The notes below the pieces were generated by a model that was not told the DNA's origin, did no database searches, and saw only the letters and a program-made list of their open reading frames with translations. This document shows, piece after piece, positions 1 through 64,000 of a DNA stretch of 64,000 nucleotides; within the stretch, counting starts at the first letter, position 1, and each line of letters begins with the position of its first letter. The DNA is from Microbacterium saccharophilum (GTDB taxonomy: Bacteria > Actinomycetota > Actinomycetes > Actinomycetales > Microbacteriaceae). The translations under genes were made by a program, and so were the position numbers. The stretch is from contig NZ_BKAH01000002.1 in the NCBI RefSeq assembly GCF_007992455.1, positions 1-64,000 on the forward strand. Reading direction: 5' to 3'.

Positions 1-289
1 CGCCCACCCCGAGGCGAACACACGCCGCCATCCGGCCGCGCGCGCAGCAAACTGCAGGACCGGGCGTGACGGGTGAGGCGCATGGGGCTCACTGGCCACG
101 CCAGTCACACCTCATCCTGCAGTTCGCACCGCTCGGCATCTGCGGGCGCCCACGGATGTCGGGACCGAACAACGCCGCGCGACCGCGCGACCCCGCGGCC
201 TTGTCGAACCCATCCAAGCGACTTGGGGAGGCGTTGTGGAAGTTCTACCGTCAGGGCAGTCCACTTCTGTCAACGCCGAAAGGTTCGCG
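1..289. other. Upstream region without a recognised gene
   Basis: No convincing coding frame is visible here; open frames are short and lack family features. A small hairpin ACTGGC-CAC-GCCAGT sits at 91-105 and could be the end of a transcript entering from the left. The last bases hold the ribosome binding site of the acyl-CoA oxidase-like gene. Confidence 0.4.
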
Positions 290-2395
290 ATGACCGACGC
301 CGCCGTCCGTCCCAAGAAGCCCGCCACCGACAAGCGCACGCCCGCCGGGGGTGCGCCGACCGCTGCGCACAGCGCGGAGGAGGCCCACGAGGCCCGCATC
401 CGCATCCCCGCCGTCACCGACCTGCTGCTCGGCACGTGGGCCGACACGCGCCGCGAGGCGCGGCAGCTGATCAAGGACCCCGCGTTCTGGCGCATCGAGG
501 GCCAGCCGATGGCGGAGCACCGTGAGCGCGTCCTCGGGCAGCTGCGCCTGCTCGCGGAGAACGGCGGCTCGCGCCGCGCCTTCCCGAAGGAGTACGGCGG
601 CCTGGGCGACAACGGCGCCAACCTCGCCGGCTTCATGGACCTCGTGCTGGCCGACCCGAGCCTGCAGATCAAGTCCGGCGTGCAGTGGGGTCTGTTCGGC
701 TCGGCCATCCACCAGCTCGGCACGAAGAAGCACCACGACATGTGGCTCCGCGACGTCATCAGCCTCGACCTGCCCGGCGCCTTCGCGATGACCGAGACCG
801 GGCACGGCTCCGACGTCGCCGCCATCGGCACCACGGCGACCTACGACGCCGATGCCGAGGAGTTCGTCATCCACACCCCCTTCCGCGGCGCATGGAAGGA
901 CTACCTCGGCAACGCGGCGCTGCACGGGCGCGCGGCGACGGTGTTCGCCCAGCTCATCACCGGCGGCGTCAACTACGGGGTGCACTGCTTCTTCGTGCCC
1001 CTGCGGGACGAGAACGGCGCGTTCCTCCCCGGCGTCGGCGGCGAGGACGACGGCGCGAAGGGCGGCCTCAACGGCATCGACAACGGGCGTCTGCACTTCG
1101 ATCACGTCCGCATCCCGCGCGAGAACCTCCTCAACCGCTACGGCGACGTCGCGGCCGACGGCAGCTACTCGAGCGAGATCCCGAGCCCGGGCCGCCGCTT
1201 CTTCACGATGCTCGGCGCGCTCGTCCAGGGGCGGGTCTGCCTCGACGGCGCCTCCACGACGGCGACGGCGCTCGCGCTGCACATCGCCGTGACGTACGCC
1301 AACCAGCGCCGCCAGTTCGACTCGGGTTCGGGGACCGACGAGGTCGTGCTGCTCGACTACGGCAAGCACCAGCGGCGCCTGCTGCCCCGCGTCGCGCAGG
1401 TGTACGCGCAGTTCTTCGCCAACGACGAGCTGGTCCGCAAGTTCGACGGCATCTTCGGCGGCACGAACGATACGTCGGAGGAGCGCGAAGACCTCGAGAC
1501 CCTCGCCGCCGCGCTGAAGCCGCTGTCGACGTGGAACGCCCTGGACACGATCCAGGAGTGCCGCGAAGCGTGCGGCGGCTCCGGCTACCTCGCCGAGAAC
1601 CGTCTCGTCGGGCTGCACCAGGACCTCGACGTCTACGCGACGTTCGAGGGCGACAACAACGTGCTGCTCCAGCTCGTCGGCAAGCGCCTGCTGAGCGACT
1701 ACGCGAAGCAGTTCCGCGGTGCGGATGCCGCGAAGCTCGCCAAGTACGCCGTCGGGCAGACGGCCGGCAAGGTCTTCCACGGCGCCGGTCTGCGCCAGCT
1801 GGGCCAGGCCGTCGCCGACTTCGGGTCGCCGGCGCGCTCGGTCGAGCTGGGCCTGCGCGACGAGCAGCAGCACGAGCTCCTCGCCGGCCGCGTCGAGCAG
1901 ATGATCTCCGACATCGCGGGGCGCATGCGGCCCGCGGCCAAGGCGAGCCCCGTCGAGGCGGCGGCGATCTTCAACGCCAACCAGAGCGAGCTCATCGAGG
2001 CGGCGCGCGCCCACGGCGAGCTGCTGCAGTGGGAGGCGTTCTCGGATGCCGTCAACGCCGTCGACGACGAGGGCACGACGCAGGTGCTCACGTGGCTGCG
2101 CGACCTCTTCGGTCTGACCCTCATCGAGAAGCACCTGGCCTGGCACCTCATCAACGGCCGCCTGTCGACGCAGCGTGCGGCGACGGTCACGCGGTACATC
2201 GACCGGCTGTGCCTGCGGCTGCGCCCGCACGCGCAGGACCTCGTGGATGCCTTCGGCTTCGAGCCCGAGCACGTCCGCGCGCCGATCGCCTCCGGCGCGG
2301 AGCGCGCCCGGCAGGACGAGGCGCGGGAGTACTACGCCGCGCTCGCCGCGTCGGGCGAGGCCCCGGTCTCCGAGAAGAAGCTCCGCAAGAAGTAG
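290..2395 (+). CDS. Acyl-CoA dehydrogenase / acyl-CoA oxidase-like flavoprotein
   Basis: Predicted FAD enzyme introducing the 2,3-double bond into acyl-CoA at the first step of beta-oxidation. The 701-residue length is typical of the acyl-CoA oxidase subgroup rather than of 380-residue dehydrogenases. Visible are the flavin/substrate motif AMTETGHGSDV near residue 165, a CGGSGY stretch, and the FEGDNN motif whose Glu (about residue 453) aligns with the catalytic base of acyl-CoA oxidases. The ATG at 290 is chosen because GAAAGG lies 6 bases upstream; an in-frame ATG at 236 would add 18 residues without family character. The gene stands alone. Whether electrons go to oxygen or to ETF cannot be told from sequence. 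Confidence 0.88.
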   Translation: MTDAAVRPKKPATDKRTPAGGAPTAAHSAEEAHEARIRIPAVTDLLLGTWADTRREARQLIKDPAFWRIEGQPMAEHRERVLGQLRLLAENGGSRRAFPKEYGGLGDNGANLAGFMDLVLADPSLQIKSGVQWGLFGSAIHQLGTKKHHDMWLRDVISLDLPGAFAMTETGHGSDVAAIGTTATYDADAEEFVIHTPFRGAWKDYLGNAALHGRAATVFAQLITGGVNYGVHCFFVPLRDENGAFLPGVGGEDDGAKGGLNGIDNGRLHFDHVRIPRENLLNRYGDVAADGSYSSEIPSPGRRFFTMLGALVQGRVCLDGASTTATALALHIAVTYANQRRQFDSGSGTDEVVLLDYGKHQRRLLPRVAQVYAQFFANDELVRKFDGIFGGTNDTSEEREDLETLAAALKPLSTWNALDTIQECREACGGSGYLAENRLVGLHQDLDVYATFEGDNNVLLQLVGKRLLSDYAKQFRGADAAKLAKYAVGQTAGKVFHGAGLRQLGQAVADFGSPARSVELGLRDEQQHELLAGRVEQMISDIAGRMRPAAKASPVEAAAIFNANQSELIEAARAHGELLQWEAFSDAVNAVDDEGTTQVLTWLRDLFGLTLIEKHLAWHLINGRLSTQRAATVTRYIDRLCLRLRPHAQDLVDAFGFEPEHVRAPIASGAERARQDEAREYYAALAASGEAPVSEKKLRKK

Positions 2396-2421
2396 GCGGC
2401 CCGGGCGTCGGGCCCGGTGCG

Positions 2422-2427
2422 TAGGGT
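2422..2427 (+). promoter_or_regulatory. -10 box of tag (leaderless type)
   Basis: TAGGGT lies exactly 6 bases before the GTG start at 2434, the spacing expected for leaderless transcripts in actinobacteria. No clear -35 is seen. Confidence 0.5.
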
Positions 2428-2433
2428 GGGCGC

Positions 2434-3003
2434 GTGAGCGACACCCGCACCGGACCCGACGGCCTCCCGCGCTGCGCGTGGGTCGGCGACGACCCCGAAT
2501 ACCGCCGCTACCACGACGAGGAGTGGGGCCGCCCGCTGCACGGCGACCGGGCCCTGTTCGAGAAGATGAGCCTCGAGGGGTTCCAGGCCGGGCTCAGCTG
2601 GATCACGATCCTCCGCAAGCGCCCGCGGTTCCGAGAGGTCCTCGCGGGCTTCGAGCCCGCCGTCGTCGCGGCGTTCGGGCCGGACGACATCGAACGGCTC
2701 ATGACGGATGCCGGCATCATCCGCAACCGGCTCAAGATCGAGGCGACGATCTCCAACGCCCGGCTCGTCGCCGACATGGCGCCCGGGGAGCTGGACGCCT
2801 TCATGTGGTCGTTCGCCCCGCCCGTGCACCGGCGCCCGGCGACCTTCGCCGACGTCCCGGCGACCACGCCCGACTCAGACGCCCTGAGCAAGGCGCTCCG
2901 CACGCGCGGGTTCCGCTTCGTCGGGTCGACGACGATGTACGCGCTCATGCAGTCCGCGGGCATGGTCGACGACCACGTCGACGGATGCCACCGCGCCGCG
3001 TAG
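2434..3003 (+). CDS. tag: DNA-3-methyladenine glycosylase I
   Basis: Base-excision repair glycosylase that removes 3-methyladenine from alkylated DNA. The 189-residue protein has the usual length and signatures: RCAW near the N-terminus, YHDEEWGRP, and GFQAGLSWITILRKRP. The zinc-binding set of the E. coli enzyme is conserved with correct spacing: Cys14 and His27 (13 apart), His181 and Cys185 (4 apart). It starts at GTG, supported by the -10 box at 2422-2427. A perfect 11-bp hairpin follows, so it is probably a single-gene transcript. Confidence 0.95.
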   Translation: MSDTRTGPDGLPRCAWVGDDPEYRRYHDEEWGRPLHGDRALFEKMSLEGFQAGLSWITILRKRPRFREVLAGFEPAVVAAFGPDDIERLMTDAGIIRNRLKIEATISNARLVADMAPGELDAFMWSFAPPVHRRPATFADVPATTPDSDALSKALRTRGFRFVGSTTMYALMQSAGMVDDHVDGCHRAA

Positions 3004-3018
3004 CGGCATCCGCCACTC

Positions 3019-3045
3019 CACCGCGGACACGCCCTGTCCGCGGTG
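3019..3045 (+). terminator. Hairpin after tag
   Basis: CACCGCGGACA and TGTCCGCGGTG form a perfect 11-bp stem with a 5-base loop, just after the tag stop and before the next gene's promoter. There is no T-run, as is common in high-GC actinobacteria. Confidence 0.6.
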
Positions 3046-3057
3046 CGGGCGAGACTG

Positions 3058-3063
3058 TAGGGT
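3058..3063 (+). promoter_or_regulatory. -10 box of the UvrA2 gene
   Basis: TAGGGT lies 22 bases before the ATG at 3086, leaving a short leader that carries GAGAGGA as ribosome binding site. Confidence 0.45.
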
Positions 3064-3085
3064 CGCACCGATCGAGAGGACCCGC

Positions 3086-5443
3086 ATGCCCGCCGAGCAC
3101 GCTCCGCACATCGCCGATTCGCACGAGGTCATCCGCGTCGTCGGCGCCCGGGAGAACAACCTCAAGAAGATCGACGTCGAGATCCCCAAGCGGCGCCTCA
3201 CGGTCTTCACCGGGGTCAGCGGGTCGGGGAAGTCCTCCCTCGTCTTCAGCACGATCGCCGCCGAGTCGCAGCGCCTCATCAACGAGACGTATCCGACGTT
3301 CGTGCAGCAGTTCATGGGCCAGATCGGCCGTCCCGAGGTCGACGCCCTGGAGAACATCAGCCCTGCGATCATCGTCGACCAGGAGCGGATGGGCTCCAAC
3401 TCGCGCTCCACGGTCGGCACGGCGACCGACGCGCACGCCATGCTCCGCATCCTCTTCAGCCGCATCGGCCAGCCGCACGTCGGCTCGCCGCAGGCGTTCT
3501 CCTTCAACATCCCCTCCGCCTCCGGCAGCGGGGCGATGACGATCGACCGCGGTTCGGACAAGGGCAAGACCCAGCGCCGCAGCTTCGAGATCACCGGCGG
3601 CATGTGCCCGCGGTGCGAAGGGCTCGGCGAGGTCAGCGACATCGACATCGACGAGCTGCTCGACCGCACCAAGTCGCTCGCCGACGGCGCCATCAAAGTC
3701 CCGGGGTACAACGCGGACGGCTGGATGGTGCGCGGGTTCACCGAGTCGGGTTTCCTGGATGCCGACAAGCCCATCGCCGACTACTCCGAGCAGGAGCTCG
3801 CCGACTTCCTCTACAAGGAGCCGACGAAGGTCAAGATCCAGAACATCAACATGACCTACGAGGGGCTCGTCCCCAAGGTCACGAAGTCGATGCTGCAGAA
3901 GGACCGCGACACGCTCCAGCCGCACATCCGCGCCTTCGTCGACCGGGCGGTGAAGTTCACGGCGTGCCCCGACTGCGGCGGGACACGGCTCAACGACGGT
4001 GCACGATCCTCGAAGATCCGCGGGGTCAGCATCGCCGATGCCGCGGCCATGCAGATCTCCGACCTCGCCGCGTGGCTCGCCACGATCGACGACCCCGAGG
4101 TCGCCCCGCTCATGTCGGGCATGCGCCAGACGATCGACTCGTTCGTCGAGATCGGCCTCGGGTACCTGTCGCTCGACCGGGCGTCGGGGTCGCTGTCCGG
4201 CGGCGAGGCGCAGCGCACGAAGATGATCCGGCACCTCGGCTCGAGCCTCACCGACATCGCGTACGTCTTCGACGAGCCGACCGCAGGCCTGCACCCGCAC
4301 GACATCCAGCGCATGAACGACCTGCTCCGCCAGCTGCGCGACAAGGGCAACACGGTCCTCGTCGTCGAGCACAAGCCCGAGGTGATCGAGATCGCCGACC
4401 ACGTCGTCGACCTCGGACCGGGCGCCGGCCGCCACGGCGGCGAGATCACCTACGTCGGCGACGTCGCAGGGCTCCGCGCCTCCGGCACCCTCACCGGGCG
4501 CCACCTCGACCACCGCGCGACGCTCAAGCCGGCCACCCGCACGGCGACCGGCGCGCTGCCGATCCGCGGCGCGACGCAGCACAACCTGAAGTCGGTCGAC
4601 GTCGACATCCCGCTCGGCATCCTGACCGTCGTCACAGGGGTCGCGGGCTCAGGCAAGTCGTCCCTCATCCACGGCAACGTGCCCGCCTTCGACGACGTCG
4701 TCGTGGTCGACCAGTCGCCCATCAAGGGGTCGCGCCGCAGCAGCCCCGCGACGTACACGGGCCTGCTCGATGTCATCCGCGCCGCATTCGCGAAGGCCAA
4801 CGGCGTCAAGCCCGCCCTGTTCAGCGCGAACTCCGAGGGCGCCTGCCCCGCCTGCCGGGGGCTCGGCGTCATCGTCACGAGTCTCGGGATCACGGCGAGC
4901 GTCGAGACGACGTGCGAGCTGTGCGGCGGGACCGGGTTCAGCGACGCCGTCCTGGAGTACACCCTCGAGGGTCGCAACATCGCCGAGGTGCTGGCCCTGT
5001 CCGCCGCGGAGGCCGCCGAGTTCTTCACGAAGGGCCCCGCCCACACGACCCTCGCGAGGATGATCGACGTCGGCCTCGGCTACATCACCCTCGGGCAGTC
5101 GCTCAACACCCTCTCCGGCGGCGAGCGGCAGCGCCTCAAGCTCGCGATCGCGATGGCGAAGAAGGGTGCCATCTACGTTCTGGACGAGCCGACGACGGGT
5201 CTGCACCTCGCCGACGTCGACAATCTGCTCGCGATGCTCGACCGACTCGTGGATGCCGGCAACTCCGTCATCGTCATCGAGCACCACCAGGCGGTCATGG
5301 CGCACGCCGACTGGATCGTGGACCTCGGGCCCGGCGCCGGACACGACGGTGGCCGGATCGTGTTCCAGGGGACCCCCGCCGATCTCGTCGCGACCGGCGA
5401 CTCGCTGACCGCCGTCCACCTGCGCGCCTACGTCGGCGGCTGA
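3086..5443 (+). CDS. UvrA2-type ABC ATPase (excinuclease subunit A-like)
   Basis: Tandem ABC ATPase of the UvrA family, 785 residues against about 950 for canonical UvrA. Both nucleotide sites are intact: Walker A GVSGSGKSS and GVAGSGKSS, signatures LSGGEAQR and LSGGERQR, and Walker B-like YVFDEPTAG and YVLDEPTTG. Zinc-finger half-sites CPRC, CPDC, CPAC and CELC are present. The chain passes almost directly from RIGQP to FSFNIP, so the roughly 150-residue UvrB-binding insertion is missing. That is the hallmark of class II UvrA (UvrA2/DrrC-like) proteins, linked in some bacteria to resistance to DNA-binding drugs. No export partner lies nearby. The ATG has a GAGAGGA ribosome binding site. Confidence 0.9.
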   Translation: MPAEHAPHIADSHEVIRVVGARENNLKKIDVEIPKRRLTVFTGVSGSGKSSLVFSTIAAESQRLINETYPTFVQQFMGQIGRPEVDALENISPAIIVDQERMGSNSRSTVGTATDAHAMLRILFSRIGQPHVGSPQAFSFNIPSASGSGAMTIDRGSDKGKTQRRSFEITGGMCPRCEGLGEVSDIDIDELLDRTKSLADGAIKVPGYNADGWMVRGFTESGFLDADKPIADYSEQELADFLYKEPTKVKIQNINMTYEGLVPKVTKSMLQKDRDTLQPHIRAFVDRAVKFTACPDCGGTRLNDGARSSKIRGVSIADAAAMQISDLAAWLATIDDPEVAPLMSGMRQTIDSFVEIGLGYLSLDRASGSLSGGEAQRTKMIRHLGSSLTDIAYVFDEPTAGLHPHDIQRMNDLLRQLRDKGNTVLVVEHKPEVIEIADHVVDLGPGAGRHGGEITYVGDVAGLRASGTLTGRHLDHRATLKPATRTATGALPIRGATQHNLKSVDVDIPLGILTVVTGVAGSGKSSLIHGNVPAFDDVVVVDQSPIKGSRRSSPATYTGLLDVIRAAFAKANGVKPALFSANSEGACPACRGLGVIVTSLGITASVETTCELCGGTGFSDAVLEYTLEGRNIAEVLALSAAEAAEFFTKGPAHTTLARMIDVGLGYITLGQSLNTLSGGERQRLKLAIAMAKKGAIYVLDEPTTGLHLADVDNLLAMLDRLVDAGNSVIVIEHHQAVMAHADWIVDLGPGAGHDGGRIVFQGTPADLVATGDSLTAVHLRAYVGG

Positions 5444-5519
5444 CGCGCCCCGCCCGCAGGTGGGCACTCATGGGGAGTTCTGCCCATGTCAAGAGGCAAA
5501 ACCGTTCGCGACCGTGACG

Positions 5520-5530
5520 TAGAGTGTCAC
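5520..5530 (+). promoter_or_regulatory. Possible -10 box upstream of the Ig/FN3 operon
   Basis: TAGAGT at 5520-5525 resembles a -10 box and overlaps a small inverted repeat GTGAC-N7-GTCAC (5514-5530). No -35 match was found. It would give a leader of about 95 bases. Confidence 0.3.
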
Positions 5531-5625
5531 AGTCCCACTCGTCCACCCCCCGCGAGCGGCTGATTCAGCGATCAGCTCCCGACGCAGCGCAAAGACAACA
5601 CCCGACCGGAGGGGAGCCGGCCCAC

Positions 5626-8600
5626 ATGATGTCCTTCGCGTGGCTTCGTGCGCGCTCGCGCACCCTGGCATCCGTCGGCGCCCTCAGCGCTGCGGCCGTC
5701 ACCATCGGCACGCTCGCCTTCTTCTACGAAGGCAAGCCGACCACCGAGGTCGACCTGCACGACGGCGGCGTCTGGGTGACGAAGCAGTCGAGCCTGCTCG
5801 TCGGACACTTCAACAACGAGTCGCGGGTCCTGGACGGCGGGCTGCGCACGAGCTCCGCCGAGTACGACATCCTCCAGTCCGGATCCCAGGTCCTCGTCGT
5901 CGACACCACCGGCTCGACGGCCACCGCGATCGACCCGGCGCGCGTCATCCTCTCCGACAGCGCCGACATCCCGCCCGGCTCGCAGGTCGCGATGGGCGGC
6001 GGCATCGCCGCGATCCTCGATCCGGCGGGGCAGCTCTGGGCCATGAAGTTCGCCGGCGTGGGATCGTTCGCGCCGGAGAAGGTCGACCCGCTCGCCGAAC
6101 TCGGCAAGGGCACGGCGATCACCGTCGGCACCGACGGCGTCGTCCACGCCGTCTCCCCGGAGAAGGGCGCGCTGTACAGCTACGCGCGCGGCGACGACGA
6201 TGCGATCGCGCAGACCTCCGAACGCGGTCTCGACGGCGTCGAGAAGGGTCACGACCTGTCGATCACGGCCGTCGGAGACACCGCTTTCGTCTTGGATGCC
6301 GACACCCGCACCCTGCTCGGCGGCAACGGCTCCCGCACCGAGGTCGGTCCCGACGCGGTGCTGCAGCAGGCGTCGGTCGCGACCGATGCCGTCGCGCTCA
6401 GCACCCCCACCGACCTCGTCCGCATCCCCGTCGGCGGCGGCGACGCGGCGACGCTCCCCTCGGAGGGCGCCGAGGGCACACCCGCCGAACCGGTGTTCGT
6501 CGCCGGCTGCTCCTACGCGGCCTGGTCCGGGTCCGGCCGTTTCGTCCGCGACTGCCCGGGCGAGGCGGACGACCTCCGGCAGGAGATCAAGGGCGTCGAC
6601 GCCACCAGCGTGCTGCAGTTCCGCGTGAACCGCGACGTGGTGGTCCTCAACGACGTCTTCGGCGGCGCGGCGTGGATGGCCAGCGACAGCATGCAGCGCG
6701 TCGACAACTGGATGGACATCACCCCGCCCGAGGGCGAGGGCGAAGAGGAGGAGGAGACGACCGAGGAGACGGTCCAGACGACCCTCCCCGAGCGCACCGA
6801 CCAGAACACCGCGCCGATCGCGAAGGACGACGAGTTCGGCGTCCGGCCCGGCCGCACCACCGTCCTGCCGGTGCTGGACAACGACACGGACGCCGACGGC
6901 GACGTCCTCGTCGCGTCGGCGGAGACCGAGCCGGGATTCGGGTCGATCGAGCCCATCCACAACGGCGCCGCCCTGCAGATCAGCATCCCCGAGGACGCCA
7001 CCGGGTCGACGACCTTCACGTACCGGGTTGAGGACGGCCGGGGCGGGGAGGCCACCGCGAGGGTCACGCTCTCCGTGCACGGCTGGCAGACCAACGCCGC
7101 CCCCATCCAGAAGCGCACGACCGCGGTCACCGTCGAGACCGGTGGGGTCGCGTCGTACAACGTCCTGCCGGACTGGATCGACCCGGACGGCGACGACATC
7201 TTCCTGAAGACCGTGACGACCGACGGCGGCGACGAGGCCGACTTCACCTCGGACGGCCAGATCACCTACCGTGCGATCGGCGGCGTGCAGGGCCGCAAGG
7301 ACGTGCCGATCGTCGTCTCGGACGGCACGAAGGACGGCGGCGGCATCGCCCGCTACGACATCCGGCCGCTCGGCACGACGCTCCCCGTCACCAACGCCGA
7401 CCATGTCGTCACGCGCGAGGGCCGCAGCGTCAGCGTCTCGCCGCTCATCAACGACACGAGCTCCGGCCGTGAAGCCCTGCGCCTCACCCGCGTCGACGAC
7501 GTCGAGGGCGCTCGCATCTCGCCGGACTTCGCCGACAAGACCTTCTCGTTCGTCTCGGACAAGGCCGGCACCTACTACGTGCAGTACCTCGTCTCGGCCG
7601 GCCCGAACTCGGTGCCCGGCATCGTCCGCGTCGACGTGCTCCCCGATGAGGACACCGACCTGCCGCCCATCGCGGTCCGGGACATCGCGCTCCTCCCCAC
7701 CGGTGGCGACGTGCTCGTCAACGTGCTCTCCAATGACACCGACCCGGCCGGCGGCATCCTCGTGGTGCAGTCCGTCACCGTCGAGGCGGGGTCCGGCATC
7801 ACGGCGGCCGTGCTCGGTCACGAGACGGTCCGCATCGCGGACCAGGCCTCGATCGACCAGCAGGTGCGCGTCACGTACACGATGTCGAACGGCTCGACCT
7901 CCGTCGAGGGCGAGATCGTCGTCATCCCGGTGCCGGCGCCCGCGAAGCTGCGCGCCCCCGTCGCCAACGACGACCAGGTCGTGGTCCGCGTCGGCGACAC
8001 CGTCACCATCCCGGTGATGGAGAACGACTACCACCCCAACGGCGACACGATCCACGTCGCCCCCGACCTCGTCCCGCCGCTCATCGACGAGGAGGACGGG
8101 GAGATCTTCGTCTCCGAGGATTCCCTGCGCTTCCGCGCCTCCGACGAGCCCGGTACCGTCTACGCCACCTACGAGGCGGAGGACTCCACCGGTCAGCGCG
8201 ACGCCGGCTACGTGACGATCCAGGTGCTGCCCCGCAACGACGAGGCCAACGCCGCGCCGCGCCCGCAGGATCTGACGGCGCGCACCCTGAGCGGCGCGAA
8301 GGTCACCATCCCGGTGCCGCTCGACGGCATCGACGAGGACGGCGACTCCGTCGAGCTCGTCGGGCTCGCCGAGGCGCCCGCCAAGGGCCGCATCGTGACC
8401 ACCGACACGGCGGCCTTCACCTACCAGGCCTTCGACGAGGCGACCGGGGTCGACACCTTCACCTACCGCGTGCGCGACGCGCTCGGCAAGGAGGGGACCG
8501 CCACGATCCAGGTCGGCATCGCCCCCGCCGAGACCACCAACCAGGCGCCGTACGCCCTGCGCGATTCCGTCATCATGCGCCCCGGTCGCGAGGTCGCGCT

Positions 8601-11600
8601 CCCCGTGCTCGTCAACGACTCCGACCCGGACGGCGACGCGTTCGGCTTCGCGAAGGACGCCGTCGAGGTCCCGGACGTGCCGGGCCTGGGGGCCAAGGTG
8701 TCCGGCGAGTACCTCGTGATCACCTCGCCCGACGAGGAGATGAACACCAGCGTCCAGTACACGATCGCCGATGCGCGCGGCCTCCGCGCGACGACGACGG
8801 TGCAGATCACGGTCGACGAGGACGTTCCGCTGCTGCGGCCCACCGCGCGGGATGACCGCGTCCGCGCCGAAGACGTCGCCGAGGACGGCACCGCCGACGT
8901 CGCGGTGCTCGAGAACGACGACGACCCGGACGGGACGAAGAGCGCGCTCGCCGTGACGCTCGGCGCCGGCGGTTCCGCCGCCCGTGTCATGGCCGATGGC
9001 GTGGTGCGCGTGACGCTCGGCGAGAAGGCGCAGCTGATCACGTACACGGTGCGCGACCAGGACGACCAGACCGCCGCCGCCTTCATCCGCGTCCCCTCGC
9101 TCGACTCGCTGCCGCCGAGCCTCATCTCGACGGCCGCCGTCGAGGTCAAGAGCGGTGAGGAGATCGAGCTTCCGCTGAAGAAGTACGTGCGGGCCGCCGG
9201 CGGCAAGGATGTCGTCATCACGGAGGCCGGCAAGGTCTCCGCCGGCAACAGCAACGGCGCGGGGCTCGTGAAGGACCAGACGACCCTCGTCTACACGTCG
9301 AAGGACCGCTACCACGGCGCCGATGCGCTGACGTTCGAAGTCACCGACGGCACCGGACCCGACGACCCGAAGGGCCGCAAGGCGACCCTGACGATCCCGA
9401 TCACGGTGCTGCCGCCGGACAACCAGCCGCCGACCATGGTCGGCGCGACCGTGAACGTCGCCCCCGGCGAGGACCCGTCATCCCTCGACCTGGCCTCGCT
9501 CGCCACCGACCCCGATCCGGGTGACAAGCTCAGCTTCTCCCTCGTCGGCGGTTCCCCGTCCGGCATGTCCGTCTCGGTCAGCGGGTCGACGTTGAGCGCG
9601 TCCGCCGAGGCGAGCACACGCAAGGGAACGAAGGCATCCGTCGTGGTACGCGTGAGCGACGGTGAGACCGAGCCGGTCGAAGCGACCATCACCGTCCTCG
9701 TGTCCGCCTCGACGCGCGAGCTGGCGAGCGTCAACGACGACGTCATCGAGGAAGCCGATCAGGGTGCGACCATCTCGGTCCCCGTGCTGAACAACGATGT
9801 GAGCCCGTTCCCGGACAAGCCGCTGAAGCTCTCCAGCGCGGTCGTGGAGACCGGCAGCGCGGACGCACGGGTCAACGGCACCTCCGTCGACGTCACGAGC
9901 GGGTCCGACTTCGTCGGCACCGTCGTCGTGCGCTACCGGGTGCTCGATGCCACGGAGGACGTCGACCGCGCCGTCGAGGGACGCATCCGGATCACGGTGC
10001 AGGGACGCCCCGACGCACCCGGAAAGCCGACGGTCTCGAGCGTGCAGAGCCGCACCGTCGTCATGTCGTGGACGCCGTCGAGCGACAACGGCACGCGCAT
10101 CACCGGCTACACCGTCACCTCGACGGCGGGCAACTACTCCAAGGAGTGCGCGTCGACGACGTGCACGCTCGACGGGCTGACGAACAACGTCGAATACAAC
10201 TTCGTCGTCACGGCCACCAACCGCGTCGGCACCTCCGACCCGTCGGTCCCGTCCGAGACCGCCCGCCCCGACGTCCGCCCGGAGACGCCGGCGGCCCCGT
10301 CGCTGAACTTCGGCGACCGGAGCCTCCAGGTCGCATGGGCGACGCCGCGCACCGAGGGCTCCCCGGTGGAGAGCTTCACGCTCGAGATCTCGCCCGCGCC
10401 GCCCTCCGGCGTCGTGCAGAAGACCGGCGTCACCGGCAACGCGCTCGTCTGGGACGGCCTGGAGAACGGCGTCGCCTACCAGGTGCGCGTCCAGGCCATC
10501 AACCGCGCGCCCGAGCCGTCCGGCTGGAGCCCGTGGTCGGCGACGATGGTCCCGGCGCGCGCGCCGGAGGCGCCCGGCGCTCCGACGACGGCGCGTCTGG
10601 AGCCCGTCGGCAGCCAGGCGCAGATCCAGGTCGCGTGGAACGAGCCCGCCAACAACGGCGACGCCGTGGCCGGCTACCAGCTGAACGTCATGCAGGGCTC
10701 GAGCGTCGTGCGCTCGGTCGCCGTGCCGGCCGGTCAGACGAGCCAGGCCGTCGTGGTCAACGCCTCGGAGACCGACTACACCTTCACCGTCCGTGCGCAG
10801 AACAAGGCCGGCTGGGGCGCGTTCAGCCCGCCGTCGGCACCGCGCCGCGGCTTCACGGCACTCGGCGCACCGGCGATCGGCGCGGCCAGCGCCGGGAACA
10901 ACCAGGTCAGCGTCACGTGGACCGGCGGCGATCGCGGTGGCGCGAGCGCGAGCGAGGTCAGCTACCAGTACTCCGTGAACAACGGCGGCTGGCGCGGCGA
11001 CTGGGTCGCCGGCGGCAACGGCAGCGGCACGATCGGCAACGGCCAGGTCAACAACAACGGCACGTACTCGATCCGCATCCGCGCCGTCGCGACGGTCGAC
11101 GGTGCGACGTACTCCAGCGGGCCGTCCGCCGCGTCGAACCAGGTGGCCCCGTACGGTCCGATCGGCAGCCCGTCGGCACACGCGACCGCGAGCGGCACGA
11201 CGATCACGATGAGCTGGTCGTCGCCTGCCCGCAACGGCCGCGACATCACGACCGAGATCCGCACCGGCGACGGCCGAGGGTGGCGCACGGTCGCCGCGAG
11301 CGGCAGCGAGAGCTACAACGTCGGCTACTCCACGACCCGCACGATCGACGTCCGCACCACGGCGGCCGGGCAGACGACGACGGCCTCCGACTCGGCCACC
11401 ACGGGTGCGGAGCCCCAGCCGGATCCGCGCGCGTGGGTCTCGCACGGCAGCTCGGCGCCCGCCGGCTACTACTTCGCCATCAACACGCGGGACTTCGCCG
11501 CCGGCAACTACACGTACGAGTGCTGGGGTGACGGCCGTCAGTTCAACGACTGGGAGGGGCCGGTCTACCTGCCCGCGAACGGCAAGACCCAGGTGCAGTG

Positions 11601-11673
11601 CTACTGGGGCTACCCCGGCAAGCAGGTGTGGGTCGTGCTGAACGGCAAGAAGTACGAGACGACCACCTGGTGA
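5626..11673 (+). CDS. Giant membrane-anchored Ig-like / fibronectin III surface protein
   Basis: A 2015-residue predicted cell-surface protein. One membrane segment (residues about 13-33) is followed by a region of about 330 residues with propeller-like repeats of short beta strands, then an acidic linker (about 368-385). Residues 390-1460 hold roughly ten Ig/cadherin-like domains, each marked by a VL-x-ND-x-D-x-DGD-type motif (VLDNDTDADGD, VLVNDSDPDGD, VLENDDDPDG). Three or more FN3 domains follow (about 1463-1925), then a C-terminal domain with two cysteines. The Asp-rich motifs suggest Ca2+ binding (inference). The start is ATG 5626 with GGAGGGGAG 9 bases upstream; a GTG at 5524 lacks this. 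It heads a nine-gene operon with MoxR, DUF58 and phosphosignalling genes and is the likely structural output of that operon. Confidence 0.88.
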   Translation: MMSFAWLRARSRTLASVGALSAAAVTIGTLAFFYEGKPTTEVDLHDGGVWVTKQSSLLVGHFNNESRVLDGGLRTSSAEYDILQSGSQVLVVDTTGSTATAIDPARVILSDSADIPPGSQVAMGGGIAAILDPAGQLWAMKFAGVGSFAPEKVDPLAELGKGTAITVGTDGVVHAVSPEKGALYSYARGDDDAIAQTSERGLDGVEKGHDLSITAVGDTAFVLDADTRTLLGGNGSRTEVGPDAVLQQASVATDAVALSTPTDLVRIPVGGGDAATLPSEGAEGTPAEPVFVAGCSYAAWSGSGRFVRDCPGEADDLRQEIKGVDATSVLQFRVNRDVVVLNDVFGGAAWMASDSMQRVDNWMDITPPEGEGEEEEETTEETVQTTLPERTDQNTAPIAKDDEFGVRPGRTTVLPVLDNDTDADGDVLVASAETEPGFGSIEPIHNGAALQISIPEDATGSTTFTYRVEDGRGGEATARVTLSVHGWQTNAAPIQKRTTAVTVETGGVASYNVLPDWIDPDGDDIFLKTVTTDGGDEADFTSDGQITYRAIGGVQGRKDVPIVVSDGTKDGGGIARYDIRPLGTTLPVTNADHVVTREGRSVSVSPLINDTSSGREALRLTRVDDVEGARISPDFADKTFSFVSDKAGTYYVQYLVSAGPNSVPGIVRVDVLPDEDTDLPPIAVRDIALLPTGGDVLVNVLSNDTDPAGGILVVQSVTVEAGSGITAAVLGHETVRIADQASIDQQVRVTYTMSNGSTSVEGEIVVIPVPAPAKLRAPVANDDQVVVRVGDTVTIPVMENDYHPNGDTIHVAPDLVPPLIDEEDGEIFVSEDSLRFRASDEPGTVYATYEAEDSTGQRDAGYVTIQVLPRNDEANAAPRPQDLTARTLSGAKVTIPVPLDGIDEDGDSVELVGLAEAPAKGRIVTTDTAAFTYQAFDEATGVDTFTYRVRDALGKEGTATIQVGIAPAETTNQAPYALRDSVIMRPGREVALPVLVNDSDPDGDAFGFAKDAVEVPDVPGLGAKVSGEYLVITSPDEEMNTSVQYTIADARGLRATTTVQITVDEDVPLLRPTARDDRVRAEDVAEDGTADVAVLENDDDPDGTKSALAVTLGAGGSAARVMADGVVRVTLGEKAQLITYTVRDQDDQTAAAFIRVPSLDSLPPSLISTAAVEVKSGEEIELPLKKYVRAAGGKDVVITEAGKVSAGNSNGAGLVKDQTTLVYTSKDRYHGADALTFEVTDGTGPDDPKGRKATLTIPITVLPPDNQPPTMVGATVNVAPGEDPSSLDLASLATDPDPGDKLSFSLVGGSPSGMSVSVSGSTLSASAEASTRKGTKASVVVRVSDGETEPVEATITVLVSASTRELASVNDDVIEEADQGATISVPVLNNDVSPFPDKPLKLSSAVVETGSADARVNGTSVDVTSGSDFVGTVVVRYRVLDATEDVDRAVEGRIRITVQGRPDAPGKPTVSSVQSRTVVMSWTPSSDNGTRITGYTVTSTAGNYSKECASTTCTLDGLTNNVEYNFVVTATNRVGTSDPSVPSETARPDVRPETPAAPSLNFGDRSLQVAWATPRTEGSPVESFTLEISPAPPSGVVQKTGVTGNALVWDGLENGVAYQVRVQAINRAPEPSGWSPWSATMVPARAPEAPGAPTTARLEPVGSQAQIQVAWNEPANNGDAVAGYQLNVMQGSSVVRSVAVPAGQTSQAVVVNASETDYTFTVRAQNKAGWGAFSPPSAPRRGFTALGAPAIGAASAGNNQVSVTWTGGDRGGASASEVSYQYSVNNGGWRGDWVAGGNGSGTIGNGQVNNNGTYSIRIRAVATVDGATYSSGPSAASNQVAPYGPIGSPSAHATASGTTITMSWSSPARNGRDITTEIRTGDGRGWRTVAASGSESYNVGYSTTRTIDVRTTAAGQTTTASDSATTGAEPQPDPRAWVSHGSSAPAGYYFAINTRDFAAGNYTYECWGDGRQFNDWEGPVYLPANGKTQVQCYWGYPGKQVWVVLNGKKYETTTW

Positions 11674-11728
11674 CGCCTTCAGCCGAAGGCGCCCGTGCCC
11701 CCATCCCCCCGAACAAGGACACGAACGA

Positions 11729-12700
11729 ATGAGCATGACCCCTGAACAGGCGGCCTGGTTCCGCGACACCTTCACACGGCTCGTCGACAACGTCGACATC
11801 GCCCTGATGGGCAAGCGCGAGGTCGTCGGCCTCGTGCTGGCCGCGATGCTCGCCGAAGGGCACGTGCTCCTGGAGGACGCCCCCGGCACCGGCAAGACGA
11901 GTCTCGCGAAGGCGCTCGCAGCGAGCGTGCAGGGCACGTCGAACCGCATCCAGTTCACGCCCGACCTGCTGCCCTCCGACGTGACCGGCGTCACGATCTA
12001 CGACCAGCAGAACCACAAGTTCGAGTTCCACCGCGGACCCGTGTTCGCGTCGATCATGCTCGCGGACGAGATCAACCGCGCCTCCCCGAAGACCCAGTCG
12101 GCCCTGCTGGAGGTCATGGAGGAGTCGCGCGTGACGGTCGACGGCGTCGCGCACGACGTGGGCCGCCCGTTCCTCGTCATCGCGACCCAGAACCCCATCG
12201 AGCAGGCGGGCACGTACAAGCTTCCCGAGGCGCAGCTCGACCGCTTCATGATCAAGACGTCGATCGGGTACCCCTCGCTCGCGATCGCCGAGCGCATCCT
12301 CGCCGGCGCCGTCGACCGGAACCCGTCCGCGCAGCTCACGCCTGTCATCACGACCGGCGCCGTCGCCGACATGGCCGACCTCGCCGCGTCCGTGCACATC
12401 GACCCGGCCGTCGCCCGCTACACGGCGCAGCTCGTCGAGGCGACCCGTGCCGCCGAGGCGACCCGCCTCGGCGTCTCCGTCCGTGGTGCGATCTCGATGA
12501 TCCGGATGGCGAAGGTCTACGCGGCCGCGCAGGGCCGGCATTACGTCATCCCCGACGATATCAAGACGCTCGCCCTGCCGGTCTGGTCGCACCGTCTCGT
12601 GCTCGACCCGGAGGCGGAGTTCTCCGGTGTCACAGCCGAGAAGGTCGTCCAGCGCGCTCTGGACGACGTGGAGGCGCCGCTCGCGAGGGCGACCGCCTGA
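11729..12700 (+). CDS. MoxR-family AAA+ ATPase
   Basis: AAA+ ATPase of the MoxR family, thought to act as a chaperone remodelling partner proteins. The 323-residue chain carries Walker A APGTGKTS (near residue 50), Walker B IMLADEINRASP and sensor-like ATQNPIEQ. AAGGA lies 9 bases before the ATG. It sits between the giant Ig/FN3 gene and a DUF58 gene, the classic MoxR-DUF58 pairing, and its stop overlaps the next start by one base (TGATG). It probably works with the DUF58 protein on assembly or gating of the surface structure (inference from context). Confidence 0.92.
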   Translation: MSMTPEQAAWFRDTFTRLVDNVDIALMGKREVVGLVLAAMLAEGHVLLEDAPGTGKTSLAKALAASVQGTSNRIQFTPDLLPSDVTGVTIYDQQNHKFEFHRGPVFASIMLADEINRASPKTQSALLEVMEESRVTVDGVAHDVGRPFLVIATQNPIEQAGTYKLPEAQLDRFMIKTSIGYPSLAIAERILAGAVDRNPSAQLTPVITTGAVADMADLAASVHIDPAVARYTAQLVEATRAAEATRLGVSVRGAISMIRMAKVYAAAQGRHYVIPDDIKTLALPVWSHRLVLDPEAEFSGVTAEKVVQRALDDVEAPLARATA

Positions 12701-14067
12701 TGACCCTCACGCCGGAGAAGCAGACACCGACGCGCCGCGCGCGCCGGGACTCCGGCGCGCCTCCGACTCCTCCGGACGGCGCGGTCTCCGCCCCGCAGGA
12801 GGCGGAGACGGCGCCGCCGCCCGTCGGCGCCTCCCCGCAGGTCACGCGCGCGCAGCAGCTGCGTGAGGATGCCGCGGCGTTCGCGGCACTCGCGGGACGC
12901 CGGGCCCGCGCGGTCGCGGCCGTCGTGCGACCGGTCGGCTGGGTCATCCTCGCGTCGGCGGTCGTGCTGTGGGTCGTGTCGACGATGCTGGGATGGGAGG
13001 AGGTCATGATCGCCGCGGCCGTCCTGACCGCCGTCGTCCTGATCAGCCTCGTATTCCTCTTCGGCCGCACGACCTACGACGTCGAGCTGGATCTCACGCG
13101 CTCGCACGTGGTCGTGGGGGAGCGGGCGGTCGGTGCACTGACCCTCACCAACAGCACGGGCCGTGCCATCCTCCCCTCCCAGGTCGTGCTCCCCGTCGGC
13201 AGCGGCCGCGGTATCTTCCAGGTTCCGCGCCTCGCGCCGGGCGCCGCGCACGAAGAGCTCTTCGCCATCCCCACCAGTGCGCGCGGCGTGCTGGCCGTCG
13301 GCCCGGTCAGCGTGCTCCGCGGCGACCCCCTCGGCCTCTTCGAACGGACGCACGACCGCCGTCAAGCGGTCGACCTGTACGTGCACCCGCGCACCGCCTC
13401 GCTCGAGGGTCTGTCGCTCGGGCACCTCCGCGACCTCGAGGGCCTGCCCTCCCAGCACCTGGCCCGCGACGACGTGTCCTTCCACGCGCTCCGCGAGTAC
13501 CAGCCGGGGGATGACCTCCGCCACGTGCACTGGAAGTCCACGGCACGCGTCGGCTCCGTCATGGTCCGCCAGTACGAGGAGACGCGGCGCTCGCACTTCG
13601 TCGTCGGACTGTCGACCCACCCCGACGAGTACCGCGTCGCCGACGAGTTCGAGCTCGCGATCTCCGTGGCCGGGTCGATCGGCCTGCGCGCGCTGCGCGA
13701 CTCCCGGACGCTCGACGCCCGCGTGCAGAAGGGCGCTCTGCGCTCTCAGAGCGGGCGGCGCTTCCTCGACGAGCTGTCGGCCCTGGAGCACTCCCGTCCC
13801 CGCGAGGGCGGCATCGTCGCGCTCGCGGGCGCGATCGCCGCGCACGCACCGCAGGCCGCCGTCGTCGTGCTGGTGACCGGGTCGAAGACCGACAGCAACG
13901 ACCTGCGCCTTGCGTGCTCCCGCATCCCGTTCGGTGTACGGGTGCTCGCGGTCGTCGCCGACACCCGCGTGGATGCTCCCGCGCTGCGGCGCATCGGAGA
14001 CGCCGACGTGCTCACCCTCGGCGCGCTCGACCAGCTCGGCGGCGCCGTCCGGAAGGTCCTGTCGTGA
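12700..14067 (+). CDS. DUF58 membrane protein, partner of MoxR
   Basis: A 455-residue DUF58 protein. The first 75 residues are polar and disordered-looking, followed by two membrane segments (about 77-122). The family core has YQPGDDLRHVHWKSTAR near residue 267, the diagnostic DUF58 motif, and a C-terminal half related to the VWA fold. DUF58 proteins are almost always encoded next to MoxR and are thought to be its client or adaptor. The start overlaps the MoxR stop by one base and its own stop overlaps the next GTG by four, indicating translational coupling. Confidence 0.9.
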   Translation: MTLTPEKQTPTRRARRDSGAPPTPPDGAVSAPQEAETAPPPVGASPQVTRAQQLREDAAAFAALAGRRARAVAAVVRPVGWVILASAVVLWVVSTMLGWEEVMIAAAVLTAVVLISLVFLFGRTTYDVELDLTRSHVVVGERAVGALTLTNSTGRAILPSQVVLPVGSGRGIFQVPRLAPGAAHEELFAIPTSARGVLAVGPVSVLRGDPLGLFERTHDRRQAVDLYVHPRTASLEGLSLGHLRDLEGLPSQHLARDDVSFHALREYQPGDDLRHVHWKSTARVGSVMVRQYEETRRSHFVVGLSTHPDEYRVADEFELAISVAGSIGLRALRDSRTLDARVQKGALRSQSGRRFLDELSALEHSRPREGGIVALAGAIAAHAPQAAVVVLVTGSKTDSNDLRLACSRIPFGVRVLAVVADTRVDAPALRRIGDADVLTLGALDQLGGAVRKVLS

Positions 14068-16370
14068 CGGCCGCCACGGCGTCGAACGCCGCGCCGCTGC
14101 GCCCGCTGCGCCTCGTCGTCCTCGACCTCGCCGCCGTCGCTCTGCTGCTGCTCGTCGCCGTCATCGGGTTCGGCCCGACCTTCGAGGGTTCGCAGTACCT
14201 CGTCGCCGGTCTCGGCGGTCTCGTGATCGGCCTCGCGATCGCGTGGGGCACCGCCCGCCTCCGCTGGGGCGTGCTCGAGGCCGCCGGGCTCACGGTCGGC
14301 GCCTACTTCCTCCTCGGCGGCCTGTTCGCCCTCCCGCACACCGCGATCCTCGGCGTCATCCCCACGATCGAGACGTGGCGCCAGCTCGCAGTCGGCACGG
14401 TCACGGCCTGGAAGCAGATGCTGACGACCGTGCCGCCCCTCGCGGCCTCCGACGGCCACCTCCTCGTCCCGTTCCTCCTCACGCTGCTCGCCGCCGTGAT
14501 CGCCGGGTCGCTCGCGCTGCGCGTGCGCCGCGCGGCGTGGGCGCTCCTGCCCGCGGTCGCGCTCCTCGCGGCGCAGATTCTGCTCGGCGTGACCGAGCCG
14601 GCCGCTCCGCTCGTGCAGGGCATCCTGTTCGCCGTCGTCGCCGTCGTCTGGCTCGCGCTGCGTCATGCCTGGGAGAACGACGGCGCCGCCGTGCGCGTCG
14701 AAGCCTCCGGCGCGGCCGACGAGGGTGCCGTGCGCCACTCCCGCTCGCGGCGGCTCATCGCCGGTTCCGCCGTGCTCGCCCTCGCCGCCGGCGTCGGCGT
14801 CGCGACGGCCGCGTTCGCGAGCCCGCCGGTCCCGCGCTATGTGCTCCGCGACTTCGTCGTTCCGCCGTTCGACATCCGGCAGTACCCGAGCCCACTGCAG
14901 TCCTTCCGTGCGTTCGTCCGCGACGATGCCGACGAGACGCTGTTCACGGTGACCGGTCTCCCCGAAGACGGTCGCATCCGGCTCGGCACGATGGATGCCT
15001 ACAACGGCATCGTCTACAACGTCTCCGACGACGGTGCCGGATCGTCCAGCTCCTTCACCCCCGTGCGATCGAACATGTCGCCGCAGGTCGAGGGTGCCAC
15101 GACGACGCTGCAGGTCGCCGTCGACGGACTGTCCGGTGTGTGGCTGCCCGATGCCGGCGCGGTGCGCGAGATCACGTTCGACGGCGACCGCGCCGAAGAC
15201 CTGCGTCGGTCCGCGCACTACAACGACGCCACCGGCACCGCCGTGGTCACGAGCGGCATCGCCGCCGGCGACACCTACACGATCGACACGGTGTTCCCCG
15301 AGCTGCCGAGCGACGCGGCGCTGTCCGAGACGCCGTTCGCGCCGCTGAAGATGCCGAAGCAGACCGGCATCCCGGAGAACCTCGCCGAGTTGGCCTCGAA
15401 GGCCACCGCCGACGCCGAGACGCCCATCGAGCAGGTGCGGGCGTTGGAGAGCTGGCTCAGCACGGACGGCTTCTTCAGCCACGGGCTGGAAGGGGAGGTG
15501 CTCTCCCCGTCCGGCCACGGCGCCGCCCGCATCATGTCCGTGTTCTCCGGTGATCAGATGATCGGCGACGACGAGCAGTACGCCGTCGCCATGTCGCTCA
15601 TGGCGCTGCAGCTCGGCATCCCCGCCCGCGTCGTGATGGGCTGGTACCCGGGTGAGGACGAGGAGTCCGGCCGTGTCTTCACGGCGACCGGCGACAACCT
15701 GCACGCCTGGGTCGAGATCGCGTTCGAGGGGTACGGGTGGCTCCCGTTCACGCCCACTCCCGATGAGGACAACGAGCCGAACGACCAGACCACGAAGCCG
15801 CAGGCGAACCCCAAGCCGCAGGTGCTGCAGCCACCGCCGCCCGCGCAGGAGCCCGCCGACCTGCCTCCCGCCATCGCGGAGGACCGCGAACAGGAGGACG
15901 AGGAGGACTCGCCGTTCGACTGGCTCGGCCCCGTGCTCCTGTACGGCGGCATCACCGTCGGCATCCTGGGTCTGCTCGCCGCGCCGTTCATCGTGCTCGG
16001 CGCGATCAAGGGCGCCCGGCGCACGCGCCGCCGCCGCGCGGAGCGCACCGCCGACCGGATCTCCGGCGGGTGGGACGAGCTCGTGGACTCCGCGGTCGAC
16101 ATGCGGGCGCCGGTCGCCCACGGTGCGACGCGCGCCGAGAGCGCCGTGGTCGTGGGCGAGTCCTTCGCCCAGCCGCGCGTCGCGACCCTCGCGCAGCGAG
16201 CCGACGCGGACGTCTACGGTCCCGGCGATCCCACGCCGGAGCAGGTCGAGGAGTTCTGGCGGGAGGTGGACGATATCGTCGGGGAGATGAAGGGTTCCAC
16301 GTCGGTGTGGCAGCGGATGCAGGCTCGGCTGAGCCTGCGGTCACTCCGCCGTCGAGGGGGATCGGCGTGA
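14064..16370 (+). CDS. Membrane transglutaminase-fold protein, predicted inactive
   Basis: A 768-residue protein of TgpA-like architecture: several N-terminal membrane segments (about 14-245), an extracellular transglutaminase-like domain, a Pro/Glu-rich stretch, a further membrane segment (about 625-650) and a cytoplasmic tail. The domain is recognised from MSLMALQLGIPARVVMGW and NLHAWVEIAFEGYGWLPF. In the alignable motif GxCExY the catalytic Cys is Asp503 (GDDEQY), and the Asp normally found in VDPT is Thr563 (PFTPTP); only His547 of the triad remains. It is therefore probably a structural or binding pseudoenzyme. The start is the GTG overlapping the DUF58 stop (GTGA). Confidence 0.85.
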   Translation: MTAATASNAAPLRPLRLVVLDLAAVALLLLVAVIGFGPTFEGSQYLVAGLGGLVIGLAIAWGTARLRWGVLEAAGLTVGAYFLLGGLFALPHTAILGVIPTIETWRQLAVGTVTAWKQMLTTVPPLAASDGHLLVPFLLTLLAAVIAGSLALRVRRAAWALLPAVALLAAQILLGVTEPAAPLVQGILFAVVAVVWLALRHAWENDGAAVRVEASGAADEGAVRHSRSRRLIAGSAVLALAAGVGVATAAFASPPVPRYVLRDFVVPPFDIRQYPSPLQSFRAFVRDDADETLFTVTGLPEDGRIRLGTMDAYNGIVYNVSDDGAGSSSSFTPVRSNMSPQVEGATTTLQVAVDGLSGVWLPDAGAVREITFDGDRAEDLRRSAHYNDATGTAVVTSGIAAGDTYTIDTVFPELPSDAALSETPFAPLKMPKQTGIPENLAELASKATADAETPIEQVRALESWLSTDGFFSHGLEGEVLSPSGHGAARIMSVFSGDQMIGDDEQYAVAMSLMALQLGIPARVVMGWYPGEDEESGRVFTATGDNLHAWVEIAFEGYGWLPFTPTPDEDNEPNDQTTKPQANPKPQVLQPPPPAQEPADLPPAIAEDREQEDEEDSPFDWLGPVLLYGGITVGILGLLAAPFIVLGAIKGARRTRRRRAERTADRISGGWDELVDSAVDMRAPVAHGATRAESAVVVGESFAQPRVATLAQRADADVYGPGDPTPEQVEEFWREVDDIVGEMKGSTSVWQRMQARLSLRSLRRRGGSA

Positions 16371-17479
16371 GCCGGCAGCCGGCGGACCTCCGCCGTCGCA
16401 TCGGCGCGTACCTCCTGGACAGCGTCATCGCCGCCGCGATCGCAGGCGTCGGCGCCGGTGTCTTCGCGGGGATCTCCCTCGGCACCGGCGGGGCGTTCCC
16501 GCTGCCGGTCGCGCTCGTCCTGGCATCCCTCGTCCCCCTCGCCTGGCTGCTCGTGTACTCCGCGATGCAGGGCGGCGACGGGTCGCTGGGCATGCGGATG
16601 CTGGGGCTCGAACTGCGCCACGCCGACGACGACGGCGCGCTCGGCTTCGGTCGCGCGCTCGGCCGCAACCTCGTCTGGGGCGTCGGCGCCGCCGTCGTCG
16701 TGGGGATGTTCTCGCCGCTCTTCGACCGCTCCCCGTGGCGGCGCGGCTGGCATGACATCGCCGTCGGCTCCGTCATGATCGACGCGCTCGACGCCCCGCC
16801 GCCCGCGCCGCCGGTGCGCGCCGAGGAGATGGCGCCGCCGGTCCCCATTCCGCCGATGGCGGGCTTCCCCTCCGCGCAGAGCGCGGCGGCCCCATCACCG
16901 AGCGCCGTCGTCCCTCCGGCTGCGCCCACCGCTCCCGCTGCCGTCCCGGCATCCCCGGCCGCGGCCGCGAGCCCGGTCCGCCCCGCCGAGACCTCGCCGG
17001 TCGCGACGACCGTCTCTGCCCCCGCCGCGGGCGGCGTCATCTCGTTCGTGCCCGGGGTGACCCAGCAGTCCGCCAAGCCGGTCGCAGCTCCCGCACCGGA
17101 GACCATCGTGCCGGCCGCCGTGCCGCTGGAGGACACCCGCATCGCGACCGGCCAGCGCGCGCTCGCCACCATGGTGTGGGATGACGGCACCCGCCAGGCC
17201 GTCTACGGGACCACGGTCTTCGGCCGCAATCCCGCCCCCGAGACCGGGGTCCACGTCGCACCGATCCGGGACGAGACCCTGTCCCTGTCCAAGACGCACT
17301 TCGAGATCGGCTCCGATGACGGCCGGCTCTGGGCGCTCGACCGGCACTCCACGAACGGTGTCGTGATCCGCCGCGGCGCGCAGCGCCAGACGCTCGTCGC
17401 GGGGCAGCGCACTCCCATCCACGCCGGCGATGTCCTCGAGATGGGCGACCGGCACGTGACCGTGGAGGTGGCCCGATGA
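16367..17479 (+). CDS. RDD membrane domain fused to an FHA domain
   Basis: A 370-residue protein. An N-terminal RDD domain (about 8-135) has three hydrophobic segments, the RRRIGAYLLDS start and a GWHDIAVG end. A long Ala/Pro linker leads to a C-terminal FHA domain (about 275-365) with FGRNP, SKTHFEI and DRHSTNGV. FHA domains bind phosphothreonine peptides, so the protein would bring phosphorylated partners to the membrane. The start overlaps the previous stop by four bases (GTGA), and the next gene's ATG overlaps its stop. It is a likely reader of the kinase encoded three genes downstream. Confidence 0.87.
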   Translation: MSRQPADLRRRIGAYLLDSVIAAAIAGVGAGVFAGISLGTGGAFPLPVALVLASLVPLAWLLVYSAMQGGDGSLGMRMLGLELRHADDDGALGFGRALGRNLVWGVGAAVVVGMFSPLFDRSPWRRGWHDIAVGSVMIDALDAPPPAPPVRAEEMAPPVPIPPMAGFPSAQSAAAPSPSAVVPPAAPTAPAAVPASPAAAASPVRPAETSPVATTVSAPAAGGVISFVPGVTQQSAKPVAAPAPETIVPAAVPLEDTRIATGQRALATMVWDDGTRQAVYGTTVFGRNPAPETGVHVAPIRDETLSLSKTHFEIGSDDGRLWALDRHSTNGVVIRRGAQRQTLVAGQRTPIHAGDVLEMGDRHVTVEVAR

Positions 17480-18303
17480 CCGCGACCCCCATCGACGTCG
17501 CCTTCGGGACGGCGACGCATCCCGGCATGCGCCGCCGCGCCAACGAGGACGCCCTGCTCGCCGAGTCGCCGCTGTTCCTCGTCGCCGACGGCATGGGCGG
17601 GCACGACGCGGGGGCTCGCGCGAGCGCGGCCGTCGTCGCCGCGTTCGCCGTGCTCGCCGGGCACGAGAGCCTGAGCGTCGACGAGATCCGGGTCGCTCTC
17701 GGTCATGCCCGCGAGCAGGTCGACGCCATCGCGAGCGGCGAGCGTGCCGCCGGCACGACGCTCAGCGGCGTCGCCATCAGCGATGTGGGCGGGGTCGGCT
17801 ACTGGCTGACCGTCAACGTCGGCGACTCCCGCACCTACCGATACGCCCGCGGGATGCTGACGCAGATCAGCGTCGACCACTCCGTCGTGCAGGAGCTCAT
17901 CGACGCCGGGGCGCTCGACGGCGTCTCCGCGGCCCACGACCGGCGCCGCAACGAGATCACCCGCGCCATCGGGGCGGGCAGCGACGGCGAGGCCGACTAC
18001 TGGATGGTGCCCGCCGAGCCCGGCGACCGGATCCTCGTCTGCTCGGACGGACTGTCCGGCGAACTGGACGCCGCGCGGATCGCCGGCATCCTCGGCGACG
18101 AAGCCGACCCGCAGGCCGCCGCGACCCGCCTCGTGCACGAGGCGCTCGTGCACGGCGGACGCGACAACATCACGGCCGTCGTCGTCGATGCGCTGGCGGT
18201 CAACGGCCATGACGACATCTACGACACCGCCCCGGCGGGCGGTCGCGGCGGCGACGTCGATGAGGACACCCGCCCGCGCGCGGGCACGAAGGGGAACCGC
18301 TGA
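17476..18303 (+). CDS. PP2C-family Ser/Thr protein phosphatase
   Basis: Metal-dependent protein phosphatase, 275 residues, cytoplasmic. The metal-binding motifs of bacterial PP2C enzymes are present: RRRANEDALL, VADGMGGHDAGARAS, AGTTLSG, NVGDSRTYRY, CSDGLSG and GGRDNITAVV. It should reverse phosphorylation by the kinase encoded at 19628. Its ATG overlaps the upstream stop (ATGA) and its stop overlaps the next ATG (TGATG). No regulatory domain or membrane anchor is seen. Confidence 0.94.
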   Translation: MTATPIDVAFGTATHPGMRRRANEDALLAESPLFLVADGMGGHDAGARASAAVVAAFAVLAGHESLSVDEIRVALGHAREQVDAIASGERAAGTTLSGVAISDVGGVGYWLTVNVGDSRTYRYARGMLTQISVDHSVVQELIDAGALDGVSAAHDRRRNEITRAIGAGSDGEADYWMVPAEPGDRILVCSDGLSGELDAARIAGILGDEADPQAAATRLVHEALVHGGRDNITAVVVDALAVNGHDDIYDTAPAGGRGGDVDEDTRPRAGTKGNR

Positions 18304-19631
18304 TGGTGGATGTGCGATACCGGCCGGCCGGCTCTGCGGAGTCGTGGCTCGCGGTGGTGTCCGGTTCCGCGCTCGCGGTGCTTCCCGCCGAGGTGACGCC
18401 GCACACGGCCGAGGCCGCCTGGCGCCGGCTTGCGCAGGGCGGCATCGCCGGGCTGCTGGAGGCGCTCACGGGCGCCTTCGGCACCTCGCTCACCGCCATC
18501 CCGCCGTTCGCGCTCGTCGTCGTGGAGGAGGGCGCCGTGCGCGTCGCCGTCCGTGGCGGACTGGAGCTCGTCGTCGAGTCGGGCACCGGCGCGGAGGAGA
18601 TCTCCGGTCGCGGCGTCTCGACCTGGGTCGAGCGGGTGATCCCCGATGTGCACCGGGTGTCGCTGGCACTGGATGCCGGGGCCGACGGAGCGGGCACCCT
18701 CCCGCTCGCGGACGGCATCGCCCCCGTGTCGGCCGTCGTCGTCACCGTCGGCGCCGTCCCGGCCGCGGTGGCGGCACCGGCGACCGCCGCGGAGATCCCC
18801 GCCGAGTCCCCGCCTCCCACGTCCGATGCCGTGGAGTCCGCGCCCGAGGTAGCGCCGGAGCCGGAGGCTGCGCCTGCGCCGGAGGCCGCGCCGCCCGCGG
18901 AGCCCGCCCCCGAACCGGAGCCCGCCCCCGAGCCCGAGCCTGAGCCGGAGCCCGCCCCCGAGCCGGAGCCCGTCGCCGGCGCCCCGGCCGACGACGAGAC
19001 GATGATCACGGGCGTCCCCGTCGGTCCCGCGGTCGCCGAGACCTGGCTGCCGGCCGCGACCGCCGTCCCGGACGACGCCCCCGACGACGATGTCGTGTGG
19101 GGCGAGACGATCGCCCGTCCCCGCGCCGCGCACGCGGAGCCCGCGGAGCAGCAGGCGACTCCTGACGCGACCGGCGACGATCTCGGCGACCACGACGGCG
19201 AGACGATCGCCGTCGCCGACCTGCGCGCCATGCGCCAGGCGGAGCGCGAGCAGTACGAGTCCACCGACAACGTCCCGCCGCGACGGCCCTCCCGGGGTCG
19301 CATCCGCCTGTCCACGGGGCGGGTCGTCGAGCTGGAGCGCCCCGTCGTCATCGGCCGGCGCCCCAAGTCGACGCGGGCCTCCGGCGCCGACCTCCCGACG
19401 CTCATCGCCGTGGACAGCCCCGACCAGGACATCTCCCGCAGTCACATCGAGATCCGTGCCGAGGGCGAGCACGTGCTCGTGACCGACCTCGACACGACCA
19501 ACGGCACCGTGCTGCTGCGCGGCGGCAACGATCCCGTCCGCCTGCACCCCGGTGAGGCGACGATGGTCGTCACGGGCGATGTGCTCGACATCGGCGACGG
19601 CATCACGGTCGTCTTCGAGGATCTGCCGTGA
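18303..19631 (+). CDS. FHA-domain protein with long Pro/Glu linker
   Basis: A 442-residue soluble protein. The N-terminal 150 residues are of unknown fold. A low-complexity Pro/Glu/Ala stretch (about 160-225) follows, then an acidic region with three related motifs (DDETMI at 18989-19006, GETIA at 19101-19115, DGETIA at 19195-19212), and a C-terminal FHA domain (about 345-440) with VIGRRP, SRSHIEI and TNGTVLL. The Thr of the ET[IM] motifs are plausible targets of the operon's kinase, as in GarA-like self-recognition (inference). The start and stop overlap neighbouring genes, so synthesis is coupled to the phosphatase and kinase. Confidence 0.85.
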   Translation: MVDVRYRPAGSAESWLAVVSGSALAVLPAEVTPHTAEAAWRRLAQGGIAGLLEALTGAFGTSLTAIPPFALVVVEEGAVRVAVRGGLELVVESGTGAEEISGRGVSTWVERVIPDVHRVSLALDAGADGAGTLPLADGIAPVSAVVVTVGAVPAAVAAPATAAEIPAESPPPTSDAVESAPEVAPEPEAAPAPEAAPPAEPAPEPEPAPEPEPEPEPAPEPEPVAGAPADDETMITGVPVGPAVAETWLPAATAVPDDAPDDDVVWGETIARPRAAHAEPAEQQATPDATGDDLGDHDGETIAVADLRAMRQAEREQYESTDNVPPRRPSRGRIRLSTGRVVELERPVVIGRRPKSTRASGADLPTLIAVDSPDQDISRSHIEIRAEGEHVLVTDLDTTNGTVLLRGGNDPVRLHPGEATMVVTGDVLDIGDGITVVFEDLP

Positions 19632-21211
19632 GTACGAAGCGCGTCCCCGCGCCGCCTCCGTCCCTCCCCGGGTTCACGTACGTCGAGCTGCTCGGCTCCG
19701 GCGGATTCGCCGACGTCTACCTGTACGAGCAGCAGCTGCCCCGGCGCCGCGTCGCCGTGAAGGTCCTGCTCCCCGACCGGATGGCGGGGTCCTCGGCCGA
19801 GCAGTTCGCGGCGGAGGCCAACGTCATGGCGCTGCTGTCGACGCATCCCGCGATCGTCACGATCTACCAGGCGGGCGTCTCCGAGGACGGCCGCCCGTAC
19901 CTCGTGATGGAGTACTGCCCGCGCCCGAACCTGCAGGTCCGCTCCCGCGCCGCCGCCTTCTCCGTCGCGGAGGCGCTGCGTGTCGGGGTGCAGGTCGCCG
20001 CCGCCGTCGAGACGGCGCACCGTGCCGGCATCCTGCACCGCGACATCAAGCCCGCCAATATCCTCGTCACGGAGTACAACCGTCCGGCCCTCACCGACTT
20101 CGGCATCGCGACCACCGCGGAGGCCGCCGACTCCTCCGCCGGCATGTCCATCCCCTGGTCGCCGCCGGAGACCTTCGCCGACACCCCCGAATCGGGCGTG
20201 CGATCCGACGTCTACGCGCTGGGGGCGACCGTCTACACCCTGCTCGCCGGGCACTCGCCCTTCGAGGTCCCCGGCGGGCGCAACGGCGGCGCCGACCTCA
20301 TCCGCCGCATCGAATCGCAGCCGCTCGCCCGCCTCGACCGCGCGGACGTCCCGGAGTCGCTCCAAGCCGCCCTCGAGCGGTCGATGGCCAAGCGCCCCGG
20401 CGACCGATACGACACCGCGGTCGCGTTCGCCCGCGCCTTGCAGCGCGTGCAGATCGAACTCGCGCATTCCGTCACGCCCATCGACATCCTCGACGACTCA
20501 CCCGTCGACGAGGACGGCGACGAGGACGACGGGGAGCTGACCCGCGTCCGCGGGATCGTCAGCATCGAGCCGCAGACCTCGCCCGCTGCCGGACAGACCC
20601 GCCAGCGGGACACGGCCGCCTTCGCGCCCCTGCCCGGCGCGGCGCCGGCCGAGGCGCCCGTCGAGTCGACGATCCTCCGCGCCCCGACACCCATCGCCAC
20701 CATCGAGGACGTCTCGGCGACGGTCCGCCGCCCGCCGGCGCCGCCCGCCGGAGACACCACCGTCCCCGAGGCGGCGGCGCCGGCGATGCCCGCCCCCGCC
20801 CGCTCCCGGAAGGGCGTGTGGGTCGGTCTCGGCGTCGGGGTCACGGCCGCGCTCATCGTCGGCGGCGTCGCGCTCGCCAGCGCGTTCACCCCGGCCCCCG
20901 TATCGACCCCCACCCCGACCGGTTCCGTCGCGCCGCAGGACCCCATCGCGGGCTACGTGCCGCCCCCGGCGGACGTCGTCGGCGACGCGGCCGACGGTCA
21001 GGTGCGGTTCACCTGGACCAACCCCGACCCCGAACAGGGCGACACGTTCGCCTGGTATCCGTTCACCCTGGAGGGCAACGGCACGACGCAGAGCACGTCC
21101 GAGACGACGGTGACCCTCCCCGCCGACCCGTCCGGGCGGACGTGCATCGCCGTCCAGCTCGTGCGGGCGAACGGCACGACCGGCGACGAGACAAGGAAGT
21201 GCGCACCGTGA
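19628..21211 (+). CDS. Transmembrane Ser/Thr protein kinase
   Basis: A 527-residue eukaryotic-like kinase. The catalytic domain (about 15-270) shows GSGGFADV, the VAVK lysine, HRDIKPANI, TDFGIAT and SPPE in place of APE. After an acidic, Thr-rich juxtamembrane segment comes one membrane helix (about 396-418) and an extracellular tail of about 105 residues that resembles an FN3 fold and has two Cys. The tail is a candidate sensor and resembles the FN3 domains of the surface protein in the same operon. The GTG start overlaps the FHA stop. Partners are the PP2C phosphatase and the three FHA proteins of this operon. Confidence 0.93.
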   Translation: MSTKRVPAPPPSLPGFTYVELLGSGGFADVYLYEQQLPRRRVAVKVLLPDRMAGSSAEQFAAEANVMALLSTHPAIVTIYQAGVSEDGRPYLVMEYCPRPNLQVRSRAAAFSVAEALRVGVQVAAAVETAHRAGILHRDIKPANILVTEYNRPALTDFGIATTAEAADSSAGMSIPWSPPETFADTPESGVRSDVYALGATVYTLLAGHSPFEVPGGRNGGADLIRRIESQPLARLDRADVPESLQAALERSMAKRPGDRYDTAVAFARALQRVQIELAHSVTPIDILDDSPVDEDGDEDDGELTRVRGIVSIEPQTSPAAGQTRQRDTAAFAPLPGAAPAEAPVESTILRAPTPIATIEDVSATVRRPPAPPAGDTTVPEAAAPAMPAPARSRKGVWVGLGVGVTAALIVGGVALASAFTPAPVSTPTPTGSVAPQDPIAGYVPPPADVVGDAADGQVRFTWTNPDPEQGDTFAWYPFTLEGNGTTQSTSETTVTLPADPSGRTCIAVQLVRANGTTGDETRKCAP

Positions 21212-21960
21212 CCGACATCATGGACACCGTCCCCCCGCCCTCCGACACCCCGGTCGGGGTGACGGTCGAGTTCGCGGGGGAGTACTTCACCCTCGCCCCG
21301 GGGGAGCGCTTCACGATCGGCCGGGAGGGTGACCTCACCCTCGACGACAACCGGTTCCTGCACCGGCACTTCCTCTCCATCGAGGATGCCGGGGGCCTGT
21401 GGTGGCTCGTCAACATCGGGTCCCGCCTGTCGGCGACCGTGACCGACACCGAGGGCCGCGTGCAGGCCCAGCTCGCACCGGGCGCACGCCTGCCGATCGT
21501 CTTCGCCGCCACGACCGTCGTCTTCAGCGCCGGACCGACGACCTACGAGCTGTCGGTGCACACCGAGCAGCCGGCGTTCCGCGAGAACGTCCCGAGCCTC
21601 GACGACGACGGGCTCTCCACGATCGGCGCGGTGCCGCTGACGGTGAGCCAGAAGCTCCTCATCCTCGCGCTCGCCGAGCCCGTGCTCCGCCGCGAGGGCA
21701 CCGGCATGAGCGAGCTGCCCAGCTCGGCGAAAGCCGCCGAGCGGCTCGGCTGGACGCTCACGCGCTTCAACCGCAAGCTCGACAACGTGTGCGACAAGCT
21801 CGACCGGCAGGGCGTTCCCGGTCTCCGCGGGGGTGTGTCCGCCTCCGCGACCAACCGGCGTGTGCGCCTCGTCGAGCACGCCATCGCCTCACGTCTCGTG
21901 GTCCGCGAGGACCTCGCGATGCTCGATGACCCGGAGCTGGTCGGCGAACGGAGCCGCTGA
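21208..21960 (+). CDS. FHA protein with a predicted C-terminal DNA-binding domain
   Basis: A 250-residue soluble protein. The N-terminal FHA domain (about 15-115) has FTIGREGD, LHRHFLSIED and VNIGSR. The C-terminal part (about 140-245) has the helical pattern LTVSQKLLILALAEP, then KAAERLGWTLTRFNRKLD and RRVRLVEHAI, which reads like a winged helix-turn-helix. If so, it could convert threonine phosphorylation into gene control. The GTG start overlaps the kinase stop (GTGA). It is the last gene of the operon; the next gene converges, 6 bases away. Confidence 0.78.
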   Translation: MTDIMDTVPPPSDTPVGVTVEFAGEYFTLAPGERFTIGREGDLTLDDNRFLHRHFLSIEDAGGLWWLVNIGSRLSATVTDTEGRVQAQLAPGARLPIVFAATTVVFSAGPTTYELSVHTEQPAFRENVPSLDDDGLSTIGAVPLTVSQKLLILALAEPVLRREGTGMSELPSSAKAAERLGWTLTRFNRKLDNVCDKLDRQGVPGLRGGVSASATNRRVRLVEHAIASRLVVREDLAMLDDPELVGERSR

Positions 21961-21966
21961 CCGAGC

Positions 21967-22416
21967 TCACGCCCGGTCGTGCCCGAGCACCTTCACGATG
22001 ACGCCGCGGCGGCGCAGTTCCGCCACGGTGCGGATCTCCTCGTCCACCCCGCGGCCCAGGGCGTGCTTGTCGGCGACCACGACGACGTCACCGCTCCCCA
22101 AGCGGCCGAACAGCCGGGTCAGCCGCTCGATCCAGCCCTCCCCCGTCTCCGGCGCGGGATGGCGGAATCCGTCGATCGGCACGCCGAACTGCGCGAGGGC
22201 CTCGCGCTGCGCGGCGACGCTCGGCATGTCGTCCCGCACGACGACGAGCCCGACGAGCCGGGAGTCGGCGGGGCGCGCCGCCCACCACTCGGCGCTCGGC
22301 TGCAGCGCGGGGAAGGTCGCCGCCAGCGCGTCCGCATCCGCGGGGAGGGTCACCGTGTGCGTCTCGGCGTCTTCGCCCGGCATCCCGCCGACGGCATCCA
22401 CCCGGTCATCGCTCAC
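21967..22416 (-). CDS. Resolvase-fold protein lacking the catalytic serine
   Basis: A 149-residue protein. Residues about 53-147 align with the N-terminal domain of serine recombinases: GLVVVRDDMPSVAAQREAL corresponds to the GYVRVSTxxQ...AQ motif, followed by GDVVVVADKHALGRG and ELRRRGVIVKVL. The nucleophilic Ser is replaced by Arg and the preceding Arg by Val, and no DNA-binding tail follows, so recombinase activity is unlikely. The start is GTG at 22416 with a weak AGGGG upstream. The function is unknown; it could be a scaffold or a nucleic-acid-binding relic. It converges on the FHA/HTH gene. Confidence 0.6.
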   Translation of the reverse strand: MSDDRVDAVGGMPGEDAETHTVTLPADADALAATFPALQPSAEWWAARPADSRLVGLVVVRDDMPSVAAQREALAQFGVPIDGFRHPAPETGEGWIERLTRLFGRLGSGDVVVVADKHALGRGVDEEIRTVAELRRRGVIVKVLGHDRA

Positions 22417-22501
22417 GACGTCGCCCCTGTCCTCGGCCCCTCGGCCTGCCTCGTCGGCACCACTGTGCCCCTCCCATTGTGACGCGCCGACGCCGCGCCG
22501 G

Positions 22502-24250
22502 TCACTCCGACTCCGGCCCGCGCCGCAGCTCGATGCTCAGCTGATCCGCGTCGAGGACGGCGAGCTCGTGCCGGAGCGCCGCGGAGGAGAACGCCCCCTC
22601 ATGGGAGAGCGTGATGAGACGCTCGCGCATCGCCTCGATCAGCAGCACGCGCAGCTCCAGGAGACCGTCGGGTCCCGGCAAATCGTCCCGGGGCTGCCCG
22701 GCGAGGCGCTCACGCGCCGCCGCGACGAGCGCCTCCGGCACCGGGGCGCCCTGCGCGTCGAGGAGTCCCGGCCGGTCCAGCCTCTCCAGCGCGGCGGCGC
22801 GCAGCTCCCGGTCGAGCTCCTCCTGCTCTTCGACGGAGAGGGTCTCGTCGCCGGCCGCGGGGATGCGCAGGAGGCGGATGACGAACGGCAGGCTCAGCCC
22901 CTGCAGCAGGAGGCTGATGAGGGCGACGAGGAAGGCGATGAGGATGAGCAGCTCGCGCGCCGGCGTCTCGGTCGGGAGCGTCTGCGCGGCGGCGAGGGTC
23001 ACGACGCCGCGCATGCCCGCCCACACGATGATGGTGCCGTGCTTCCAGCCGAGCGGGGAGGCCTGGTAGTAGTCCAGGTCGTTGAGCCCGCGCGTGATGC
23101 GCGCCCGGACCTCGCCGACGCGCCGTCGCCGCGCCTCGGGGTTCTCCCGCTGCAGCCGGCGGCGCAGGAGCGGATGCCGTCCCGACCCGGAGGGCGCCGG
23201 CCGGTCGGCATCGAACGCCTCCAGGCGCTCGTCCAGGTCGAGGAGGCGTTCCCGCTGCCGCTGCCGCGCCCGATGCCCCTGCAGTGCGACGATCAGCGTG
23301 ACGTAGCCGGTGCGGACGACGAGCACGATGCCCAGCGCGGCCAGCGCGAGCCCCACGGCGATCCACGGCCCGTCGTGCTTCTGCACGGTCGCCGTCACGA
23401 TGTCGCGCAGCTCGAGGCCCATGATGAGGAAGACGGCGCCTTCCAGCAGCAGCTCGACGGTGCGCCAGTTGATCCCGTCGGACACGCGCTGCTCGGGGGT
23501 GGAGAAGCGGGTCGTGCCCTGGCCCGTCGTGATGCCCGCCGCCACGGCCGCGACGAGGCCCGAACCGCCGAGGTGCTCGGTGGGGAGGAAGGCGAGGAAC
23601 GGGACGACGAAGCCGAGGGCGGTGTTCGCGGCGACGCTGGGGATCCAGCGCCGGACGCGGAGGTTCAGCATCCCCATGACGACGCCGATGACAACGGCGA
23701 CGGTGACGCCCCACGCGAACGAGCCGACCGTCCCCCAGAACGAGAACCCCGCCGCGACCGCCGCGACGGCGCTGCGCAGCAGGACGAGCGCGGTGGCGTC
23801 GTTGAGCAGGCTCTCGCCCTCGAGCATCGTCACGACCCGCGGTGAGATGCCGAGCTTCTTCACGATCGAGGTCGCGACGGCATCCGTCGGGCTGAGGATC
23901 GCGCCCAGCGCGACGGCCAGGGGAAAACCGAGCTCGGGGAGCGTGAAGAAGAACAGCGTCCCGAGCAGCAGGGCGCTGACGGCGACGAGGATGACAGCGA
24001 GCCCCGTGATCGGGAGCGCGTCGCGGCGGAACTCGATCGCCGGCATCCGCACGGCCGCCGCGTACAGCAGCGGGGGGAGGATGCCGACGAGGATGAGCTC
24101 CGGGTCCACCGCGAACGGCGGGAGGAACAGGGATGCGATGAGGCCGACGGCGACGAGGATGAGCGGCCCCGCGACGCCGAGCCGGCGCGCCAGCACCGTG
24201 GAGATCGCGATGACCACGATCCCGACGACGAGCGCCGGCAGCAGGTCCAT
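22502..24250 (-). CDS. Na+/H+ antiporter, CPA1 (NhaP/NHE-type)
   Basis: A 582-residue membrane antiporter exchanging Na+ (or K+) for protons. About 12 membrane segments occupy the first 410 residues, and a long charged cytoplasmic tail follows. CPA1 signatures are present: GAILSPTDAVA and EGESLLNDATALV, which contain the ion-binding Asp residues. The ATG follows the mdh stop by 3 bases, so the two are co-transcribed. The tail contains acidic and basic heptads but no recognisable regulatory domain. Confidence 0.9.
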   Translation of the reverse strand: MDLLPALVVGIVVIAISTVLARRLGVAGPLILVAVGLIASLFLPPFAVDPELILVGILPPLLYAAAVRMPAIEFRRDALPITGLAVILVAVSALLLGTLFFFTLPELGFPLAVALGAILSPTDAVATSIVKKLGISPRVVTMLEGESLLNDATALVLLRSAVAAVAAGFSFWGTVGSFAWGVTVAVVIGVVMGMLNLRVRRWIPSVAANTALGFVVPFLAFLPTEHLGGSGLVAAVAAGITTGQGTTRFSTPEQRVSDGINWRTVELLLEGAVFLIMGLELRDIVTATVQKHDGPWIAVGLALAALGIVLVVRTGYVTLIVALQGHRARQRQRERLLDLDERLEAFDADRPAPSGSGRHPLLRRRLQRENPEARRRRVGEVRARITRGLNDLDYYQASPLGWKHGTIIVWAGMRGVVTLAAAQTLPTETPARELLILIAFLVALISLLLQGLSLPFVIRLLRIPAAGDETLSVEEQEELDRELRAAALERLDRPGLLDAQGAPVPEALVAAARERLAGQPRDDLPGPDGLLELRVLLIEAMRERLITLSHEGAFSSAALRHELAVLDADQLSIELRRGPESE

Positions 24251-24253
24251 CGG

Positions 24254-25276
<1,023 letters not shown>

Positions 25277-25341
25277 TTGCGGTGGCCGAGCACGAGGCGT
25301 CCGCCCGTGTCAACGCCTTCGTCCGGTGTCGACGGCGGGGG

Positions 25342-25347
25342 TACGGT
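25342..25347 (+). promoter_or_regulatory. -10 box of the zinc metallopeptidase gene
   Basis: TACGGT lies 6 bases before the ATG at 25354, again the leaderless spacing; no Shine-Dalgarno sequence is needed or seen. Confidence 0.45.
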
Positions 25348-25353
25348 GAGCGC

Positions 25354-27194
<1,841 letters not shown>

Positions 27195-27427
27195 CGCTCC
27201 GGGGTGACGACGGGCGGGTTCCGTGGCATCCACGGGGTCTGCCCAGCCGCTCCTGCTAGGGTGGGAGGACTTGCAGCGCCTTCCCTGGCGTTTCTCGCGT
27301 CGTAGAACGCTTCCCTCGCCGCCGATCCACGGATCGAAGTCGGCTGACATTCTTCGTACGGCGACCCCGTGTGCGCACCCGCACCCGGGCCACCGACTCG
27401 GGCGTTCGCGCCCAGAAACACTCACTC
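27195..27427 (+). promoter_or_regulatory. Long structured leader of the DEAD-box helicase gene
   Basis: A 233-base region with a possible -10 box TAGGGT at 27258-27263, which would give a leader of about 160 bases. It holds a repeated CTTCCCT (27281 and 27311), a small hairpin CGCC/GGCG (27278-27291), GATCC-AC-GGATC (27325-27336) and GGGCG-TTCG-CGCCC (27400-27413). The last ends 14 bases before the ATG and no Shine-Dalgarno sequence follows it. Structure-dependent translation, as for cold-shock helicases, is an inference. Confidence 0.4.
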
Positions 27428-28963
27428 ATGTCTGAACTGACTTTCCGCACGCTCGGCGTGCCCGCCCCGCTCCTCGAGGTCCTCGCCGCCGACGGCAAGA
27501 CCTCCCCGTTCCCGATCCAGGCCGACACCCTCCCCGACACCCTCGCCGGGCGCGACGTCCTCGGCCGCGGCAAGACCGGCTCGGGCAAGACCCTGGCCTT
27601 CTCGATCCCGATGGCTGCACGCCTCGGCGGCGCGCTCGCCGGCGGCTCGCGCCGCCAGGGCCGCATCCTCGGCCTGATCCTCGCCCCGACCCGGGAGCTG
27701 GCGACGCAGATCAACGCCGTCCTCGCGCCGATGGCCGCGGCCTACGGCCTCAAGACGACGACGATCTTCGGCGGCGTGAACCAGAGCCGCCAGGTCGCCG
27801 CGCTCCAGGCCGGCGTCGACATCGTCGTGGCCTGCCCCGGGCGCCTCGAGGACCTCATGAAGCAGCGGTACGTCTCGCTCGACGCCGTCGAGATCACCGT
27901 CATCGACGAGGCCGACCACATGGCCGACCTCGGATTCCTCCCCTCGGTCACCCGCATCCTGGACAAGACCCCCCGCGACGGCCAGCGCATGCTGTTCAGC
28001 GCGACGCTGGACAACGGCGTCGACAAGCTCGTAGGCCGCTTCCTGCAGAACGAGGTCCTGCACTCCGTCGACGAGGCCAACTCGCCGGTCGCCGCCATGA
28101 CGCACCACGTGTTCCACGTGGAGGGCGCCGATGCCAAGAAGGAGCTCGTCCGCACGCTCGCGTCCGGCACGGGCCGCCGCATCCTGTTCATGCGCACGAA
28201 GCACCACGCCAAGAAGCTCGCGCAGCAGCTGACCGCGCAGGGCATCCCGTCCGTCGACCTGCACGGCAACCTGTCGCAGCCGCAGCGCGACCGCAACCTC
28301 GCGGCGTTCTCGACCGGGGCCGCCCGGGTGCTCGTCGCGACCGACGTCGCCGCCCGCGGCGTGCACGTCGACGACGTCGAGCTCGTCATCCACGTCGACC
28401 CGCCCATGGAGCACAAGGCGTACCTGCACCGCTCCGGCCGCACCGCGCGCGCCGGCGCCGAGGGCTCGGTCGTCACGCTCGTGCTGCCCGGCCAGGAGAA
28501 GGACGTCAAGGACCTGCTCCGCAAGGCCGCGATCACGGTCACGCCCGTCCGCGTCACCGCCGAGTCGGCCGAGGTCGCCGACCTCGTCGGCGAGGTCGCC
28601 GCGTACGTCAAGCCCGTGCCGAAGGCCGAGCCGCAGCGCGGTGGCGGCCGGAGCCAGGGCGCGAACGCGCAGCGCAAGCGCGCTGCGCGCGAGGGCCAGG
28701 GCGGCGGCGGACGCGGCCAGGGTCAGGGCGGCCGTGGTGGTGCTGCCCGCACCGACCGCTCGGGTCGCCCCGCGGCATCGGGTCGCCCGGCGGCCTCCGG
28801 CCGTCCGGCGGAGCGTTCGCACGCCGCGGACCGTCCCGCCGCGCAGCCCGCGGCATCCGGCAACGCCCGCACGGCGGGTCGCCGCGCCAGCCACGGCGGC
28901 GGTGGCCTCACGGTCGGATCGGTCGTGCGCCAGAACGGCGGCAACCGCCGCGGCGGTCGCTGA
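27428..28963 (+). CDS. DEAD-box ATP-dependent RNA helicase
   Basis: RNA helicase of 511 residues for unwinding structured RNA in translation or ribosome assembly. Motifs in order: FPIQ (Q motif), GKTGSGKT, PTRELA, VIDEADHMADLGF, LFSATLD, ARVLVATDVAARGVH and YLHRSGRTARAG. The C-terminal 100 residues are basic and Gly/Arg/Ala-rich (GRGQGQGGRGG), an RNA-binding tail. The ATG at 27428 matches the usual family N-terminus (MSELTFRTLGVP); an in-frame GTG at 27371 lies inside the leader. A strong hairpin follows the stop. Confidence 0.93.
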   Translation: MSELTFRTLGVPAPLLEVLAADGKTSPFPIQADTLPDTLAGRDVLGRGKTGSGKTLAFSIPMAARLGGALAGGSRRQGRILGLILAPTRELATQINAVLAPMAAAYGLKTTTIFGGVNQSRQVAALQAGVDIVVACPGRLEDLMKQRYVSLDAVEITVIDEADHMADLGFLPSVTRILDKTPRDGQRMLFSATLDNGVDKLVGRFLQNEVLHSVDEANSPVAAMTHHVFHVEGADAKKELVRTLASGTGRRILFMRTKHHAKKLAQQLTAQGIPSVDLHGNLSQPQRDRNLAAFSTGAARVLVATDVAARGVHVDDVELVIHVDPPMEHKAYLHRSGRTARAGAEGSVVTLVLPGQEKDVKDLLRKAAITVTPVRVTAESAEVADLVGEVAAYVKPVPKAEPQRGGGRSQGANAQRKRAAREGQGGGGRGQGQGGRGGAARTDRSGRPAASGRPAASGRPAERSHAADRPAAQPAASGNARTAGRRASHGGGGLTVGSVVRQNGGNRRGGR

Positions 28964-28983
28964 CCGGCGTTTCTCATGATGCG

Positions 28984-29009
28984 GCGCCCCGGGCTTCGGC
29001 TCGGGGCGC
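28984..29009 (+). terminator. Terminator of the DEAD-box helicase gene
   Basis: An 11-bp stem (one G-U pair) capped by a cUUCGg tetraloop, 20 bases after the stop, followed by a T-rich TTCGTCGTT. Confidence 0.75.
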
Positions 29010-29227
29010 TTCGTCGTTCCCGGGTGGGACCGGGGCGGGCTCGGCGGCGGCCCCGGGTGAGGGGGATCTCTTGGTTCGCCCGCGCCGAATGGGGGGTGTG
29101 CGGGGCCGCGACCCGCACTTTGGCGCGGGCGAAACGCGGGGATGCTGTTCGCCGGCGCCGAATCGCGGGTGCGGGGCGTGGGGACCCGCACTTTGGCGCG
29201 GGTGAAGATCCGAGGGGGGGAGGGGGG

Positions 29228-29300
29228 AGTCGCAGCCTGGGCCTTGGAAGTTGCCTGCGGGGGCTCGAGGTGGCACGGCGCGCCTCGCGGCCGCGATGTG
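29228..29300. repeat. 73-bp block, copy 1, inside the palindrome array
   Basis: This block begins AGTCGCAGCCTGGGCC and is repeated at 29621-29693 with a single mismatch. Both copies follow the motif GTGAAGATCCGAGGG, so a segment of the array was duplicated. It is the same length as the array period but unrelated in sequence to the 45-bp element. Confidence 0.85.
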
Positions 29301-29620
29301 GCGCAGGTGAAACACGGGGATGCCGTTCGCCCGCGCCGAATGGCGGGTGCGGAGCATGGGAACCCGCACTATGGCGCCAGTGAAGTTCGAGGACGCCGTT
29401 CGTCCGCGCCAAATGGTGGGTGTCGGGCGCGGCGACCCGCACTTTGCCGCGGGCGAAGTTCGGGGATGCTGTTCCCCGGCGCCGAATCGCGGGTGCGGGG
29501 CATGGGGACCCGCACTTTGGCGCGGGTGAAGTTCGGGGACGCTGTTCGCCGGCGCCGAATCGCTGGTGCGGGGCGTGGGGACCCGCACTTTGGCGCGCGT
29601 GAAGATCCGAGGGTGGGGGG

Positions 29621-29693
29621 AGTCGCAGCCTGGGCCTTGGAAGTTGCCTGCGGGGGCTCGAGGTGACACGGCGCGCCTCGCGGCCGCGATGTG
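29621..29693. repeat. 73-bp block, copy 2, inside the palindrome array
   Basis: Second copy of the block at 29228-29300, differing at one base (GGTGACACG against GGTGGCACG). Confidence 0.85.
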
Positions 29694-30030
29694 CGCTCGT
29701 TCGTCCGCGCCGAACGGTGGGTGTCGGGCGCGGCGACCCGCACTTTGGCGCGGTCGAAATACGGGGATGCCGTTCGACCGCGCCGAACGGTGGGTGTCGG
29801 GCGCGGCGACCCGCACTTTGGCGCGGGTGAGATTCGGGCTGCCGTTGGCCGGCGCCGAATCGCGGGTGTGCGGCGCCGCGACCCGCATCTTGGCGCGGGC
29901 GAAACACGGGGATGCTGTTCGCCGGCGCCGAATCGCGGGTGCGGGGCACGGGGACACGCAATTTGGCGCGGGCGAAACGCAAGGATGGTGAACCCCGCGC
30001 TGCAGCCCAGACCAGCCTCACCCTCCGGGG

Positions 30031-31719
30031 TCAGCGACCGCGGCGGATGAGGTCGGCGGCGACCTCGCCGATCACGATCGCCGGGGCGTTCGTGTGGCCG
30101 CGGATGACGGTCGGCATGATCGACGCGTCCGCGACCCGCAGGCCCGTGACGCCGCGGACGCGGAGCTCCGGATCGACCACGGATGCCGCATCCCGCCCCA
30201 TCCGGGCGGTCCCGACCGGGTGGTACAGGGTGTGCGAGTAGCGTCGCAGCGACAGCTCGATGCGCTCGTCGGCCGACATCCGCTCGCCGCCGACGGGCAT
30301 GACCCAGCCGCCCGTCGTCACGGCCGCGAGCGCCCGCGTCGCGATGAGCCGCTCGCACTCCTCGAGTCCCTCCCGCAGGGTCCGCTCGTCGATCCCGTCC
30401 GGGTCGCTGAGATACCCCGGGTCGATGAGCGCGGCCGCCGCAGGATCCGCCGACGCCAGACGGATCGTGCCGCGACTGTGCGGCCGGAGCAGGATCGCGG
30501 CGACCGTGAGCCCCTCGGCCGGCAGCGGCACGAGGCCTTCGCCGACGTACGGCGCCGCGGCGAAGAGGATCTCGACGTCCGGCAGCCCCGCGCCATGCCC
30601 GGCCTCATCGGCCAGCGGCGTCCGGATGAACCCGTACGCCTCCGCGACGTTCGAGGTCAGCATCCCGCGGCGCTGCGCGAGGTATCGCGCGAGTTCGACG
30701 GCGCGTTCCGCGCCGAACAGCGTGCCGCCGCGCGCGGCCGGCGCGAGCCCCGCGACGAGGTGATCCTGCAGGTTCGCGCCGACGTCGGGTGCGTCCACGA
30801 GCGTACGGATGCCGTGGGCGGCGAGGTGCTCCGCCGGGCCGATGCCGCTCAGCATGAGCAGCTGCGGCGTGTTGATCGCCCCGCCGCTCAGCACGACCTC
30901 CCGCCGCGCGTTGACCTCCCGCACCACGCCGTCGAGCTCGAGCTCGACGCCCGTCGCGCGCGGGACGTCGCCAGATGCGTCGAAGAGCACCCGCCGCACC
31001 AGCGCCCCCGTCACGACGCGGAGGTTCCGGCGTCGCCGCGCGGGGCGCAGGTACGCGTCCGCCGTCGAGGCCCGCGCGCCGCGACGCTGCGTGACCATGG
31101 TCTGCGAGAACCCCTGCCCGGACGGAAGGTTCGCGGCCGTCACCTCGTGGCCCAGCTCGCGGGCGGCGTCGAGGAACGCCGCCGTCTGCGGCCGTGGATG
31201 CCGCTGATGCTCGATCGCCTGTGCGCCGTCGAGGCCCTGGCTCGGGTCCGCGGCATCCTGCGTGCGCTCGACCCGCCGGAAGTACGGCACGAGCGCGTCC
31301 CACGACCACGCATCGCCGGCGATAGTCGCCCACTCGTCGTAGTCCGCCGCGAAGCCGCGCACCCACATCATCGCGTTCAGCGACGACGATCCGCCGAGGG
31401 TCTTGCCGCGCGGCCAGTACACGCGCCGGCCCTCGAGCGCCGGCTGCGGCTCGGTGTCGTAGTTCCAGTCGTACACGCCGCGGAAGAGCTTGGAGAACGC
31501 CGCCGGGACGTGCAGCTCGAGCGCCCGGTCGGGCGGACCGGCCTCCAGGAGCAGCACCGAGACGGCCGGGTCCTCGCTCAGCCGTGCCGCGAGCGCCGCC
31601 CCGGCCGATCCCGCGCCGACCACGATGACATCGGCATCGCACGCCCGGTCCCGAGCCCCGTCCCAGGCCCCATCCCGCGCCCCGTCCCGCGCACCCCCGC
31701 GCCCCCGTACCCGGCTCAT
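30031..31719 (-). CDS. GMC-family FAD oxidoreductase (choline/alcohol dehydrogenase-like)
   Basis: A 562-residue GMC flavoenzyme oxidising an alcohol. The FAD loop DVIVVGAGSAGAALAARLS, signature 1 GKTLGGSSSLNAMMWVRG, signature 2 GGAINTPQLLMLSGIGP, the catalytic His in YHPVGTARMG and the Asn in GHTNAPAIVIGE are present. It resembles choline dehydrogenases, but the substrate is not certain. The ATG overlaps the stop of the upstream aldehyde dehydrogenase gene (ATGA). About 28 residues precede the FAD loop and are built from a 12-base repeat encoding GARD/GAWD, unusual for the family. Together the two enzymes could take an alcohol to its acid. Confidence 0.9.
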   Translation of the reverse strand: MSRVRGRGGARDGARDGAWDGARDRACDADVIVVGAGSAGAALAARLSEDPAVSVLLLEAGPPDRALELHVPAAFSKLFRGVYDWNYDTEPQPALEGRRVYWPRGKTLGGSSSLNAMMWVRGFAADYDEWATIAGDAWSWDALVPYFRRVERTQDAADPSQGLDGAQAIEHQRHPRPQTAAFLDAARELGHEVTAANLPSGQGFSQTMVTQRRGARASTADAYLRPARRRRNLRVVTGALVRRVLFDASGDVPRATGVELELDGVVREVNARREVVLSGGAINTPQLLMLSGIGPAEHLAAHGIRTLVDAPDVGANLQDHLVAGLAPAARGGTLFGAERAVELARYLAQRRGMLTSNVAEAYGFIRTPLADEAGHGAGLPDVEILFAAAPYVGEGLVPLPAEGLTVAAILLRPHSRGTIRLASADPAAAALIDPGYLSDPDGIDERTLREGLEECERLIATRALAAVTTGGWVMPVGGERMSADERIELSLRRYSHTLYHPVGTARMGRDAASVVDPELRVRGVTGLRVADASIMPTVIRGHTNAPAIVIGEVAADLIRRGR

Positions 31720-33419
31720 GCGCGGAACGCGCGGACGAGGGTCCCGAGGACCTTCACCCAGTTGCCGTCGGCGCGGAACCGCGTGAAGCCCTCCGACACG
31801 GCGGCGCCGGTGCGCGAGGAGACGAACCACGGCGGCTTCGGCAGCACCGAGAACGTCCCACCGCGCCGGAGCTGCCCGATCGACCGCGGGAACGGGTGGA
31901 ACGGCCCGCGCACGACCGTGCGCTCGACGTCGTCGAGGAGGAACGCGTTGTGCACCACGCCGATGCCGCTCGGTGCATCCTCGACGGTCCCGCCGGGGAA
32001 CGCGCCCCACGTGGCGGTCGGGGTGAGGAAGCCGAAGGCGGTCCAGGCGTTCACGGCGATCGTGCCGTAGCGCAGCTCGACGAGCGCGTCCTCGAAGTCC
32101 GCCCCGAGCTGCGCGAGCGTGTCCGGGTCGATGAGGATGTTCGCGCCCAGGGTGCCGACGAGCGCGTCGTTCGCGTGCGCGACGGCGGCGTCGACGAACT
32201 CCTGCCCCAGGCCGGGCAGCTCCACGACGCCGAGGACCGGGGCGAAGTACTCGGTCCGCTCCAGGGCGGCGGCATCCTCCCCCGCCTCCGCATGTACCAG
32301 CAGCCGGGATCCCGCGCAGACCGTCGCGTCCGGATAGTCCGCGCGCGCGGCATCCAGCTTCGCCGCCGTGTTCGGGTACCAGCCCGGCCGCTGCGGCGCG
32401 CGCTCGTACGCCGCCGTCAGCTCCCGGAGGAACTCCGCGCGCTGCGGCCAGTCGGCGCTCATCAGCACCACCTGGCCGGCGATGCAGTTGTGGCCGTTGT
32501 TCTGCAGCCGCATCGTGACGATGTGCTCCGCCTGGTAGCGCAGGTCGGCGCGCGACCAGGCGCCCGGCACCACGATGATGGGCGCCACCCCGCCGAGCTC
32601 CGCCGTGATCGGCACCGACAGCTGGGGCACGATGGCGCGGAAGGTGGCCTCGGCACCGGTGATGTGGACGTGATCGACGAGCGGATGCCGCGTGAGATAC
32701 GCGCCGACCGCCCCGCCGCCGCGCACGATCCGGAGGAATCCCGGCTCGATGAGCGGCGCGAGTGCGCGCTCGAAGACGGGGACCAGGGCATCCTGGGTCG
32801 GGTTGACCTTCAGGATCGCCACGCGGTTGAACGCCAGGAGCTCGTACAGCACGTCGAGGAACGGGATCGACGTCACGTTGCCGGCGCCGAGCACGAGGCC
32901 CACCCCGCCCGGCGTCGCCGGCGTCCGCTGCCCCAACCCGGCCGCCGCGCGCGCCTGCGTGTCCGAGACGCCCGGCCTCAGCCAGACTTCGGTGGAGAAC
33001 CCGGACAGCAGCACCCGGTCGGCGATCGACAGCGGCGACGTGTGCACGGCCACCCGGCCGCCCGGGGCGGCCGACGTGCGCACCGTCGCGAGGGGGCTCT
33101 TCCCCTCGGCGAGACGGGCGAGGGTGTCGGCGTACGCGTCGAGCGCGACGAGCGCCCCGTAGGGGCCGCCCAGCCACTCCTCCCCGCGCAGCGGATGCCC
33201 CGGCTCGAGGCCCTTCGACGTCGAGGCGACGTCGGCCCATTCCTCCGCGACGGCGACGACGGCCGCGCGGATGCGGAGGAGCAGCGTGCGCCGCTGGCGC
33301 AGCGTCAGGAAGCTCCACGTGCGCGCGCCGGCGCTCAGCTCGATCAGCGCGGCGTCCAGGCGCGCGCGCTCATCCGTATCGGGCTCGGCGGTCGCGGTCA
33401 CGGCACTCTCCTCAGACAC
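31716..33419 (-). CDS. Aldehyde dehydrogenase family protein
   Basis: A 567-residue NAD(P)-dependent aldehyde dehydrogenase-superfamily protein, longer than the usual 480-500. The cofactor region VGLVLGAGNVTSIPFLDVL, ITAELGGVAPIIVV with the catalytic Glu, and NNGHNCIAGQ with the catalytic Cys are visible. EYFAPVLGV follows, where classical enzymes have EIFGPVL. These departures place it in a divergent branch. The start is GTG at 33419, without a clear ribosome binding site. It is translated ahead of, and overlaps, the GMC oxidoreductase, so the pair likely acts in one oxidation pathway. Confidence 0.87.
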   Translation of the reverse strand: MSEESAVTATAEPDTDERARLDAALIELSAGARTWSFLTLRQRRTLLLRIRAAVVAVAEEWADVASTSKGLEPGHPLRGEEWLGGPYGALVALDAYADTLARLAEGKSPLATVRTSAAPGGRVAVHTSPLSIADRVLLSGFSTEVWLRPGVSDTQARAAAGLGQRTPATPGGVGLVLGAGNVTSIPFLDVLYELLAFNRVAILKVNPTQDALVPVFERALAPLIEPGFLRIVRGGGAVGAYLTRHPLVDHVHITGAEATFRAIVPQLSVPITAELGGVAPIIVVPGAWSRADLRYQAEHIVTMRLQNNGHNCIAGQVVLMSADWPQRAEFLRELTAAYERAPQRPGWYPNTAAKLDAARADYPDATVCAGSRLLVHAEAGEDAAALERTEYFAPVLGVVELPGLGQEFVDAAVAHANDALVGTLGANILIDPDTLAQLGADFEDALVELRYGTIAVNAWTAFGFLTPTATWGAFPGGTVEDAPSGIGVVHNAFLLDDVERTVVRGPFHPFPRSIGQLRRGGTFSVLPKPPWFVSSRTGAAVSEGFTRFRADGNWVKVLGTLVRAFRA

Positions 33420-33462
33420 CCATCCGGGTGAGGATCAGCATACGTCCGCGCGACACCGCGTC

Positions 33463-34920
33463 TCAGACGAGGCGCGACTCGATGTCGGCGCGGCGGAGGC
33501 GGTAGCGGGCGAGCGGCACGAGGCTCAGGAGCACCAGGGCGGCGGGCAGGACGCTGAAGCTGAGCACGATCCCCGCGATCGCGCCCTCCGGCTGGACGAC
33601 GGTCTCGTCGGCCGTGCGCGCGAGGTAGCCGGTGGTGGCGAGGACGATCGACAGGACGGTCGCGCCGAGCGCGAAGCCCGTCGTCTCCCCGGCCGTCCAC
33701 ACGCCGCCGAAGGCCCCGGCGCGGCCGGTCCCGTGGCGGGCGGCGTCGTGGCTGATGACATCCGGGAGCATCGCCATCGGCAGCGACTGCAGTCCGGCAT
33801 ACGCGGCGCCCGCGACGGCCACCGACACGTACAGCCAGGCCCCCGGCGACCACAGGGCGAACACGGTCGACAGCGCCGCGACGGCGAACACGCCGCTCGC
33901 GAGCCCGAACGCGCGCTCCTTCCCGATGCGGCGCGCGATCACGCCCCATCCCGGCGCCGCGATGAGGGCCGGCGCGATGAGCGCGACGAACAGCAGCGTC
34001 ACGGCATCCTCGGAGCGCAGCACCCAGGTCGCGAGGTACTGCGCGCCGGCGAGCATGAGACCCGTGGCGAGGGCCTGCAGGAAGAAGGTGGCCAGCAGCG
34101 CGCGGAACGGCTGGCTGCGCTGCAGCGTCTCCCACGCGGCGCGGAAGTTGTCGCGGATGCCGCCGCCCGGCGTCGAGGCGTCCTTCCCGATCTGCGGGTC
34201 GGCCCGCTCGCCGACGCTCTCGGCGAGCATCCCGCCCTGCTCGGCGGCGCTCGTGCCGGCTGCGGCCATCGCCGAGGTCGCGCGGCGCGCGCGACCCGCG
34301 ACGCCCGTGGCGATCAGCATCCCGAGCCCGATGACGACTCCCGCGACGATGCCCATGAGCAGGTAGCCCGTCGTCGGGTCGCCGGTCAGGGAGCGCAGCA
34401 CCGGGCCCCCGGCGCCGAACAGGAGGATCGCGAACGTCAGGACGACGACGCGCCACGTCAGCAGCGTCGTGCGATCGTCATAGCGCTCGGTCAGCTCGGC
34501 CGGCAGCGCGATGTACGGCACCTGGAAGAGGCTGAAGGCGGTCGCGGTGAGGAGGAACGCGACGAGGACCCAGATGGCGCCGGCGACCGGGCCGATGGCC
34601 GGCGGAACCGCGAACGTCAGCGCGAACAAGACCGGCAGCGCGAGAGCCCCGACCATCATGAGGCGGCGCCGCGAGCCGTGCCGGGCGAGGTCGCGGTCGG
34701 TGAGGGCGCCCACGACGGGGTCTATGACGACATCCCAGATCTTCGCGACCGTGACGATGACGCCGGCCATGAGCGCCGCGACGCCGAGGTTGTCGGTGAG
34801 GTAATAGGTCAGGACGAGCCCCGGCAGCGTGCCGAAGCCGCCGGTGCCGATCGAGCCGATGGCGTAGCGCGCGGTCGTGCTGCGGGTCACCGTGCGGTCG
34901 GGTGGTGCGTCGATGCCCAT
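33463..34920 (-). CDS. MFS transporter of the GPH sugar:cation symporter type
   Basis: A 485-residue membrane protein with about 12 hydrophobic segments. WDVVIDPVVGALTDR followed by HGSRRR matches the glycoside-pentoside-hexuronide (MelB-like) loop 2-3 motif, and FSLFQVPYIALPAEL is also typical. A long central cytoplasmic loop separates the halves. It likely imports a sugar or glycoside with a cation; the substrate is unknown. The ATG is supported by a -10 box 7 bases upstream, which argues against a longer in-frame extension. The aldehyde/alcohol dehydrogenase genes follow on the same strand. Confidence 0.87.
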   Translation of the reverse strand: MGIDAPPDRTVTRSTTARYAIGSIGTGGFGTLPGLVLTYYLTDNLGVAALMAGVIVTVAKIWDVVIDPVVGALTDRDLARHGSRRRLMMVGALALPVLFALTFAVPPAIGPVAGAIWVLVAFLLTATAFSLFQVPYIALPAELTERYDDRTTLLTWRVVVLTFAILLFGAGGPVLRSLTGDPTTGYLLMGIVAGVVIGLGMLIATGVAGRARRATSAMAAAGTSAAEQGGMLAESVGERADPQIGKDASTPGGGIRDNFRAAWETLQRSQPFRALLATFFLQALATGLMLAGAQYLATWVLRSEDAVTLLFVALIAPALIAAPGWGVIARRIGKERAFGLASGVFAVAALSTVFALWSPGAWLYVSVAVAGAAYAGLQSLPMAMLPDVISHDAARHGTGRAGAFGGVWTAGETTGFALGATVLSIVLATTGYLARTADETVVQPEGAIAGIVLSFSVLPAALVLLSLVPLARYRLRRADIESRLV

Positions 34921-34927
34921 GCGAGTC

Positions 34928-34933
34928 ACCCTA
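34928..34933 (-). promoter_or_regulatory. -10 box of the GPH transporter gene
   Basis: On the minus strand TAGGGT lies 7 bases before the ATG at 34920, a leaderless-type arrangement. Confidence 0.45.
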
Positions 34934-34982
34934 ACGGGAGGGCGCGTGGATGCCGGGAACCCGCCGACCGGAGGGGCGGGCG

Positions 34983-35240
34983 TCAGATGAGGGCGAGCTC
35001 GCGGAGCTTGGCGTCGACGTCGGCGTTGGACGGCTCGACGTGATGCGTGGAGTCGGGGTAGACGACCACGGGGATGTTGGTGCGACCGGAGATGTCGCGC
35101 GCGACGTCGGCGGCGGCCGGCTCGGCGACGAGGTCGACATAGGTGTAGGTGACGCCGAGGCTGTCGAGCTGGGCCTTCGTGCGGACGCAGTCGCGGCACC
35201 AGTCCGCGCCGAACACGGTGATCGAATCGGGGGAGATCAT
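34983..35240 (-). CDS. Mycoredoxin/glutaredoxin-like protein
   Basis: An 85-residue thioredoxin-fold protein with the redox pair CRDC in FGADWCRDCVRTK, the cis-Pro region TNIPVVVYPD and a short C-terminal helix. In actinobacteria this group (mycoredoxin type) reduces mycothiol-mixed disulfides; that role is inferred from the taxon. The ATG at 35240 is preferred because it gives the usual family N-terminus. A GTG at 35255 would add five residues and overlap the glycosyltransferase stop. It follows that gene directly and is probably co-transcribed. Confidence 0.85.
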   Translation of the reverse strand: MISPDSITVFGADWCRDCVRTKAQLDSLGVTYTYVDLVAEPAAADVARDISGRTNIPVVVYPDSTHHVEPSNADVDAKLRELALI

Positions 35241-35244
35241 CCCT

Positions 35245-36387
35245 CTATTGTTCACCCGGGATCTTGAGTGGAAGCCGTGAGGGGGCCGGCTCGACCGGTA
35301 CCGGCGTCTCGACGCGGGCCTTCCGGGGCGCGTAGACGACGAGCGCGTGGAAGACGAAGCGCACGACGAACGCCGCCACGAGGGTGAGGCCCGCTGCGAG
35401 GACGCTCGGGATGTGCGCGCTCTCCACGAGCACCCAGAGGACCGGGATGCGGATGACCGCCTCGGCGTTGTTGAAGGCGAACGACGTCAGGAACCGGGTG
35501 CGCATCCGGCCGGACTCCGCGCGCATGTCGGCGAAGACGAGGTATTCCAGCAGCAGGAAGTTGCCGATGATCGTGAGCTCGCTCGCGATGATCGCCGCGA
35601 CGACGTAGTCGAGGCCGAGGCGGATGAGCCCCCACATGATGATGAGGTTCGCGATCGCGCCCGCACCGCCGACGAGGGCGAACGCCGACATCCGGCCGAA
35701 GCGGAGCAGCGTGAGCTGGGTGAGGAACCGGATGCCCTGCCGGAACGACGCCTTCGACGCGCCCGCGAACCGGGCCGCGAACGCGAACGGGACCTCCGCG
35801 ATGCGCAGCTGGCGACGCGCGAGGATCTCCAGGAGGATCTTGAACCCGCGAGGCCGCAGCGCGTCGATGTCGACGGCCTCCCGATCGACGAGGAAGAACC
35901 CGGTCATCGGATCGGAGCACCCGTGCAGCTTCCGCGGGAACATCGACTTCGTCAGCAGCGTCGAGACGCGCGAGACGCCGGTCCGGGTGGAGTTCGCCAG
36001 ACCCTTCGAATCGCCGCCGGAGATGTAGCGCGACGCGACGACGACGTCGGCATCGCCGGCCGCGGCGCGTTCCAGGAGCCGGGGGATGTCCTCGGGCGGA
36101 TGCTGCAGGTCACCGTCCATCACGAGGCACCAGCGGGACGCGGCGAGGTGGAAGCCCTCCACGACGGCGCCGCCGAGACCCGCCGTCGCGACCTCGCGGT
36201 GCAGCAGCCGCACCGGGAAATCCGCGGCCGCGGCGGCCGCGACGATGATCGCCGGGGTGTCGTCGGTCGAGTCGTCGACGAAGATCACCTCGAAGTCATG
36301 ACCCGCCAGCTGCGCGCCGATCCGGCGCAGAAGCTCGTCGACGTTCGGACCTTCGTTGAAGGTCGGAACGATGATCGACAGATCCAT
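35245..36387 (-). CDS. Family 2 glycosyltransferase with C-terminal GtrA domain
   Basis: A 380-residue membrane protein. The N-terminal GT2 domain (about 1-225) starts DLSIIVPTFNEGPNVDELL and has FVDDSTDDT, MDGDLQHPPE and TGFFLVDREAV, as in dolichol/polyprenol-phosphate mannose synthases. The C-terminal GtrA domain (about 235-360) has four membrane segments. Such fusions transfer a sugar to a polyprenyl phosphate and help move it across the membrane for cell-wall or protein glycosylation. The ATG is the first codon of the family consensus. The mycoredoxin-like gene follows at once. Confidence 0.9.
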   Translation of the reverse strand: MDLSIIVPTFNEGPNVDELLRRIGAQLAGHDFEVIFVDDSTDDTPAIIVAAAAAADFPVRLLHREVATAGLGGAVVEGFHLAASRWCLVMDGDLQHPPEDIPRLLERAAAGDADVVVASRYISGGDSKGLANSTRTGVSRVSTLLTKSMFPRKLHGCSDPMTGFFLVDREAVDIDALRPRGFKILLEILARRQLRIAEVPFAFAARFAGASKASFRQGIRFLTQLTLLRFGRMSAFALVGGAGAIANLIIMWGLIRLGLDYVVAAIIASELTIIGNFLLLEYLVFADMRAESGRMRTRFLTSFAFNNAEAVIRIPVLWVLVESAHIPSVLAAGLTLVAAFVVRFVFHALVVYAPRKARVETPVPVEPAPSRLPLKIPGEQ

Positions 36388-36465
36388 GGAGCGCTCGCGA
36401 ACGGTCGGCGGGCCGGGGTCTGGAACAGACTACCCGGGGGTGCGGAGCGGAAGCTGAGCGCAGGA

Positions 36466-36843
36466 TCAGCGCCCGCCGCTCCCGGGCTCCTCCACGACGC
36501 CGGTGACACGGATGGCGCGCCCCGCGACCCCCGCGACGCGGAACACCGTCGCGTCTTCGGGCGTCTCCAGGTCGAGCGGGACGATTCTGACCTCGATCTC
36601 GGTCTGGCGGACGGTGAGGTAACCGTGCCCGGGGCCGTCGGTGATGACCGAGTACGTCTTGGGGCGTACGGCTCTGCCGGGGCGCCGCCCGGTGTTCGCG
36701 GCAGGGGGCTGCAGGCTGCGCGGGAAGATGCGGCGCAGCCGCGTGCGGGAGAACTCGTCGGCTCGGGGGCCCGTCACCCGGAGCGGGATGAGCGCGATCA
36801 CCTGCCCGACGAACAGCTCGACCCCGCCGGCATCCGTGTTCAT
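36466..36843 (-). CDS. Hypothetical protein
   Basis: I do not recognise this family. From ATG 36843 it is 125 residues with no signal peptide and one weak hydrophobic stretch near the N-terminus (VELFVGQVIALIPL). A basic middle is followed by a C-terminal part of alternating hydrophobic strands (YLTVRQTEIEVRIVPL, ATVFRVAGVAGRAIRVTGVV) that look like a small beta domain. A longer frame to 36990 exists, but its extra N-terminus is rich in Arg and Cys and looks non-coding. No ribosome binding site stands out. Confidence 0.45.
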   Translation of the reverse strand: MNTDAGGVELFVGQVIALIPLRVTGPRADEFSRTRLRRIFPRSLQPPAANTGRRPGRAVRPKTYSVITDGPGHGYLTVRQTEIEVRIVPLDLETPEDATVFRVAGVAGRAIRVTGVVEEPGSGGR

Positions 36844-37081
36844 CAGCACCGCGCGATCACAGCGCGCGTGTTCATCGCGCGCCTCCACGGCCCGTCGACT
36901 GCGTACGCATCGTGCCCCCCAGCACCCAGCGGTCGGGGCAACCGGCCGAAGCCGCCTGCTCCCCCCGAGAACGCCGTGGTCCGGGACCACCGCGACGACC
37001 CCACTCGTCTCGCGCTGCGTTCGGGGTCACTGTACCGCTCACCCCCGAGCCTGCGCACCCCCGAGCCGGCGGCGCGCGTCG

Positions 37082-37558
37082 TCACGCGTTCTGGTGCTCC
37101 GCCGGCTCCACCGCGCGCGCACGCTGCGCGACGAGCAGATCGTGCAGGTGCTCGAGGGCCGGAAGGGCTGCGGCCAAGGCAGCCCGCTCTCCGGCGGACA
37201 GTTCCGCGGCGGCGTCCGCGACGATGGCGGTGGACACCGCGTCGAATCTGTCGGCCAGGGCGAGCGCCTCGGCGGAGGCCACGACCTCCACGTGCCGTCG
37301 GTCGTCGGCCCGCGGTCGACGCGCCACGAGACCATTGATCTCCATCGCGGTCAGGAGGTTGCTGACGGTGGTGCGATTGAGCCCCAGGAGGATCGACAGA
37401 TCACCGGGCGAGCGCACGGTGCCGCGCGGCAGGGCGCGGATGACGTCCACGTGCGAGTCCGGAATGTGCGGCAATCGATCCCGTTGCCGGGCCGCCGCGG
37501 CCAGTGCGCGGCGAAGCGGTGAGATGACGGCCGCGAGCCGTGCAGCATCGAAGCTCAT
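37082..37558 (-). CDS. MarR-family transcriptional regulator
   Basis: A 158-residue winged-helix regulator. The DNA-binding core reads SPGDLSILLGLNRTTVSNLLTAM then GLVARRPRADDRRHVEV, the wing with the conserved DxR pattern of MarR proteins, flanked by dimerisation helices. The ATG at 37558 has a strong AAGGGGGG 5 bases upstream. The gene diverges from the persulfide island with 159 bases between; its ligand is unknown, and the palindrome in that gap fits a CsoR-type protein better than MarR. Confidence 0.88.
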   Translation of the reverse strand: MSFDAARLAAVISPLRRALAAAARQRDRLPHIPDSHVDVIRALPRGTVRSPGDLSILLGLNRTTVSNLLTAMEINGLVARRPRADDRRHVEVVASAEALALADRFDAVSTAIVADAAAELSAGERAALAAALPALEHLHDLLVAQRARAVEPAEHQNA

Positions 37559-37663
37559 GTGAACCCCCCTTGGCACACGATGAGCCATCGTCGCCCACGG
37601 GGCGCGGTTTGTCGAGGGGGCGCGTCGAGACGCGTGCCTGCGATCGTGCGAGCTCGGGGAAAG

Positions 37664-37679
37664 ATACCCCCGGGGGTAT
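37664..37679. promoter_or_regulatory. CsoR/CstR-type operator palindrome 1
   Basis: ATACCCCCGGGGGTAT is a perfect 16-bp palindrome, matching the A/T-G/C-G/C-A/T layout of CsoR-family operators. It lies 39 bases before the small Cys-rich protein gene at 37718, where it could block the promoter of the island. Its outer ATACCC/GGGTAT half-sites recur at 40330-40347. Confidence 0.75.
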
Positions 37680-37717
37680 GTTAGTCTGATGCCGAGCCGA
37701 TCAGAAGGGGCGAGATC

Positions 37718-37840
37718 ATGTGCAGTCGAGTGACGTGCGATGTGTGCGGGAAAGCGACGTGGGCCGGTTGCGGTCAGCATGTGGAGGAAGCGCTCTCGGG
37801 CGTTCCGGAAGAGCAGCGCTGCGCGGGGCACGTGCGATGA
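37718..37840 (+). CDS. Cys-rich microprotein, copy 1 (CGQH family)
   Basis: A 40-residue protein, MCSRVTCDVCGKATWAGCGQ then HVEEAL...QRCAGHVR. It has five Cys besides the one next to Met, plus two His (CxxCGK, GCGQH, RCxGH), suggesting one small metal or persulfide-binding knot. AAGGGG lies 7 bases before the ATG, and its stop overlaps the start of the CoA-disulfide reductase gene (ATGA). A close relative is encoded at 39810. I know of no described function; context suggests a role in sulfide/persulfide handling. Confidence 0.8.
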   Translation: MCSRVTCDVCGKATWAGCGQHVEEALSGVPEEQRCAGHVR

Positions 37841-39528
37841 GGATCGTGATCGTCGGTGGTGTCGCCGGCGGGATGAGCTGCGCGGCGCGAGCCCGGCGCC
37901 TCGACGAATCCGCCGAGATCGTCGTCCTCGAACGGGGCGCCCACGTGTCCTTCGCGAACTGCGGCCTCCCCTACTTCGTCGGCGGTGAGATCACCGACGA
38001 GCGCGCACTGCTGGTCCAGACGCCGGAATCGTTGCGCAGTGCGCTCGCGCTGGATGTCCGTCCACGCAACGACGTCATCGCGGTCGACGCGGACGCCCGC
38101 ACCGTCACCGTCCGCACCGACGACGGCCTTGAGCAGATCAGCTATGACGCGCTCGTGCTCTCGCCCGGAGCGTCCGCTTTCGTGCCGCCCATCCCCGGCG
38201 TCGACTCGCCGCGTGTGCGAACGCTGCGCTCGGTCGAGGACGCCATCGCGCTGCGGGACAAGGTCACCGGCGGAGCCCGTCGGGCGGTCGTCCTCGGGGC
38301 GGGATTCATCGGCGTCGAAGCCGCGGAAGCGCTCGCGGCGCAGGGGCTCGAGGTCTCGGTGGTCGAACTGGCGCCGCAGCCCCTGCCGCCCGTGGAGCCG
38401 GAACTGGCATGGCTGGTCTCCGAAGAGCTGCGCGCACTCGGGATCGATCTGCACGTCGGCGTCGCCGCCACCGCCATCCAGCACGGTCCGGATGCCGACA
38501 CGGTCGTCCTCGCCGACGGCTCGGAGCTCGCGGCGGATCTCATCGTCATGTCCGTCGGGGTCCGTCCCGACACGGCGGTCTTCGAAGAAGCCGGCGTCGC
38601 CTGCGAACGGGGCGCGATGATCGTCGACAGCCACGGCCGCACCAGCATCCCCGGCATCTGGGCGGTCGGCGACGCGACGCTCAGCGTCGACCCGATCACC
38701 GGCACGCGACGCCCCGTCGCCTTGGCGGGCCCCGCCAACCGGGCCGGCAGGCTCGTCGCCGACGACATCGTCCGGCCGGGCACCGCGCGGGAGATCCCGC
38801 AGCCCGTCGGGACGGCCATCGTGCGCGTCGGGTCGCTCACCGCCGCGCTCACGGGGGCGAACCGTGCGACGCTCGATGCCTCCGGCGTCACCTACCGGAC
38901 ACTGCACCTGCACGCGAACCAGCACGCCGGGTACTTCCCGGGGGCCAGCCAGATCCATCTGATCGTGCACGTCGCCCCCGGCACCGGTCGGATCCTCGGC
39001 GCGCAGGCGGTCGGCACCGAAGGCGTCGACAAGCGGATCGATGTCCTGGCGACCGCCATCCGCAGCGGCCTCACCGTCGACGAGCTCATCGACCTGGATC
39101 TCGCCTACTCGCCGCCCTACGGGCAGGCGAAGGATGCCGTGAACCTGACGGGCATGGTCGGCGAGAACGTCCTGAACGGAACGCTCGACCTCTGGTACGC
39201 GCAGGATCTCGACGAGGTCCTCGACACCGCGCTGGTCCTGGACGTCCGGCGCCGTGACGAGTGGGTGACGGGACACCTGCCGGGCGCGCTCCACATCCCG
39301 CACACCGAGCTGCGTGAGCGCATCGACGAGGTGCGTGAGCGTGCCGAGGGGCGTCCGGTGCGGGTGATGTGCGCGTCGGGCGTTCGCTCGGCCATCGCCC
39401 ACCGGCTGCTCGCCCAGTCGGGCATGGACTCCGCATCCCTGTCGGGGGGCATGCTCACGTTGCGCGCCACGCTGGGCGCGCGGGCGGCGCACATGCTCGC
39501 GACCGAAGCGGTGGTGCAGGGTGGCTGA
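37837..39528 (+). CDS. CoA-disulfide reductase fused to rhodanese
   Basis: A 563-residue FAD/NAD(P)H disulfide reductase with a C-terminal rhodanese domain. The FAD loop IVIVGGVAGGMSCAARAR, the single redox Cys42 in SFANCGLPYFVGG, and a second Rossmann loop VVLGAGFIGVEAAEAL are present. The rhodanese domain (about 465-555) has DVRRRDEW and the active Cys512 in RVMCASGVRS. This is the architecture of CoA-disulfide reductase-rhodanese and NADH-dependent persulfide reductases, which cut persulfides on CoA or other thiols. The start overlaps the microprotein stop, and its own stop overlaps the CstR-like start. Confidence 0.92.
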   Translation: MRIVIVGGVAGGMSCAARARRLDESAEIVVLERGAHVSFANCGLPYFVGGEITDERALLVQTPESLRSALALDVRPRNDVIAVDADARTVTVRTDDGLEQISYDALVLSPGASAFVPPIPGVDSPRVRTLRSVEDAIALRDKVTGGARRAVVLGAGFIGVEAAEALAAQGLEVSVVELAPQPLPPVEPELAWLVSEELRALGIDLHVGVAATAIQHGPDADTVVLADGSELAADLIVMSVGVRPDTAVFEEAGVACERGAMIVDSHGRTSIPGIWAVGDATLSVDPITGTRRPVALAGPANRAGRLVADDIVRPGTAREIPQPVGTAIVRVGSLTAALTGANRATLDASGVTYRTLHLHANQHAGYFPGASQIHLIVHVAPGTGRILGAQAVGTEGVDKRIDVLATAIRSGLTVDELIDLDLAYSPPYGQAKDAVNLTGMVGENVLNGTLDLWYAQDLDEVLDTALVLDVRRRDEWVTGHLPGALHIPHTELRERIDEVRERAEGRPVRVMCASGVRSAIAHRLLAQSGMDSASLSGGMLTLRATLGARAAHMLATEAVVQGG

Positions 39529-39784
39529 CGCGCAGCGGCTCATCTCGAACAGGCTGCGCCGAGCGCGCGGGCAGCTGGATGCGGTGATCGCCGCGGTCGA
39601 CGATTCCGGGTCCTGCCGTGACGTCGTCACCCAGCTCGCGGCCGTCTCCACCGCGCTCAACCGCGCCGGCTTCGCGGTCGTCTCGACCGCGATGAAGGAA
39701 TGTCTCGCCACCCCCGAGGGTGAGCGCAGCGATGCCGACCCGACCACGGAAGAGCTCGAGAAGCTCTTCCTCATGCTCGCCTGA
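39521..39784 (+). CDS. CstR-like (CsoR family) repressor 1
   Basis: An 87-residue helical repressor of the CsoR/RcnR family. Cys32 ([11 protein letters not shown]) and Cys61 (MKECL) occupy the two conserved Cys positions. The Cu-binding His that lies four residues before the second Cys in CsoR is Ala57 here. That pattern is typical of CstR, which senses persulfides by cross-linking the two Cys. It starts at GTG, overlapping the reductase stop by 8 bases. It is expected to bind the palindrome at 37664 and repress its own operon. Confidence 0.87.
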   Translation: MADAQRLISNRLRRARGQLDAVIAAVDDSGSCRDVVTQLAAVSTALNRAGFAVVSTAMKECLATPEGERSDADPTTEELEKLFLMLA

Positions 39785-39809
39785 CCACTCATCAAGAGGA
39801 GAAAAGCCC

Positions 39810-39971
39810 ATGTGCTACGCCGTCACGTGCAAGAAGTGCGGAAAGACGACCTGGTCCGGATGCGGCCAGCACGTCGACCAGGTCATGCGCGGTGTCCCGA
39901 AATCCCAGCGCTGCGAAGGCCACGCGCACGAACCGTCCAACGGGTTCTTCGCCCGCCTGTTCGCACGCTGA
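39810..39971 (+). CDS. Cys-rich microprotein, copy 2 (CGQH family)
   Basis: A 53-residue protein, MCYAVTCKKCGKTTWSGCGQ then HVDQVM...QRCEGHAHE, closely similar to the 40-residue protein at 37718 but with a basic C-terminal extension (FFARLFAR). The Cys and His positions are all conserved between the copies. AGAGGAG lies 8 bases before the ATG. It closes the four-gene unit that begins at 37718. Metal or persulfide binding is inferred from the Cys pattern and context only. Confidence 0.82.
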   Translation: MCYAVTCKKCGKTTWSGCGQHVDQVMRGVPKSQRCEGHAHEPSNGFFARLFAR

Positions 39972-39992
39972 CGGCAGGCGCGCGCCGAGGGT

Positions 39993-42829
<2,837 letters not shown>

Positions 42830-42868
42830 GGTGGACACGAGAAACCGCGCCTGACCGCGGGCATGAAG

Positions 42869-42901
42869 AAACCCCCGGGAGTAGAAGCCTCCCGAGGGTT
42901 T
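42869..42901. terminator. Bidirectional terminator, ATPase / tRNA cluster
   Basis: AAACCCCCGGGAG and CTCCCGAGGGTTT form a 13-base stem with one mismatch around a 7-base loop. It ends the plus-strand ATPase and, 4 bases after tRNA-Phe, the minus-strand tRNA transcript, where TTTCTTC follows. Confidence 0.85.
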
Positions 42902-42904
42902 CAG

Positions 42905-42977
42905 TGGCTCCGACGGGCGTCGATCCCGTGACCTCACGATTTTCAGTCGTGCGCTCTACCAACTGAGCTACAGAGCC
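42905..42977 (-). tRNA. tRNA-Phe (GAA)
   Basis: 73 bases without encoded CCA. The acceptor GGCTCTG pairs with CGGAGCC with one mismatch; the D-arm GCTCAGTTGGTAGAGC, an anticodon loop CTGAAAA with GAA, and GATCGACGC in the T arm are present. It is last in a three-tRNA transcript. Confidence 0.95.
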
Positions 42978-43048
42978 GAGCGGCATCCGAAGAATGTCAC
43001 TCCCGAGACGAAGGGCCCTTCTCGATGAAAAGGGCCCGTCGCTCGAAG

Positions 43049-43122
43049 CGACCCTGACGGGACTTGAACCCGCGACCTCCGCCGTGACAGGGCGGCACGC
43101 TAACCAACTGCGCTACAGGGCC
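43049..43122 (-). tRNA. tRNA-Asp (GTC)
   Basis: 74 bases, acceptor GGCCCTG/CAGGGTC, D-arm GCGCAGTTGGTTAGCGT, anticodon GTC in the loop between CCGCC and GGCGG, and T-loop GTTCAAGTC. CCA is not encoded. Confidence 0.95.
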
Positions 43123-43148
43123 ATGCTTATTCAGTTGTGTGGAAAGGG

Positions 43149-43221
43149 TGACCCCAACGGGATTCGAACCCGTGCTACCGCCGTGAAAGGGCGGCGTCCT
43201 AGGCCGCTAAACGATGGGGCC
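43149..43221 (-). tRNA. tRNA-Glu (TTC)
   Basis: 73 bases, acceptor GGCCCCA/TGGGGTC, anticodon TTC in the loop between CCGCC and GGCGG, T-loop GTTCGAATC. It is first of the Glu-Asp-Phe cluster, an arrangement common in actinobacteria. Confidence 0.95.
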
Positions 43222-43387
43222 GAGCGAACCCGGAGGCTCACGCTTACCGACGCTCAAGCATACGCAATCCCTCGCCGAATCGGAAATCGCGGGCGCGGCA
43301 GCCGCTCTCGAGGGGCTGTCCGGGTGAGGATGTGGGTGCGCTGCACCTCCTTCGGCGAGAAGATGGCTCTGGGAAACACTGGGCTCG

Positions 43388-43420
43388 TGTGACAGCTGTT
43401 GCTAATGTGAAAGCTGTTGC
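43388..43420 (+). promoter_or_regulatory. 15-bp direct repeats upstream of the M23 peptidase gene
   Basis: TGTGACAGCTGTTGC (43388-43402) and TGTGAAAGCTGTTGC (43406-43420) differ at one base and are 18 bp apart, with a TAATGT -10-like box between them. Tandem half-sites next to a cell-wall hydrolase gene recall response-regulator sites such as those of MtrA, but the bases do not match that consensus well. Confidence 0.5.
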
Positions 43421-43441
43421 CCGATGACGAGAGGTGGTTCC

Positions 43442-44857
43442 GTGCGGTCTGAAACCTCGGAATCTGCTGAGGAATGCGGTTGCGCTCCCACGCCGAAGGA
43501 ATGGCGTGCCTTCCGCAGTCCCCTGTCGCGCCGCGGCGCCATCGGCCTGGGTGTCGCCGGGATCGCCGGCGCCGGCCTTCTTCTGGCATCCCCCGCGTGG
43601 GCCGCGTCCTACCCGTCATGGGACGACGTTCAGCGCGCCAAGGCCAACGAGACCAGCAAGGCATCCGAGGTCAGCCGCATCGAGGGACTGATCTCCCAGC
43701 TGCAGCGCGACGTCGCGGACAAGCAGGCCATCGCCGAGCGGCTCGGCTACGAGTACGACCTGGCGCAGCAGGCGTTCGAAGAAGCCGCGGACCGCGCCCG
43801 CTCCCTGCAGGAGCAGGCCGATGCGGAGGAGCGCCGCGCAGCTGAGGCCGCCGGCAAGCTCGGTCGCCTGGCGGCACAGCAGTACCGCACCGGCGGCGAC
43901 GACACCTCGCTCCAGCTGTTCTTCTCCGACTCCGCCGCGAGCGCCGACGACCTGCTCGCACGTCTCGGGACGATGGACCAGCTCCTCGCCGCGAACAAGA
44001 ACGTCTACGCGGCCGCGATGGCAGCGCGCGACAACGCGCAGAGCCTCAGTGATCAGGCCTCCGTCGCCCGTGACGAACGCGACCGGCTGCAGCGCGACGC
44101 CGAGCAGAAGATGGTCGCCGCGCAGAACGCCGCGATCGCCGCGCAAGCCGCACTGGACGCGCAGACCGAGCACCTCGACACCCTGCAGGCGCAGCTCGCC
44201 GCACTGAAGGACACCACCGCCAAGACGATCGCCGATTACCAGGCGGGTGTCGAAGCGGAGCGCAAGGCCCGCGAGGAACGCGAGCGCCGCGCCCGCGAGG
44301 AGGCGGCACGCAAGGCCGCCGAGGAGGAGGAGCGCCGTCGGCGCGAAGCCGCGGCGGCCGCGGCCGCCAATGCCGGCAACAACGGCGGCGGTGGCGGCGG
44401 TGGTGGCGGCGGCGGCAGTCCCGCCGGCGAGGTCCAGAGCTCCGGGTGGGTCCGTCCCGCGGCCGGGTGGATCAGTTCGTGGTTCGGCGCCCGCGGCACG
44501 ATCTGTGCCAACGGGCACTGCACGTCCAGCGGACACCGCGGCATCGACTTCGCGCCCGGCTGCAGTGCGCCCATCTACGCCGCGGCGTCGGGAACCGTCG
44601 TCTTCGCCGGGCTGAGCGGCAGCTGGGGCAACTTCGTCAAGGTCGACCACGGCGGCGGCATCGTCACCGGGTACGCGCACATCAAGCCCGGCGGGTTCAA
44701 CGTCTCGTACGGCCAGCGCGTCTCGGCCGGTCAGGTCATCGCGTACGTCGGCAACACCGGCGCCTCCACCGGATGCCACCTGCACTTCGAGGTATACAGC
44801 GGCGGCGAACGGATCGACCCCGCGTCCTTCCTCCGCGCCCGCGGCATCTCCGTCTGA
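43442..44857 (+). CDS. Secreted M23 peptidoglycan endopeptidase with coiled coil
   Basis: A 471-residue exported cell-wall hydrolase. The signal has a twin-arginine-like SRRGAIG (about residues 29-35), a hydrophobic core and cleavage after SPAWA. A long coiled coil (about 60-300, Glu/Arg/Ala-rich) resembles the regulatory coiled coils of EnvC/CwlO-type proteins. A Gly-rich hinge leads to the M23 domain (about 340-465) with zinc ligands in GHRGIDFAPG and HLHFE. The start is GTG 43442, preceded by AGAGGTGG; an ATG at 43424 lacks a binding site. It probably cuts peptide cross-links at division under control of a membrane partner. Confidence 0.92.
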   Translation: MRSETSESAEECGCAPTPKEWRAFRSPLSRRGAIGLGVAGIAGAGLLLASPAWAASYPSWDDVQRAKANETSKASEVSRIEGLISQLQRDVADKQAIAERLGYEYDLAQQAFEEAADRARSLQEQADAEERRAAEAAGKLGRLAAQQYRTGGDDTSLQLFFSDSAASADDLLARLGTMDQLLAANKNVYAAAMAARDNAQSLSDQASVARDERDRLQRDAEQKMVAAQNAAIAAQAALDAQTEHLDTLQAQLAALKDTTAKTIADYQAGVEAERKAREERERRAREEAARKAAEEEERRRREAAAAAAANAGNNGGGGGGGGGGGSPAGEVQSSGWVRPAAGWISSWFGARGTICANGHCTSSGHRGIDFAPGCSAPIYAAASGTVVFAGLSGSWGNFVKVDHGGGIVTGYAHIKPGGFNVSYGQRVSAGQVIAYVGNTGASTGCHLHFEVYSGGERIDPASFLRARGISV

Positions 44858-44881
44858 CGCCGGGCGGCGACCCCCGAACGC

Positions 44882-44913
44882 AGAAGAGCGGATGCCGTGG
44901 CATCCGCTCTTCT
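44882..44913. terminator. Bidirectional terminator, M23 peptidase / ppa
   Basis: AGAAGAGCGGATGCC and GGCATCCGCTCTTCT are perfect 15-base arms with a 2-base centre, lying between the convergent peptidase and ppa genes. Confidence 0.92.
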
Positions 44914-44929
44914 CGTGTGCTGAGGGGTC

Positions 44930-45463
44930 TCAGAGGGTCTTCGGCGCGTGGCCCTCGCCCTGCGTCGCGGTCTGCGCGTCGTGCTCCTGGAAGCGGTCGA
45001 ACGCCTCGGACACGAGACGCTCCGCCTCGGCGGCGTCGCCCCACTGGTCGACCTTGACCCACTTGCCGGGCTCGAGATCCTTGTAGTGCTCGAAGAAGTG
45101 GTTGATCTCGCCCTTCGTCCACTCGTCGAGGTCGCCGACATCCTGGATGTGCGCCCAGCGGGGGTCCTTCGCGAGCACCGCGACGACCTTGTCGTCGCCG
45201 CCGGCCTCGTCGAGCATCTTCAGGACGCCGACGGGGCGGACCTTGGCCATGACGCCCGGGTACAGGTCGCGGTCCAGGAGCAGCAGGACGTCCAGCGGGT
45301 CGCCGTCCTCGCCGAGGGTGTCCTCGAAGAAGCCGTAGTTGGCGGGGTAGCCCATCGGCGTGAACAGCACGCGGTCGAGGAAGACGCGGCCCGTGCCGTG
45401 GTCGACCTCGTACTTCACGCGGCTGCCGCGCGGGATCTCGATGACGGCGTCGTAGGCGCCCAT
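44930..45463 (-). CDS. ppa: Inorganic pyrophosphatase
   Basis: Family I soluble pyrophosphatase hydrolysing PPi to phosphate, 177 residues. Motifs: [38 protein letters not shown] with the metal-binding Asp residues, and [13 protein letters not shown]. The C-terminal 15 residues are a polar extension. The ATG is preceded by AAGGAGAA on its strand. It stands alone, ended by a strong shared terminator. Confidence 0.97.
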
Positions 45464-45606
45464 GTGGTTCTCCTTCGGAAGTGCGGAATGCCGCGCACCA
45501 GCCTAGTCGGCGGCCGTCCGGGCCGTAACTCCGCCCGGATCGACCCTTGCGGCCGCCGTGGGCAGCGCTACGACCGCAGAGGCGGAGTTACGACACCCCC
45601 CGGCGG

Positions 45607-45612
45607 TACCGT
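45607..45612 (+). promoter_or_regulatory. -10 box of tilS
   Basis: TACCGT lies 6 bases before the GTG at 45619, supporting that start over an in-frame one at 45547. Confidence 0.5.
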
Positions 45613-45618
45613 GGCCTC

Positions 45619-46620
45619 GTGGAGCACCGTCCGAGCCTCGATCCCGCCGTCGCCGAGATCCGCCGCGCGGTGCGCGCCGCCCTCGCGGAGATCGACGGCC
45701 CCGTGATCGTCGGGCTGTCCGGCGGGCCCGACTCCCTCGCGCTCGCCGCCGCCGTCGCGTTCGAGGCGCCGAAGGCCGGGCGCACCGCCTCGGCTGTCGT
45801 CGTCGACCACGGGCTGCAGGCCGGGTCGGCCGGCGTCGCCGACCGCGCCGCGCAGGCCGCGGAAGCCCTGGGGCTCCCCGCCCGCATCGTGCGTGTCGAG
45901 GTCGGCGGGGACGGTGGCCCCGAGGCCGCGGCCCGGGACGCGCGCCGCGCGGCCCTGCGCAGCGCTGCCGACGACGCCGGGGCCGCCGCCATCCTGCTCG
46001 GTCACACGCTCGACGACCAGGCCGAGACGGTGCTGCTGGGCCTCGCACGCGGCTCCGGCGCCGCCAGTCTCGCCGGCATGGCCGCGGCGCGGGACGACGA
46101 CGGCGTCGTCTGGCTCCGTCCCCTGCTGGCCGTCCGGCGCGCGACGACGCGCGCGGCGTGCGCGGCGGAGGGCCTCGAGCCGTGGGAGGACCCGCACAAC
46201 CTCGACCGGCGCTTCCTCCGCGTCCGGGCGCGGCACGATGTCCTGCCGCTCCTGGAGACCGAGCTGGGTCCGGGCGTCGCGGAAGCCCTCGCCCGCACGG
46301 CGGAGCAGCTGCGCGAGGATGCCGACGCGTTCGCCGAGATGATCGAGGAGACCATCGAGGACATCGTGGAGCCCGCCGAGGCGGGCATCGCCGTCTCGGT
46401 TCCCGCGCTCGCCGCGAACCCGCCCGCGCTCCGGCACCGCATCATCCGGCACGTCGTGGCGAGCGAGTTCGGCGCGAGCCTGACGCGCTCCCAGACCCTC
46501 GAGGTTGCCCGGCTCGCGACCCACTGGTCGGGTCAGGGCCCGATCGATCTGCCCGGATGCCGCGCGACCCGCAGCGGAGCGCGCATCGTGTTCACGGCAT
46601 CCGGGAACGCGATCGTCTAG
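45619..46620 (+). CDS. tilS: tRNA(Ile)-lysidine synthase
   Basis: Modifies C34 of tRNA-Ile2 (CAU) to lysidine so that it reads AUA. The 333-residue protein has the PP-loop GLSGGPDSLALAAA, VVDHGLQAGS, GHTLDDQAETVLLGLARG and LLAVRRATTR, followed by the C-terminal TilS domain, slightly short as usual in actinobacteria. The GTG start is supported by the -10 box 6 bases before it. Its TAG overlaps the stop of the convergent DUF937 gene within one CTAG. hpt and ftsH follow downstream, the conserved order. Confidence 0.94.
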   Translation: MEHRPSLDPAVAEIRRAVRAALAEIDGPVIVGLSGGPDSLALAAAVAFEAPKAGRTASAVVVDHGLQAGSAGVADRAAQAAEALGLPARIVRVEVGGDGGPEAAARDARRAALRSAADDAGAAAILLGHTLDDQAETVLLGLARGSGAASLAGMAAARDDDGVVWLRPLLAVRRATTRAACAAEGLEPWEDPHNLDRRFLRVRARHDVLPLLETELGPGVAEALARTAEQLREDADAFAEMIEETIEDIVEPAEAGIAVSVPALAANPPALRHRIIRHVVASEFGASLTRSQTLEVARLATHWSGQGPIDLPGCRATRSGARIVFTASGNAIV

Positions 46621-47147
46621 CGCTTCCCGCCGAACAGGCCGCCGAGCAGGCCGCCGATGTCGATCCCGCCGGCCTTCTGGCCGCCGCCGGACCCGCCGCC
46701 GAGCAGGCCGCCGATGAGGTCGCCGATGCCGCCGGAGGATTCCTGCGCGGCCCCGCCGGTCTGCTTCTTCTTCGCAAGGAGCCCGAGGATGATCGGGGCG
46801 AGCATCGGCAGCAGCTTCCCGAAGTCGATGCCGGCCGTCTGCGGCTCGGAGGTCAGCGTCTGCGCGACCTGGTCCTTCTGGCCGCCGAAGACATGTCCGA
46901 GGATCTTCTCGCCGTCGGCCGTGTCGACCTGGTCGAGGTCGACGGAGTCGCCGAGTCCGGAGTGCTTCGCGAGCGCCGCGTCGATCGCGGAGGCGCCCTC
47001 CGGGGTGGCGGCGTTGCGCTGCAGACCGCCGAGGATCGCGCCGCCGCCTTCCTGCACCGCCTGCGCCGCGGTCGCGGGGTCGACCCCGAGCTTCGCGGCC
47101 ACCTGGTCGATCGGCAGCATGCCGAGGATGTCATCGAGTCCGGCCAT
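46617..47147 (-). CDS. DUF937 family protein
   Basis: A 176-residue DUF937 protein of unknown function. It starts MAGLDDILGMLPIDQVAAKL and has the repeated GG-rich helical segments of the family (EGGGAILGGLQRNA, GEKILGHVFGG). A hydrophobic stretch LLPMLAPIILGLLAKKK and a Gly-rich tail ending GGLLGGLFGGKR follow. GGGAGGAAG precedes the ATG. It is inserted in opposite orientation between tilS and hpt, and shares its stop region with tilS. Confidence 0.88.
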   Translation of the reverse strand: MAGLDDILGMLPIDQVAAKLGVDPATAAQAVQEGGGAILGGLQRNAATPEGASAIDAALAKHSGLGDSVDLDQVDTADGEKILGHVFGGQKDQVAQTLTSEPQTAGIDFGKLLPMLAPIILGLLAKKKQTGGAAQESSGGIGDLIGGLLGGGSGGGQKAGGIDIGGLLGGLFGGKR

Positions 47148-47283
47148 GAGGGCTTCCTCCCGTGTCGTGAACGGGCGGCGTTGCCCGTCGCGGGTCAGCC
47201 TAGGCCCGCCGCCATCCGATCCGCCTCCCCTTGCGGGGGAGGTGCTCGCCTCGCTAGCGTCTCGGCGCCCGGACGCGAGTGCC

Positions 47284-47289
47284 TAGACT
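47284..47289 (+). promoter_or_regulatory. -10 box of hpt
   Basis: TAGACT lies 6 bases before the ATG of hpt; a C-run/G-run hairpin (47224-47242) sits upstream. Confidence 0.5.
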
Positions 47290-47295
47290 CGGAGC

Positions 47296-47847
47296 ATGCG
47301 CGCGGCCGACATCGCTGACCAGCTCTCCACCGTTCTCGTCACCGAGGAGGAGATCCAGAAGAAGCTCCTCGAGCTCGCGCAGCGCGTGGATGCCGAGTAC
47401 GAGGGCAAGGATCTGCTCCTGGTCGGCGTGCTGAAGGGCGCCGTCATGGTGATGGCCGACTTCGCCCGTCACCTGCAGCGCGACATCACGATGGACTGGA
47501 TGGCGGTGTCGTCCTACGGCGCGGGGACGAAGTCCTCCGGGGTCGTGCAGATCCGCAAGGACCTCGACACCGACCTGCACGGCAAGCACGTCCTCATCGT
47601 GGAGGACATCATCGACTCGGGTCTGACGCTCAGCTGGCTGCTGGAGAACTTCCAGTCCCGAGGCGCGGAGTCGATCGAGGTGCTCGCGCTGCTGCGCAAG
47701 CCGGATGCCGCGAAGGTCGTCATCGACTGCCGCTACGTCGGCTTCGACATCCCGAACGAGTTCGTCGTCGGCTACGGCCTGGACTACGCGGAGCGGTTCC
47801 GCAACCTCCGGGATGTCGCGGTGCTCGCGCCGCACGTCTACAGCTGA
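47296..47847 (+). CDS. hpt: Hypoxanthine phosphoribosyltransferase
   Basis: Purine salvage enzyme making IMP/GMP from hypoxanthine/guanine and PRPP, 183 residues. VGVLKGAVMVMADFARHL, SSYGAGTKSSG and the PRPP loop VLIVEDIIDSGLTL are as expected, with CRYVGFDIPNEFVVGYGLDY near the end. The start is fixed by the family N-terminus and the -10 box. ftsH follows after 67 bases with its own -10-like TAGCCT at 47900. Confidence 0.96.
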   Translation: MRAADIADQLSTVLVTEEEIQKKLLELAQRVDAEYEGKDLLLVGVLKGAVMVMADFARHLQRDITMDWMAVSSYGAGTKSSGVVQIRKDLDTDLHGKHVLIVEDIIDSGLTLSWLLENFQSRGAESIEVLALLRKPDAAKVVIDCRYVGFDIPNEFVVGYGLDYAERFRNLRDVAVLAPHVYS

Positions 47848-47914
47848 GCGCCCGGTACGCCGTGGGCGAATGCACAGTCGCCGCATAGATGCTGCGCGGT
47901 AGCCTTTTCGGACC

Positions 47915-49924
<2,010 letters not shown>

Positions 49925-49933
49925 GCTCGGGTC

Positions 49934-50524
49934 GTGGCCGTCGACCGTGACCGCGTCGCCGCTCTGGTGCGCGAACTGCTCGAGGCGATCGGGGAAGACC
50001 CGGATCGTCCCGGACTGAAGCTCACCCCGCAGCGCGTCGCCGACGCGTACGCGGAGTTCTTCGCCGGTGTCGGCGAGGATGCCGCGGCTCCGCTCGCGCA
50101 CACCATCTCGGTGACCCGCGGGCCCGCGCCCGACACCCTGCCGTCCGGGGCCGTGATGCTCCGCGATGTGCGGTTCCGCTCGGTGTGCGAGCACCACCTC
50201 CTGCCCTTCGCCGGCCACGCGCACATCGCGTACCTGCCCGGCGAGCAGGTGGTCGGGCTCGGCGCGCTGCCCCGCGTCGTGGACGTGCTCTCCGCCCGGC
50301 CCCAGGTGCAGGAGCGGCTCGGCGAGCAGATCGCCGACGTCATCGCCGCGTCCCTCGACACCCGTGGTGTCCTCGTCATCCTGGACGCCGTGCACGAATG
50401 CGTGACGATGCGCGGTGGCCGGCAGCCCGACGCCTCCACGGTCACGATCGCCGCTCGTGGTGAGCTGGCCGAGCCCGCCGCCCGCGCCGAGGTCATCGCG
50501 CTCCTCGCCGGGGGCGCCGCATGA
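49934..50524 (+). CDS. folE: GTP cyclohydrolase I
   Basis: First enzyme of folate synthesis, GTP to dihydroneopterin triphosphate, 196 residues. Zinc and active-site motifs: RSVCEHHLLPFAGHAHIAY and VHECVTMRGG. GTG start; the last codons overlap the folP start (ATGA). It leads a run of four overlapping folate genes, folE-folP-folB-folK. Confidence 0.97.
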   Translation: MAVDRDRVAALVRELLEAIGEDPDRPGLKLTPQRVADAYAEFFAGVGEDAAAPLAHTISVTRGPAPDTLPSGAVMLRDVRFRSVCEHHLLPFAGHAHIAYLPGEQVVGLGALPRVVDVLSARPQVQERLGEQIADVIAASLDTRGVLVILDAVHECVTMRGGRQPDASTVTIAARGELAEPAARAEVIALLAGGAA

Positions 50525-51318
50525 CGCTCGTCATGGGGGTCGTCAACGTGACCCCCGACTCGTTCAGCGACGGCGGCCGGCATCTCCGGGAGGACGACGC
50601 CGTCGCGCACGGCGAAGCGCTCCGCGTCGACGGCGCCGACATCCTCGACATCGGGGGCGAGTCGACCCGCCCGGGCGCCCCGCGCGTGGACGCGTCCGTC
50701 GAACAGGAGCGGGTCCTCCCCGTCATCGCCCGGCTCGCCGCGGCCGGCGCGATGCTCAGCGTCGACACGATGAACGCGGCGACCGCGGTCGCGGCGGTGG
50801 CCGCGGGGGCCCGCATCGTCAACGACGTCTCCGGCGGTCTCGCCGACCCCGACATGCTCGCGGCCGTCGCCGGCACCGACGCCGACATCATCCTGCAGCA
50901 CTGGCGCGGCCACTCCGCTGCCATGTACGAGCCGGCACACTACGCCGACATCGCAGCGGAGGTCATCGGCGAACTCCAGCAGCGGGTGCAGGCGGCGACG
51001 GATGCCGGCATCCCGGCGGAGCGGATCATCCTCGACCCCGGATTCGGCTTCGGCAAGCAGCCCGCCGACAACTGGGTGCTCGCCCGCGACCTGCCGCGCC
51101 TCGTGGGGCTCGGGTTCCGGGTGCTGGTCGGGACGAGCCGGAAGCGCATGCTCGCGGTCGCGACCGGCGACGATGCGACCGAGCAGGCCAAGGATCTCGC
51201 GACCGCCGTGACGAGCGTCCTGGCCGCGCAGGCCGGGGCGTGGGGCGTCCGCGTGCACGACGTGGCGGCCACCCGCATCGCCCTCGCGGTGCGCGACGAA
51301 TGGGAGGGACGCGGATGA
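50521..51318 (+). CDS. folP: Dihydropteroate synthase
   Basis: Joins p-aminobenzoate to dihydropterin pyrophosphate; the sulfonamide target. 265 residues with MGVVNVTPDSFSDGG, DIGGESTRPGA, IVNDVSGG, ILDPGFGFGKQ and GTSRKRML. Its ATG overlaps the folE stop and its stop overlaps the folB ATG. Confidence 0.97.
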   Translation: MTLVMGVVNVTPDSFSDGGRHLREDDAVAHGEALRVDGADILDIGGESTRPGAPRVDASVEQERVLPVIARLAAAGAMLSVDTMNAATAVAAVAAGARIVNDVSGGLADPDMLAAVAGTDADIILQHWRGHSAAMYEPAHYADIAAEVIGELQQRVQAATDAGIPAERIILDPGFGFGKQPADNWVLARDLPRLVGLGFRVLVGTSRKRMLAVATGDDATEQAKDLATAVTSVLAAQAGAWGVRVHDVAATRIALAVRDEWEGRG

Positions 51319-51683
51319 CCGACCGCATCACGCTGACCGGCATCCGCGCGACGGGACACCACGGGGTGTACGACGCGGAGCGCCGCGACGGCCAGGAATT
51401 CATCGCCGACGTCGTGCTGGGCATGTCGCTGCGGGCCGCCGCGGCGAGCGACGACGTCGCCGACACCGTGCACTACGGCGAGTTCGCCGAAGAGGTCGCC
51501 GCGATCCTCTCCGGCGACCCGGTCGACCTCATCGAGACGGTCGCCGAGCGGATCGCCGACGCCGCGCTGCGGCATCCGCTCGTGGAGACCGTCGCCGTCA
51601 CGATCCACAAGCCGAGTGCGCCGATCGCCGTGCCGTTCGGCGACGTCTCTGTGACGATCGAGCGGGAACGGGGCGCATCATGA
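51315..51683 (+). CDS. folB: Dihydroneopterin aldolase
   Basis: Cleaves dihydroneopterin to 6-hydroxymethyl-dihydropterin, 122 residues. Visible are ITLTGIRATGHHGVYDAER, the DTVHYGE region and VAVTIHKPSAPI. The ATG at 51315 overlaps the folP stop, matching the family N-terminus; longer in-frame extensions are folP in another frame. Confidence 0.96.
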   Translation: MTDRITLTGIRATGHHGVYDAERRDGQEFIADVVLGMSLRAAAASDDVADTVHYGEFAEEVAAILSGDPVDLIETVAERIADAALRHPLVETVAVTIHKPSAPIAVPFGDVSVTIERERGAS

Positions 51684-52219
51684 GCCGCCGCCTGGCACAG
51701 GGCCCGGGCGACCCGCCGCCGCCGGCCGCCGGGACGCCCGTCCGCGCCGTGGTCGCGCTCGGCGCGAACCTGGGCGATCGCGCGAAGACGATCGTCGCGG
51801 CCCTCGCCAACCTCGGTCGGCTGCCGCTGACCGACGTGGCGGCATCCGCGGAGCCCATCGAATCCGTCGCCGTCACGCTCGACGGGCCGGACACCTCGGC
51901 CCCCGCCTATCTCAACACCGTCGCCCTGCTGGAGACGCGGCTCGCGCCGTCCGTGCTGCTGGCCTACCTGCACGCCATCGAACTGCACCACGGGCGGGAG
52001 CGCCGCGAACGGTGGGGCGATCGCACGCTCGACCTCGACCTCGTCGCCTACGGCGATGTGCGCAGCGACGCACCGGAGCTGACCCTGCCGCACCCGCGCG
52101 CCGCGGAGCGCCACTTCGTCCTGGAGCCCTGGCTGCGGATCGACCCCGACGCCGAGCTCCCCGGCGTCGGACGCGTCGCGGACCTGCTGGCCGCGCTGCG
52201 ATCGGGAGGCGACGGGTGA
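51680..52219 (+). CDS. folK: 2-amino-4-hydroxy-6-hydroxymethyldihydropteridine diphosphokinase
   Basis: Pyrophosphorylates hydroxymethyl-dihydropterin, the substrate of FolP; 179 residues. ALGANLGDRAKTI near the N-terminus and the HPPK signature RWGDRTLDLDLVAYGD are clear. A 20-residue Pro-rich N-terminus precedes the family start. Overlaps folB (ATGA) and the DUF3180 gene (GTGA). Confidence 0.96.
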   Translation: MSRRLAQGPGDPPPPAAGTPVRAVVALGANLGDRAKTIVAALANLGRLPLTDVAASAEPIESVAVTLDGPDTSAPAYLNTVALLETRLAPSVLLAYLHAIELHHGRERRERWGDRTLDLDLVAYGDVRSDAPELTLPHPRAAERHFVLEPWLRIDPDAELPGVGRVADLLAALRSGGDG

Positions 52220-52710
52220 AGCGGACCGGAGCGAGCCTCCTCCTGACCGCCGCCCTCGTCGGCGCGGTCGTCGGGTTCGTCGCCGACCAGCTGCTGACCG
52301 CCGGCGGGCGGCCGACGTTCACCCCGTCGCTCATGCTGCCCGTGCTCCTCGTGCTGCTCGGCGTCATCATCGTGGTCCTCGCGCTGCCCATCCGTCGCGC
52401 GATCACCGGCTCGGGCACGGCGCCGGTCGATCCCTTCCGCGCCGTCCGCATCGCGATGCTCGCGAAGGCGTCGAGCATCGTCGGCGCGTTCGTCGCCGGG
52501 GTGGCGCTCGGCCTCCTCGCCTTCCTGCTCACCCGACCGGTCACGCCCTCGTTAGGCTCGACGGGTGCGGTGGTGGCCGCCGTCGTCGGCGGTGTCGTCC
52601 TCGTGGCGGCCGGCCTCGTCGCCGAACACCTCTGCATCATTCGGAAGGACGACGATGACGAACAGCCCGGACCCGACGAGCCCGGCTTCGGACTCTCCCA
52701 CCACGACTGA
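52216..52710 (+). CDS. DUF3180 membrane protein
   Basis: A 164-residue protein with four membrane segments (about 7-27, 35-58, 82-102, 113-133) and an acidic C-terminus, matching the actinobacterial DUF3180 family, which habitually follows folK. Function unknown. The GTG overlaps the folK stop, and its last 56 bases overlap the next gene in another frame. Confidence 0.85.
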   Translation: MKRTGASLLLTAALVGAVVGFVADQLLTAGGRPTFTPSLMLPVLLVLLGVIIVVLALPIRRAITGSGTAPVDPFRAVRIAMLAKASSIVGAFVAGVALGLLAFLLTRPVTPSLGSTGAVVAAVVGGVVLVAAGLVAEHLCIIRKDDDDEQPGPDEPGFGLSHHD

Positions 52711-53281
52711 GGCGGGTGCCGACCCGGCGCCCGCCCACACGGGTGCCGACGAGGTGATGGATGCCGGAACCTTCCGGCGCATCGTGGAGCCCCGCAGCGC
52801 GAACCGGCTGCCGCTCGGCGACGGGACGTGGCACCAGGTGTCCCCCAAGTACCTCGTCGTGCAGTTCATCTCCAACGGCGTCGTCCTGGCGCTCATCCTC
52901 GCGGTCGCGCTCGTGCTGTTCTTCGCCCTCGACCAGGCCTGGGTGTGGATCCCCGCCGGCATCGCGCTGGTGGTCATCGGGCTCACCCTCGCCGTCCTCC
53001 CGCGTCAGGCGCGGTCGATCGGCTACCAGCTGCGCGCCGACGACCTCGTCTTCCGCCGCGGCATCCTGTGGCAGCGGATGGTCGCCGTCCCGTACGGCCG
53101 GATGCAGCTCGTCGACATCACGCACGGCCCTCTGGACCGCGGCTTCGGCATCGCCCAGCTCAAGCTCGTGACCGCCGCGGCATCCACCGGCGTGACCATC
53201 CCGGGGCTCAGCCAGACGGCCGCCGAGCGTCTGCGCGATACCCTCATCGACGTCGCCGAGACCCGCCGGACCGGACTGTGA
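52655..53281 (+). CDS. PH-domain (bPH2) membrane protein
   Basis: A 208-residue protein with a Thr/Pro-rich N-terminus, two membrane segments (about 72-92, 98-118) and one bacterial PH-like domain (YQLRADDLVFRRGILWQRMV, PYGRMQLVDITHGPLDRGFG). It is the first half of a YdbS/YdbT-like pair. GGAAGGA precedes the ATG at 52655, which lies inside the DUF3180 gene. The GTG of the next gene overlaps its stop. Confidence 0.86.
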   Translation: MTNSPDPTSPASDSPTTTEAGADPAPAHTGADEVMDAGTFRRIVEPRSANRLPLGDGTWHQVSPKYLVVQFISNGVVLALILAVALVLFFALDQAWVWIPAGIALVVIGLTLAVLPRQARSIGYQLRADDLVFRRGILWQRMVAVPYGRMQLVDITHGPLDRGFGIAQLKLVTAAASTGVTIPGLSQTAAERLRDTLIDVAETRRTGL

Positions 53282-54924
53282 CCTTCCCCACCGACCCGGC
53301 GGCCCAGGCCGCGCCCCCACCAGCGCACGCCGGGGCGGGCGCCGCGGCGCCCCCGCCTGCGCGGGTGCGCTCGCCGCTCAGCGACGGCGAGTGGCACCGG
53401 CTGCACCCGCTCACCCCCGTGATGCGCGGGGGGCTCTTCATCCTGGTGCTCACCGGCATCGTCGTCACCAACCTCCGCGACCGGCTGATCGGGCTGTTCC
53501 TGCCCGCGATGGGGCCGGACGGGGAGAGGTTCGATGACTACGAGGGCGACCCCATCGACTTCATCGTCGCCAACAACCTGATCCTCGTCGCGCTCGCCGT
53601 GGTCCTCGGCGTGCTCGTCGTGCTGCTCGCGGTCTTCTGGATGTCGTGGCGCTTCCACACCTTCCGCATCACGGGCGACGACGTCGAGGTGCGCAGCGGC
53701 GTGCTGTTCCGCACCCACCGGCGGGCGCCCCTGGACCGGGTGCAGGGTGTGAACCTCACGCGGCCGATGGTCGCGCGGCTGTTCGGGATGGCGAAGCTCG
53801 AGGTCGTCGGGGCGGGCCTGGACTCGAACGTCAAGCTCGAGTACCTCTCCACCGGTAACGCCGAGACGATCCGCGGCGACATCCTCCGGCTCGCGTCGGG
53901 CCGGCAGCTCGGCGACGCCGTGGCGCCGGGGGCGGCGGGGATGCCGCTGGGCCGTGCCGCCGTCGCGACCGTCGGGGCGGGGATCACCGGGCTCATCGAC
54001 GGCGCCGAGGAGCCCGTCGCCGAGCCGGCATCCGTCGTGCACATCCCGCCGGCGCGGCTCATCGTCGCGCACCTGCTCTCCGGCTCGACGATCTGGCTGG
54101 TCCTGATGGTGATCGCGGCCATCCTCGGCTCGGTCTTCGGCACCCCGTGGATCCTGTTCTCGCTCATCCCGACGATCATCGGCTTCGGCGCGTACTGGTT
54201 CCGGCAGATCACGCGGTCGCTGCGCTACTCCATCGCCCCGACGCCGGCGGGCGTGCGCGTCACGTTCGGGCTCTTCACGACCATCACCGAGACGCTGCCG
54301 CCCGGCCGCATCCACGCCGTCGAGATCCGGCAGCCCATCCTGTGGCGCCGCTTCGGCTGGTGGGCCATCCGGGTCAACCGGCTCTCCGGGCGCGCCGCGA
54401 CGGACACGCAGAGCCTGCAGTTCGCCGAGGTGCTGCCGGTCGGGACCCGCGCGGACGTGGAGCGGGTGCTCGGCCTCATGCTGCCCGCGCTCGACGCGCG
54501 ATGGGAGGACGTCGCCGACCACGGCCTGTGGGGGCCGACGGGCGACGACCCGTACACGACGACCCCGCGGCGCGGCCGGTGGCTGCGGCCGCTGTCCTGG
54601 CGGCGCAACGGATTCCTGCTGACCCCGGGCGCGCTGTTCCTCCGCCGCGGCTTCCTGCAGCGGGCGCTCGTCATCCTCCCGCTCGCGCGCCTGCAGTCCA
54701 TCCGCGTCAGCCAGGGCCCCGTCGATCGGCGCCTCGCGCTCGCGAACATCACGGGGCACACCGTCGTGGGGCAGGTCAACGGGCACCTCGGCATCCTCGA
54801 CGTCGGCGATGCGACGGGCATCTGGCGGGCGACCGCCGACGCCGCCGTCGCCGCCGCCGCGGGCGACCGCTCGCACCGGTGGGATGCCGAGGCGCCCGGG
54901 GCCGACGCGGAGGAGAGCCCGTGA
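53278..54924 (+). CDS. Multi-PH-domain (bPH2) membrane protein, YdbT-like
   Basis: A 548-residue membrane protein with about six hydrophobic segments and three bPH2 domains, recognisable from repeated pattern pieces: ITGDDVEVRSGVLFRTHRRA, PLDRVQGVNLTRP; IAPTPAGVRVTFGLFTTI; and LLTPGALFLRRGFLQRA. Bacillus YdbS/YdbT-type pairs affect bacteriocin tolerance; the role here is unknown. GTG start overlaps the previous stop, indicating that the two PH proteins are made together. Confidence 0.86.
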   Translation: MTFPTDPAAQAAPPPAHAGAGAAAPPPARVRSPLSDGEWHRLHPLTPVMRGGLFILVLTGIVVTNLRDRLIGLFLPAMGPDGERFDDYEGDPIDFIVANNLILVALAVVLGVLVVLLAVFWMSWRFHTFRITGDDVEVRSGVLFRTHRRAPLDRVQGVNLTRPMVARLFGMAKLEVVGAGLDSNVKLEYLSTGNAETIRGDILRLASGRQLGDAVAPGAAGMPLGRAAVATVGAGITGLIDGAEEPVAEPASVVHIPPARLIVAHLLSGSTIWLVLMVIAAILGSVFGTPWILFSLIPTIIGFGAYWFRQITRSLRYSIAPTPAGVRVTFGLFTTITETLPPGRIHAVEIRQPILWRRFGWWAIRVNRLSGRAATDTQSLQFAEVLPVGTRADVERVLGLMLPALDARWEDVADHGLWGPTGDDPYTTTPRRGRWLRPLSWRRNGFLLTPGALFLRRGFLQRALVILPLARLQSIRVSQGPVDRRLALANITGHTVVGQVNGHLGILDVGDATGIWRATADAAVAAAAGDRSHRWDAEAPGADAEESP

Positions 54925-55628
54925 ACCGCGGGGGACGCCTCGGCGTCGGCGTCATCGGCGCCGGCCGCGTGGGACCTGTGCTCGCGGCGGCGCTCGCGGG
55001 TGCCGGGCACGCGCTGACCGGCATCACCGCGGGGTCCGACCCGGAGCGGGTCGAGGCCGTGCTCCCCGGCGTCCCGACGCTCACGGCGGATGACGTCGTC
55101 CGCCGCAGCGAGCTCGTCATCCTCGCCGTGCCGCACGACGAACTGCCCGGACTCGTGACAGGACTGGCTGAGCTCGGGGCGTGGCAGGTCGGCCAGCTCG
55201 TCCTGCACACCGACCCGGCGTACGGCATCGATGTGCTCGCGCCCGCCGCCGCGCGCGGCGCCATCCCGCTCGCCGTCCACCCGGCCGTGGCGTTCACCGG
55301 CACGAGCATCGACCTGCGTCAGCTGCACGACGCGTACGCCGCCGTGACCGCGCCGGCCGCGGTGCTGCCGATCGCGCAGGCGCTCGCGGTCGAACTCGGC
55401 TGCGAGCCGATCGTCATCGCCGAGTCCGACCGTCCCGCGTACGGCGAGGCCATCGCCACCGCGACGGAATTCTCGGCATCCATCGTGCGGCAGTCCGCGG
55501 CCCTCCTCGCGCAGGCGGGCGTCGACGAACCCGGCCGGTACCTCTCCGCCCTCGTGCACTCCACGATCGACCGGGCGCTCACCGACGCGGGCGGCGCAGG
55601 AGAGCCCGAGGTACCGCCGATAGACTGA
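54921..55628 (+). CDS. Rossmann-fold DUF2520-like oxidoreductase
   Basis: A 235-residue protein with an N-terminal NAD(P)-binding loop GVGVIGAGRVGPVLAAAL, a middle region SELVILAVPHDELPGLV and a C-terminal helical domain (HPAVAFTGTS). This is the Rossmann-like/DUF2520 architecture often found near pantothenate or lysS genes in actinobacteria. The substrate is unknown; resemblance to ketopantoate-reductase-type enzymes is weak. GTG start overlaps the PH-gene stop, with GAGGAG before it. Confidence 0.82.
   Translation: MNRGGRLGVGVIGAGRVGPVLAAALAGAGHALTGITAGSDPERVEAVLPGVPTLTADDVVRRSELVILAVPHDELPGLVTGLAELGAWQVGQLVLHTDPAYGIDVLAPAAARGAIPLAVHPAVAFTGTSIDLRQLHDAYAAVTAPAAVLPIAQALAVELGCEPIVIAESDRPAYGEAIATATEFSASIVRQSAALLAQAGVDEPGRYLSALVHSTIDRALTDAGGAGEPEVPPID
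55621..55626 (+). promoter_or_regulatory. -10 box of lysS
   Basis: TAGACT lies inside the end of the upstream gene, 28 bases before the lysS ATG, leaving a short leader with GAGGAG. Confidence 0.4.
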
Positions 55629-55654
55629 AGGGTCGATTCCGAGGAGCCCTGAAC

Positions 55655-57175
55655 ATGACCGACGCGTCTGCGCCCGTGACCGCCGAGCCCGAAGAGGACG
55701 TCTTCGAGCAGAAGGCGGTGCGCCTCGCCAAGCGGGAGCGTCTCCTCGCGGAGCGCACCGACGCCGCCGGCGGCGCCTACCCGGTCGCGGTGCCGGTCAC
55801 CGACACGATCGCCGCCCTGCGCGAGCGCTTCGCCGACCTCGAGGCGGGGGCCGAGACCGGTGTGACGGCATCCGTCGCCGGACGCATCGTCTTCAGCCGC
55901 AACACGGGCAAGCTGTGCTTCGCGTCGCTGCAGGCCGGTGACGGCAGCCGCATCCAGGCGATGGTGTCCCTCGCCGAAGTGGGCGAGGAGTCGCTGCAGG
56001 CCTGGAAGGACCTCGTCGACCTCGGGGACCACGTCTCCGTCACGGGCCAGGTCATCTCCAGCCGCCGCGGCGAGCTGTCGATCATGGTGTCGGACTGGAC
56101 GATCGCGGCCAAGGCGCTCCTGCCGTTGCCGAACCTGTACACGGAGCTCAGCGAGGAGAGCCGTGTGCGCTCCCGCTTCCTCGACCTGATTGTCCGCGAC
56201 GAGGCCCGCGCGACCGTGCTCGCCCGCGCGAAGGCCAATGCGAGCCTGCGCGCGACCTTCGCGCGCCACGACTTCGTCGAGGTCGAGACACCCATGCTGC
56301 AGGTGCAGCACGGCGGTGCGGCGGCACGCCCGTTCGTGACCCACGCCAACGCGTTCGACGCCGACCTCTTCCTGCGCATCGCGCCGGAGCTGTTCCTCAA
56401 GCGCGCCGTCGTCGGCGGCATCGACCGGGTCTTCGAGATCAACCGGAACTTCCGCAATGAGGGCGCCGACTCGACGCACAGCCCGGAGTTCGCGATGCTC
56501 GAGGCCTACCAGGCGTACTCCGACTACAACGGCATCGCCGATCTCACGCAGGAGCTCATCCAGAACGCGGCGGTCGCGATCGCCGGAACGACCGAGGTCA
56601 CCTGGGCCGACGGGACCGTCTACGACCTGGGCGGCGAGTGGGACCGCATCTCGATGTACGACTCCCTCTCCGCCGCAGCCGGCCGCGCCGTCACCCCGGA
56701 GACCACGTTCGAGGAGCTGCAGGCATTCGCCGCCGAGGTCGGCGTCGAGGTGCCGGAGAAGATCGCGACGCACGGCAAGCTCGTCGAGGAGCTGTGGGAG
56801 CACTTCGTGAAGGGCGACCTCGAGCGCCCCACGTTCGTCATGGACTTTCCGCTGGACACGAGCCCGCTCGTCCGCGAGCACCGCACGATTCCGGGCGTCG
56901 TGGAGAAGTGGGACCTGTACGTGCGCGGCTTCGAGCTCGCGACCGGGTACTCCGAGCTCGTCGACCCCGTCATCCAGCGCGAGCGCTTCGTCGAGCAGGC
57001 GAAGCTCGCCGCCCGCGGCGACGACGAGGCGATGCGGGTAGACGAGGAGTTCCTCCGGGCCCTCGAGCACGGCATGCCCCCCACGGGCGGTATGGGCATG
57101 GGCATCGACCGGCTCATGATGGCCATCACGGGTCTCGGCATCCGCGAGACGATCCTCTTCCCGCTGGTCAAGTAG
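55655..57175 (+). CDS. lysS: Lysyl-tRNA synthetase, class II
   Basis: Charges tRNA-Lys, 506 residues. An N-terminal OB-fold anticodon domain is followed by the class II core: motif 1 near VETPMLQ, motif 2 FEINRNFRNEG, and motif 3 GMGMGIDRLMMAITG. GAGGAG lies 8 bases before the ATG. An extra acidic N-terminus of about 20 residues is present. It ends in a nested hairpin shared with the convergent DUF4192 gene. Confidence 0.97.
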   Translation: MTDASAPVTAEPEEDVFEQKAVRLAKRERLLAERTDAAGGAYPVAVPVTDTIAALRERFADLEAGAETGVTASVAGRIVFSRNTGKLCFASLQAGDGSRIQAMVSLAEVGEESLQAWKDLVDLGDHVSVTGQVISSRRGELSIMVSDWTIAAKALLPLPNLYTELSEESRVRSRFLDLIVRDEARATVLARAKANASLRATFARHDFVEVETPMLQVQHGGAAARPFVTHANAFDADLFLRIAPELFLKRAVVGGIDRVFEINRNFRNEGADSTHSPEFAMLEAYQAYSDYNGIADLTQELIQNAAVAIAGTTEVTWADGTVYDLGGEWDRISMYDSLSAAAGRAVTPETTFEELQAFAAEVGVEVPEKIATHGKLVEELWEHFVKGDLERPTFVMDFPLDTSPLVREHRTIPGVVEKWDLYVRGFELATGYSELVDPVIQRERFVEQAKLAARGDDEAMRVDEEFLRALEHGMPPTGGMGMGIDRLMMAITGLGIRETILFPLVK

Positions 57176-57179
57176 TCCC

Positions 57180-57220
57180 GGGCATTCACACGGCGCCGCC
57201 CGCGGGGCGGCGGAATGCCC
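57180..57220. terminator. Nested hairpin between lysS and the DUF4192 gene
   Basis: An outer GGGCATTC/GAATGCCC pair encloses an inner CGCCGCCC-GCG-GGGCGGCG stem, just after the lysS stop and overlapping the last codons of the convergent gene. Confidence 0.6.
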
Positions 57221-58316
57221 AGTCCGGCAGGTGCCCGGCGGTCACGAACGACTGGACGATGTCCGAGAGCCCGTGGTCGGGTTCGATCTCCATCGCCAGC
57301 TGGGCGTATCGCTCGGCGTGCGTCGACCGTCCGAGCGCCCACGACAGCCAGGCGCACGTCGCCAAGGCGCCCGCCCGCAGCCGTTTCGGCGCGAGCGCGG
57401 CGATGTGCCGGGCCAGCTCGACGGCCGTCTCCAGGCGGTCGGGATCGGGCCGCGGCCCCTCGCCCCACATGACCGACGCCAGGTCGGCGGGATAATCGGC
57501 GCCGTCCTCCCACCGCCGCTGGGCTTCGAGGGCGTCCTCCCCGCCGACGACGTCTGTCGCCCACTGCACCAGCGCGATGTCGCGGAGCGCGGGCCGGGCG
57601 AGGCACCAGGCGAGCAGGGCCGCGCGCATCGGGGGCAGCGCTGCGGCATCCCACCGCAGCGCGCGCTCGAACAGGCGCGGCAGATCGTCCAGCTCGCACG
57701 CCGCCTCCAGCGCCGCCGGATCGACCCGCGCGACCCGCGCGGAGTCGGACGGGATGCCGCACAGCACCTCCAGCGAGGTCCGCAGCGACTGCACCGCCGC
57801 GCCGACGACGCGTCGCTCGGCGGCGCGATGCGGGGGGAGGGTGGCGCCGGTGGACTGGTCGCCGACGGCGGCGGGCAGATCGAGGGGCGGCGTGGTCGCC
57901 AAGGCCGAGAGAGGGCGCCCGCCCTGGGGGTGATCGGAGTCGAGGTGCGACCCCCAGCCGTCGCAGGCGACGACGAGCGCATCGACGAACGCGAGGCCGC
58001 CGGCCTCGGCCCGGCGGCCCAGTGCGTCGATGAGCCGGGCGTGCGGGAGTCCGACCGCCGCGGACTCGTCGGTGTAGGCGACGGCGACGAACGCCTCGGC
58101 CCCGCCGATGCGGCACACCATGCCGACGATGCTCGAGGCGAGTCGCTCGACGGTGTCGAGGTCGTCGCCGGGCGGGAGGTCGACGCGCATGGCGCCGACG
58201 CTGCGGTGGCCCGCCATCGGCACGACCACGAGGCTGCGCGCGGGCGTGTAGCCCAGCAGGCGCGGAACGAGAGAGAGGAACTGTGCCGCGTCGGCGGCCT
58301 TCACGGTGGTGGGCAT
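57186..58316 (-). CDS. DUF4192 family protein
   Basis: A 376-residue actinobacterial protein of unknown function. The family start is visible: VKAADAAQFLSLVPRLLGYT followed by PARSLVVVPM, with a repetitive helical C-terminal half. The ATG at 58316 is chosen because the family begins close to it; the longer frame to 58415 adds an Arg/Pro-rich stretch. It converges on lysS. Confidence 0.87.
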   Translation of the reverse strand: MPTTVKAADAAQFLSLVPRLLGYTPARSLVVVPMAGHRSVGAMRVDLPPGDDLDTVERLASSIVGMVCRIGGAEAFVAVAYTDESAAVGLPHARLIDALGRRAEAGGLAFVDALVVACDGWGSHLDSDHPQGGRPLSALATTPPLDLPAAVGDQSTGATLPPHRAAERRVVGAAVQSLRTSLEVLCGIPSDSARVARVDPAALEAACELDDLPRLFERALRWDAAALPPMRAALLAWCLARPALRDIALVQWATDVVGGEDALEAQRRWEDGADYPADLASVMWGEGPRPDPDRLETAVELARHIAALAPKRLRAGALATCAWLSWALGRSTHAERYAQLAMEIEPDHGLSDIVQSFVTAGHLPDWAFRRPAGGAV

Positions 58317-58465
58317 GCCCCGAGGGTGGCGGCCGCCGGGAGCGTATGGACCGGCGTGGGTGGCATCGGGGAGAACCGCGCCCGCCCCGCGGGGTGGGGA
58401 GGAGGCGCTGCGCATCGGGCACCAGGCTGCGCCGGCTCACGGCATCCGCTCTGGGGAGGGCCGCG

Positions 58466-58471
58466 TACGAT
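58466..58471 (+). promoter_or_regulatory. -10 box of the small membrane protein gene
   Basis: TACGAT lies 6 bases before the ATG at 58478. The GGAGGT between them is too close to act as a normal ribosome binding site, so a leaderless start is likely. Confidence 0.45.
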
Positions 58472-58477
58472 GGAGGT

Positions 58478-58669
58478 ATGGGTGAGTACTGGGCCGCGGT
58501 CGTCTGGTCGCTGCTGCCGACCGTGGTCGTGCTGGGCCTGTTCGTCTTCCTGCTCCGCTCGATCCTGCGGATGGACCGCACCGAACGCCGCGTGTACGCG
58601 CAGATCGAGGCCGAAGAGCGCGCCAAGCGGGGCCTCGGGCCCGCTTCCGGTGACGCCGCCGCTCACTGA
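58478..58669 (+). CDS. Small membrane protein
   Basis: A 63-residue protein with one membrane helix (about 7-27, AAVVWSLLPTVVVLGLFVFL) and a charged cytoplasmic tail (MDRTERRVYAQIEAEERAKR). Such short proteins are common in this family of bacteria and have no assigned function. It lies 48 bases before the cardiolipin synthase gene and may be co-transcribed. Confidence 0.75.
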   Translation: MGEYWAAVVWSLLPTVVVLGLFVFLLRSILRMDRTERRVYAQIEAEERAKRGLGPASGDAAAH

Positions 58670-58717
58670 CCGCCCTCCTCGCTACGCTGAGCGCAGGCGA
58701 GAGGCGGGGGATCGGGC

Positions 58718-60190
58718 GTGCTGAGCATCACCGTGGACTGGACCTGGACGTGGTGGGTGTTCGTCGTCCTCGCGTTCGACATCACCGTCCGCATCCTGGC
58801 CGTCATCATCGTTCCGCGGAACCGCCGTCCCACGGCCGCGATGGCGTGGCTGCTCGCGATCTACTTCATCCCGATCATCGGCATCCTGCTGTTCCTGCTC
58901 ATCGGCAACCCGCGCCTGCCGCGGAAGCGCCGCAAGAAGCAGCAGCAGATCAACGACTACATCCGGGGGACCAGCACCGGACTCGACATGGGGACGCTGC
59001 GGCCCAATGCGCCGGAATGGTTCCGGGCGCTCGTGCGCCTCAACCGCAACCTCGGCGCACTGCCGCTCGCCGGCGACAACGGAGCCCGGCTGATCTCCGA
59101 CTACCAGACGAGCCTCGACGAGATGGCCGACGCCATCCGGCAGGCCCGGCGCTATGTCCACGTCGAGTTCTACATCCTGCAGGCCGACGCCGCGACCGAC
59201 AACTTCTTCCGTGCGCTCGAGGAGGTCGCCGCGCGGGGCGTCGCCGTGCGGGTGCTGCTCGACCACTGGGCCAACCGCGGCAAGCCGAAGTACAAGGAGA
59301 CGCGCCGCCGCCTCGACGCGATGGGCGCAGACTGGCGGGTCATGCTGCCGGTGCAGCCGTTCAAGGGGCGCTACCAGCGCCCCGACCTGCGCAACCACCG
59401 CAAGCTCCTCGTCGTCGACGGCCGGGTGGCGTTCATGGGCTCGCAGAACGTCACCGACTCGACCTACAACCTGCGGAAGAACCTGCGGCGCGGCCTGCAC
59501 TGGGTCGACATGATGGCGCGACTCGACGGCCCCGTCGTGGCATCCGTCAACGCGGTCTTCCTGTCGGACTGGTACAGCGAGACCGACGAGACCCTGACCG
59601 ATGAGATCGACCTGTTCTCCGTCGAGGCGGGAACGGGTGAGCTCGACTGCCAGGTCATCCCCTCCGGGCCGGGGTTCGAATTCCAGAACAACCTGAAGCT
59701 CTTCATGACGCTGCTGTTCGCCGCACGCGAGAAGATCATCATGGTCAGCCCCTACTTCGTCCCCGACGAGGGCCTGCTGCTCGCCATCCAGACCGCCTGT
59801 CAGCGCGGGGTCGCGGTCGAGCTGTTCGTCTCCGAAGAGGGCGACCAGGCGATGGTCTACCACGCGCAGCGCAGCTATTACGAGGCGCTGCTCCGCTCGG
59901 GTGTGCGCATCTGGATGTACAAGCGGCCGTACATCCTGCATTCGAAGTCGATGTCGATCGACGACGAGGTCGCCGTCATCGGGTCGAGCAACATGGACAT
60001 GCGCTCCTTCGGTCTCAACCTCGAGGTCACGATGCTCTCCCGTGGGGCGGAGTTCGTGTCGCAGCTGCGGGCCGTGGAGGACCAGTACCGCGCGCTCAGC
60101 CGCGAGCTCACGCTGGATGAATGGCTGCAGCAGCCCCTGCGCTCCCGGGTGCTGGACAACCTCGCGCGTCTGACGTCCGCACTGCAGTGA
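58718..60190 (+). CDS. cls: Cardiolipin synthase
   Basis: Phospholipase D-superfamily enzyme joining phosphatidylglycerol units into cardiolipin, 490 residues. Two N-terminal membrane segments (about 11-31, 40-60) precede two HKD motifs: NHRKLLVVDGRVAFMGSQN and LHSKSMSIDDEVAVIGSSN. GTG start with GAGGCGGGGG upstream. The first palindrome pair of the second array begins 55 bases after the stop. Confidence 0.95.
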   Translation: MLSITVDWTWTWWVFVVLAFDITVRILAVIIVPRNRRPTAAMAWLLAIYFIPIIGILLFLLIGNPRLPRKRRKKQQQINDYIRGTSTGLDMGTLRPNAPEWFRALVRLNRNLGALPLAGDNGARLISDYQTSLDEMADAIRQARRYVHVEFYILQADAATDNFFRALEEVAARGVAVRVLLDHWANRGKPKYKETRRRLDAMGADWRVMLPVQPFKGRYQRPDLRNHRKLLVVDGRVAFMGSQNVTDSTYNLRKNLRRGLHWVDMMARLDGPVVASVNAVFLSDWYSETDETLTDEIDLFSVEAGTGELDCQVIPSGPGFEFQNNLKLFMTLLFAAREKIIMVSPYFVPDEGLLLAIQTACQRGVAVELFVSEEGDQAMVYHAQRSYYEALLRSGVRIWMYKRPYILHSKSMSIDDEVAVIGSSNMDMRSFGLNLEVTMLSRGAEFVSQLRAVEDQYRALSRELTLDEWLQQPLRSRVLDNLARLTSALQ

Positions 60191-60244
60191 GACGGATGCC
60201 GGTGGGCTGACGCTGCGCCTCGGGCGGTGCGCCCCGGTTCGACC

Positions 60245-60362
60245 GCGCCACAGTGCGGGTGTGCGGTGCCACGACCCGCGCTTCGGCGCGGTTGAAATCC
60301 GCGCCGAGTGTTCGTGGGCGCCGAAGTGCGGGTGCGTGAGCCGCCCACCCGCAGTTCGGCGC
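60245..60362. repeat. Second palindrome array: two 45-bp elements
   Basis: Elements at 60245-60289 and 60318-60362, each 45 bp, separated by 28 bp, exactly the geometry of the ten-element array at 29082. The second has arms GCGCCGAAGTGCGGGT and ACCCGCAGTTCGGCGC, with a single mismatch over 16 bases, and a 13-base centre. The array fills the gap upstream of the DUF559 gene (60191-60470), where no CDS is seen. Confidence 0.88.
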
Positions 60363-60470
60363 GGGTGAACCCTGCCCGTGGCCCTCTGCACAGCTGGGGA
60401 GTCGCGCGGACTCGGGTGTCGGGGCTGTGGAGAGCCGGAGAGAACGGCATCCCGGCGGCACCGTTGAAGG

Positions 60471-61418
60471 ATGCTGCGCAGTTCCCTTCCCGTCGATCTC
60501 GGCGAATCGTTCTCCACGGCCGCGGCGCTCGCCGCCGGCGTCAGCCCGTCGCGACTGCGATCCCTCGACCTGCTCCGGCCCTACCATGGCGTCCGGACGC
60601 GCAGTCCGCGCGATATCGAGCCGGAGCGGTCGGCGGAGCTCCTCCTGCTCGACCGGATGCGACAGTACGCCGAGCGGATGCCGGCCGCGCAGTTCTTCAC
60701 GCACGTGGCTGCGGCTGCGGCCTGGTCGATCCCCCTGCCGCTGAGCGTGGTCGTGGGGAGGCCCATCGACGTCGGTGTGTTCGCGCCGCATCGCGCGCCC
60801 GCCGGGCGCGGGGTGATCGGCCATGCCGTGAAGCCCTGCCTGGCGCATACCGTCATCCATCCGGCACTCGGCTTGCCGGTGACGACGCCGGCATCCACGT
60901 GGGCGATGCTCGGCGGCCTGTTGTCACGCGTCGAAGACGTCGTGGCGGCGGCCGATGCCGCACTGCGGCTGCCGATGCACACCGACGACCCGCCGGCGCT
61001 CGCCACGAGGCCGCAGCTGGAGGCGGCGCTGACGGCGGGGCGGCGCCGGGGCGCCGCGCTCCTCCGCGAAGCGCTGCCCCGGGCGATCGCGCGGTCGCGC
61101 TCGCGCCCGGAGACGTGGATGCGACTGGTCATCGTGGATGCCGGGCTGCCCGAGCCGCACGCGAACCTCGACGTGTTCGACGCAGGCGCCTGGCTCGCGC
61201 AGGTCGATCTCGCCTATCCGCGGCACAAGCTCGCGATGGAGTACGAAGGCGATCATCATCGGACGGATCCCCGGCAGTGGGCGGTCGACATCCAGCGCGT
61301 CGAGCGCCTTGCCGAGGCGGGCTGGCGCGTCATCCGCGTCACCCGCGAGGACATCTTCGTGCAACCGTCGCAGTTCGTTGCCCGCGTGCGGCGCGCGCTG
61401 GGCGAGGCCCGGCGCTGA
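60471..61418 (+). CDS. DUF559/Vsr-like endonuclease-fold protein
   Basis: A 315-residue protein. The first 100 residues recall the AbiEi-antitoxin-like N-termini found in this family. The C-terminal part has the DUF559/Vsr-like core: PETWMRLVIVDAGLPEPHAN, then QVDLAYPRHKLAMEYEGDHH, then DIQRVERLAEAGWRVIRVT. The Asp, Glu and Asp/His positions of a PD-(D/E)xK-type site are present, so it may still cut DNA. GAAGG directly abuts the ATG, so the start is not secure. Palindromic 45-bp elements flank it on both sides (60245-60362 and 61451-61640). Confidence 0.82.
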   Translation: MLRSSLPVDLGESFSTAAALAAGVSPSRLRSLDLLRPYHGVRTRSPRDIEPERSAELLLLDRMRQYAERMPAAQFFTHVAAAAAWSIPLPLSVVVGRPIDVGVFAPHRAPAGRGVIGHAVKPCLAHTVIHPALGLPVTTPASTWAMLGGLLSRVEDVVAAADAALRLPMHTDDPPALATRPQLEAALTAGRRRGAALLREALPRAIARSRSRPETWMRLVIVDAGLPEPHANLDVFDAGAWLAQVDLAYPRHKLAMEYEGDHHRTDPRQWAVDIQRVERLAEAGWRVIRVTREDIFVQPSQFVARVRRALGEARR

Positions 61419-61450
61419 CATCCTCTTCGTCGCAGGCCCGAACGTCACCC

Positions 61451-61640
61451 GCGCCGAATGGTGGGTCATGGCCCGCGCCACCCGCACTTCGGCGCGGCTG
61501 AACCCGAGGCCCCTGCTTCGGCCGCGCCATGTGGCGGGTGTGAGGGCGCGCGACCCGCGCTTCGGCGCGGATGAACCGGGGCCCGGTCTTCACCCGCGCC
61601 GAATCGTGGGTCATAGCGCGCGGCACCCGCACTTCGGCGC
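61451..61640. repeat. Third palindrome array: three 45-bp elements
   Basis: Elements at 61451-61495, 61524-61568 and 61596-61640, each 45 bp, with spacers of 28 and 27 bp. Arms match GCGCCGAA-NN-GNGGGT and ACCCGC-NN-TTCGGCGC. They fill the gap between the DUF559 gene and the convergent XRE regulator; no CDS is visible there. Confidence 0.88.
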
Positions 61641-61676
61641 AGATGAACTCCTGCGCCCCCGCGCCTGGCGCGCCGC

Positions 61677-61907
61677 TCAGTCCGCGCGCACGAGCAGCTC
61701 GCCGACCTCGCAGTCGAGCGCGCGGCAGATCGCCGACAGGGTCGAGTAGCGGATCGCGCGGGCCCGGTCGTTCTTGAGCACCGAGAGGTTCACGACCGAG
61801 ACGCCGACGAGGTCGGACAGGCGCGTCAGGGTCATGCCCCGCTCGGCGAGCAGCTCATCGAGACGGCAGTGGATGCCGGTGAGCTCGTCGTCGTCGGCGG
61901 GACTCAC
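61677..61907 (-). CDS. XRE-family helix-turn-helix regulator
   Basis: A 76-residue Cro/C1-type regulator: LDELLAERGMTLTRLSDLVG then NLSVLKNDRARAIRYSTLSA and CRALDCEVGELL, the small YozG-like type. GTG start overlapping the membrane-protein stop (GTGA). It likely controls the promoter of its own operon through the palindromes at 62673-62709. Confidence 0.88.
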   Translation of the reverse strand: MSPADDDELTGIHCRLDELLAERGMTLTRLSDLVGVSVVNLSVLKNDRARAIRYSTLSAICRALDCEVGELLVRAD

Positions 61908-62662
61908 ACGAGCCCCGCCGTGTCGCGCTCGAGCCGGGCGCCGTGCCGGAGGATCGTCGCGAGAGCGGCGAAGCCGAGTCCGGCGGCGATCGGCCAGAAC
62001 GGGAACGTGATCCCGAAGGCGGGCTTCGGCCACCAGGCATCCAGGACGTCCTCGATACCGGCAACCTCTTCGTAGCCGGCACCGCTCCACTGCAGGACCT
62101 CGGCCGCGGCCATGCTCCCGGCGATGTCGCCGAGCACCTGCGCCGCGACGCCTCCGACCATGACGACGACCGCGGTGACCATTGCCATCCGCGCGACGAC
62201 CGGCGCGAAGGCCCGTCCGGCGAGCAGCTGGAAGCAGGCGACCGCCAGGAGCCCCGCGATCGCGCCCGGCACGAGCCACGACAGTGCCTGGCCGATGCCC
62301 CAGCAGACGCGGACGCCCAGGCTCAGGTCCGCGACCATGCCGCCCACGCTCGTGAAGCCCCCCGAGACGAGTGTGGCCGTCGGGCCGTCGATCGTCGTCC
62401 CGTCGGGCAGCTGCGGCCAGAACTCGCGGACGGGGAAGGCGATGGCGACCTCTGGGCTCCCGAGCGTGAGTGCCAGGGTCACGATCGCCGCGACGACGGA
62501 GAACCCGGCCCAGAGCGCCGCGACGACAAGGGTGACGGTGATGACGGGGGAGACCTCGTCCGCCCGGCGCGCCCGCAGCGCCGCCCGGGCGAAGACGAAG
62601 ACGACGCCGGCGACGACGAGCACCACCGGCACGGCGACGAGGTAGATCCAGGCAGAGCCCAT
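61904..62662 (-). CDS. Multi-pass membrane protein (DUF2975-like)
   Basis: A 252-residue protein with six or so hydrophobic segments, starting MGSAWIYLVAVPVVLVVAGV and ending FPFWPIAAGLGFAALATI before a charged tail. The pairing of a DUF2975-type membrane protein with a small XRE regulator is common, and that is the main reason for the family call. Function unknown; the membrane protein may hold or sense a signal for the regulator. Confidence 0.7.
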   Translation of the reverse strand: MGSAWIYLVAVPVVLVVAGVVFVFARAALRARRADEVSPVITVTLVVAALWAGFSVVAAIVTLALTLGSPEVAIAFPVREFWPQLPDGTTIDGPTATLVSGGFTSVGGMVADLSLGVRVCWGIGQALSWLVPGAIAGLLAVACFQLLAGRAFAPVVARMAMVTAVVVMVGGVAAQVLGDIAGSMAAAEVLQWSGAGYEEVAGIEDVLDAWWPKPAFGITFPFWPIAAGLGFAALATILRHGARLERDTAGLV

Positions 62663-62672
62663 GCCACACCAT

Positions 62673-62709
62673 CCATATCGGTAATCGTTGTTATCGAGAA
62701 ACGATATGG
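62673..62709. promoter_or_regulatory. Operator-like inverted repeats upstream of the XRE operon
   Basis: An A+T-rich island. An outer pair CCATATCG (62673-62680) and CGATATGG (62702-62709) encloses TATCG-AGAAA-CGATA (62692-62706) and a further AATCG. They sit 11 bases upstream of the membrane protein start, consistent with autoregulation by the XRE protein. Confidence 0.6.
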
Positions 62710-62894
62710 ACGTATCGGATGCCGTGTCAAGGGCCCGCGTCTCGGGACGGGCGCGCGCAGCCCCGCCATCCGCGGCCCCTCCCACCTGACGTTCAAGGAC
62801 GGTGCGCCGACGGCGAACACGGGCATGCCGGCATCCGGTGGTGGTTATCGTCTTTCGTAAGCACCGGAACACTCGGTGCGCGGAGGAGTCGACG

Positions 62895-64000
62895 ATGTTC
62901 GAGAGATTCACGGATCGTGCCCGTCGTGTGGTCGTCCTCGCCCAAGAAGAGGCGAAGATGCTCAACCACAACTACATCGGCACGGAGCACATCCTGCTCG
63001 GTCTCATTCACGAGGGCGAGGGTGTCGCCGCCAAGGCGCTGGAGTCGCTGGGCATCTCGCTGGACGCCGTCCGCGAGCAGGTCCAGGACATCATCGGCCA
63101 GGGCCAGCAGCAGCCGACCGGCCACATCCCCTTCACGCCGCGGGCGAAGAAGGTGCTCGAGCTGTCGCTGCGCGAAGCGCTGCAGCTGGGCCACAACTAC
63201 ATCGGCACCGAGCACATCCTGCTCGGCCTGATCCGCGAGGGCGAAGGCGTCGCCGCGCAGGTGCTCGTCAAGCTCGGCGCCGACCTGAACAAGGTGCGCC
63301 AGCAGGTCATCCAGCTGCTCAGCGGCTACCAGGGCAAGGAGCCCGCAGGTGTCGCGACCGGCGCCGGCGAGCAGAACCAGCCCGCCCAGGGCGGCTCGGC
63401 GGTGCTCGACCAGTTCGGCCGCAACCTCACGCAGGCGGCGCGCGACAACAAGCTCGACCCGGTGATCGGGCGCGAGAAGGAGATCGAGCGGGTCATGCAG
63501 ATCCTCTCGCGTCGCTCCAAGAACAACCCCGTCCTCATCGGCGAGCCCGGCGTCGGCAAGACCGCCGTCGTCGAGGGCCTCGCGCAGGCGATCGTGAAGA
63601 ACGAGGTGCCCGAGACCCTGAAGGACAAGCAGGTCTACTCGCTCGACCTCGGCTCGCTCATCGCCGGGTCCCGCTACCGCGGTGACTTCGAGGAGCGCCT
63701 GAAGAAGGTCACCAAGGAGATCCGCACGCGCGGCGACATCATCGTCTTCATCGACGAGATCCACACCCTCGTGGGTGCCGGTGCCGCCGAGGGCGCGATC
63801 GACGCCGCCTCGATCCTGAAGCCGCTGCTCGCACGCGGCGAGCTGCAGACGATCGGCGCGACCACGCTCGACGAGTACCGGAAGCACTTCGAGAAGGATG
63901 CTGCGCTGGAGCGCCGCTTCCAGCCGATCCAGGTGGCCGAGCCGAGCCTCCCCCACGCGATCAACATCCTCAAGGGCCTGCGCGACCGGTACGAGGCGCA
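62895..64000 (+). CDS. clpC: Clp protease ATPase subunit ClpC, 5' part
   Basis: N-terminal 368 residues of an AAA+ unfoldase that feeds ClpP; the gene runs past the window end. Two Clp_N repeats are visible, each with the [14 protein letters not shown] core. The first AAA domain has Walker [16 protein letters not shown] (near residue 217) and Walker [23 protein letters not shown] precedes the ATG. No CtsR or mcsA gene lies upstream, as usual in actinobacteria. Confidence 0.97.

Follow-up and report, generated by a model that had tools for sequence, protein, structure and literature searches.

The DNA sites of AbiEi-family proteins provide the nearest described parallel to the repeats that are the subject of the current report. 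In the cited passages of PMC7319586, the operator of the AbiEi-family protein Rv2827c is made up of four 23-bp inverted repeats that form two pairs, with 13 bp within each pair and 4 bp between the pairs, and that of S. agalactiae AbiEi is made up of two 23-bp inverted repeats 3 bp apart; a 13-bp gap is found in one of these two characterised operators, that of Rv2827c. Another parallel lies in the REP and REPIN sequences, which together with the RAYT transposases make up the REPtrons (PMC3116915, PMC6006769 and PMC3733652, as excerpted), and for which the excerpted text of PMC6006769 describes a gene with palindromes of its own on either side, dispersed copies, doublets and lineage-specific sequences. 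A further one is the EDxHD/Vsr homing endonuclease I-Bth0305I, which binds as a dimer to a target that is nearly 60 bp long (PMC3943268, in the part cited).

We describe here a family of palindromic elements in a stretch of 64,000 nucleotides from Microbacterium saccharophilum (positions 1 to 64,000 of contig NZ_BKAH01000002.1, assembly GCF_007992455.1), to be referred to as the window, together with the copies of these elements elsewhere in this genome (G000 in our own numbering of genomes) and in its relatives. Since the 23-13-23 geometry of the elements matches the published operator of Rv2827c, and since the product of a gene in the same window is predicted to have an AbiEi-like fold, we consider it probable that the elements are AbiEi-type operators bound by the AbiEi-nuclease fusion protein encoded at 60471-61418, binding being deduced from this geometry and fold. 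We attach much less confidence to any one role for the dispersed copies. An earlier note on this DNA had dealt with a ten-element array in the window, and the link to a nuclease in the same window is a point that was absent from it.

The likeness to the AbiEi-family operators extends to the 23-bp inverted repeats, the 13-bp gap (as in Rv2827c), a fold that resembles AbiEi and the tandem arrangement of the pairs, which are separated by 4 bp in the cited passages on Rv2827c and by 14 bp here, one turn more. The differences are that the operators described in those passages belong to the promoter of the gene for the protein that binds them, an antitoxin with a toxin partner, whereas the present protein has a nuclease domain and the sites are found at both ends of its gene and dispersed on the chromosome. 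With the REPtrons, as far as the excerpted accounts go, the elements share a dispersed placement between genes, the occurrence of doublets and a dedicated gene with its palindromes on either side; they differ in that the enzyme is not a Y1/HUH transposase, the consensus has no GTAG foot, the arms behave as double-stranded half-sites, and the length is 59 bp in most copies. I-Bth0305I resembles the system in its nuclease fold (Z 12.8) and in its dimeric binding to a target of nearly 60 bp, but it is phage-derived, and the cited part of its description mentions neither dispersed copies of the target nor an AbiEi-like N-terminal part. What appears to be new is the pairing of an AbiEi-Vsr nuclease with dispersed sites, the component folds each being known; a search of PMC full text, which leaves most subscription journals and all preprints outside, found no paper on such a pairing of nuclease and palindromes. 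The enzyme tied to REP repeats in the papers cited is RAYT, and here a repeat with a similar life-style is linked to an unrelated nuclease. The match in geometry, which is our strongest ground for calling the elements operators, makes of an enigmatic repeat a system whose parts have names and can be tested in vitro.

Geometry of the elements

The array that the earlier note had reported lies between a DEAD-box helicase gene (27428-28963, plus strand) and a GMC oxidoreductase gene (30031-31623, minus strand), which form a convergent pair. All ten of its elements are present as described there, each with a 45-bp core (a 16-bp arm, a 13-bp centre and a 16-bp arm), and these cores start at 29082, 29155, 29333, 29406, 29479, 29552, 29707, 29780, 29852 and 29925. 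The nine start-to-start intervals are, in order, 73, 178, 73, 73, 73, 155, 73, 72 and 73 bp, that is, six of 73 bp, one of 72 bp and two longer ones (178 and 155 bp). When given at 61 bp each, on the plus strand, the elements occupy 29074-29134 (paired core 59 bp, 45-bp core 29082-29126), 29147-29207, 29325-29385, 29398-29458, 29471-29531, 29544-29604, 29699-29759, 29772-29832, 29844-29904 and 29917-29977. Each of the two long intervals contains one copy of an 83-bp segment (29218-29300 and 29611-29693, with no strand assigned), the two copies being 98% identical; this segment, which is of no recognised kind, breaks the 73-bp period twice. The array is not the sole one, as two more lie in the same window at 60237-60370 and 61443-61648. 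A CRISPR array was rejected, in agreement with the earlier note, on the grounds that the elements diverge, that the spacers inside the array are short and resemble one another, and that the neighbours are a DEAD helicase and a GMC oxidoreductase. Integron attC sites, which are 59-base elements, were also considered and were dropped because the polarity of their end motifs differs.

The repeat unit had previously been taken to be 45 bp with a 28-bp spacer. The length of the core and the 73-bp period hold, but alignment with the five other copies in the window indicates that pairing extends outward to TTC...GAA, so that the full palindrome is 59 bp long, TTC-N14-GYGGRT-N13-AYCCRC-N14-GAA (23-bp arm, 13-bp centre, 23-bp arm), or 61 bp with the next position, and the spacer between whole palindromes is therefore 14 bp and not 28. 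The spacers, which had been called conserved, are indeed alike inside the array; from locus to locus, the sequences of both spacers and centres diverge and it is their lengths that are kept.

Among the matches listed for this genome, 91 of the 98 elements are exactly 61 bp long, 45 of the 71 spacings between neighbours are 73 bp and three are 72 bp, and a frequent arrangement is the doublet (61+12+61). A scan of seven genomes in which the centre was left free (5-23 bp) found a 13-bp centre in 197 of 205 elements, the others being five 12-bp copies in genome G020 and single copies with 10, 11 or 12 bp; a scan of 0.70 Mb of shuffled sequence with the arm profile gave no matches. The five palindromes of G020, which are related, form an array at L045:4018-4485 with a 12-bp centre and a period of ~82 bp, between homologues of the genes that flank locus L023 of G000.

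Spacings other than 72 or 73 bp (n = 39 after removal of repeats within loci) tend to differ from 73 bp by whole helical turns (pooled V-test p 0.002 for a turn of 10.4 bp and 0.008 for 10.5 bp), with a direction-free Rayleigh p of 0.013-0.030. By genome, the V-test p is 0.0025 in G000 and 0.006 in G087, and the phasing is absent in G321 (mean cosine -0.11), one of the three genomes tested. In a free scan of periods, a peak at 9.55 bp stands slightly above one at 10.35 bp, the length of the turn being poorly fixed by these data. The 13-bp centre of nearly all elements and the phasing of the spacings to 73 bp support a protein-binding platform. A platform for a nucleoid protein had been among the earlier suggestions, and the fixed centre, the lack of covariation described below and the phasing in two of three genomes speak for the binding part of it, so that the suggestion holds in part.

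The two arms of an element were compared for covariation by taking one element per cluster, scoring Watson-Crick pairing and permuting the right arms. Pairing of arms with their own partners was not above that of permuted arms in any of four genomes, also when G-U pairs were allowed: the values were 0.768 versus 0.801 permuted in G000 (with 1000 of 1000 permutations at least as high), 0.770 versus 0.775 in G321, 0.740 versus 0.758 in G087 and 0.697 versus 0.708 in G008. For the 15 elements of the window, 496 of 500 shuffles paired equally well or better. By eye, two types of arm can be distinguished, AAGTGCGGG and AATGGCGGG, and an element often has one of each, a mixture that would explain the deficit of pairing in G000. 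Because the arms do not covary, we read them as the half-sites of a double-stranded site, with one protein subunit per arm; they look like copies of one consensus sequence rather than the two sides of a hairpin.

These results also bear on the idea that the elements are bidirectional terminators or RNA-processing hairpins at the ends of genes, which we hold to be highly unlikely. Six 61-base single strands that were folded proved to be very stable (z -3.2 to -5.1), and 84 of the 85 clusters in seven genomes are intergenic, with no more than 7 of the 85 between divergent genes, as such a role would lead one to expect; the covariation that an RNA structure would be expected to leave is missing, however, with G-U pairs counted as well, the fixed centre and fixed period argue in the same direction, those 7 divergent clusters exist nonetheless, and at the gathering score Rfam matches nothing in the window but three tRNAs. 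The missing covariation led us to reject an RNA hairpin or terminator; the transcript-end processing structure suggested in the earlier note is not supported. The three tRNA genes (42905-43221, minus strand) have no relation to the arrays.

The nuclease gene and its flanking palindromes

The two other arrays of the window lie on either side of a gene at 60471-61418 (plus strand) for a protein of 315 aa, which we propose as the cognate protein of the elements. Upstream is a doublet (60237-60297 and 60310-60370, plus strand), the second element of which ends 101 bp before the start of the gene, and downstream is a triplet (61443-61503, 61516-61576 and 61588-61648, plus strand), which begins 25 bp after the stop. 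The neighbours of the gene in the window encode a PLD-family protein and a Cro/C1-type HTH protein; we take the gene that begins at 62895 to be Lhr-like, from its size alone.

The protein is predicted to combine the fold of a DNA-binding antitoxin of the AbiEi type with that of a homing-type nuclease (Vsr/EDxHD), with an AbiEi-like part that consists of a winged-helix and a nucleotidyltransferase-like domain (residues 1-205) and a Vsr/EDxHD-type nuclease domain at about 209-315 (Pfam MTES_1575/DUF559). An AlphaFold2 model built from 79 sequences has a mean pLDDT of 95.2. In this model, residues 211-315 superimpose on the catalytic domain of I-Bth0305I (3r3p) with a Z of 12.8 (rmsd 2.5, 96 residues) and on Vsr bound to DNA (1cw0) with a Z of 11.1, and the protein in this respect has the Vsr-like catalytic domain of the EDxHD homing endonucleases. 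Residues 2-206 of the full model superimpose on the whole length of AbiEi with a Z of 8.4 (rmsd 6.1, 177 residues) and on Rv2827c with a Z of 7.1. When the N-terminal 205 residues were modelled alone, AbiEi (6y8q) was the top match, spanning both domains with a Z of 10.4 (rmsd 6.2, 175 of 195 residues), the MenT1 toxin matched with a Z of 8.3 that covers the second domain only, and Rv2827c (1zel) gave a Z of 7.7, which is below 8 (rmsd 4.0, 181 residues); it is on 6y8q and 1zel that the assignment of an AbiEi fold to the candidate cognate protein is based. Foldseek by itself places the nuclease part first among the meaningful matches (3r3p, E 0.019) and gives no PDB match at E <=0.001 and no AbiEi among the 50 matches listed. 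The AbiEi part is almost invisible by sequence, Pfam AbiEi_4 being matched by 1 of the 79 relatives (E 0.066), and a profile search of solved structures yielded weak matches (E 0.47 and 0.54, the second being 3r3p); NCBIfam and PADLOC gave no informative match. Residues E214, H263 and D273 are invariant in the 79 sequences and D246 is nearly so, and, to judge from the EDxHD name, these four would form the active site.

Relatives of the nuclease were drawn from the best 80 of 332 encoding stretches (named records, chiefly of Microbacteriaceae). Matched palindromes were found on both sides of 31 of these 80 nuclease genes. For the other genes in these loci the count was 1 of 275, and for those not adjacent to the nuclease it was 0 of 156 (Fisher 1e-21 and 3e-17, respectively, uncorrected for relatedness). 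The 31 flanked genes represent 21 types of palindrome, and 49 of the 80 have no matched pair at the setting used. Palindromes of any kind, matched or not, lie near 68 of the 80 nuclease genes, 119 of the 275 others and 35 of the 156 non-adjacent ones; the figures of 75/80 and 47/80 from a more permissive scan were set aside because palindromes of that quality are common (298 in 680 kb). As regards the REPtrons, a dedicated gene flanked by its own repeats is a trait that this comparison (31/80 versus 1/275) finds here too, and as regards the AbiEi operators, a site 5' of an AbiEi-family gene is found in the window, as the doublet, and as palindromes before many of the relatives, in what would be the promoter.

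The palindromes beside these genes have a common architecture. We profiled 32 unrelated, non-redundant palindromes beside nuclease genes, from a scan that reported lengths of 45-63 bp. Mean pairing by end-to-end length is 0.38-0.47 up to 13 bp, 0.56-0.69 at 14-19 bp and 0.78-1.00 over 20-59 bp, and it falls to 0.47 at 60-65 bp; this drop after 59 bp precedes the 63-bp limit of the scan, which does not favour lengths above 63 bp. The outer lengths of the single palindromes range from 39 to 90 bp, with 20 of the 32 in the range of 56-65 bp. Inverted repeats of 23 bp with a fixed short gap are thus indicated by the 59-mer pattern, the free-gap scan and the profile of the 32 palindromes.

In G008, G087 and G134, the orthologue at the same chromosomal address is flanked by elements left and right; in G321 it has them on one side, where the other side is near the end of a contig. 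A relative at another address, in G005, has that genome's own palindrome on both sides. We inspected 40 stretches round nuclease-type genes from eleven genomes, with tblastn for the key ones. In G070, G192 and G214, the relative is flanked on both sides by the multi-copy palindrome of its genome; in G181 and G360 this palindrome is present on one side, and the other has remnants of arms or a weaker palindrome. In G191 (L190), a palindrome of the AACCGCGGC type lies to one side, and the relative beside it looks interrupted, its N-terminal part and its nuclease domain being in separate open stretches. No multi-copy palindrome was found beside the nuclease-type gene in any of 13 stretches from G271 (3), G080 (4), G027 (3) and G136 (3), which represent part of such genes in these genomes; some of them hold much longer proteins that have the C-terminal domain alone in common. 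A further relative in the genome of the window (contig C7) has no family palindrome nearby.

Several observations were made alongside. At the same address in G165 (L090:3981-4703), a single palindrome precedes a diverged relative (32% identity, E 5e-12) that the gene finder had not called, and the loss of the gene from G165, which we had considered, was dropped on this account. G017 was rejected as a cognate case because the domain match lies in an open frame of 1485 aa with which no relative of the fusion protein aligns. Other nuclease-type genes of the same genomes (L191, L199 and L224) have private palindromes, that of L191 being ~61 bp long and present on both sides. In G087 (L049:4680-5567), elements lie on both sides of a gene for a 295-aa protein that has no Pfam match and, by blastp, no similarity to the nuclease.

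Among 56 proteins, the closer two are in sequence, the more alike are their palindromes (Mantel rho 0.30, 0 of 500 permutations), and no region of the protein stands out in this correlation. A palindrome is shared by at most 1% of the pairs with less than 50% protein identity, by 39% of the 36 pairs at 60-70% and by about three quarters of the 20 pairs above 70%, so that the relatives constitute a naturally occurring set of paired proteins and sites. Of the 80 loci, 21 retain one or more neighbours of the window locus (the PLD-family gene, the HTH gene or the gene at 62895), yet several different palindromes occur among them: the address is inherited while the sequence of the site changes.

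Dispersal of the elements and their inheritance in place

With genes called by a codon-usage gene finder and a covariance model built from the 15 copies in the window, we count at least 98 elements at 27 places in the window and 20 other stretches of this genome, among the matches listed. Within the same set, all 27 places but one fall between genes, the flanking genes being convergent at 10 of these 26, co-directional at 14 and divergent at 2; the exception is a weak intragenic match (E 8e-4). In G087 and G008, the two closed genomes in which dnaA was located, the origin half holds 18 of the 22 listed clusters (11 of 13 and 7 of 9 per genome; p 0.002, an optimistic value since the two share some inherited positions), and in G000, for which 26 clusters are listed, 1.48 Mb of contigs are without a cluster (7 of 20000 random draws were as extreme). 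Such biases are what one might look for in chromosome-organising sites of a nucleoid or segregation protein that has nothing to do with the nuclease. We regard this as very improbable, however, as the sequence of the site differs by lineage in step with the nuclease gene, a pattern that would not follow from a general nucleoid protein, and as 343 of the 366 genomes of the genus are without an exact match to the pattern; the closed genomes moreover share positions, so that their bias is not independent, and for the clusters listed in G000 a chi-square over the (unordered) contigs shows no significant departure (2737 of 20000).

The 59-bp pattern given above is found in 23 of the 366 Microbacterium genomes (0 for the pattern read backward), in some of them as a single match, and not every match need belong to the family. 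A sequence-specific covariance model, blind to lineages whose arms read differently, detected the family in 14 of 59 genomes of the genus. A looser pattern matched 42 of the 366 genomes and also caught a 45-bp stretch that is conserved and present a single time in each of many genomes, has no TTC/GAA ends and is probably unrelated and coding. The part of the arm that adjoins TTC is genome-specific yet palindromic: it reads ACTTGTCGC in G070, AACCGCGGC in G191 and GGTCGCGCC in both G181 and G214. In G027 (L046), the frame TTC...GCGGAT-13-ACCCGC...GAA is kept with arms of TGTCCA, and none of the three nuclease-type genes looked at there adjoins that sequence. Curtobacterium has a different palindrome, in 1-8 exact copies in 7 of 8 genomes; two groups of these are spaced 71 and 72 bp apart and have elements of 57 and 58 bp, which amounts to a 14-bp spacer again. 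The earlier note had named an occurrence of the elements here alone, or lengths varying freely in relatives, as grounds for doubting a functional array; the relatives have elements of the same length, often in the same gap between genes, and it is the number of copies that varies.

Many of the places are shared between species. Of the 26 clusters in G000, 19 have a cluster in another species between genes that are homologous on both sides (a hand count over selected stretches, in which two clusters of G000 correspond to one of G321). The number of copies varies at an orthologous place, from ten in G000 to one in G008, where the single element is bordered by a homologue of the DEAD-box helicase gene (27428-28963). 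Loops of G000 and G321 are more similar between orthologues (0.64, 13 pairs) than between non-orthologues (0.51, 156 pairs; p 0.0004), and loops are closer within a locus than between loci. From the shared places and the similarity of loops we conclude that arrays are inherited in place and grow locally.

It is against this background that REP- or REPIN-like mobility should be weighed, in which the elements would be mobile hairpins that fold in single-stranded DNA and are copied by a dedicated enzyme, with the nuclease in place of RAYT. The flanking of a gene by its own palindromes, the dispersed intergenic copies, the doublets and the lineage-specific sequences all match the REPtron description in the excerpted text of PMC6006769, and the dispersal bears out that much of the REP-like family proposed in the earlier note. 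We nevertheless think this somewhat unlikely. The arms do not covary within genomes (in four genomes the pairing does not exceed that of permuted arms, so that a repeat selected as a hairpin was not found), a hairpin needs neither a fixed 13-bp centre nor phased spacing, and many copies are at orthologous places with loops closer between orthologues (p 0.0004), which argues for inheritance in place. A search for the Y1 transposase (PF01797), which rings in 5 of 14 control genomes, found none in this genome, and no Y1 (HUH) transposase is linked to the repeats. Membership in the REP/RAYT system was rejected on the two counts of the arms that do not covary and the absence of RAYT.

The copies might also be neutral by-products without a role, grown by slippage and recombination from the operator of the nuclease. 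The wide variation in copy number at orthologous places (10 in G000, 1 in G008) and the duplication of the 83-bp segment within the array would fit with such an origin, but lengths are kept while the sequence diverges and the same places are kept across species, which points to selection on the copies and makes this explanation, in our estimation, improbable.

We therefore return to the AbiEi-type operators and to what they might do. Each element would be a double-stranded operator with two inverted 23-bp half-sites across a fixed 13-bp centre, most likely read by the product of 60471-61418 with one winged-helix monomer per arm, and neighbouring elements at 73 bp (~7 turns) would face the same way. 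At its own gene, the protein would occupy sites upstream of the start and behind the stop and probably repress the gene. The copies elsewhere, at ~24 further intergenic places and with up to ten in a row, would serve as docking sites that bind, and perhaps titrate, the nuclease. Arrays would gain and lose elements through local duplication at places that stay fixed, with breaks made by the nuclease domain possibly driving both copying and growth, while the sequence of the site would have been swapped repeatedly between lineages along with the protein as the geometry stayed. The copies may titrate the nuclease, restrain it or be the product of nuclease-driven copying; if the sites restrain the nuclease, the chromosome would be marked as self in a manner that is new.

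More tentatively, and with somewhat more doubt than conviction, we suggest that these loci belong to an undescribed actinobacterial class of enzyme and repeat, namely of AbiEi-Vsr fusion nucleases that each have a private operator of ~59 bp on both sides of the gene, which in some lineages has been seeded chromosome-wide. The site would be swapped repeatedly at one fixed address, as in a selfish or defensive arms race, and the nuclease may spread its sites by break-and-copy or may cut foreign DNA while the sites at home restrain it.

One place in this genome illustrates how genes and elements can differ between relatives. At L025:13239-14171, a gene with a weak match to APH-type phosphotransferases sits between two doublets; the matching place in G321 has one doublet and no APH-type gene, so that the gene and a doublet have been gained or lost together.
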